Of a stretch of DNA of 36,599 nt, positions 1-36,599 are shown piece after piece (the first letter of the stretch is position 1; every line of letters starts with the position of its first letter). The notes beneath the pieces were generated by a model. It was given only the letters and a program-made list of their open reading frames with translations, was not told the DNA's origin and made no database searches. A program made the translations under genes and the position numbers. The stretch is from Oceanobacter sp. (GTDB lineage: Bacteria; Pseudomonadota; Gammaproteobacteria; Pseudomonadales; Oceanobacteraceae), in the NCBI GenBank assembly GCA_002733645.1, contig NVWL01000056.1, forward strand, positions 1 through 36,599, written 5' to 3'.

Positions 1-1119
1 GTCTAATACATCAGGAATACCATCATTATCTAAATCATCTGGAAGGCTTAATGCATCCAGTGGATCAGAGCCAGCCGTAATTTCGTCGCTGTCAGAGTAT
101 CCATCATTATCATCATCAAGGTCAGAGTTATTACCTAAGCCATCAAGGTCGGAATCAATCTGCTCTGTTGAATCAGAAGGAAAGGCGTCGTCGTCATTGA
201 GAACCTTATCCCCATCTATATCATTATCGAGAACATCAGGAATACCGTCGTTATCTAAATCGTCTGGTAGACTTAATGCATCCAGTGGATCAGAGCCAGC
301 GGTATCTTCGTCGCTGTCGGAATAACCATCATCGTCGTCATCGGTATCTGTCGAGTTACCTACTCCGTCACTGTCCGTATCGATGCTGTCTGTTGGATCT
401 AATGGCAGATCATCGTTGATATTCAGGACCCCATCACCATCAATATCATCATCCAGAGAATCAGGAGTGCCATCATTATCGAGATCATGAGGAAAGCTAG
501 TGTCATTCAGAGGGTCTGTACCTACTGATATTTCTACTAAATCAGAGTAGCCATCATTATCATCATCAAGGTCAGAGTTATTACCTAAGCCATCAAGGTC
601 TGAATCAATCTGCTCTGTTGAATCAAACGGAAAGACGTCGTCATCGTTCAGAACACCGTCGCCGTCAATATCGCCGTCTAGCGCATCAGGAATACCGTCT
701 AAGTCTCGATCGGAAGGTTTTGATTGTGCGTCTAACGGATCACTGCCAATAGTGATCTCAATGTCATCGGTGAAGCCATCGCTATCATCATCAAGATCAG
801 CGTTATTACCAATACCATCATTATCGGTATCTAGACTCTCGGTCGCATCCAACGCAAAAGCGTCAAGACTATTTAGAACGCCATCGCCGTCGATATCATT
901 ATCTTCGATATCTGGAATACCATCAGAATCTGTGTCAACTAGCTCTTCAGCGGATGTTGGGTCTGGCGTTTCAGGAACAGATGGTTCAGGTACAGAAGGG
1001 CCAGAAGCAACAATAGGAGTATCGTCAGCCGGAGTATCGTCAGCCGGAGTTTCGCCTTCTTCACCGCCGCAGGATGCCAGAAGTAAGGCCGATGTCATTA
1101 TTGTTATTATGGTTTTCAT
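1..1119 (-). CDS. Lipoprotein with thrombospondin type 3-like Ca-binding repeats (partial)
   Basis: The frame is open from ATG at 1119 to the left edge (373 codons, no stop), so the gene continues outside the window. The N-terminus is a lipoprotein signal: Met-Lys-Thr, a hydrophobic run, then lipobox L-A-S-C with Cys17 followed by GGEEGE. A Pro/Asp/Thr-rich linker (about residues 20-60) follows, including a duplicated PADDT. From about residue 65 it is extremely Asp/Asn/Gly-rich with many DxDxDG-type loops (for example DTDSDGIPD, DIDGDGVLN, DLDNDGIPD), as in thrombospondin type 3 repeats. Such repeats bind calcium and are common in surface proteins, sometimes ahead of an OmpA or adhesion domain; what lies C-terminal cannot be seen here. 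A surface-exposed, calcium-stabilised stalk is the likely role (inference). The lipoprotein and repeat calls are strong; the function is open. Confidence 0.85.
   Translation of the reverse strand, partial: MKTIITIMTSALLLASCGGEEGETPADDTPADDTPIVASGPSVPEPSVPETPDPTSAEELVDTDSDGIPDIEDNDIDGDGVLNSLDAFALDATESLDTDNDGIGNNADLDDDSDGFTDDIEITIGSDPLDAQSKPSDRDLDGIPDALDGDIDGDGVLNDDDVFPFDSTEQIDSDLDGLGNNSDLDDDNDGYSDLVEISVGTDPLNDTSFPHDLDNDGTPDSLDDDIDGDGVLNINDDLPLDPTDSIDTDSDGVGNSTDTDDDDDGYSDSDEDTAGSDPLDALSLPDDLDNDGIPDVLDNDIDGDKVLNDDDAFPSDSTEQIDSDLDGLGNNSDLDDDNDGYSDSDEITAGSDPLDALSLPDDLDNDGIPDVLD
16..915 (-). repeat. 225-bp tandem coding repeat, four full units (75 residues each)
   Basis: Equivalent codons recur at exactly 225-bp spacing: the Pro codon before the GIPD/GTPD-type loop lies at 13-15, 238-240, 463-465, 688-690 and 913-915. 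Units are therefore 16-240, 241-465, 466-690 and 691-915, with another beginning at the left edge. Identity is uneven. Units at 16-240 and 466-690 share a nearly identical stretch (about 101-177 versus 551-627), while 8-75 and 233-300 share a different one. This mosaic suggests recombination between units. Each unit encodes about six Asp-rich loops. Confidence 0.85.
1018..1047 (-). repeat. 15-bp perfect tandem duplication
   Basis: The 15-mer at 1018-1032 is repeated exactly at 1033-1047 and encodes the tandem PADDT in the linker of the lipoprotein just after the lipidated cysteine. Confidence 0.8.
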
Positions 1120-1303
1120 ACACAGTCCGAACACGAAGCATTAAGATGGTGCTTTACGCCAACAGTATTAACATTTTGCACAATATGACGGACAAAACTA
1201 GACAAATAGGCCAGTTAATGTCTAAAGCGTATGTAAAGTGTGGACTCGGTCGTATTTTTGCCGAAGAGGCAGAGGGCATAGCTAGGAAGGAGTTGTAACA
1301 GCA

Positions 1304-1328
1304 TAGAAGCCACAGAGTGTGGCCTCTA
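1304..1328 (-). terminator. Hairpin downstream of the DUF2333 gene
   Basis: Arms 1304-1313 and 1319-1328 pair over 10 bp with one mismatch around a 5-nt loop. It lies 15 nt past the stop of the minus-strand DUF2333 gene. There is no clear U-tract, so it may be a weak or factor-dependent terminator, or a 3'-end stabiliser. Confidence 0.4.
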
Positions 1329-1343
1329 TCTGTAAGCGCACAT

Positions 1344-2390
1344 TTAACCTTGCGAAAGTAACTCGCGGAGGTCAAGAATCGCCGCATTCGCACGAGAGAT
1401 GTACGATGCCATCACCAGAGAGTGGTTAGGAAACATGCCAAAGCCACTGCCGTTTAAGATGACTGGCGACCAAAGCGGCTCCTGCGTACCTTCCAGCTCG
1501 CGAATAATCTGACGTAAGCCAACCAATGCATTCTTTTTCTCAAGTACTTCACGGAAATCCACTTCGATAGCACGCATCAGCTGTAACAAGGCCCAAGAGG
1601 TACCACGCGCTTCATAAAAAACATCGTCAATTTCAGTCCATGGGGTTTTAACAACCTCTTCATTAGCCGTTGGCGTCGCATGAGGCACGTCTTGATCTGT
1701 ATTTAAGCGACGTTGGCCAACAGAAGCACTTAAACGTTGAGATAAACTGCCTAAGCGTGTTTCAACGTCAAACAACCACTGGCGTAGGTTATCGGCACGA
1801 GCATAAAACTGAGCCGTTGGTTCGGTAGGATCAGACAAACGAACTAAGTAGCTTTGCAACGCATCAACACCACGCTTGTATTCAGACTCAGAAGATGGGA
1901 TCGCCCAACTTTCGCTATCGAAGTGCAGCTGTGGTTCAGCAATCGCTAGATCTTTATCTTCCGTCGATTGACTCTGCGAACGACTAAAATCTTTACGCAA
2001 GGCACGGGAGAAGTCACGCACTTGCACGAGCACACCAAATTCCCAGTTTGGAATGTTATCCAACCACACACCTGGAGGTGCGACATCATTGCTCAAATAA
2101 CCGCCCGGTTTAGTCCACAAGGTCTCAGTAACTTGCATCAAGGCAGCGGTGGTTGTAAAACCGCGAACCACCTCAACCCCCATGGCTTCGGCTTTTTGTT
2201 CAGCGACTTGCTGTGGATTAAAGCTATCCGGTTCTTGAGACCAGTACATGCCAACCAAAGCATCTATGATTAGATAAATGACCACCAACCATACGATAAA
2301 TTTTTTCGAGCCTTTCGTCGCCTGACGATCAGACCACCAATCCTGCAATCGTTCTTTTGTATCCTGAATACGATCCTGAGTACCACTCAT
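1344..2390 (-). CDS. DUF2333 family inner-membrane protein
   Basis: This 348-residue protein has a polar N-terminus, one hydrophobic segment at about residues 28-48 (a FIVWLVVIYLIID-type run), and a large region without further membrane spans that is presumably periplasmic. Overall pattern and length fit DUF2333 (PF10095), a conserved proteobacterial family of unknown function. The ATG at 2390 is preceded by AAGGA at a spacing of about 9 nt, so the start is well supported. It is transcribed alone on the minus strand, away from trmO. I cannot assign a biochemical role. Confidence 0.8.
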   Translation of the reverse strand: MSGTQDRIQDTKERLQDWWSDRQATKGSKKFIVWLVVIYLIIDALVGMYWSQEPDSFNPQQVAEQKAEAMGVEVVRGFTTTAALMQVTETLWTKPGGYLSNDVAPPGVWLDNIPNWEFGVLVQVRDFSRALRKDFSRSQSQSTEDKDLAIAEPQLHFDSESWAIPSSESEYKRGVDALQSYLVRLSDPTEPTAQFYARADNLRQWLFDVETRLGSLSQRLSASVGQRRLNTDQDVPHATPTANEEVVKTPWTEIDDVFYEARGTSWALLQLMRAIEVDFREVLEKKNALVGLRQIIRELEGTQEPLWSPVILNGSGFGMFPNHSLVMASYISRANAAILDLRELLSQG

Positions 2391-2543
2391 AGGTTACGAT
2401 CCTTAAATCTCTATCAACTTGAACATGAGATACAAGCCTTCACGGCCTTGCATATATGGCTACATCATAGCGCAAAACAAGATACAAAAGGGTATCCGCA
2501 AAAGCCAGCTAAAGGGCCAGTAACGTCATTGCAGTCAAACGGA

Positions 2544-2549
2544 TATAAT
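2544..2549 (+). promoter_or_regulatory. Candidate -10 box of trmO
   Basis: A perfect TATAAT lies 33 nt before the trmO start codon. No convincing -35 hexamer is seen 16-18 nt upstream, so this is a partial promoter prediction. Confidence 0.35.
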
Positions 2550-2581
2550 GCTTGCCATAAACCGTCAACATTAGAGTCCCA

Positions 2582-3274
2582 ATGACCCCGACATTCAGCA
2601 CGATTGCACTAGCAAGATCTCCATACAAAGAGAAATTTGCGATCCCGCGACAGCCAGGGTTAGCAACATCAGTGAAAACGTGCATTGAGCTGCAGCCGCC
2701 GTTTGATGACCCAGCGGCCCTTGAGGGCTTGGAACATATTTCTCATATTTGGCTAATATTTTTCTTTCATGGCATTGGTAGCCGGAATGACGCGTTACGA
2801 GTTCGTCCGCCTCGCCTTGGTGGCAATGAACGCATCGGAGTATTTGCCACACGCAGCACACATCGGCCTAATGGCATAGGACAGTCGTTAGTTAAAATCG
2901 AACACATTGAAACAGGCTGCATCACAGTATCCGGGGCTGATCTGCTTGATGGCACACCCATCATCGACATCAAACCCTATGTTCCCTACGCAGACACCCC
3001 TGTTGACGCGATTAATCACATCGCTCCGCACGCTCCCAGTCTCCTTGAAGTAAGCTGGCAGCCACAGGCAACAGCGCAAGCCCTGACTTTCGCTGCAGAA
3101 CTAAATGAAGACGTGATCAAAGTGATTACAGAATGCCTAGAGCAAGATCCTCGCCCAGCCTATCAAAAGCACGAGCCAGAGCGGGTTTACGGAGTGAAAC
3201 TTTGGCACATCAATGTGCGTTGGCGGTATCCCACCAACGACACCATTGAAGTGATTGACTTGGGGCATCTTTGA
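2582..3274 (+). CDS. trmO: tRNA (N6-threonylcarbamoyladenosine37-N6)-methyltransferase TrmO
   Basis: The 230-residue product matches E. coli TrmO (YaeB/TsaA) closely. It has an N-terminal SPYKEKFAIPRQPGL block, an RPPRLGGNERIGVFATRSTHRPNGIG core, a DLLDGTPIIDIKPYVPYAD segment and a C-terminal QDPRPAYQK segment. TrmO uses S-adenosylmethionine to methylate t6A37 to m6t6A in tRNA-Thr and helps decoding of ACY codons. The first half is the SAM-binding beta-barrel (UPF0066); the C-terminal part is the usual family extension. It is convergent with tpm, whose stop is only 30 nt away. No frame problems are seen. Confidence 0.95.
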   Translation: MTPTFSTIALARSPYKEKFAIPRQPGLATSVKTCIELQPPFDDPAALEGLEHISHIWLIFFFHGIGSRNDALRVRPPRLGGNERIGVFATRSTHRPNGIGQSLVKIEHIETGCITVSGADLLDGTPIIDIKPYVPYADTPVDAINHIAPHAPSLLEVSWQPQATAQALTFAAELNEDVIKVITECLEQDPRPAYQKHEPERVYGVKLWHINVRWRYPTNDTIEVIDLGHL

Positions 3275-3303
3275 TTAATGCAGTAATACCCTTAATTTCG
3301 AAT

Positions 3304-3972
3304 TTAAGACTTAGGAATTAAACGATACACCGTCTCGTTCAAAGAAGTTAAGCCGCGATCGCGGAATCGAGGTTCTTTATTAATACGCTCTTCTGAATGC
3401 AACACATCAATAGTCATGGAGTCTGCGTAATAACCCTCGATCTGATCAGCCGGCACAGAAAACGGCGGCCCCGCCATATCAGCCTGATGATAATCAATTG
3501 TTACTAGAAGTTGTGGCACAGCACCCGCAACGTTCATCAACTGCTCGCAGTAGCTTTCGCGCATTTCTTCTGGCATCGCAATTAAAGCGGCACGATCATA
3601 CACTGCATGCACAGGCCCAATATCGCGCGCTGTGAGCTTGAACCAATCACCACAAATTAAAAGAATACCTGCCGCACGATATAAGATCAGACCATCAACT
3701 TCTTGTTTATCAACAGCCAGACTAAACATCTCTTCGATGGATTCCGCCAACGCATCCAGCGCGATTTCACTAAGCTCCACCCCAACGATTTGGTAGCCTT
3801 GTTTCAATAACCAAAGCACATCCACGGATTTACCACACAATGGCAGAAGTACTCGATTACCCAATTCAATAGGCAAGGTTGGCCAGTTATTCACCATTGC
3901 TGGGTTAGGCTCGTCTAGGTGAAAGCCCGTTTCATCATTTGACCAACGCTCGTGCCAAAACTCAGATTTCAT
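3304..3972 (-). CDS. tpm: Thiopurine S-methyltransferase
   Basis: This 222-residue class I SAM methyltransferase has the TPMT family signature. It begins with SEFWHERW, then GFHLDEPNPAMVNNW, a SAM-binding block RVLLPLCGKSVDVLWLL followed by GVELS, and YDRAALIAMPEEMRESYC further on. Bacterial homologues methylate thiols and also selenite or tellurite derivatives, so detoxification is the likely role. A longer frame begins with GTG at 3978, but a GGAG ribosome-binding site sits 7 nt before the ATG at 3972 and would be too close to the GTG, so I take 3972. The gene lies downstream of the phnA-like gene on the same strand. Confidence 0.9.
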   Translation of the reverse strand: MKSEFWHERWSNDETGFHLDEPNPAMVNNWPTLPIELGNRVLLPLCGKSVDVLWLLKQGYQIVGVELSEIALDALAESIEEMFSLAVDKQEVDGLILYRAAGILLICGDWFKLTARDIGPVHAVYDRAALIAMPEEMRESYCEQLMNVAGAVPQLLVTIDYHQADMAGPPFSVPADQIEGYYADSMTIDVLHSEERINKEPRFRDRGLTSLNETVYRLIPKS

Positions 3973-4004
3973 TACCACACTCCAATTACGTTAGTTGCCG
4001 CTCG

Positions 4005-4056
4005 CTTCCGTTAAGCTTTTTTGCAGTATGCTTCCATTAAGCCTTTTTGCAGTATG
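4005..4056. repeat. 26-bp tandem duplication over the 3' end of the PhnA-domain gene
   Basis: Two abutting 26-bp copies (4005-4030 and 4031-4056) differ at two positions. The copy at 4031-4056 encodes the last residues and stop of the PhnA-domain protein. The other is an extra, untranslated copy just past the stop. It is a local slippage-type duplication. Confidence 0.85.
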
Positions 4057-4603
4057 CTGCAATGATCACAATACGGCTGCCATTCACTTTACCTTCAATA
4101 TGCAAAGGATTGTTTGACAGTGAAATGCCGCGTACAACGGTGCCACGCTTAGCCGTAAAATTAGCGCCTTTGACTTCAAGATCTTTGATCAAAGTGACGT
4201 TATCGCCCGCCGCTAATTCAGCGCCATTGGAGTCCAAAGTGACATCACGCTGCTCAGAAGCCACGCTCTTCTCTGCCCACTTTCGAGTTTCGTCATCCAT
4301 ATAAATCATGTCCAACGCATCTTGCGCCCACGACTCACTGTTTAAGCGCACCAAGAGTCGGTAAGCCAGCACCTGTACGGGTGGCTCTTGGCTCCACATG
4401 CTGTCGCTCAAGCAACGCATATGATTAACGTCTAACTCTCCACCCTGCGCTTGGGGTAAACAGGTACCACACAAGAGTACGCTATTATCGGCGCTTTCAA
4501 GATCACTCTCTGGCGGAATCTGATACACGGCTAAATCGTTCTCTGCGCCGCATAACTCGCATTTACCGCCGCTGCGGTGCTTCAAAATGTGCTCTACCGA
4601 CAT
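4037..4603 (-). CDS. PhnA/YjdM-type zinc-ribbon protein
   Basis: The 188-residue protein has an N-terminal zinc ribbon made by two CxxC pairs (CELC at about 14-17 and CGTC about 30 residues later). The C-terminal half has the compact PhnA beta-barrel pattern with LAAGDNVTLIKDLEVKGANFTAKRGTVVRGI and a final IVIIAAYCKKA. This matches the longer form of the PhnA/YjdM family (PF08274 + PF03831). Despite the historical name it is not a phosphonate hydrolase and its role is unknown. The frame is open further upstream, but the ATG at 4603 has an AGGGG-type Shine-Dalgarno about 7 nt away and starts the conserved zinc ribbon, so that start is chosen. The gene end is duplicated in a 26-bp repeat. Confidence 0.85.
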   Translation of the reverse strand: MSVEHILKHRSGGKCELCGAENDLAVYQIPPESDLESADNSVLLCGTCLPQAQGGELDVNHMRCLSDSMWSQEPPVQVLAYRLLVRLNSESWAQDALDMIYMDDETRKWAEKSVASEQRDVTLDSNGAELAAGDNVTLIKDLEVKGANFTAKRGTVVRGISLSNNPLHIEGKVNGSRIVIIAAYCKKA

Positions 4604-4760
4604 GATGATACCCCTATTAAAAAGGCGGCTATTATGCCCGAATCTCAAGCTTTGGTCATTATCCACGGCGGGGGACAAAAAACGCTCATTAAATCAATAT
4701 TCGTCACTGGCCACTCCGTCATAGCCGGACTTATAAACAAGCCCTCCCCCCAGATACAAC

Positions 4761-4782
4761 AACGCCCGGCGAACCGGGCGTT
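4761..4782 (-). terminator. UUCG-loop hairpin terminator after the PF10118 gene
   Basis: Read on the minus strand it is a perfect 9-bp stem (4761-4769 with 4774-4782) closed by a C(UUCG)G tetraloop and followed by TTGTTGTAT. It lies 29 nt past the stop at 4812 and is probably the intrinsic terminator of that gene, with a modest U-tract. Confidence 0.65.
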
Positions 4783-4811
4783 AATCTATAAAAAATGTAG
4801 GGTTGAAAATA

Positions 4812-5654
4812 TTACTGCACTTGTAACTTAGCAATATCCGGGTACTTCTCTTCCCAGTTTTCAATCAGATAGTTTTGATCAATATCCCAAGGATGGAAAC
4901 CTGTTTTGAAGAACTTAGCTAAGCCCTTCATATTGTCGCGCAGTACTCCCTTTTTACCCCAGAAAAAGACCGTGGCTTCTTTCCACTCTCTCCAGCTCGG
5001 AAAATGACGCTGCGAACGCAACAACCACACTTGATACATCGCCAATCGCGCAAATAAACTGATCATAGAGATTACCATGACACGCTTGCGTAAAAATTCA
5101 TCCCCTACGTGCTCACGATAAACATCAAAGGCAACCGCTTTATGCTCGATTTCTTCTACTGAATGCCACAACAACATATGGCGAACAGTCGGATCTGCAT
5201 CATCTAAAATCTCAGGGTTTTTGAGCAAAAACTCGGCTAAAGACGCTGTAAAGTGCTCCATAGCAACGGTCAGTGCCAACTGACGAGCAGGGCTAAATTT
5301 TTTCAAAAACTCAACACGTTGATGAAGTTTTCCAACAATACGATCTAATGGGAAGCCCATATTGGTAATCGCATTATTTAACGCTTCGTGCGAAATTCCG
5401 TGATGCGCTTCTTGGCCGATAAAACCGCGTATCTGCTCTTTTAACGTCTCGTCTTTAATTTGATCGCGATAATTACGAACGGAATGAATAAAAAAGCGCT
5501 CGCCATCAGGGAACAAAGCCGACAACGCATAAAAAAACGTACTGATCAGCGAGTTGTTTTTAAAGGCGTATTTATTCATCGGCGACTGTGTATCAAACGC
5601 CATCCGACGCGGTTTAATCTCAACCGATTTACTCTTATTAATTGCCTCAGTCAT
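4812..5654 (-). CDS. PF10118 metal-dependent hydrolase (di-iron, ferritin-like)
   Basis: The 280-residue all-helical protein belongs to the predicted metal-dependent hydrolase family PF10118. Metal-ligand candidates are the EAHH motif near residue 80, EHF in the middle and the HSVEEIEHKAVAFD segment about 40 residues later; this spacing of Glu/ExxH pairs is what a di-iron four-helix bundle would give. The reaction is not established. A longer frame starts at GTG 5696, but the ATG at 5654 is preceded by GAGG and is preferred. It is divergent from the araC-type gene at 5828, an arrangement often seen for this family, so that regulator probably controls it (inference). A UUCG hairpin terminates the unit. 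Confidence 0.8.
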   Translation of the reverse strand: MTEAINKSKSVEIKPRRMAFDTQSPMNKYAFKNNSLISTFFYALSALFPDGERFFIHSVRNYRDQIKDETLKEQIRGFIGQEAHHGISHEALNNAITNMGFPLDRIVGKLHQRVEFLKKFSPARQLALTVAMEHFTASLAEFLLKNPEILDDADPTVRHMLLWHSVEEIEHKAVAFDVYREHVGDEFLRKRVMVISMISLFARLAMYQVWLLRSQRHFPSWREWKEATVFFWGKKGVLRDNMKGLAKFFKTGFHPWDIDQNYLIENWEEKYPDIAKLQVQ

Positions 5655-5827
5655 AACGTCTTGCCTCAACTGGTTTAATATTACGCCCGCATTCACTCTA
5701 GTTCAAAACAGAGTTCATAACATGGCTAGAATTCACATACCTGACTTGTAATCACTATGACATACTGCCCTGCTCATACGGGGGTGCTATGCTTTCACCC
5801 TAAGGTTCAAAACTGGCAATCGGACGC

Positions 5828-6844
5828 ATGACAACAAAAAATGTAGGAATAGGTGAATATCGGCTGTCGTCCGACTACCTCATTCTGCTCGCAGAATTAG
5901 CATTTGAACGAGGCATATCCACTGCCGTATTAATGGAAGGCACCAACCTGCCTGAAAACCTCATGTTTCAAGCAAATGTCCCTGTTGGTCACGAGTCTGC
6001 TTTACGCATGGTCGATAACTTCTGTGAGGTTACCGAACCCAGTGCCGCATTAGAATTTGGCAAACGCATGACGCTCTCTAAACATGGCGCACTAGGCTTT
6101 GCCGCACAATACAGTGCCACCATTGAAGACGCCGCCGACAAAGTAGAACGCTATATCGCTACGCGCGCACAGCTGTTCGAATTAGAGCGCGACCATGATG
6201 CCAGCAGTCGTCATCTGTACATCAAACCCAAATTAGAACAAACCCGCGCCGTCAACTTCATGGTTCTGGCGTTTTTATCCAGCGTCGAAACCATTTGCCG
6301 CAACATTGTTCCTGAGAACTTTCGTTCAACGCCCAGCATGATCCAAATCATTGGCAAAGATGACCTTACGGATCAAACCCGGTTACCCAACTGTGCGGTG
6401 TACACCAGCGCCCCCATCAACTGCCTAACCTGGCCACGCCAAGCGCTCGAAGGAGCGTTACCCTTCTTCAATCCAAAGCTTGAGGATCTTGCTGATCAAG
6501 AACTCAAACAAGCGCTGAATACCGTGGCCGAAACCAACACCATGGCTGGCAAAGTGCGAGAGATACTCAACGATCATCTGGCAGAAATGCCCACCGTTGA
6601 AGACGTCGCCAATATGCTCTTTATGTCAGCGGCCACGCTTAACCGCAAACTCAAAGCCGAGCAGCGCAGCTTCCAGCAAATCAAAGACGACCTACGCTAC
6701 AACAAAGCCCAGCGTCTACTGCGTGATACCACCCTCTCCGTTGACCAAATAGCCGATCAACTAGGCTACAGTGACGCCAGTAACTTCGCCAAAGCCTTCA
6801 AGGGGTGGTCGGGTTCTAGCCCAAGTCAGTACCGGCAGCAGTAA
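5828..6844 (+). CDS. AraC-family transcriptional regulator (Arabinose_bd type)
   Basis: The 338-residue protein has an N-terminal ligand-sensing region of about 200 residues, including the EFGKRMTLSKHGALGFAAQYSATI segment typical of PF12625 regulators such as OruR. It ends in a double helix-turn-helix AraC domain (about residues 235-338) with MSAATLNRKLKAEQRSFQQIKDDLRYNKAQRLL and SVDQIADQLGYSDASNFAKAFKGWSGSSPSQYR. It is divergently transcribed from the PF10118 hydrolase across a 173-bp gap, which suggests local control of that gene. The effector is not identifiable; members often respond to fatty-acid or amino-acid derived molecules. Start chosen as the first ATG; its ribosome-binding site is weak. 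Confidence 0.88.
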   Translation: MTTKNVGIGEYRLSSDYLILLAELAFERGISTAVLMEGTNLPENLMFQANVPVGHESALRMVDNFCEVTEPSAALEFGKRMTLSKHGALGFAAQYSATIEDAADKVERYIATRAQLFELERDHDASSRHLYIKPKLEQTRAVNFMVLAFLSSVETICRNIVPENFRSTPSMIQIIGKDDLTDQTRLPNCAVYTSAPINCLTWPRQALEGALPFFNPKLEDLADQELKQALNTVAETNTMAGKVREILNDHLAEMPTVEDVANMLFMSAATLNRKLKAEQRSFQQIKDDLRYNKAQRLLRDTTLSVDQIADQLGYSDASNFAKAFKGWSGSSPSQYRQQ

Positions 6845-6932
6845 ACCCACCTATAAAGCACACGCTGGGATCATTAAGCGCTGCATTCCTGTATACTCCG
6901 GCGCAGTCGAAAATTGCCCGCCGGAGCCACAC

Positions 6933-8243
6933 ATGGCCGATAAACCCCTTCTTATAAACTACACCCAACTCAACAATCTGTGGATGAAATGGCTCACCGA
7001 GCCTGACTACACAAAATTTGACCGTTGGTTAAAACGAGAAGCAGCCGATTGGCGTAAGCGCCTGAAAGAAACCATGCCACTAGAGCTGAGCCAAGCGATG
7101 CAACACGCCATGCGCTTCGGGCAACTGGCCTGTGCGCTCGAACTCATACAAGCCAGCGGCCTCGATCAAGACTGGGAAACATGGGCCGACAACTGGCTGC
7201 CACGTGATGCCGAAGACATAGGCCGCAACAACTTCTGGTATTGGGTACAGCGCCGTAGCCATGCGCGCTGGTACATTCCCAACGATTGGCAAGCGGGCAG
7301 CCGCCAAACCACCGTCGACACCACCGAAGAATACGTGCGCAACAACCCAGACTCGCCATTAGCGCTTATCTGGTTTGGTATCAGCCCTGAGCTACTGCCA
7401 TTGATTAATGAACGAGCAGAACTTAGCCAATGGGGCGCAAACGCTAAACAAACCTTTATTCGCTTACAGCAATCACGCCCACCTTTGTGGCTACGTCTGC
7501 GTAGCGATCAAGACATCAAATCTATGGTCGGTGAACTCGGTGGTGCTGGTGTTCAAGTCGCCAAAAATGAACACGGACTATGCGCCACAGGCGGCTTTGG
7601 AATCAGCCAAACTGCTGCTTACAAAGAAGGCCGTATTGAAATTCAAGACTACGCCAGCCAGCAAATAGCCGCGACGGTAAACGCGAAAGCCGGTGAAAAA
7701 ATTTGGGATGCTTGTGCTGGCGGTGGCGGTAAAGCACTGGCCATGTCGAATGTGATGAACAGCAAAGGGGTGGTCGTTGCGACAGACCTGCACGACTACA
7801 AACTGGTTGAACTGAAAAAACGCGCCAAACGGGCAGGCCACCTCAACATTCGCACGTTTACATGGGACGGCGAAGCTCCGCTACGTTTACCACAAGAAAT
7901 AGCACGCCAAAAAGGCTTCGACAAAGTGTTGGTCGACGCCCCTTGCTCTGCCACCGGCACATGGCGTCGTAATCCTGATGCACGCTTGCGCTTAAACGAA
8001 GAGCACCTCAGCGAGCTACTCACTATCCAGCAGCAACTGCTTAAACATGCCTCTGAAGGTGTGCGTACTGGCGGCCAGCTAATTTATGCGACTTGTAGCT
8101 GGTTAGCGGCTGAAAACGAAAACGCGGTAGAAAAGTTCTTAGCCGAACATCCAGAGTTTGTGCTCGACAGCGCTAAAATGCTTGGTGCGCCCGAGGTAGA
8201 TTCAGACACCATGTTTGTGGCCGTCATGGTGAAAAAAGCTTAA
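6933..8243 (+). CDS. RsmB/NOP-family RNA (cytosine-5) methyltransferase
   Basis: The 436-residue protein has a C-terminal m5C RNA methyltransferase domain. It contains a SAM-binding DACAGGGGKALA at 259-270, the VDAPCSATGTWRRNPDAR motif with Cys338, and YATCSW with catalytic Cys388, followed by the usual ENE. The two cysteines are the hallmark of RsmB/RsmF enzymes. The N-terminal half (about 1-180) does not show the NusB-like domain of RsmB and has no PUA, so it is a distinct subfamily with unknown rRNA or tRNA target. The frame extends to 6771 inside the preceding araC, but GGAG at 6923-6926 six nt before ATG 6933 fixes the start. It runs in the same direction as the regulator, 88 nt behind it. 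Confidence 0.87.
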   Translation: MADKPLLINYTQLNNLWMKWLTEPDYTKFDRWLKREAADWRKRLKETMPLELSQAMQHAMRFGQLACALELIQASGLDQDWETWADNWLPRDAEDIGRNNFWYWVQRRSHARWYIPNDWQAGSRQTTVDTTEEYVRNNPDSPLALIWFGISPELLPLINERAELSQWGANAKQTFIRLQQSRPPLWLRLRSDQDIKSMVGELGGAGVQVAKNEHGLCATGGFGISQTAAYKEGRIEIQDYASQQIAATVNAKAGEKIWDACAGGGGKALAMSNVMNSKGVVVATDLHDYKLVELKKRAKRAGHLNIRTFTWDGEAPLRLPQEIARQKGFDKVLVDAPCSATGTWRRNPDARLRLNEEHLSELLTIQQQLLKHASEGVRTGGQLIYATCSWLAAENENAVEKFLAEHPEFVLDSAKMLGAPEVDSDTMFVAVMVKKA

Positions 8244-8259
8244 TTTAAGAAGAACGATA

Positions 8260-8286
8260 AAATCACCACAGGGATCGTGGTGATTT
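8260..8286. terminator. Shared hairpin terminator between convergent genes
   Basis: A perfect 10-bp stem (8260-8269 with 8277-8286) with a 7-nt loop lies between the stops of the methyltransferase (8243) and the MscS channel (8303). AAA/TTT ends on the stem allow function in both directions, though neither side has a long U-tract. Confidence 0.6.
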
Positions 8287-8302
8287 CAATCAATGCAAAA
8301 GG

Positions 8303-9616
8303 CTACTTCAGCCCACTCTGTTCAGGATTCAGAATCTTAACTTCACGCTGAGGAAATGGCATTTCAATACCATTCTCTCGTAACGTTTCAAGGATAAGTA
8401 ATAAGAGATCACCACCCACCCTGTTCTTGCCATCATCAATTCCGTACATCCAAAACTCAACAAACATATTGATGCCTGAGTCTCCGAAGCTATCGATTTC
8501 ACAATCCGGGCGCTCCTCAAAAGGAACGTCTTCCCCACTGATCACTTGCTCATGTCCAGCGACGACTTCCTTGATTAACTCCACCATGCTGCGAATATCC
8601 GTTGCGTAAGGCACAGAAAAATCGACACGGTATCTTTGCTTTGGATCTTTGTGCGTCCAATTGACTAACAAAGAAGATATGAACTTCTCATTAGGCACCA
8701 AAATATCTTTGCCGTCATACGTTTCTAATACGGCGTAACGCATTTTAAACTCACGAACAAAGCCTTTCTGGCCGTCGTCTAATTCTACAAAATCGCCTAC
8801 CGTTAACGAGCGATCCAGCAGAATAATAATCCCTGAAATAAAATTTGAAGCAATCGACTGCAAGCCTAAACCTAAACCGACTCCCACAGCACCACCAAAT
8901 ACCGCCAGCGTTGTCAGGTTCACACCCATAACATTCAGCAACAGCAGCATCACGATACAGAAAAGTGCCACCTCAAACAGCTTACTGAACACCTCTTTAG
9001 TCGGGACATCCAAAGAGTCTTGTTTACGTATCACCGCCTTACCAAAGGTATTCGAAGCACGGCCTAACCAAAACAAGAAACTACCAAAAATCAGCACTCT
9101 CGTTACGCCATACGCAGAAATACTAATATTTCCGACATCTAAAGAGATTTCCTCTAGCGCCTTAATCACCGTTGGTAGTAATCCCAACAGATGCAAAAAC
9201 AAAATTGGCAATCCAATCCACTTAAACAACGATGCCGCCAGCTGATGCTGCACGAAAATACGTATGACCGAGTAAAAAAATAACAACACCGCAATCGTAA
9301 TAGCTGTTTTTATCAACCAAGGCGTAAACGCCAACACTTCACCAAAAACCGTTGATAGCTGTAACAAAATGATGGCTAATAATGGGAATAAAATTCCTCC
9401 CACTCTATAGGCAAGCTTACGCACTGGGTGAGCACTTTCCAGAGGTTCATTATGCGTCAGCCCAACGCTATGCTTAATTTTATACGCTAGTAGAAATGAC
9501 ACCCCATAAATAGCTGCAATAACAAATAACTGAATATAAGTATCAGGAGCCGCAATAGCTAACTGAGCTTTTCTCAAAAACTCATCAATAAAATTCGAGG
9601 CTGAGTCGAAATTCAT
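8303..9616 (-). CDS. Mechanosensitive ion channel, MscS family
   Basis: The 437-residue protein has about five hydrophobic segments in the first 230 residues. The MscS core follows: a pore-lining Gly/Ala-rich helix (GGAVGVGLGLGLQSIASNFISG), then the beta domain LLDRSLTVGDFVELDDGQKGFVREF, then DGKDILVPNEKFISSLLVNW. This is the region that gates under membrane tension and releases solutes on hypo-osmotic shock. It is larger than E. coli MscS (286 residues) because of extra N-terminal helices, as in the intermediate-size paralogues, so which conductance class it belongs to is unclear. The ATG at 9616 follows a GAGGG ribosome-binding site. It is monocistronic by position, with a hairpin at each end. 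Confidence 0.9.
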   Translation of the reverse strand: MNFDSASNFIDEFLRKAQLAIAAPDTYIQLFVIAAIYGVSFLLAYKIKHSVGLTHNEPLESAHPVRKLAYRVGGILFPLLAIILLQLSTVFGEVLAFTPWLIKTAITIAVLLFFYSVIRIFVQHQLAASLFKWIGLPILFLHLLGLLPTVIKALEEISLDVGNISISAYGVTRVLIFGSFLFWLGRASNTFGKAVIRKQDSLDVPTKEVFSKLFEVALFCIVMLLLLNVMGVNLTTLAVFGGAVGVGLGLGLQSIASNFISGIIILLDRSLTVGDFVELDDGQKGFVREFKMRYAVLETYDGKDILVPNEKFISSLLVNWTHKDPKQRYRVDFSVPYATDIRSMVELIKEVVAGHEQVISGEDVPFEERPDCEIDSFGDSGINMFVEFWMYGIDDGKNRVGGDLLLLILETLRENGIEMPFPQREVKILNPEQSGLK

Positions 9617-9750
9617 AAAAAAACCCTCTGTTCAATACCGTAAAAATAACTCGTGCCAAGAGTTTCCACTATTTACGAACTCATTGACAGTGAACCACTC
9701 TCTTCTGAAGTGTGTTATGAATTTTTTCACACGCTATATTTTCATTAATG

Positions 9751-9784
9751 AAAAAAATGGGCCTCATATTGGGCCCATTTTTTT
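9751..9784 (-). terminator. Rho-independent terminator of the decarboxylase gene
   Basis: A 13-bp stem of A7-TGGGCC type (9751-9763 with 9772-9784) lies 37 nt past the decarboxylase stop. The stem carries seven T residues on the minus-strand 3' side, a classic intrinsic terminator that could also work in the other direction. Confidence 0.85.
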
Positions 9785-9821
9785 ACTCTAAACGCCGTTT
9801 TGACGCCAATTTTTCACCGTA

Positions 9822-10997
9822 TCAAATGCAGACCGTTTTCAGCGGAGGAAAGCCGTTGAATTCAATCGCGCTGTAGGTGGTGGTGTAGGCTCCGGTTGAG
9901 AACCAGTACATGCGATCACCCGCCGCTAAGTTCAGTGGTAGCTCGTATTTGTACTGTTCGTACAAGATGTCTGCCGAGTCACAGGTTGGGCCTGCGATTA
10001 TCACTTCTTCAAATTCGTCGCTTTCTTTCTCTATATACAACGGGTATTTGATGGCTTCGTCTAAGGTCTCAATAAAGCCACCGAATTTACCGATGTCGGT
10101 GTATACCCAACGCTCGATACCTGTGCGGTTTTTTCGGCTCACTAAGATGACTTCACTCACCAAAATACCGGCATTGGCTGCCAACGATCGACCTGGTTCT
10201 AGAATGATGTCGGGTAAGTCATCACCAAAATCTTCTTTCAAGAAACGGGTAATTTCTTCAGCGTACGTTTCTAGTGGGTTAGTACGGCTGACGTAGTTGG
10301 CCGGAAATCCACCACCCACATTGAGCATTTTCAGTTCAATGTTTTCTTCGTCTTTTAATCGATCAAATATGCCTTTCGCTTTTGCAATAGCCGAATCCCA
10401 AGCACCAATGTCACGCTGCTGAGAGCCAACATGGAACGAGATTCCGTAAGGTACTAGGCCTAATTCCCGCGCCATAATGCATAGGTCGAGTGCCATATCT
10501 ACATGGCAACCAAACTTGCGTGACAATGGCCAGTCAGCGGTTTGTGAACCTTCCGTTAGGATGCGCACAAACACTTTTGCCCCCGGCGCCGCTTCTGCAA
10601 TGTTACGAAGGTCGGCTTCGGAGTCTGTTGCAAATAAGCGCACGCCTTTTTCGTAGAAGTAACTGATGTCTTTCAGTTTTTTGATGGTGTTACCAAAACT
10701 GAAACGATCACCCGTCACACCCAACGCCATGACCTTGTCCAATTCGTAACGCGAGGCAACGTCAAAGTTGCAGCCACGATCACGTAGGATAGTCAGTACT
10801 TCCGGTTCAGGGTTAGCCTTTACCGCGTAGTATGTTTTGGCATAAGGGAAGCATCCCATAAGATGATCCAGCTGTTCGCTGAACGTCTTGGTATCCACGA
10901 TCAACACTGGCGTGTCGTGCTGATCTGCCGCCGCTTTCATGCGAGCGAAGGTGTCAGCGTCGTAGTATGCTTCTGGTTGGGTCAACATTAGGCTCAT
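9822..10997 (-). CDS. speC: Fold-III PLP-dependent ornithine (or lysine/ornithine) decarboxylase
   Basis: The 391-residue enzyme belongs to the alanine-racemase-fold decarboxylases, like eukaryotic ODC and Pseudomonas SpeC rather than the large E. coli SpeC. Visible hallmarks are the PLP lysine in YYAVKAN (Lys60), FHVGSQ with His189, the phosphate loop GGGFP (228-232), EPGR (267-270) and the dimer-interface catalytic GPTCDSADILYE with Cys339 and Asp340. It converts ornithine to putrescine; related marine enzymes also accept lysine, and substrate choice cannot be read here. AGGAGG lies only 2 nt before the ATG at 10997 and 11 nt before an in-frame ATG at 10988, so the start could be either. 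It is divergent from the ABC transporter and ends in a strong terminator. Confidence 0.88.
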   Translation of the reverse strand: MSLMLTQPEAYYDADTFARMKAAADQHDTPVLIVDTKTFSEQLDHLMGCFPYAKTYYAVKANPEPEVLTILRDRGCNFDVASRYELDKVMALGVTGDRFSFGNTIKKLKDISYFYEKGVRLFATDSEADLRNIAEAAPGAKVFVRILTEGSQTADWPLSRKFGCHVDMALDLCIMARELGLVPYGISFHVGSQQRDIGAWDSAIAKAKGIFDRLKDEENIELKMLNVGGGFPANYVSRTNPLETYAEEITRFLKEDFGDDLPDIILEPGRSLAANAGILVSEVILVSRKNRTGIERWVYTDIGKFGGFIETLDEAIKYPLYIEKESDEFEEVIIAGPTCDSADILYEQYKYELPLNLAAGDRMYWFSTGAYTTTYSAIEFNGFPPLKTVCI

Positions 10998-11229
10998 TAC
11001 CTCCTAGGTATTCGCTTATTTAGATTTGTTTATCGGTTTAAGTTTGTGCTTGTTAAAGTTGGCGCAAAGATAGGCTGTTTTGAGTTTCAGTACAGTGATA
11101 AATATTTCTCCTGACGATGAGAAAAAACGATTTATCCGCTATCAGCAACAGTGCCTTCTATCACAAGAGGATAACTACACTCTTATGCACCTTACATTAG
11201 GTCTCTAAGTCAGATAAGGTTCCTGATTC

Positions 11230-13098
11230 ATGGTACCCGATAAGCCCTTTTGCCTCATGTTAAAATTCTTTGAACGTCTGATTCAACCCTTCCCTACTGA
11301 GCACCCGGAGCAGCCGCCAAAAGGGCTGTATGCCTTTTGTCGTCACTATACTCATGGTCTAGAAGGCTCTCTGATTGTTATGTCTACCTTGACAGCACTT
11401 TTGGCTGTGCTTGAAGTGTGGATGTTCAGTTTTATGGGGAGCCTCGTTGATTGGTTATCCACCAGCAGCCCAGAGGTTTTATTTCAAGAACGCGGTTCCC
11501 AGCTCATTATGATGTCGGTGGTGGTGTTGGTCGGGCTGCCCCTTGTGGTGTTTTTACACGCCGGGATTGTGCATCAATCGTTACTCGGCAATTACCCCAT
11601 GCGTATTCGCTGGCAATCACATCGTTATTTATTGAGGCAGAGCCTATCATTTTACGAGAATGACTTTGCCGGGCGTCTAGCGACTAAGGTTATGCAAACC
11701 GCGCTCTCAGTACGCGAAACCGTCATGAAGCTTCTTGATGTCATGATCTACATTTTGGTGTATTTCGTGTCTGCATTAGTGATGGTCGGCTCTTCCGACT
11801 GGCGTTTAATGTTGCCTATGCTGCTGTGGCTCGCACTTTATATTGGCATTCAGGTGTATTTTGTTCCGCGCTTAAAAAGAGTCGCCACGGAACAGGCTGA
11901 TGCGCGCAGTAATATGACTGGCCGTATTGTCGATAGTTACACCAATATTCAGACGGTGAAGTTGTTTTCTCATACGTCACGAGAAACCGATTACGCACGC
12001 GATAGCATGGACGGCTTTTTGAATACCGTGTATCGCCAAATGCGCTTAGCCACCGGCTTAAATGTCTCGGTCAATATGATCAACTATATTCTCGCGTTTA
12101 CCATTGCGGCGGTGTCTATTTGGTTGTGGGCGGATAGTGCGATTACCGTTGGGGCCATCGCGATTGCGATCAGTTTGGCTTTGCGTATTAACGGCATGGC
12201 GCAGTGGATTATGTGGGAAGTCGGGGCGTTATTTGAGAACCTCGGCACTGTGGCCGACGGCATGAATACCTTATCCAAGCCGCAGTCGATTCTTGATAAA
12301 CCCAACGCACCAGAACTCACGGCTGATCAAGGGCGCATTACCTTAGACGATGTGACCTTCTCTTATGAGGGCGCCGATGCCAAACGCCACCCTGTGTTTG
12401 AGTCATTAAACATTGATATTAAGCCCGGCGAAAAGATTGGTTTAGTTGGGCGTTCTGGTGCCGGTAAATCGACATTGGTTAACCTATTGCTGCGCTTTTA
12501 TGATATTGATTCCGGCACCATTCGTATTGATGGCCAAGACATCAAATCTGTCGCCCAAGAAAGTCTACGTTCAAATATTGGCATGGTGACCCAAGATACT
12601 TCTCTGCTTCATCGCAGTGTGCGCGAGAACATTTTGTACGGTCGCCCGGATGCAACAGAAGAAGATTTAATCAGCGCGACATCACGAGCGGAAGCGCATG
12701 AGTTTATTCAGTCGTTGCATGACCCTGAGGGCAATATAGGCTACGACGCTCAAGTAGGGGAGCGTGGCGTGAAGCTATCCGGAGGCCAACGCCAACGTAT
12801 CGCCATTGCCCGCGTGCTGTTAAAAGATGCGCCAATTTTAATTTTGGATGAGGCTACTTCCGCGCTGGATTCCGAAGTAGAAGCGGCCATTCAGGCAAGC
12901 TTGTATCGTTTGATGGAGAACAAAACCGTGATCGCGATTGCACATAGGCTGTCAACCATCGCCGCAATGGATCGTTTGATCGTATTAGATAAGGGCAAAA
13001 TCGCTGAGCAAGGTACTCACCAAGAACTATTGGATCACGGTGGTATTTACGCGCAGTTATGGGCGCACCAAACCGGTGGCTTTATCGGTGACGACTGA
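11230..13098 (+). CDS. ABC exporter, fused permease and ATPase
   Basis: The 622-residue half-transporter has an N-terminal six-helix transmembrane domain (about residues 45-340) and a C-terminal nucleotide-binding domain. The latter has Walker A GRSGAGKST (407-415), a Q-loop in GMVTQDTSLLH, signature LSGGQRQR (516-523), Walker B ILILDEAT and the switch His in AHRLST. This is the MsbA/multidrug exporter architecture and should act as a homodimer in the inner membrane. The substrate cannot be deduced. Start: ATG 11230 has AAGG about 9 nt upstream; an alternative ATG at 11257 has no ribosome-binding site. It is followed at 52 nt by a candidate structured RNA on the same strand. Confidence 0.9.
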   Translation: MVPDKPFCLMLKFFERLIQPFPTEHPEQPPKGLYAFCRHYTHGLEGSLIVMSTLTALLAVLEVWMFSFMGSLVDWLSTSSPEVLFQERGSQLIMMSVVVLVGLPLVVFLHAGIVHQSLLGNYPMRIRWQSHRYLLRQSLSFYENDFAGRLATKVMQTALSVRETVMKLLDVMIYILVYFVSALVMVGSSDWRLMLPMLLWLALYIGIQVYFVPRLKRVATEQADARSNMTGRIVDSYTNIQTVKLFSHTSRETDYARDSMDGFLNTVYRQMRLATGLNVSVNMINYILAFTIAAVSIWLWADSAITVGAIAIAISLALRINGMAQWIMWEVGALFENLGTVADGMNTLSKPQSILDKPNAPELTADQGRITLDDVTFSYEGADAKRHPVFESLNIDIKPGEKIGLVGRSGAGKSTLVNLLLRFYDIDSGTIRIDGQDIKSVAQESLRSNIGMVTQDTSLLHRSVRENILYGRPDATEEDLISATSRAEAHEFIQSLHDPEGNIGYDAQVGERGVKLSGGQRQRIAIARVLLKDAPILILDEATSALDSEVEAAIQASLYRLMENKTVIAIAHRLSTIAAMDRLIVLDKGKIAEQGTHQELLDHGGIYAQLWAHQTGGFIGDD

Positions 13099-13149
13099 AT
13101 TATTAACACGTAATGGTTCTGTCATAGTAAACAGGTTAGATAGCGGCCG

Positions 13150-13211
13150 TCCCGGAGTGCAACGGCCTAATGATGAGGTGTTCAGGGCGTAAGCTCTGTT
13201 CCACTCCGGGA
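13150..13211 (+). ncRNA. Candidate three-way-junction structured RNA in the exporter 3' UTR
   Basis: The closing stem P1 pairs 13150-13159 with 13202-13211 (10 Watson-Crick pairs). Inside it are two hairpins set end to end. P2 pairs 13161-13168 with 13176-13182 (7 pairs, one bulged G at 13165, loop AATGATG). P3 pairs 13183-13188 with 13193-13198 (6 pairs, GTAA loop). Both P2 and P3 contain one G-U pair (13164/13179 and 13186/13195), and the P3 loop is a GNRA tetraloop. On the other strand these become C-A mismatches and a non-GNRA loop, so the RNA form should be the plus strand, downstream of the exporter. No U-tract follows, so it is not an ordinary terminator. I do not recognise a known RNA family. 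Confidence 0.5.
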
Positions 13212-13243
13212 ACCAAGCCTACCCTACTCAGACGAGTTAGAAA

Positions 13244-14074
13244 TTAACGAAAACTGGTACGATCAATAAACGGCTTGGGCTCTTTGTCTTTACCCGCTAG
13301 CCCGTTTTCTATGGCGATGCGGTTGTTCTTACGCACTAACAAGCGCCCCTGCACCCAACGCTCCCAGCGCAGCGCCTTCCAGGTATCGGCTTTCCAGGTT
13401 TTCTTAAATAAGTACTTCGTCGCGGCAATCGCGTCCGGTGATTTACTGGCGATGGTTTTTGCTAAGGCTTCGGCTTCAGCAAGTGGGTTATCAGATAGTT
13501 TACTGATCAAGCCATATTCATGCCCCTCAACGGCACTAAACTGGCGAGCAGTCATCGTAAGTTCCTGAGCGATGTCTACACGAGTTAAACGCGATAGCGT
13601 AACCATACCGCTCATATCAGGAATTAAGCCCCACTTCATTTCCATGATACAAAGGTTGGCATCAGGGGTCGCGATACGGTAATCCGCAGCCAAAGCTATC
13701 TGCATTCCACCACCAAAACAGTTGCCATGAATGGCGCAAATAACAGGGACAGGAAGATCACGCCAGCAATGAGCAATATCTTGCGCTTTATTGAGTTTAG
13801 TCCACGGCAGTTTGAAAAATAACAACGGCAGCATTTTTGGGTTTTTACTGACCGCTTTAAAATCCAATCCAGCACAAAAAGAATCGCCATTCCCCGATAA
13901 AATCACAGCGCGGACACTGCGATTTTTACGCAGTTTTTTCGCCGTTGCGACCATTTCGTTGAACATTCCCATATCAAGGCCGTTCAATTTATCAGGGCGG
14001 TTGAGAGCGACCCAAGCAATGCCATCGCGTATCTCGCACGTTATACGTTGGCTAGCGGTTTGTTGATCTGTCAT
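13244..14074 (-). CDS. Crotonase-family protein (enoyl-CoA hydratase/isomerase)
   Basis: The 276-residue protein has the crotonase fold. The oxyanion-hole segments are SFCAGLDF (65-72) and GNCFGGGM (117-124), the latter followed by the ALAADYRIATPDA helix. The residue matching the first hydratase glutamate is Gln125, while the second, Glu145, is kept and is followed eight residues later by Asp153 (EMKWGLIPD). That Glu/Asp pair at a spacing of eight is the arrangement of delta3,5-delta2,4-dienoyl-CoA isomerase, so isomerase rather than hydratase activity is favoured (inference). Start ATG 14074 has an AGGG-type site. It follows hemH on the same strand after about 140 nt; an operon is uncertain. 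Confidence 0.85.
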   Translation of the reverse strand: MTDQQTASQRITCEIRDGIAWVALNRPDKLNGLDMGMFNEMVATAKKLRKNRSVRAVILSGNGDSFCAGLDFKAVSKNPKMLPLLFFKLPWTKLNKAQDIAHCWRDLPVPVICAIHGNCFGGGMQIALAADYRIATPDANLCIMEMKWGLIPDMSGMVTLSRLTRVDIAQELTMTARQFSAVEGHEYGLISKLSDNPLAEAEALAKTIASKSPDAIAATKYLFKKTWKADTWKALRWERWVQGRLLVRKNNRIAIENGLAGKDKEPKPFIDRTSFR

Positions 14075-14213
14075 ATCAGCGCCCTAATAGGTTGTTTGTC
14101 GTTATCGAGTGTTGCCACCGTGTTTAGCCATCTTTCCACAGCCAAGATGGTTTCACTATGACCAAACATAACGATTGAGAGGCTGTATCGGTCAATCAAT
14201 AAAATCGGTTTAG

Positions 14214-15206
14214 CTACACGTCCCAGCCACAGGCGTTTTCTTGTACTAACTGCACCATCATCTGAATGTGATCGGGGCGGTCATTCAGGCATGAAATATA
14301 GTGATAATCTTGGCCGCCTGCTTCAAGGAAGGTTTCGCGGTTTTCAATATTCAGTTCTTCGAGTGTCTCCAGACAATCCACCGCAAACGCCGGACTAATA
14401 ATATCCACGCGGCCTACTCCGGCTTTGCCCCAGTCTTCCAGAGTATGATCCGTGTAGGGCTTCACCCACTCTTCACGACCAAAGCGCGACTGGAATGTAC
14501 ACAACCATTGGTCGTCGTTAAGCTTCAATTCAGTAGCTAACGCCTGTGCGGTAGCTCGACACTGAGATGGGTAAGGGTCTCCTTTATTCTCATAACGCTC
14601 GGGAATACCGTGGAACGACATCATTAACTTATCCCCCTGCCCATGTTCAGCCCAGTATTCACGTACTGAGTTGGCAAGTGCCGTGATGTACGCCGGGTGC
14701 ACGTGATAATCCGTAATCCAGCGGCTGGCGGGCACATGCGGACATGGCGCTAATGCTTTGGCATAGCGGTCGTGTACCGCCGCCGTTGTGGATGATGAAT
14801 TTTGTGGATACAAAGGCAATATGACTAAACGCTCAGCCCCGGCTTGGCGTAGTTCTTTACCAGCATCTTCCATGCTTGGTTTACCGTAAGTCATGGCCAG
14901 TGCAACCGGAATGTCTGTCCCATATTGCGCTTTGAGCGCTTCTTTCAAACCACGTTGCTGTGCTTTAGAAAAACACATTAACGGCGAGCCCTCATCAGTC
15001 CAGACGCTGGCGTAGGCTTTCGCCACACGTGGTGGCCGAATGCGTAAAATCACACCATTAAGCGCAAACCACCAAATAAGACGCGGTGCATCGACCACAC
15101 GTTTATCGCTAAGAAACTCTTTCAAATAGGCACGAACGGCCTTAGGCGTTGGGGCTTCAGGGGTTCCGAGGTTAACCAGTAGTACACCAAAAGGGGGCTT
15201 ATTCAC
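14214..15206 (-). CDS. hemH: Ferrochelatase (protoporphyrin ferrochelatase)
   Basis: The 330-residue enzyme inserts Fe2+ into protoporphyrin IX, the last step of protoheme synthesis. Family features: GVLLVNLGTPEAPT at the N-terminus, YLKEFLSDKRVVD, the catalytic histidine in MSFHGIPERY, TFQSRFGREEWVKPYT, and ISPAFAVDCLETLEE with the conserved Glu residues near the C-terminus. The frame could begin at GTG 15227, but GGAG lies 5 nt before GTG 15206, which starts MNKPPFGVLLV, so the shorter form is chosen. It is a single-domain enzyme of normal proteobacterial length without a C-terminal membrane anchor. Confidence 0.95.
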   Translation of the reverse strand: MNKPPFGVLLVNLGTPEAPTPKAVRAYLKEFLSDKRVVDAPRLIWWFALNGVILRIRPPRVAKAYASVWTDEGSPLMCFSKAQQRGLKEALKAQYGTDIPVALAMTYGKPSMEDAGKELRQAGAERLVILPLYPQNSSSTTAAVHDRYAKALAPCPHVPASRWITDYHVHPAYITALANSVREYWAEHGQGDKLMMSFHGIPERYENKGDPYPSQCRATAQALATELKLNDDQWLCTFQSRFGREEWVKPYTDHTLEDWGKAGVGRVDIISPAFAVDCLETLEELNIENRETFLEAGGQDYHYISCLNDRPDHIQMMVQLVQENACGWDV

Positions 15207-15312
15207 GAGATCTCCAGAGTTTTCCACGCTTATGCATTGGCTTTGTATCAGTTTTGTCTAAGTTTACCGTAACCATTTACCGCAACCAAGTGCGGTGACC
15301 TCAACAAGCCCA

Positions 15313-17103
15313 TTAAAACAACTCATCAGAGACCAACAAAGCCTTAAGGCGCTCAACCAGCAGCTCTCCGGCCTCTCGGTTATCTAGCCCCTCAGCAATG
15401 CGTACCTTCCTTGAAGCTCCCGAGGCATCTTTTAAATCAATATTAAAAAACTCAGTCGTTTTTGTACCACTAGTCATCGAGCCTGATTTTTTGAGAATGA
15501 TTTGATCAGCACTATTAAAGCTCACTTTCCGACGCCACAAGGCTCGGCCAAACCACGCGCGTTTAGTATGCACAACGCCATCCGAGATGGTCGTTTCTAA
15601 AGAGCGGCCCAGCATAAATATTCCACCCATCACCATAGGCACACCAAACAACGAGAACACGACACCCATAAAGTAAAGCATCGCCCCTTCTTTGGCTGCT
15701 TGATGAAACAAGAAGATACCCACCCCCGAAAATACAAAGCCCATAAATGCCATACCTAAAGACATCGACAAGTTGCGCCCAGCGTCGCTGGCAATATACA
15801 TCTCGCCATTTTTCTCTTGTATATCAAGCTGACTGTTCATCGACTCACGGGCATCGACTAACTCTTCCTTTGTTACTTGCTGAACATGCGCTTCCGATAG
15901 CGCCAAGGTACTTTGGGTTGTGCCTTCTTCCACTGGCAATACAAAATGACGTTCTAGTTTTACAGGTGCTTGAGGGCCAACAAGCGTGAGCCGCCAAAAT
16001 ACAGAGGTACGGCCTTTTCGATAGCTGGCCGGTAAATTTTCATCTGGCTCAAATACAAAGCGCGCTAAGGTTTTATTACCCACTTCACGGATTTCTGGTG
16101 TGGTTTTACGCTGCCACAATACACTCTCACGACTGCTACTGTTTTTGCCTGAGCCTTGAACCTTACGAATACATTGCAACGTCACCGACCAATTCGCACG
16201 AAGACGGGAATGTGCAATGGTAATTTCGCCGCCTACCTGTCCATTATTTTTTCCTGGACACGGATTCATAAGTAATGGCGTAGGGCCATAATAACGCCAG
16301 TTTTTGAGCGATTTATACGCACCAAAGCCTAAACCAGCGCCTATTAGAGGAAAGACAATCACAACTAAAATCGCAGGATTACCAGATGCCATTTCAGAAG
16401 GTATTGCCAATACAGCAGGCAAGCTAATTGCTGTAAAAATGAAGGCCATAAAGCCCAACACCCAGTGCTTATAATTCTGCCCTGAGTACACAATGCCATT
16501 ATCGTGTGTTGCTTTTTTAGAGGAGTGTAAACCAAACAACATGACACCTACGCCAACGCCACCAAATACAAGCACGAATATCAATGTGAAAAACATTTTA
16601 TACAGGCGTACATCGCGAACCAAATAACTCTCACTCGGGTTATCGCCATTAACCCACACGGTCAGTTGACCGGAACTTGCCGCTCGCCGAATATCACTGG
16701 CCGTCTCTGAATGCCAATCACCAATATTGTCATTACTTGTGTCGTAACCGACACGAGAGCCTTTGTAAGATGTACCAAAGTATTGATAAGTGTATGAGGA
16801 TGACAATGAATACGTAGTTGAGTCATCACCATAATGAGACTCAACTTGTATATCATTTAATTGCGCTGGTACTTGATCCCACGTAGACGTCATAAAATGT
16901 ATGCGTAACGTGTCTAGCGGCCCCATGACTAGCAGGACGATCGCAGGAAGAAGAAAGAATAAACCGAAGATAGTCGTTCCCCAATGGGAAGATACTTTTT
17001 TATTGGTACTGTCCTTATTTTTACTGCCCTTGTGAGTACTGTTATTGTTTTTACTATTCTTAGTTACCCGATTCTTGTCAAAACGACTTTTATTGGCCGA
17101 CAT
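15313..17103 (-). CDS. DUF3592-containing six-TM membrane protein
   Basis: The 596-residue protein has a Lys/Asn/Ser-rich cytoplasmic N-terminus (about 1-38). TM1 follows, then an extracytoplasmic DUF3592-type beta region (about 70-155; WDQVPAQLNDIQVES, YTYQYFGTSYKGSRVGYD, LTVWVNGDNPSESYLV), and TM2 right after it. TM3-TM4 flank about residues 215-275. A soluble beta-rich block (about 290-430) follows, then a TM5-TM6 pair (about 445-510) and a C-terminal PH-like stretch ending before MFF-type residues. DUF3592 proteins have no known activity. ATG 17103 has AAGGAAGG just upstream; the frame is open to 17172. It stands alone on the minus strand with no operon partner. Confidence 0.75.
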   Translation of the reverse strand: MSANKSRFDKNRVTKNSKNNNSTHKGSKNKDSTNKKVSSHWGTTIFGLFFLLPAIVLLVMGPLDTLRIHFMTSTWDQVPAQLNDIQVESHYGDDSTTYSLSSSYTYQYFGTSYKGSRVGYDTSNDNIGDWHSETASDIRRAASSGQLTVWVNGDNPSESYLVRDVRLYKMFFTLIFVLVFGGVGVGVMLFGLHSSKKATHDNGIVYSGQNYKHWVLGFMAFIFTAISLPAVLAIPSEMASGNPAILVVIVFPLIGAGLGFGAYKSLKNWRYYGPTPLLMNPCPGKNNGQVGGEITIAHSRLRANWSVTLQCIRKVQGSGKNSSSRESVLWQRKTTPEIREVGNKTLARFVFEPDENLPASYRKGRTSVFWRLTLVGPQAPVKLERHFVLPVEEGTTQSTLALSEAHVQQVTKEELVDARESMNSQLDIQEKNGEMYIASDAGRNLSMSLGMAFMGFVFSGVGIFLFHQAAKEGAMLYFMGVVFSLFGVPMVMGGIFMLGRSLETTISDGVVHTKRAWFGRALWRRKVSFNSADQIILKKSGSMTSGTKTTEFFNIDLKDASGASRKVRIAEGLDNREAGELLVERLKALLVSDELF

Positions 17104-17255
17104 TGAGCCTTCCTTGCTACTTTTATTCAATGGTTTCAGAATTGAGTGTCTACTTTTTATGGGGAACACCACTCACGAACTGTACAATGGCAGTATTAAG
17201 AGTAGCCCCAGACCACTCATTTAAGAATTACATGAAATGACAGTTCAGGGAATAT

Positions 17256-18329
17256 CTAATGCTCAAATGAACGAGCCGTACGCGAGAAGTTGAGTTTAAT
17301 AATAGCCTTAGCTATATCCACACCTTTGTACTCCTCAACAAAGTGACCAATATCAGGATATCGACTCGTTGCTTGTTTCATTTTAGGTAAGGCCTCATGC
17401 CACTGGTCAATCACTTCATCTTTGCCGCATGGGTCCCACTGGCCAAAAAAGCCAACCGCTGGGCAGCTACGCCATAGCTTCGGCATTTTTTCCTGCATTT
17501 TTTTATAGTACTTAGTGTTGTCTTGCCGACCATAGGTTTCATCAGTGTACTGATAGCCATAACCCCAACGTGGCGTCTGCTTAACGTTACGCATCGAACT
17601 GTTTGCATTCGCGAGGCTTCGAAATGACTGAGACCAAACATACTCTGGTGTATTTTTCGGAATACAATTAAAGATATGCTTTACCGTAAAACCAGTGGCT
17701 CGTGCCGCTAAACTCATTGCCCCTTGAGGTTCGCCATTGGATACCGCCGTCGCCGCAATCCCCCCCCAAGCGAAGGCAGGATAAATTCGAGGAAAAAGAC
17801 TCCAACGCAACAAACGATGTGGGTAGTTTTTATAGGTATAACCTGTTTTTGGCATCGGAAAAATACTGGTGTTCATTACGACCAAGTTTTTAACTCGATA
17901 TGGATCTTCTATTAATGCCCCAACACCGATAGGGCCACCCCAATCATGAATTGCCAATGTAACGCCTGTTAGATCCAAATGACGTACCAATTGAAGTAAG
18001 TTATCCGAATGATGCATATCGATCATTTCAAAATCCGCCTGATCCGAAAGACCAAAACCAATATGATCCATCGCAATAATTCGAATAGGCCTGCCACTAC
18101 TGATTAGCTCATCGCGAATGTGCCGGTAGGTATATGAAGTCTCGGGGTTTCCATGCACAAGTACGACCGTCGCCTCAGGCTCTTGGTCGCCCACATTCAC
18201 GTCATAATAAAACATGACCTTACCAGCATCCTTTCCGCCAGGAATGGTAAACCAACGCCCTGCACCTTCTGGCAAATAATCCAAAGGTGGTTGTTTGAGG
18301 GGCGTATTACTTATTACCTTGAATCGCAT
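17256..18329 (-). CDS. Haloalkane dehalogenase-like alpha/beta hydrolase
   Basis: The 357-residue alpha/beta hydrolase shows a full haloalkane dehalogenase pattern. HGNPETSY (59-66) supplies Asn61; HDWGGP (128-133) has the nucleophile Asp129 and Trp130; GQWDP supplies an acid, Asp299, after the late strand; DIGHFVEEY has the base His329. Asp-His-Asp with an Asn/Trp halide pair is the arrangement described for subfamily HLD-III, which differs from HLD-II (Glu acid). Substrate is unknown, and some HDWGG proteins are not dehalogenases. The frame opens at 18425, but GGGG 4 nt before ATG 18329 supports this start. No clear operon partner. Confidence 0.8.
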   Translation of the reverse strand: MRFKVISNTPLKQPPLDYLPEGAGRWFTIPGGKDAGKVMFYYDVNVGDQEPEATVVLVHGNPETSYTYRHIRDELISSGRPIRIIAMDHIGFGLSDQADFEMIDMHHSDNLLQLVRHLDLTGVTLAIHDWGGPIGVGALIEDPYRVKNLVVMNTSIFPMPKTGYTYKNYPHRLLRWSLFPRIYPAFAWGGIAATAVSNGEPQGAMSLAARATGFTVKHIFNCIPKNTPEYVWSQSFRSLANANSSMRNVKQTPRWGYGYQYTDETYGRQDNTKYYKKMQEKMPKLWRSCPAVGFFGQWDPCGKDEVIDQWHEALPKMKQATSRYPDIGHFVEEYKGVDIAKAIIKLNFSRTARSFEH

Positions 18330-18641
18330 ACTACCCCGTCTTATTGACATATTTATCAAATGTTCTTTTATCGTAGGGATAGTGACGGATTTCTGACAGG
18401 TTGTAAATGGCCACCTTTGGCACAATAAGCTACCAACAGTGGCTGAAACCCACCCTTAAAGAGTCATTAAAACTCAAAGTACGCAAAAAACGTACGATTT
18501 TCAAACAACAACAGACCGATATGACAGTTTCAACCCTCTAAGAAGGCTAAGCCGAATTGCTCAAATATTAGAAATGTGCCGGATTAAGGCGAGAAATACC
18601 AAGGAATTGCGCTTACGTTCAATCTTACTGTCAAATAACCA
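18330..18641. other. Intergenic region with a small hairpin
   Basis: No gene is seen in this 312-bp gap, which must hold the promoter of the hydrolase on the minus strand. The only clear structure is an inverted repeat, GTACG at 18479-18483 with CGTAC at 18491-18495 around CAAAAAA. On the minus strand a TTGAAA lies just upstream of it, so the repeat may sit inside a promoter; the -10 match is poor. Confidence 0.4.
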
Positions 18642-19661
18642 TCATTTAATTAAACCAAACGCACTCTCAAGTCGCTCATGATCTTTCGGCAAAGGTAAAC
18701 CTAACCGCAATAGGTTTTGCTGTGGAAAACAACGCGTCCAAATTTTTTGCTCAGCTAAGCCTTGTTGCATTACACCGGCATTACGAGGCTGAAGCGTTAT
18801 AAAGAGTGATGCTATACCCACTATATTTTCGTGGGCCAATAAAGACGCAACACTTTGACTTAATTGATGCAGCCTCGCTCTCTGTTGTTTATGCCAATTT
18901 TGGTCTTGTAGTGCGTGCTCCGCAACCCAGAGGCTAGGAGAGGAAACAGCCCAATGTCCGAGGTGAGCACTTAGAAGCTGGCGTATTTCTAGCGTCGCAA
19001 ATACAACCCCGAAGCGAACGCCTGCTAATCCAAAAAATTTACCTAAAGAGCGAAAGACAACGATATTACTTGGCATTTTAAAGGAAACGAGACTCATCTC
19101 AGGAGAAGCATCAATAAAGGCTTCATCGCACACTAAAAGCCCCTCTCGGGCCTTTAATACATGCGCCCACTGAATTAACTCATCAGGCGAAAATACTCCG
19201 CCACTTGGGTTGTCAGGGTTTACCACAACAAGCACATCTGGCAGCGCAGTCTCGCACTCAAAAGCTGTACGAATGTCTTGCGATGACAGCTCAATAACTC
19301 GATGCCCAGCCGCCAACCACGAAGCAGCGTGCTCACCATAACTACCTTTTGTTATCCATACTGCCGCACTATTCACACACCGAGGTAACACTTTAATAGC
19401 CGCTTGGCTTCCTGAAACCACCAGTCCAGAGCAACCATAATAGGATTCTACCGCTGCTTTTAAGCTGTCTGAAACATAAGGTAAATCATGAAAATTAGAC
19501 GTCGAAAAAGGTGCTTTTTGCGAATTTTCTGACCACCAACTGTAAGGACTCACGGCGCTGGATAAATCCAACCAATCACTAGCATTACCACCGTAATATT
19601 TGATGGCAGTATTCAGATTTGAGCCATGAGCAACCACGGTAGGAAGAGGAGTTAATTGCAT
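18642..19661 (-). CDS. cobC: L-threonine-O-3-phosphate decarboxylase CobC
   Basis: The 339-residue fold-I PLP enzyme (Salmonella CobD equivalent) has AHGSNLNTAIKYYGG and DWLDLSSAVSPYSW near the N-terminus, as in CobC. NPDNPSG (148-154), DEAF (179-182) and the PLP lysine Lys208 in RSLGKFFGLAGVRFG are the catalytic landmarks. It decarboxylates threonine phosphate to (R)-1-amino-2-propanol phosphate, the linker of the cobalamin nucleotide loop. It sits 8 nt after the cbiB stop, so the two genes are surely cotranscribed, and CbiB uses its product. The ribosome-binding site is weak. No other cobalamin gene is in the window. Confidence 0.9.
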   Translation of the reverse strand: MQLTPLPTVVAHGSNLNTAIKYYGGNASDWLDLSSAVSPYSWWSENSQKAPFSTSNFHDLPYVSDSLKAAVESYYGCSGLVVSGSQAAIKVLPRCVNSAAVWITKGSYGEHAASWLAAGHRVIELSSQDIRTAFECETALPDVLVVVNPDNPSGGVFSPDELIQWAHVLKAREGLLVCDEAFIDASPEMSLVSFKMPSNIVVFRSLGKFFGLAGVRFGVVFATLEIRQLLSAHLGHWAVSSPSLWVAEHALQDQNWHKQQRARLHQLSQSVASLLAHENIVGIASLFITLQPRNAGVMQQGLAEQKIWTRCFPQQNLLRLGLPLPKDHERLESAFGLIK

Positions 19662-19669
19662 AACATCAT

Positions 19670-20704
19670 TTAAAGCACGGCACCTATGTAGTAAATAAAT
19701 ACAATTAACACAGTCGTCACCGCCATAAATAACACCAGCGCATGACGAACTAACGTAATCGCCTGCGGAATGTCTTTAGTGGTTGCAAACGCTCCCGCTC
19801 CCATTCGAGGCTTCTGCTTTAACACCCCATCATAGCTAGCTTTCGCGCTGAGCTTTACATTAATAGCGCCAGCCCCAGTCGTCATGACTACACCGCCGTT
19901 TGGGCTATCACAATGCTTAGCCTGAGTTTGCCAGCATTCTAGCGCTCGATCACGATGTTCCCCCGCCACCCAAACAAAACAAAAAGCGGTTAAGCGCGCA
20001 GGCACCCAAGCCAGCACATCATCTAATCGCGCAGCGGCCCATCCAAAATAATAAAAACGACTATTTTTATAGCCCCACATAGCATCTAACGTGTTCACCC
20101 AACGGTGAAACAATGCGAAGGTAGCGCCTCCGATTAAGAACCAAAATAAAGTCGCAAAAAGTGCATCCGATGAATTTTCTAACACACTTTCAATATCCGC
20201 TTGAGCTACCTCGTCTGCAGATAATAGCTTGGTATCTCGACTAACAATCAAACCTAGTTTGTCTTGTGCCATCCCCAAATCATCGATGACCAAAGACTGC
20301 CAAACATCAGAAACATGCTCTTGTAAGCTTTGCCAGCCAAGGCACAAATACAAAATAAGCACTTGTAAAATACAAGCACTGACAATTGATGTCCCGGAAA
20401 CCCAATAAAAACACATAACAATTAATATTATTGGTGATAAGGTTAATAAAACCGCAAACAGTCCGCCGAGATAACCCGCCTTGCCTGGTATATTATTCAT
20501 TCGCTTCTCGATGAACTTAGCCCAGAGACCAAACCCCACCAGCGGATGAAACTTCTTAGGTTCACCTAAATACGCATCTAAAAGCAGCGCAACAAACATC
20601 ATCACCAGCAACGCCAATACGCCCCAGTGGAATGAAATAGAGTCTTGGTACAGCCAGAGAATAAACATAAAAAACAACCAACGATAAAGCGCTGAGTGTA
20701 ACAA
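19670..20704 (-). CDS. cbiB: Adenosylcobinamide-phosphate synthase CbiB/CobD
   Basis: The up to 344-residue membrane protein has several hydrophobic helices and the family blocks ALLLDAYLGEPKKFHPLVGFG, IVSRDTKLLSADEVAQADIESVLENSSDALFA, WGYKNSRFYYFGWAAARLDDVLAWVPARLTA and SPNGGVVMTTGAGAINVKL. It joins aminopropanol phosphate to adenosylcobyric acid. The start is uncertain: the longest frame uses TTG at 20704, and an ATG at 20668 would give 332 residues; neither has a clear ribosome-binding site. It lies immediately downstream of the rnpB terminator repeat array, and no cobalamin riboswitch is visible upstream. Confidence 0.92.
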   Translation of the reverse strand: MLHSALYRWLFFMFILWLYQDSISFHWGVLALLVMMFVALLLDAYLGEPKKFHPLVGFGLWAKFIEKRMNNIPGKAGYLGGLFAVLLTLSPIILIVMCFYWVSGTSIVSACILQVLILYLCLGWQSLQEHVSDVWQSLVIDDLGMAQDKLGLIVSRDTKLLSADEVAQADIESVLENSSDALFATLFWFLIGGATFALFHRWVNTLDAMWGYKNSRFYYFGWAAARLDDVLAWVPARLTAFCFVWVAGEHRDRALECWQTQAKHCDSPNGGVVMTTGAGAINVKLSAKASYDGVLKQKPRMGAGAFATTKDIPQAITLVRHALVLFMAVTTVLIVFIYYIGAVL

Positions 20705-20915
20705 GAAATAATCAATGAGGAAGACGTTTAGAAGCTACGAATAACAGCGATTATGGATTCAACACGAGACTATCACTATTAATGGATACCCGCCTACTTG
20801 CGTAAGCGGGGTTCTGGTAAAAATGGAGTCAGCCGGTAAGCCTTTGTTTTTATCAAGAGTCGTCGTGAACAGTTAACTGTCTACGCATGTCCGGCTTAAA
20901 TCTAAAACAATAAAA

Positions 20916-20943
20916 AACCCCGCCTACTTGCGTAAGCGGGGTT
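20916..20943 (-). terminator. Second copy of the rnpB terminator
   Basis: Same AACCCCGC/GCGGGGTT hairpin as at 21046-21073, 130 bp further downstream, also followed on the minus strand by TTTTTTATTGTTTT. A third copy (around 20789-20812) keeps a shortened stem but has lost the U-tract. Confidence 0.75.
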
Positions 20944-21045
20944 CTGGTAAAAATGAAGTCAGCCGGTAAGCCTTTGTTTTTATCAAGAGTCGTCGTGAAC
21001 AGTTAACTGTCTACGCATGTCCGACTTAAATCTAAAACAATAAAA

Positions 21046-21073
21046 AACCCCGCCTACTTGCGTAAGCGGGGTT
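21046..21073 (-). terminator. rnpB: rnpB terminator (proximal copy)
   Basis: GC-rich 8-bp outer stem (21046-21053 with 21066-21073) followed on the minus strand by TTTTTTATTGTTTT. It starts 12 nt after the P1 strand that ends RNase P RNA. Confidence 0.85.
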
Positions 21074-21084
21074 CTGGTAAAAAT

Positions 21085-21452
<368 letters not shown>

Positions 21453-21459
21453 GGCGCGG

Positions 21460-21488
21460 AGAATAGCAAAACTGGTCGATGCTGTCGC
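21460..21488 (-). promoter_or_regulatory. rnpB promoter
   Basis: On the minus strand GCGACA (21488-21483), a 17-nt spacer and TATTCT (21465-21460), with TG one base before the -10 (extended -10, TGCTATTCT). Seven to eight nt further is the expected 5' end of rnpB (21453-21452), a good fit. Confidence 0.65.
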
Positions 21489-21526
21489 CGCTAAAATGAT
21501 GTTAAAACAGAGAGTTACCGACCAAT

Positions 21527-22387
21527 TTAGATCCTTCCTTCGAGTTCTGGCTTAAATACTTCTTCCCAAAGTGTTTCGAATCGTTGTCTATGCCAACCTA
21601 TGTGTCCAATTCGCTTCTGCCCAATGTCTGACGGTTGTACGACCACTCTCTTCTGAGTCGAATTGGTATAAAACGCGTGGAGTAAATCCGTATTTTTTAC
21701 CGACATCATTTCATCATCAGTAAAAATAATTGAAGTGATTGGCGCTTTGACACTGGCATAACGATCACGCAACCAAGAGCCTTCTTTGCCAATAGAGTAG
21801 TTGCGATGCAAGCACCAACGTCGCCACTGCATAATGACCCCTTTGGGCATGTCGCACAGGATGCCCAGCTTGTTTCCGGGGAAATATCCAAAAATTGGTA
21901 CCGTCACTGGAACAATGACGTACCACAACAACCAAGCTATACGACGTGTCGGCCAAGCGTTGTACCACCATGTACCCGTCCCAGCGCCCACTGTGATAAT
22001 ACGATCAATTAATTTAGTGTCCGGCATCATGCCGGGCAAATGCCCGCCAATACTATGACCAATCCAGATACGTTCTAAGCTAGGAAATGTTTCAGCTACA
22101 TATGTTAATACCGTAGGGCAATCGTGATTTGCCCAACTCATTTTATCGCTTTTTGAGTCTTTGACATGATCCTCAACGGATAAGCCGATGCCATCATAAT
22201 CAAACGTGACCACTTGATAACCTTGCTTGGTTAACCACACAGCAAAATCATCATATAAGTACTGCGCCACTCCGGTAGCACAGGAAATTATGCAAACGCC
22301 TTTAGCGTCTTTTGATGCGGACTCAAAATGACGTGCAGCAACGTTATGGCCAGCGCCGGTCGGTAAATAAAGTGTTTCTGGTTTCAT
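21527..22387 (-). CDS. Alpha/beta hydrolase, COG4757-like
   Basis: The 286-residue soluble alpha/beta hydrolase has the nucleophile elbow GHSIGG (110-115, Ser112), an early VVTFDYDGIGLS strand-turn, an acid candidate in IIFTDDEMMS and a C-terminal histidine in GHIGWHRQRFE. The pattern fits the predicted hydrolases of COG4757, whose substrates are not known. ATG 22387 has GGGGAT 8 nt upstream. It is 19 nt behind marR and presumably in one operon with it, so the regulator's ligand may be related to this enzyme's substrate (inference). Confidence 0.8.
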   Translation of the reverse strand: MKPETLYLPTGAGHNVAARHFESASKDAKGVCIISCATGVAQYLYDDFAVWLTKQGYQVVTFDYDGIGLSVEDHVKDSKSDKMSWANHDCPTVLTYVAETFPSLERIWIGHSIGGHLPGMMPDTKLIDRIITVGAGTGTWWYNAWPTRRIAWLLWYVIVPVTVPIFGYFPGNKLGILCDMPKGVIMQWRRWCLHRNYSIGKEGSWLRDRYASVKAPITSIIFTDDEMMSVKNTDLLHAFYTNSTQKRVVVQPSDIGQKRIGHIGWHRQRFETLWEEVFKPELEGRI

Positions 22388-22406
22388 GATGACATCCCCA
22401 GTCAGG

Positions 22407-22844
22407 TCAGAATTTCTGCAATATAAAATTTAAAAATCGCAGTACAGTTGCAAGCTCTTGCTCTGAGAATTCGTCCGTAAACTCGTTATTCAGCGTCTCG
22501 ATCATTGGGAGTAATCGAGTCACTTTGCTAAGCCCATCAGGAGTGACGTTCAATAACACGGCACGTCCATCATGCTCATGGACAGTACGGGTGACTAACG
22601 CATTTTTTTCCATGCGAGTAATTAGCCCGGTCACCGCCGATTTATTCAAATCAAGTACTGCTGCCAAGTCTTTCTGTAAGCAACCCGGCGCTTTGGCTAA
22701 ATACATTAAGGCCGCCATCTGAGTAACAGAGGCACCCAGCTCCGCTTCACACACACTATCGACATGTTTAAATAGTTTTTTCTGCGCCAAGTTCAGCAAA
22801 AAGAACATCCGCTTATCTTGGCTCTTAGGTGATTGCTTTCGCAT
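22407..22844 (-). CDS. MarR-family transcriptional regulator
   Basis: The 145-residue winged helix protein has a dimer helix at each end. The DNA-binding core is VTQMAALMYLAKAPGCLQKDLAAVLDLNKSAVTGLITRMEKNALVTR and the wing includes HEHDGRAVLLNVTPDG. MarR dimers usually repress their own operon and release DNA when bound by phenolic or oxidative ligands. The start at ATG 22844 is chosen because GAGG lies 5 nt upstream; the frame is open to 22874. A perfect inverted repeat 28 nt upstream of the start is its likely own operator. The alpha/beta hydrolase follows after 19 nt. Confidence 0.9.
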   Translation of the reverse strand: MRKQSPKSQDKRMFFLLNLAQKKLFKHVDSVCEAELGASVTQMAALMYLAKAPGCLQKDLAAVLDLNKSAVTGLITRMEKNALVTRTVHEHDGRAVLLNVTPDGLSKVTRLLPMIETLNNEFTDEFSEQELATVLRFLNFILQKF

Positions 22845-22871
22845 AAGCGCCTCAACTAGTTCACATACAAA

Positions 22872-22899
22872 CAATATAGTTCATATATAAACTATATTG
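22872..22899 (-). promoter_or_regulatory. Perfect inverted repeat: probable MarR operator over the marR promoter
   Basis: CAATATAGTT (22872-22881) and AACTATATTG (22890-22899) are exact reverse complements, 8 nt apart. Read on the minus strand, a TTGCAA at its edge and TATATT 18 nt later form a plausible -35/-10 pair, so a bound dimer would block the promoter. Half-site spacing and AT-rich sequence are typical of MarR operators. Confidence 0.7.
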
Positions 22900-22981
22900 C
22901 AAGCAACGCATTCGGTGATCCATATTGAAAGAAAGGGATTTAACCAAAAAACTCGCGACTCATACCGAGTTTCAGACACAA

Positions 22982-23006
22982 AAAAGGGCTGATAATCAGC
23001 CCTTTT
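22982..23006 (-). terminator. Rho-independent terminator of the large lipoprotein gene
   Basis: AAAAGGGCT/AGCCCTTTT arms (22982-22990 with 22998-23006); the palindrome continues inward almost to the centre. On the minus strand it is followed by a T-rich run. It lies 54 nt past the stop at 23060. Confidence 0.85.
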
Positions 23007-23059
23007 GAATATTAAGAAATGAAACTCAACAAGAAAGAAGCCTTGTTGATTACACTTTA

Positions 23060-25393
23060 TTAACGCGATACTTCTGTGGTGAAGTTCACCACTGGGCATG
23101 ACTCTTCACGCTTCAATAACGGAGAGCGTGAGCACACTTCAACGCTGTGATCGCCCGCAAGTAAACGACGCAGATGAATCTCATCACGCTTCTTCCAGAT
23201 AGACCAAGCGCCACCATCAACACGGTAACGATGCTCTAGGTCACCTAAGTCAGCGTTAGGGTTAAGACCACCGATGTCGATGGTCACATCACTGTTGCTC
23301 ACTAGCACAACCGCTGATGTGGTTTCGCCATTAGGATCCAAACCGGTTACCTGTACAGCAACGTCTTCAGAGTCCATACGATTCACCGTGGTGCTTGGCG
23401 CTGAAGCCGCAGCGGTCACAGCAACAGGAATCAAGTCACCTGCCAGCGCTAAGGTATTGTTACCGCTACCTGCCACCCAGAAATCACGCATTAACAAGGT
23501 GTGTTCATAGATACGTGGCAGTGGAACAACTTTTAGATTTTCAGCAATGCTTGGCATCACGAGTGGCATGAAGTAATCAAGCGTCGAGTTAATGAACTCA
23601 GGCGTTAATCGAATCATGCCGCTTTGGTCTGTTGCTGTGATAAAGAGCGTTGGCAATTGCTCAAGACCCACACTCAGGTAACCATCTTCGGTAGAGTTCA
23701 CTTCAAACGGTACTTCTAGATTAAAGGTTGTACCAAACAGCGTGCGGAATTCACCCCAGCGAGATTTATATAGCTCAAAGGTCAGAGTAACGTCATACCA
23801 AGCAAGTACACCTGCCGCACCGTCTGCTGGCATCAACTTAACGTATGGCGCGGACGATGGCGATAAGCTCATACGAATTTCATCCGCTTCTTGAATGTCT
23901 GTGTCCTCTGAACGGTAAACAGAGATCGCTGACGTCGTGGCTTGCGGGTAGTACTCTTCGCTGATTTCTACGGTTAACATGCCGGATTCGTACGTGGCCA
24001 TTAACGCTTGGTTAATCACGTTAGTCGAGATAGAAGCACCGAAGTGAAACGGCGTGCCATCTGGGGTCACGTCACTCATTGTTGGCGTTTCACCTTCGAC
24101 ATACAAAGAACCCAGTGCACGACGAACATCCGCTGATGGCTGTGGTGCCCAGATACGAGTACCAAGATCAACTGTCACCCCACGATCGGCTGAATCAAGG
24201 AAGGTTGGCAATGCGTAAATGTTGATGGCTTCTCCCTCAGTCGGAGTAACCACTTCAAGGTTGATTGGGATGTCTTTTATGAAATCGGACATGATAGGAA
24301 CAATGATTTGCTCAAGAATATTAACCAAAGCTTTTTCAACAAGCGGCGCAACCGCACTCACAACAGCACTGACTAAGCGATCAAAAATGCTCTGAATGGC
24401 GTTAGTATCGTTAAACGTGATAACAGGGTTGCTGTGATTGATCGCGGTATTCGCCAAGCTAATATCAAGATCTGAATTACGAACATCCAGTAGTAAATCG
24501 GTGCCCGCATCCAAGTACGACATTTTCACAGTACCTGTGCTGTCGTATGGAAGAAAAAACAGAATGGAACCAGTCATGCGGAAGCCCAGCACAACATTAC
24601 TGGCATTAATATCGGTATCTAGACGTTCATTTTCGAGCACGGTTAAATCGACGCCGACATCGTTAAAGCCCAAGCTGGTTACTTGCATATTAAGATCAAA
24701 TAAACCCGAACTTAAAATAGGCACAAGCTCCATCCCAGTCACAATGTGGCTTAAATCCGCACTGTTCAATTCTTGCTCAAGCGCACTGGTTAGAAAGTCA
24801 AAACCACCTTGGTTTAGACGAGCAGAAATACCGTTAAATTCGTTATCAGAACGAGCAAAGGTGCTTGTCGCCGTTTGGCCTAGCGAATCAGTAGCCGTAA
24901 AGGTGTTCAGTGCTTGGCTTCGGAAAGCCGCCGTAAAGTTATTATCGGCATCTAGGTCGACAGCAACACCATCAAGGACGAGGCTTTCAACAAATGAATC
25001 ATCAGAAACATAGCCAGTGACCGTGAGGGCATCATGGTCGGCATTTAGGATATGGATTTCAGGGCCACTGTTGTCGTAGTAAAACGCAACGCTGTCTGTT
25101 TTGTTGTAGGCCCGAACCCAAAGAACGTTTCGACCACTAAAGACGCTATCTTCAAGGTCAGAACCGTTAGCGTAAGCTTCGGCTTTACTGACAATAAATT
25201 CATCCGTCACATCAACATTATTTAATTGAATCTTTAGATCTTTGGGCGCTGAGTTACCGCCAAACATAATTCTAAAGTCACTCGGCTTGTCGGCATGTAC
25301 TGACGACGCTTCCGGTGCAGTAATCTCGACTTCATTACACGCAGCAAGCACAACGACTGCAACAAGCAACAGCATGTGTTTAATGAGATTCAT
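23060..25393 (-). CDS. Large lipoprotein, possible TULIP/BPI-like lipid-binding protein
   Basis: The 777-residue protein starts with a lipoprotein signal ending in LAAC (Cys19). About residues 25-180 look like small beta domains (VTGYVSDDSFVESLVLDGVAV). Then come two long regions resembling the tandem halves of a BPI/TULIP fold: GISARLNQGGFDFLTSALEQEL, an amphipathic helix SIFDRLVSAVVSAVAPLVEKAL with IIVPIMSDFIKDIP, and later FHFGASISTNVINQALMATYES and RLTPEFINSTLDYFMPLVMPSIAENLKVVPLPRI. The C-terminus (YRVDGGAWSIWKKRDEIHLRRLLAG) resembles a small beta domain, with two cysteines close together near the end. The TULIP assignment is an impression from pattern only; if right, it would bind or move lipids at the envelope. 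No operon partner is evident. Confidence 0.65.
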   Translation of the reverse strand: MNLIKHMLLLVAVVVLAACNEVEITAPEASSVHADKPSDFRIMFGGNSAPKDLKIQLNNVDVTDEFIVSKAEAYANGSDLEDSVFSGRNVLWVRAYNKTDSVAFYYDNSGPEIHILNADHDALTVTGYVSDDSFVESLVLDGVAVDLDADNNFTAAFRSQALNTFTATDSLGQTATSTFARSDNEFNGISARLNQGGFDFLTSALEQELNSADLSHIVTGMELVPILSSGLFDLNMQVTSLGFNDVGVDLTVLENERLDTDINASNVVLGFRMTGSILFFLPYDSTGTVKMSYLDAGTDLLLDVRNSDLDISLANTAINHSNPVITFNDTNAIQSIFDRLVSAVVSAVAPLVEKALVNILEQIIVPIMSDFIKDIPINLEVVTPTEGEAINIYALPTFLDSADRGVTVDLGTRIWAPQPSADVRRALGSLYVEGETPTMSDVTPDGTPFHFGASISTNVINQALMATYESGMLTVEISEEYYPQATTSAISVYRSEDTDIQEADEIRMSLSPSSAPYVKLMPADGAAGVLAWYDVTLTFELYKSRWGEFRTLFGTTFNLEVPFEVNSTEDGYLSVGLEQLPTLFITATDQSGMIRLTPEFINSTLDYFMPLVMPSIAENLKVVPLPRIYEHTLLMRDFWVAGSGNNTLALAGDLIPVAVTAAASAPSTTVNRMDSEDVAVQVTGLDPNGETTSAVVLVSNSDVTIDIGGLNPNADLGDLEHRYRVDGGAWSIWKKRDEIHLRRLLAGDHSVEVCSRSPLLKREESCPVVNFTTEVSR

Positions 25394-25671
25394 AGTATCC
25401 GCCCTGATGATTTCTTTGTTGTTATTCTTGTATCTATTATTGTTGTGACTATTTTTCTTGAATTACTTTTTGCTTCTGGTTTTTCTTCTATTTTTCACAT
25501 CACCCATCAGATGATGAAATTCACACTTTAGTCCTACAATCCGACCATAATATGCGAATGTTCAGTTCGACACACCCTCTTAATAGGGCTAAACGAGCCA
25601 CGACCATCATTCAAAAGATAGAATGTGATGTTACTCGCATTTCTGAACGTACGTTATCTATATTATGTAAA

Positions 25672-26535
25672 TCACACCTTCCCTTGCATCTCTAAAGCAC
25701 GCTGATACAGCGACTTCTTGTTTTCACCTGTCAACTCAGCAATCACCGCCGCAGCCTTCTTCGGGGGTAACTCGGCAAGCAATAAACGAAAGAGCTTTTC
25801 GGTGTCGTAAGCACTAGCCGTTATGGGTTCTGGGTTACCCGCCACCATGACGACAAATTCACCTTTTGTTTGATCAGTGTCGACTCGTAATGCCGCTTGA
25901 ATATCAGCCAAAGTGCCGTGGTAAAAAGTCTCGAAGGTTTTCGTGAGTTCACGCGCCACACAGGCTTTCCGATCAGTTCCAAAGGCCTCCGTCATGATTT
26001 CTAGCGTCTCAAGAATACGGTGCTTAGACTCGTAAAATACAATGGTGGCTGTCTCGTTAATCAAAGGTTCGAGACGTTCGCGACGGCCACCCGCTTTGTG
26101 CGGCAGAAACCCTTCAAACAAAAAACGATCCGTCGGTAAGCCTGCGGCACTCAATGCCGTGATTAAAGCACTCGGCCCCGGTACAGGCACGACCTGATAC
26201 CCGCGTTCGCGGAGCGCTTGCACTAATGGATAACCGGGGTCAGATATCAGCGGTGTACCAGCGTCAGAAACCAATGCCAAACTCCGACCTTCGCTCAAGT
26301 GCTGAGCGACCTGATCAATGCGGTCTCGTTCGTTATGGTCATGAACCGACAACATCACCTTTCTAAGCCCTAGGTGCTGCAGTAATTTCTGAGTATGTCT
26401 GGTATCCTCGCAGGCAACCAGATCGACCTGCGTCAGTACTGTGATAGCACGTTCAGTAAGGTCTGAAAGATTACCAATCGGAGTGGCGACTACATACAAA
26501 ACGCCGCCCGAAGCCTTATCCGGATTTGATGTCAT
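25672..26535 (-). CDS. rsmI: 16S rRNA (cytidine(1402)-2'-O)-methyltransferase RsmI
   Basis: The 287-residue enzyme methylates the ribose of C1402 in the decoding centre. The SAM-dependent tetrapyrrole-methylase fold is clear: LYVVATPIGNLSDLTERA, VACEDTRHTQKLL, VSDAGTPLISDPGYPLV, and PGPSALITALSAAGLPTDRFLFEGFLP, then KTFETFYHGTL and KGEFVVMVAGN. Length is normal. Its start codon overlaps, on the opposite strand, that of lpoA, so each gene's promoter would have to lie inside the other's coding sequence. Confidence 0.95.
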   Translation of the reverse strand: MTSNPDKASGGVLYVVATPIGNLSDLTERAITVLTQVDLVACEDTRHTQKLLQHLGLRKVMLSVHDHNERDRIDQVAQHLSEGRSLALVSDAGTPLISDPGYPLVQALRERGYQVVPVPGPSALITALSAAGLPTDRFLFEGFLPHKAGGRRERLEPLINETATIVFYESKHRILETLEIMTEAFGTDRKACVARELTKTFETFYHGTLADIQAALRVDTDQTKGEFVVMVAGNPEPITASAYDTEKLFRLLLAELPPKKAAAVIAELTGENKKSLYQRALEMQGKV

Positions 26536-28369
26536 GCGGGATTACCCAACTGAAAAAAGGTTATTGAAAGATCGCTTAAGCACACTATCACTCAAGCTGC
26601 CGACTTCGGCGCGAAGTGTACTAAGCGCTGCTGTCGTTGTTATTGGTGTCACTCTCACCGGTTGCGCCACATCACCACAAAATACAACGACTGAACAGCA
26701 AACGTTTCGCCCCGAGAATAGCGCGCAACTTGAAATCATTCGCCAGCAGCTAGAAGCGGGCGAGTTTGGCAATGCCAGCAACCAATTGCAACTGCTGGAT
26801 GCTTCTGCGCTGTCGCCATTGGGGCGTGCAGAGTGGCACCTACTTTCTGCCGACACAGCTATTGGCTATTTGGATACTGATGCTGCCCGCTACCATCTAG
26901 AAAAATTCAATGAATTGATTAATTCAGCGAACCAAGTTCAAGAGTATAGAGCCGCTCTGCTAGAGGCCAGCTTACTTGAACTTGATGGTGAATTTTTCCA
27001 GGCCGCACGCGAGCGTGATTTCGTGTCTGCCATGTTGCCATCTCATGCCCAAGACGCCAACCATGACCAGCTGTGGGCAGATTTAATGCAGCTTCCCAAT
27101 GAAGAGATGCAAGTGTGGGCAGAAAAAGTTCCTGGCACTCGATTTGGAGGCTGGCTTGAACTTGCCGCCATCAGTAAAAACTACCAAATGACATTGGATG
27201 AGCAGCTCGCGGGGGTGCGCAACTGGCAGACGACTCATCCGGGCCACCCTGCATCACTTCGCCTACCCGGTGTCCTTACTATGCTTGAAGACATTGCCGC
27301 GAATAGACCGCAACAAGTAACTTTATTGCTGCCTCTCAGTGGGCGCTTAGCGCGCACAGGAGAAGCCATTCGCGATGGATTTATGGCAGCTTACTTTGAG
27401 TCTTTTAAAAAAGGCTCACAAGTACCAGCCATCACCATTATTGATCACGCGACACAAGAAAGTATGGATCAAGCCTACGCCGGCGCTATACAAGCAGGTA
27501 GCCAGTGGCTGGTTGGCCCGCTTAATAAAGCCGATGTAGAAGAGCTTCAAAGCCGACCATCTCTGCCACTACCAACACTGGCACTAAACTACGCGTCAAA
27601 CGACAATTCGTATGCAACCTCACCGCCTGAGTTATTTCAATTTGGCTTGTCAGCGGAAGATGAAGCGGTACAAATTGCGGAGCAAGCTTGGGCTGATGGT
27701 CACCGCCGCGCACTTGTGATGATCCCTGAAGGCAACTGGGGCGAACGTATCTATCAAGCGTTCGAAGAAAAATGGTTAGCACTTGGCGGTGAGATAGAAG
27801 AAACACAGCACTATCCTCGCGTGAAAGACTACAACCCCAATATTAAATCTCTGCTGAACGTCGACAGCAGCCAAGCGCGATATAAGTCTATTCGTAGTTT
27901 GATGCGCAGAAGCGTGGATTTTGAGCCTCGCCGTCGCCAAGATGCTGACTGGTTGTTCCTTGTTGCACTTCCCGATCAAGCTCGACAAATTAAACCCACC
28001 CTAGCCTTTAATTTCGCCCGAGATTTACCGGTGTATTCAACATCGCATGTATTTTCAGGGGAGATAGATCTGCGCAAAGACCGTGACTTAAACGGTATCT
28101 ACTTCTGTGATACGCCTTGGCTTTTACGCGACTCCGAGCTTAAAGACGAAGTGGAAGCGTCTGTTCAAGGTGGCCAAGGCAGCTATGCTCGCTTGTATGC
28201 GATGGGGGTTGATGCGTTCCGTTTAATTGCTCGGGTAAAACAACTTGAAGCTTTCCCCGAAAGCCGTATTTATGGCAGCACAGGTGCGCTAACGCTTGAT
28301 CCTCAACATCGTATTCACCGCAAAACTGAATGCACGAGTTTCCGCGGCGGCGAGCCGATCAAGCTTTAG
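26534..28369 (+). CDS. lpoA: Penicillin-binding protein activator LpoA
   Basis: The 611-residue outer-membrane lipoprotein has LTGC with lipidated Cys44, a TPR-like helical N-domain (about 60-270), and a periplasmic-binding-protein-like C-domain from about residue 290 (QVTLLLPLSGRLARTGEAIRDGFMAAYF, PGNWGERIYQAFEEKW-type segment, FCDTPWLLRDSELKDEV). LpoA reaches through the peptidoglycan to stimulate PBP1a. The leader before the hydrophobic core is unusually long (about 28 residues), so a start nearer the core is possible; TTG 26564 has AAGG 3 nt upstream. ATG 26534 is the first plausible start. The operon runs on to yraN and diaA, as in many gammaproteobacteria. Confidence 0.92.
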   Translation: MRDYPTEKRLLKDRLSTLSLKLPTSARSVLSAAVVVIGVTLTGCATSPQNTTTEQQTFRPENSAQLEIIRQQLEAGEFGNASNQLQLLDASALSPLGRAEWHLLSADTAIGYLDTDAARYHLEKFNELINSANQVQEYRAALLEASLLELDGEFFQAARERDFVSAMLPSHAQDANHDQLWADLMQLPNEEMQVWAEKVPGTRFGGWLELAAISKNYQMTLDEQLAGVRNWQTTHPGHPASLRLPGVLTMLEDIAANRPQQVTLLLPLSGRLARTGEAIRDGFMAAYFESFKKGSQVPAITIIDHATQESMDQAYAGAIQAGSQWLVGPLNKADVEELQSRPSLPLPTLALNYASNDNSYATSPPELFQFGLSAEDEAVQIAEQAWADGHRRALVMIPEGNWGERIYQAFEEKWLALGGEIEETQHYPRVKDYNPNIKSLLNVDSSQARYKSIRSLMRRSVDFEPRRRQDADWLFLVALPDQARQIKPTLAFNFARDLPVYSTSHVFSGEIDLRKDRDLNGIYFCDTPWLLRDSELKDEVEASVQGGQGSYARLYAMGVDAFRLIARVKQLEAFPESRIYGSTGALTLDPQHRIHRKTECTSFRGGEPIKL

Positions 28370-28412
28370 TATTGATTCAATAACAATTACTACAGCAAGC
28401 CAAGGAGGGCTT

Positions 28413-28787
28413 ATGTGGTTCAAACGAACAAATAAAGACCAACATACTCGTGCTCGCGGCAATGACGTCGAACGATTAGCAGAATCATTTCTCAAAAAGC
28501 GAGGCTTAAAGCTACTTGAGCGCAATTACCTTATTAAAGGTGGCGAGATTGATCTGATAATGAAAGACGCTAATGTTTTAGTGTTTATTGAAGTTCGCTA
28601 TCGTAAATCGGAAGCTCATGGGTCCGGTGCAGAAAGCGTGACAGCCACCAAACAGCAACGCCTTAATCGCGCTGCCCGACACTACTTACAACACCACTTT
28701 GGGAACAGCGAACCGGACTGCCGCTTCGATGTCATGTCGGCCAGCGGAGAGCCTGTCGTCTTCGAGTGGATAAAAAACGCCTTCTAA
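28413..28787 (+). CDS. yraN: YraN family protein (UPF0102, nuclease-like fold)
   Basis: The 124-residue protein carries the UPF0102 pattern RGNDVERLAESFLKKRGLKLLERNYLIKGGEIDLI, then VLVFIEVRYRKSEAHG. The EIDL...FIEVR residues resemble the acidic active site of restriction-endonuclease-fold enzymes; its function is not established. AAGGAGG lies 4-5 nt before ATG 28413, which fixes the start, although the frame is open from 28296 within lpoA. It lies 43 nt after lpoA and 92 nt before diaA. Confidence 0.92.
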   Translation: MWFKRTNKDQHTRARGNDVERLAESFLKKRGLKLLERNYLIKGGEIDLIMKDANVLVFIEVRYRKSEAHGSGAESVTATKQQRLNRAARHYLQHHFGNSEPDCRFDVMSASGEPVVFEWIKNAF

Positions 28788-28801
28788 GCAAAGGCCTGTA
28801 A

Positions 28802-30499
<1,698 letters not shown>

Positions 30500-30503
<4 letters not shown>

Positions 30504-31414
30504 GACACTAAACTCAAGCCATTACCACTCGAAGCAGACTCAATCGCGCGATGACCTTTTTCGATTAAATCTTCCGGTAAATCACCTAACTGACGTACAG
30601 CCACGCCTATTCTTAGCTCGATATGAATCCGTTCATTCGAGGAGGATTCGCGAAAGGCAAAATGCTGAATCGCGCTTTGTATGTCCTTAGCGATTAACAT
30701 CGCCTGATCAGGGTTGGTGCTCGGTAATAAAATCACCAAGCGATCACGAGCAAAACGACACATCAAATCGTGTTGACGCAGATTCAGCATGATTATTTCA
30801 CCGCTTTCGCGTAGCAAACGCTCCGCTTCACGAAAGCCATAGCGCCGCTCAAAGGCAGAAAAATTATGTATTTCCGCAAACACCAAAGCGCGGGAGATAT
30901 TTGAATCGTGCCAGTTCTTTAACAAGGCGGCACGAACTTGATCAATCCCGGCCACTTGTCCGATATTATCGATCCATAGGTGATCACGAAAACATTGCTC
31001 ACGTTTAAGTAACTGCGATCGAATACTCAACTGTTCTTTATGCCAATGCCATAAACCATAAGTAAGCAGTGCCAATCCCATGGGAAAAAAACCTGACTCA
31101 ATAATATTTTCCCAGATTTGCGAAGCACTAAACGCAAAGAATTCATCCAATGTGTCTTGCCACATCGCCAAAAAAATAAACCCAAGGCCTAAGGTTAAAA
31201 GATTGGTCACACGACCTGCAGGTCGACTCCGCAAAATCATGACTAACCATACGGCAATAGCCAAGGCACTGCCGCCTTCCCCCAACACATCCAACCAATT
31301 TACATCCGCAATAACCTTAGTTTCACCGAATAGCATAGACGCGCCAAAAACCATCCCGGCGAGCAATGAAATAAATAAGAGTTTGCGAGTATGTAATGTC
31401 AGTAGTGAATTCAT
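30500..31414 (-). CDS. Membrane protein with a degenerate GGDEF domain
   Basis: The 304-residue protein has four likely membrane helices (about residues 10-30, 43-62, 68-86, 105-124) with a short HWHKEQ link to a GGDEF-fold domain (about 150-300). The active-site loop, normally RYGGDEF, reads RFARDRLVILL (220-230), and the metal-binding motif DxDxFK is EIHNFS (181-186). It should therefore lack diguanylate cyclase activity and may act as a sensor or a c-di-GMP or GTP-binding relay (inference). It overlaps the downstream araC by 4 nt, forming a two-gene unit. Transcription runs away from the TonB receptor. Confidence 0.78.
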
Positions 31415-31719
31415 GATAAGCGTAGGTATGGTGTAAAAAGATCAGCTTGCCACATGTTTATGACAATTTAGCAGGGGTCAATTTAGCTCACACTACTTTA
31501 CCCATTCACGCATAAGACCGGGCAATAAAAACAACAACTCAGGCAAGCCAGCCACTTTTCATCAACTCATCGCCATCTTATGGATGGTCATATTGGATCA
31601 TTAAGCGCCGCCATCTACTGGAATAGCGCTTCCAAACACTGACACGTCACATAGCTGTCATTTTTACTCTCTAGGGTGCTCGCTGATTATTTATTCACTA
31701 CGTATTTGGAGAGTCAGAG
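31415..31719. other. Divergent intergenic region with Pho box
   Basis: This 305-bp gap holds the promoters of the degenerate-GGDEF operon (minus) and the TonB receptor (plus). The only site I can support is the Pho box at 31644-31661; no other gene or strong hairpin is seen. Confidence 0.5.
31644..31661 (+). promoter_or_regulatory. Candidate Pho box for the receptor-phytase unit
   Basis: Two 7-bp direct repeats, ACGTCAC and CTGTCAT, are separated by the 4-nt ATAG, i.e. the 11-bp period of E. coli PhoB boxes; the second half-site is a perfect consensus, the first matches GTCA plus the final C. A -10-like TAGGGT starts 10 nt downstream (31672-31677), the usual spacing for PhoB-activated promoters, and the receptor ATG follows 43 nt later. 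Confidence 0.6.
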
Positions 31720-34461
31720 ATGAAATTAAGGAGCGCCCCGCTCGCAGTTGCGATCGCACTGTGCAGCACTAACGCTTTTGCGGATGGTCAATTAGAAGGC
31801 CGCCTAAGCACAGTAAATAACTCGTCACAAAGTGATACCTCATTGAACGGTATGACCATTACTCTTGATGAGTTAAGCCGCGAAACGCTAACCTCAGAAG
31901 GCGGGCGCTACCGCTTCAATCAAATCAGTGCCGGTAACTACACGCTTATCGTTACCCAAGGCGGAAATATTATCGCCACTGAAAAAGTAACGATTTCTGA
32001 CGATCAAACCACCCGTGCTGACATTCTAGTGACGGCGGCCAATGCAGATGACGAAATACTCGTTGTAGGTCAAGTCGCTCAATTGCAGCGCGCACTCGAT
32101 CGCGAACGCTTTGCAGCGAACAGCATCAGTGCGGTCGACTCCGATGCCATTGGTCAGCTCCCAGACTCTAACGCTGCCGAAGCACTGCAGCGTGTGCCTG
32201 GCCTATCCATTGAACGTGACCAAGGTGAGGGGCGCTTTGTTCGCATCCGCGGTATTGGTGCAGAACTGAACAGCGTCACGGTGAATGGCGCACAAGTACC
32301 CGCCCCTGAAGCCGGAAGTCGCGCGGTCGCACTCGATGTTATTCCATCGGCACTCCTAAGCTCGCTAACTGTCACAAAGACTCTCACCCCGGATATGGAC
32401 GCCAATGCGATTGGCGGTACCGTCGACATCAAGAGTCTATCACCGCTTGATCAAGATGGCGCTTTCGCGACCGTACAAGCCAACACCAGTTATGACCAAC
32501 AGAGCGAGCAAAACAACCCGTCACTCGCGGCCTCTGTAGGTAATGCTTTCAAGCTCAATGGCGATCAACGACTAGGGGTTGCCCTTGCACTCAGCTGGGA
32601 TAGCCGTAATTTTGGTTCAGATAACATTGAAACCGGTGGTGCTTGGGATTTCGAAGAAGATCCAGCGCTGCTAGAAGAAATCGAAATGCGCGAGTACAGC
32701 ATTAAGCGCGAGCGACTCGGCGCTGCACTCAACCTTGAGTACGAAGTAAATCAAGATCACAGTTTCTACTTAAACAACTTATACAGCCGCTTCTCGGATG
32801 ACGAGCAAAGGCAAGCCGCCGTTGTGGAGTTTGCCGATGCCATATCAAGCGGTAGCAGCAGTGATGCTGAAGTCTCACGTGAATTAAAAGATCGTAAAGA
32901 AACTCAGTTAATTCGATCAAGTATTTTTGGCGGTGAGCACTACCTCAATGACTGGATCGTTGAATATCAGGTCGGTGTCAGTAAAGCCTCTGAAGACGAG
33001 CCAGATAGCATCGCTGGGGCCGCCTTCGAAAGCAGCGATGACATAGCAGATCTAACCTTTGGTAGTAGCCGCCGTCCTGTCATCAATGGTGGCTCAGCTT
33101 CTTTTTATGATCCTGCAGCTTTTGAGTTAACAGAAATCGAACGCGAGAAAAGTGTCACTGAAGATATTCAACGCCAAGCGCAACTAGACGTTAGCCGTGA
33201 CTTCTTGTTCAACGAACGTTTTGCCACGCTTAAAACCGGTGTGAAAGCGGTTAAACGTCGTAAAACTCAGGATGGCGACGTTTGGGTCTATGAAGATTTA
33301 TCTGAAGATACCAGTGTCACTATGGAAAACTTTGCCGGCGGCGATCGCGATTACTCACTTGGCCGTTTCGGGCCGGGCATCAACAAAGGGGCGGTTCGCA
33401 GCTACATGACAGGACTAGATCGCGAAGACGCCTTTAATGATGAAGATTCAACGCTGGCTGATTACGCAATCAATGAAAACATTAATGCCGCCTATTTGAT
33501 GGGCAGTATGGACATCAGTGACAGTGTTCATTTAATTGCAGGGGTTCGCCATGAAAAAACCGATACAGAATTAAACGGTAATGCGCTCACGACAGACGAC
33601 GAGCTGGCTAAAGTTAAGCAAAACAACAATTACAGCAACACACTTCCTGCCATACTTACCCGCTGGGACATTAACCGAAATACACAAATGCGCGCCGCTT
33701 GGACTAACGCAGTGGTTCGTCCAACGTTCGAGCAAATGAGTCCTAACTTCACTGACGACGGTGAAGAGGCGGAGCTAGGTAACCCAAACCTCAAGCCACT
33801 TGAAGCCGCTAACCTGGATCTGAGTGTTGCGCATTATATGGGAACGGCCAGCGTAGTTTCTGCAGGTTTATTCTATAAAGCCATTGATAACTTTGCCTAC
33901 GAAACCGACTTGGCAGGTGCGCCACAGTACGCTGATTATGATGAAGTCATTACCTTCAAAAATGGTGATGAAGCAACACTCAGAGGCCTTGAATTAGCAT
34001 TCAGCCATAAATTCAGCAGTCTACCGGCGCCTTTTAATGGCATGCTAATTAATGCAAACGCAACCTTCACATCAAGTGACGCCACCGTTTCTGGATATGT
34101 GGATGGAGAACTGACTGAGCGTGATATCGCGCTTCCGAATCAATCTGACGTGACCGGCAACTTAATTATTGGCTACGAAGACACAAAATTCAGTGTACGT
34201 GTCGCGACTAATTACAAATCCGAATACTTAGCAGAGGTAAACAGTTTAGAAAATGGTTTATCCGATGTGTACCAAAGCAGTCAAACGCAGATGGATCTAA
34301 ACACTGCGTATAACGCGACTGAAAACGTAAAATTCACGTTTGAAGTTATGAACCTAACCGACGAACCTTATTACGCTTATCAGAACTCTGAGCGCTACAA
34401 CGCTCAATACGAAGACTACGGCCCGACCTATCGTCTGGGTGTGCGCTTTAGCCACTTCTAA
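31720..34461 (+). CDS. TonB-dependent outer-membrane receptor
   Basis: The 913-residue receptor has a signal peptide (cleaved near AFA, about residue 21). An N-terminal carboxypeptidase-regulatory-like beta domain (about 25-105) ends before EILVVGQV. The plug domain (about 110-235) has SIERDQGEGRFVRIRGIG and TVTKTLTPDMDANAIGGTVDI, and the beta-barrel ends in YRLGVRFSHF, with a terminal Phe as required for barrel insertion. The layout resembles the TIGR01782-type (Xanthomonas/Caulobacter) receptors. It takes up a substrate using TonB energy; the linked phytase and Pho box suggest phosphorylated inositol or its products (inference). GGAG sits about 8 nt upstream. Confidence 0.92.
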   Translation: MKLRSAPLAVAIALCSTNAFADGQLEGRLSTVNNSSQSDTSLNGMTITLDELSRETLTSEGGRYRFNQISAGNYTLIVTQGGNIIATEKVTISDDQTTRADILVTAANADDEILVVGQVAQLQRALDRERFAANSISAVDSDAIGQLPDSNAAEALQRVPGLSIERDQGEGRFVRIRGIGAELNSVTVNGAQVPAPEAGSRAVALDVIPSALLSSLTVTKTLTPDMDANAIGGTVDIKSLSPLDQDGAFATVQANTSYDQQSEQNNPSLAASVGNAFKLNGDQRLGVALALSWDSRNFGSDNIETGGAWDFEEDPALLEEIEMREYSIKRERLGAALNLEYEVNQDHSFYLNNLYSRFSDDEQRQAAVVEFADAISSGSSSDAEVSRELKDRKETQLIRSSIFGGEHYLNDWIVEYQVGVSKASEDEPDSIAGAAFESSDDIADLTFGSSRRPVINGGSASFYDPAAFELTEIEREKSVTEDIQRQAQLDVSRDFLFNERFATLKTGVKAVKRRKTQDGDVWVYEDLSEDTSVTMENFAGGDRDYSLGRFGPGINKGAVRSYMTGLDREDAFNDEDSTLADYAINENINAAYLMGSMDISDSVHLIAGVRHEKTDTELNGNALTTDDELAKVKQNNNYSNTLPAILTRWDINRNTQMRAAWTNAVVRPTFEQMSPNFTDDGEEAELGNPNLKPLEAANLDLSVAHYMGTASVVSAGLFYKAIDNFAYETDLAGAPQYADYDEVITFKNGDEATLRGLELAFSHKFSSLPAPFNGMLINANATFTSSDATVSGYVDGELTERDIALPNQSDVTGNLIIGYEDTKFSVRVATNYKSEYLAEVNSLENGLSDVYQSSQTQMDLNTAYNATENVKFTFEVMNLTDEPYYAYQNSERYNAQYEDYGPTYRLGVRFSHF

Positions 34462-34479
34462 AGCGAGCCATGCGGTTAT

Positions 34480-34501
34480 TAGTACTGAAACACCAGTACT
34501 A
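34480..34501 (+). other. Hairpin between receptor and phytase
   Basis: TAGTACTG and CAGTACTA form a perfect 8-bp stem around AAACAC, 18 nt past the receptor stop. No U-tract follows, so it may moderate read-through or mRNA decay rather than terminate. Confidence 0.5.
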
Positions 34502-34513
34502 GTAACCCATGTT

Positions 34514-34543
34514 TATTTAATGCACTCATATTTAATGCACTCA
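34514..34543 (+). repeat. 15-bp tandem duplication in the phytase leader
   Basis: The 15-mer at 34514-34528 is repeated exactly at 34529-34543, 17 nt upstream of the phytase start codon. It is a recent slippage-type duplication. Confidence 0.85.
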
Positions 34544-34560
34544 TATTCTGATAGATACTT

Positions 34561-36450
34561 ATGAAATTTAATTGTTTAACGCGAAACATAATCACAGCAC
34601 TCTGCACTACGGTTTTAGTGAGCGGCTGCAGCAAAGATGAGACGATAGAGTCGCATCAATTAACCACTCATGTCATTACCGACCAAAGAGAAACAGGCTG
34701 GCAAGTTAATCAAGATTGGCTAACCATTGATGAGACTCAGGGACTATTTCTTAATGAGCAGCGCCTTGGTCCTAAATTCCGAGCTGAGTATGGCGACCGC
34801 AGAGAAAGTAATTTTGTAACTTACGATATCGCGAACAACCGACTCGCTTTTTTCTCGCTTAATAAAAAAAATATGACTGACTTACACTTTAGTCAGACAC
34901 TTGGATTTGCTGTTGAAGGTTTATGCCTTTACTCACCAGACAATGAAGCCGCACAAGTATTTGTACTAGGGGACGATAGCCTAGGTCGTCAATTTTTAAT
35001 GAATCACTCAACAACAGGTAGCACGCTGTTACAGCCAATCAGGCAATTTCCTATTCCTCCGGGCAGTGAATACTGTGCAGTTAATGATCGAACCCAAACG
35101 TTATTTATTAGTGAAGAAAATATTGGGATCTGGGCCTACCCCGCCTCTGCAGAAGAAGAACTTAAACGCAAGATTGTAGACTTCGTTCAACCTTACGGTA
35201 CGTTACCCGTAGCTGCAGGGCCCTTAGCAATACAAGCAGATACTCTATACGTTGCAAGTTTAGGAAGCGCCATTATTACCGGCTATATACCCGATAATAA
35301 TCAGTACACTAAAATCCATGAATGGCATGTCTCTGAGCACATCAAAATTGAGGGCATGACAGTCACTTTGACCGACAAGGGAAATGTACTATCTATTTTT
35401 AATGACGAGAGCACACAACTGTTACGTACAAGAGTTGAAACGCCCGACAATAAACAACGCTCGCAACCTTCGGTTCCATTCGTTCCGGCACGTATAGAAA
35501 CAACGCCAGTAGAATCGAAAGGTGACGCAGCCGATGACCCGGCGATATGGGTTAATAAATCACAACCAGAAAATAGCTTAGTGCTAGGGACGAATAAACA
35601 AGCAGGCCTAGAAGTCTATCGCTTATCTGGTGAGCGTATCCAAAACCTCACTGTAGGTCGTGTCAATAACGTCGACCTACGACAAGGCTTCACGCTGCAA
35701 GGCTATGAAATGGATATTGCCGCCGCCAGCCATCGCGATCACCGCAGCATCTCATTGTTTTCTATGAATCCAGTTGATGGCCACACTAGGTATCAAACTG
35801 AAATCATTACCAGTCTTGATGATGTCTATGGCCTATGTATGTATGCCGCTACTGACCGCTCGATGCATGTATTTATTAATGACCAAGATGGCCGTTATGA
35901 ACAGTACGAAATCAGTGACTCTACGGCCGGTTGGAATGGCAAAAAAGTGCGTGAATTTTCGGTCGCCAGCCAACCGGAAGGTTGTGTGGCCGACGATGCT
36001 AAGGGCGTATTATTTTTAGGTGAAGAGAACAAAGCCATATGGCGAATTAGCGCTGATAAAAATGGCGGCAACAAGCCAGAAATGATTAAAGCGTTATCCG
36101 ATGTGCTTGTTGCAGATATTGAAGGAATGGGCCTATACCACACAAAAGATGGCAGTTACTTAGTTGTTTCAAGTCAGGGCAATAATAGCTACGTCATTTA
36201 CAATACCCAGCCGCCCTACGAGCTGCTTGGACATTTCCGCATAGGAATGAACCCCAAAGCAAATATCGATGGTGCATCAGAAACTGATGGGCTTGAGGTG
36301 ACTAGCCTACCGCTAGGGAAGAATTTTCCAAAAGGGTTATTAGTGGTGCAGGATGGACGAAACGTACTGCCCAGCGAAAAACAAAATTTCAAACTGGTGA
36401 GCTGGGAGGATGTTGAGACTGCATTGAAAATCAATCTGCAAAATAATTAG
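34561..36450 (+). CDS. Two-domain beta-propeller phytase lipoprotein (3-phytase)
   Basis: The 629-residue lipoprotein has lipobox V-S-G-C (Cys23). The C-terminal domain (about 320-620) is a canonical beta-propeller phytase (PF02333): GDAADDPAIWVN at 321-332, EGCVADD, LFLGEEN, IEGMGLYH and the GASETDGLEV strand near 571-580, rich in the Asp/Glu calcium ligands. The N-terminal part (about 40-300) is a shorter, related propeller copy with EGLCLYSP, SEYCAVNDRTQTLFISEEN and an EGMT segment, lacking some of the acidic sites. Dual-domain phytases with an incomplete first domain are known and hydrolyse phytate with calcium. The gene is 99 nt behind the receptor; their pairing suggests phytate-phosphorus scavenging. 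Confidence 0.9.
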   Translation: MKFNCLTRNIITALCTTVLVSGCSKDETIESHQLTTHVITDQRETGWQVNQDWLTIDETQGLFLNEQRLGPKFRAEYGDRRESNFVTYDIANNRLAFFSLNKKNMTDLHFSQTLGFAVEGLCLYSPDNEAAQVFVLGDDSLGRQFLMNHSTTGSTLLQPIRQFPIPPGSEYCAVNDRTQTLFISEENIGIWAYPASAEEELKRKIVDFVQPYGTLPVAAGPLAIQADTLYVASLGSAIITGYIPDNNQYTKIHEWHVSEHIKIEGMTVTLTDKGNVLSIFNDESTQLLRTRVETPDNKQRSQPSVPFVPARIETTPVESKGDAADDPAIWVNKSQPENSLVLGTNKQAGLEVYRLSGERIQNLTVGRVNNVDLRQGFTLQGYEMDIAAASHRDHRSISLFSMNPVDGHTRYQTEIITSLDDVYGLCMYAATDRSMHVFINDQDGRYEQYEISDSTAGWNGKKVREFSVASQPEGCVADDAKGVLFLGEENKAIWRISADKNGGNKPEMIKALSDVLVADIEGMGLYHTKDGSYLVVSSQGNNSYVIYNTQPPYELLGHFRIGMNPKANIDGASETDGLEVTSLPLGKNFPKGLLVVQDGRNVLPSEKQNFKLVSWEDVETALKINLQNN

Positions 36451-36599
36451 TGCGGACAGCATTATTTTCAATAAGGCCGGTTCTAGGGCACCTCTGAAAT
36501 ATACAGTAGTGCTCGGCTTTGGCATCCTGCGTCGCCCTACCTCCTGCATCCATGCAGTCGTGCGCGTGAGTCTTGTAACGCTTTAGACTATTAAGCTTT
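36451..36599. other. Non-coding right edge with possible IS or REP-like end
   Basis: No gene is seen. Past the phytase stop, CTAG at 36483-36486 abuts GGCACCTCTGAA, which resembles the start of a terminal inverted repeat next to a YTAR-type target, and CTGCAT-CC-ATGCAG (36544-36557) forms a perfect small palindrome. Any transposase or partner end would lie outside the window. Confidence 0.3.

Follow-up and report, generated by a model that had tools for sequence, protein, structure and literature searches.

Altered copies of the rnpB 3' end behind rnpB in Oceanobacter sp., with a likeness to the rnpB repeats of E. coli and a short insert that appears to matter

The rnpB gene of an Oceanobacter sp. 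is followed by a tandem array of altered copies of its own 3' end; judged by its build, this array belongs to a known kind, the rnpB 3' repeats of the E. coli type. Each unit carries a short insert that is absent from rnpB and that appears, from comparison across genera, to matter. We favor, at slightly under an even chance, a reading in which the array is an old altered cassette of the rnpB tail that multiplies terminators behind the gene. E. coli carries 113-bp repeats behind rnpB, which were reportedly described in 1982 by Reed and colleagues, and to our knowledge these have so far been treated as a local curiosity. A literature search returned no paper treating these repeats, a result that says little about novelty because early papers lay outside its reach. 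Passages in two papers deal with the rnpB terminator as used in a plasmid (PMC6610125) and with rnpB pausing (PMC9291695).

The window, by which we mean the whole stretch of 36,599 nucleotides analyzed here (contig NVWL01000056.1, positions 1 to 36,599), holds rnpB with the array directly downstream, on the same strand and head to tail (Table 1). The original prediction had read this locus as rnpB followed by tandem altered copies of its own 3' end, and both the match of the gene to RF00010 and the direct repeats confirm it. There are indeed two full 130-nt copies that differ at 2 positions. A 54-nt part occurs three times, the third copy being the end of rnpB itself (21049-21102), and the last 54 nt of the units share 98% identity with this gene end, in agreement with the expectation that the last 50 nt or so would be nearly identical. 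The diverged part was likewise rightly taken for a copy of rnpB: 28 nt of it align with the 3' part of the gene with 21 matches, at a score of 14 compared to a shuffled mean of 6.7, and this score is reached by only 1 of 2000 shuffles for each window unit (by 5 and 2 of 2000 for the two units under stricter scoring). The palindrome named in the prediction is present as well (CGTGAACAGTTAACTGTCTACG).

Table 1. Features of the rnpB locus in the window (positions count from the first letter of the window)
Feature	Position	Strand	Evidence or remark
rnpB, bacterial class A RNase P RNA	21081..21452	-	RF00010, 327.8 bits, whole model
Gene-end intrinsic terminator T1	21044..21075	-	with T tract
Unit 1, 130 nt, closest to rnpB	20919..21048	-	repeat search; model R1, 59.6 bits
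Unit 1, diverged counterpart of the gene's P2 3' strand region	20992..21019	-	21 of 28 match the gene
Unit 1, 19-nt insert replacing AGAACCC	20973..20991	-	interrupts conserved ACAGAA, alters P4 3' strand
Unit 1, GGCTTA, P1 3' strand and terminator stem	20919..20972	-	54 nt common to the gene end
Unit 1 intrinsic terminator T2	20914..20945	-	with T tract
Unit 2, 130 nt	20789..20918	-	repeat search; model R1, 61.4 bits
Unit 2, 19-nt insert, identical to that of unit 1	20843..20861	-	
Last-unit hairpin without T tract (terminator lost)	about 20789..20811	-	outside the terminator-like sites found
CobD/CbiB, next gene in the direction of rnpB	19670..20704	-	PF03186, 3.5e-86

Two of the predicted details stood in part. 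An insertion is present in each unit, but its size differs from the predicted 10 nt or so, since 19 nt lie between CACGAC and GGCTTA where rnpB has the 7 nt AGAACCC, a net gain of 12. A terminator in each copy was found at the gene end and in unit 1, both with a T tract, but not in the last unit, whose hairpin lacks one. An assembly artefact, for which the prediction had allowed, does not account for the unit itself, because it is present in many separate assemblies, those of related genomes included; the copy number in the window, which comes from a draft genome of 86 contigs, could be an assembly matter. Far from the array, positions 8-696 of the window hold a tandem repeat with a period of 225, 3.1 copies and 70% matches.

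We compared the array with the systems that it most resembles. The E. coli K-12 record holds three 113-nt units, in each of which GATGAATGACTGTCCACGAC precedes 19 nt replacing AGAACCC, then GGCTTATCGG, the P1 strand and a terminator. Like these, the window units form a head-to-tail array behind rnpB on the same strand, repeat the 3' end of the gene together with its P1 3' strand, and hold 19 nt at the identical point instead of AGAACCC; unit 1 also has a terminator. They differ in unit length (130 nt in the window, 113 in E. coli), in sharing only parts of GAATGACTGTCC, where the window has its palindrome, and in the last terminator, which is dead in the window. In 3864 of 5426 E. coli genomes, a 130-nt query made from one unit finds a site covering at least 80% of its length, and the number of units in six strains ranges from three (K-12 and NRZ101721) through one (two strains) to none (M-17 and strain 119). 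The tyrT (rtT) repeats are tandem repeats behind an E. coli tRNA gene, likewise containing a stable RNA gene's 3' end; they belong to another gene and have another unit.

The insert interrupts the conserved core ACAGAA in each unit, and it costs P4 pairing in most loci, though not in all. In the window's family, in Neptuniibacter and in Enterobacterales, AGAACCC of the core strand is replaced in the units by 18-20 nt, and no second ACAGAACCCGGCTTA, allowing at most one substitution, was found within 1500 nt in 73 distinct rnpB loci with 134 units, all picked by insert pattern or relatedness, which means that the presence of the insert there is by choice. Independently of this choice, among 44 family genomes the end recurs in gene-like form only kilobases away, behind integrase elements (G006 and G020). 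Pairing, terminators and P1 strands were analyzed in 73, 73 and 76 loci, respectively, with duplicate loci counted once and units without rnpB within 3000 nt of the same locus left out. In 64 of the 73 loci the P4 5' strand of the gene loses 3 kcal/mol or more when paired with the units rather than with its own 3' partner. The nine exceptions are L175, L209 and L220 together with L023, L031, L041, L096, L179 and L217, the last six belonging to the 13 loci that represent the window's family and Neptuniibacter; in the window's group, therefore, the loss is seen in only 7 of 13 loci. P1 pairing lies within 1 kcal/mol of the gene's in 39 of the 73 loci and is weaker by at least 3 kcal/mol in 19. 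The window units keep P1 pairing (from -13.5 to -12.2 kcal/mol) and largely lose P4 pairing (from -13.2 to -5.1), so that an extra tail in the window could contest P1 but hardly P4. The original prediction had further proposed that tails made by read-through might compete for the 5' strand of P1 or give rise to small RNAs.

To survey other genomes we relied on a model built from 17 units (R1) and a broader one built from 36 (R2). R1 matches of at least 44 bits outside the gene occur in 12 of the 44 genomes of the window's family and in three of the nine of its genus. Four genomes of the genus have no unit (G001, G002, G003 and G008), G004 has a remnant only, and in G005 the gene end lies off its contig. 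In G004 (L265), AAGCCGGTTTTG stands behind the rnpB terminator, later followed by GGATGACTGTCC, and these appear to be what is left of a degraded unit. In G003, rnpB is followed by one terminator and then by frames that are, by eye, CobD-like and aminotransferase-like, with no unit; because these neighbors are similar to those in the window, the array came or went between like neighbors. Inspection by eye showed degenerate units in G018 and G027. In G013 (L046, 1646-2743) the first unit is separated from a second one, some 1.5 kb away, by two small frames, and a similar frame follows the degenerate unit of G018.

The wide surveys scored 12-18 candidates per genome (107 in the survey of the 44 family genomes) and missed degenerate units, and within these bounds units are rare. 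In a draw from the class, R2 matches were found in 51 of 369 genomes and units in one, the window's own; the other matches have the extent of a gene end (42-45 nt), the exception being a 53-nt match in G120, which is an rnpB with an extra hairpin. A draw from the order, which missed G006, gave 13 passing genomes out of 390, four with units (G000, G013, G015 and G694) and nine with the gene end only; the five places in G694 equal those of the Neptuniibacter pectenicola genome. In the order of Pectobacterium aroidearum, 21 of 295 genomes passed; eight of them carry units, and a further one (G919) carries a cut unit. A pattern scan of named genomes returned at least 80 stretches, mostly from Enterobacterales, plus Neptuniibacter and Thalassolituus (NCBI taxonomy places both in Oceanospirillaceae) and three chance hits without rnpB in the locus, which were left out (L163, L183 and L212). 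A contig labelled Chryseobacterium sp. 18061 (L221) carries five enteric-type units and looks like assembly contamination. No unit away from rnpB was found in the window's own genome or in 11 whole genomes that were searched, and a dispersed mobile repeat was rejected on this ground; in phage and plasmid collections the window units had no match at the set limit.

Such rarity (1 of 369, 4 of 390, and 8 plus one cut unit of 295 genomes) speaks for a history in which a slip once copied the gene end, recombination with rnpB kept the ends alike and the units had no function. The same holds for copy number, which changes quickly and varies within E. coli and between close relatives of the window. 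We nevertheless consider neutral duplication of this kind unlikely, given what the insert and the terminators show.

The likeness between unit and gene ends was measured on the 12 bases after GGCTTA, which form part of the P1 strand. Units match their own gene at 11.21 of 12 positions and the genes of other genomes at 8.79, and none of 2000 permutations gave a value as high; all 12 bases of the own gene recur in 79 of 138 units (76 loci). The trend is also detectable in the 13 loci of the window's group (10.74 for own and 7.95 for other genes, with no permutation as high). Going by these matches, unit ends and host rnpB ends are in concerted evolution. This result supports the gene conversion of the end that had been proposed, and recent re-amplification, proposed along with it, is supported by the 2 differences in 130 nt between the window copies.

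The insert has another history, since it cannot derive from rnpB, which lacks it. Among 25 genera of Enterobacterales, each represented by a single unit, its first 12 nt share 7.86 of 12 positions, compared to 5.20 after shuffling (sd 0.07), whereas the nearest 12 nt of spacer remain at background level (5.17 and 5.02, respectively). Between Enterobacterales on one side and the window's family and Neptuniibacter on the other, 53 x 15 distinct 12-nt cores share 5.73 positions, compared to 4.96 after shuffling (sd 0.13, none of 300 shuffles as high). When one unit per genus was compared with a picked set of six Oceanospirillaceae-type units, from which the weaker G006, G019, G023 and G428 were left out, the values were 6.57 for the insert, 5.12 after shuffling and 4.65 for the spacer; the effect with all distinct inserts, given above, is smaller than this, though still beyond the 300 shuffles. 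The window insert resembles the 72 enteric inserts with a p of 0.01 (8 of 300 shuffles as high in a repeat test), in support of the ancient duplication of the original prediction, although the K-12 insert is by eye among those less similar to it. Taken singly, 6 of 19 inserts reach p 0.05, including those of the window, G015 (0.01), G007 (0.0025) and Neptuniibacter, and those of G006, G019, G023 and G428 stay at chance level. We regard the inserts of Enterobacterales and of the window's group as homologous, whether through descent or through transfer; the patchy distribution is compatible with either.

A neutral slip does not lead one to expect 12 nt conserved across 25 genera next to a spacer at background. 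It is possible, though rather unlikely, that the unit is a functional element of Enterobacterales, Neptuniibacter and the window's family whose insert is under selection over about 12 nt, either in a tail RNA that would tune how RNase P folds or is processed, or as a site at which a read-through tail would be bound or cleaved.

Terminators also speak against units free of function, as they persist with changed stems. Of 73 loci, 66 have one at the gene end, and terminators were detected in 51 of 61 inner and 48 of 72 last units, compared to 26 of 1030 shuffled segments, and the stem sequences differ between copies in 47 of the 57 loci with at least two terminators. The last unit has no terminator in 24 of 72 loci, the window included. 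By the identical test, five genomes have none at the gene end or in any unit (G846, G988, G1086, G998 and G1018), and the units of G873 have none. Since those five genomes have units with an insert and no terminator, termination cannot be the whole story. Several of the terminator-less units in the same five genomes (L291-L294 and L298) begin with an inverted copy of GAATGACT.

The cassette reading that we favor would tie these observations together as follows. A tandem tail cassette would have arisen long ago from the 3' end of rnpB. Polymerase reading through the first terminator would be caught at the next one, and the extra tail would be trimmed off during 3' processing. The altered core strand may keep this tail from competing for P4, and hence out of the ribozyme, while unequal recombination would multiply and lose copies and recombination with the rnpB end would keep them gene-like. 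Several results temper this reading. Besides the units that carry no terminator, and the relatives and E. coli strains that have no unit, the conservation of about 12 nt of the insert is unaccounted for, because a mere break of the core strand needs less of it, and our confidence is reduced by the 6 of 13 loci of the window's group without loss of P4 pairing.

Conservation of the insert, both inside Enterobacterales and between Enterobacterales and the window's family and Neptuniibacter, would fit a reading in which unit and insert are made as a read-through or processed RNA that acts on RNase P or on another partner. We hold such a tail RNA to be quite doubtful, as only 6 of 19 inserts are significant singly and a search of window positions 20600-21560 found no sigma-70-type promoter-like site. 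A common RNA fold was rejected, RNAalifold on 17 units having returned four pairs and no compensatory change; five stretches of unit size, among which that of G007 is out of register, do fold with z from -1.9 to -3.8, terminator stems included. When the insert was paired with rnpB in 63 loci, the sites were scattered (mean z -0.47), and such pairing was rejected for lack of consistency. Nor does the upstream spacer pair in general with the P2 strand, the mean z over 137 units being 0.12, compared to -0.46 for the control.

Two further readings of the insert and the unit were rejected. A hairpin within the insert has a mean z of -0.32 and p of at most 0.05 in 11% of 90 inserts, although single inserts pair well, such as CTCTTCACAAGAG in G1086. 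A small protein, suggested by an open frame in the K-12 unit, is not conserved in frame between species by eye, and the ATGAATGACTG frame meets TGA in inserts with CATGA or TATGA (also by eye). Inverted arms are found in some lineages only (the window's family, Tatumella, and G1086 and its kin), and the window has a weak inverted match (p 0.055 in unit 1 and 0.0085 in unit 2).

In the window's family rnpB seems to be an attachment site. G006 (L039, 3628-12905) and G020 (L053) carry elements with DUF6538, DUF3258 and Phage_integrase at the 3' end of the gene, that of G006 also with a KAP NTPase and a resolvase, and G027 (L260 and L028) has an element with an integrase-like frame there; rnpB is left whole in all three. 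The displaced ends at the tyrosine-integrase elements of G006 and G020 resemble the array in that a second rnpB 3' end lies downstream, but they keep the core strand and are kilobases away behind the element, whereas the units are altered and adjacent. That the units are attachment-site remnants of integrative elements entering at the rnpB 3' end is very improbable despite these elements, because their right ends displace the gene end intact or as a short core and not as a unit, none of the four neighbors of the window array that we tested (CobD/CbiB, an aminotransferase, a hydrolase and a MarR protein) is an integrase, and the units are constant in build.

The comparison makes the rnpB repeats of E. 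coli testable, as it sets out a conserved insert that appears to matter, the lack, in the arrays examined, of tandem copies whose core strand is intact, and units with and without terminators. In practice, repeats are encountered at this locus both by probes to the 3' end of rnpB and by assemblies from short reads.
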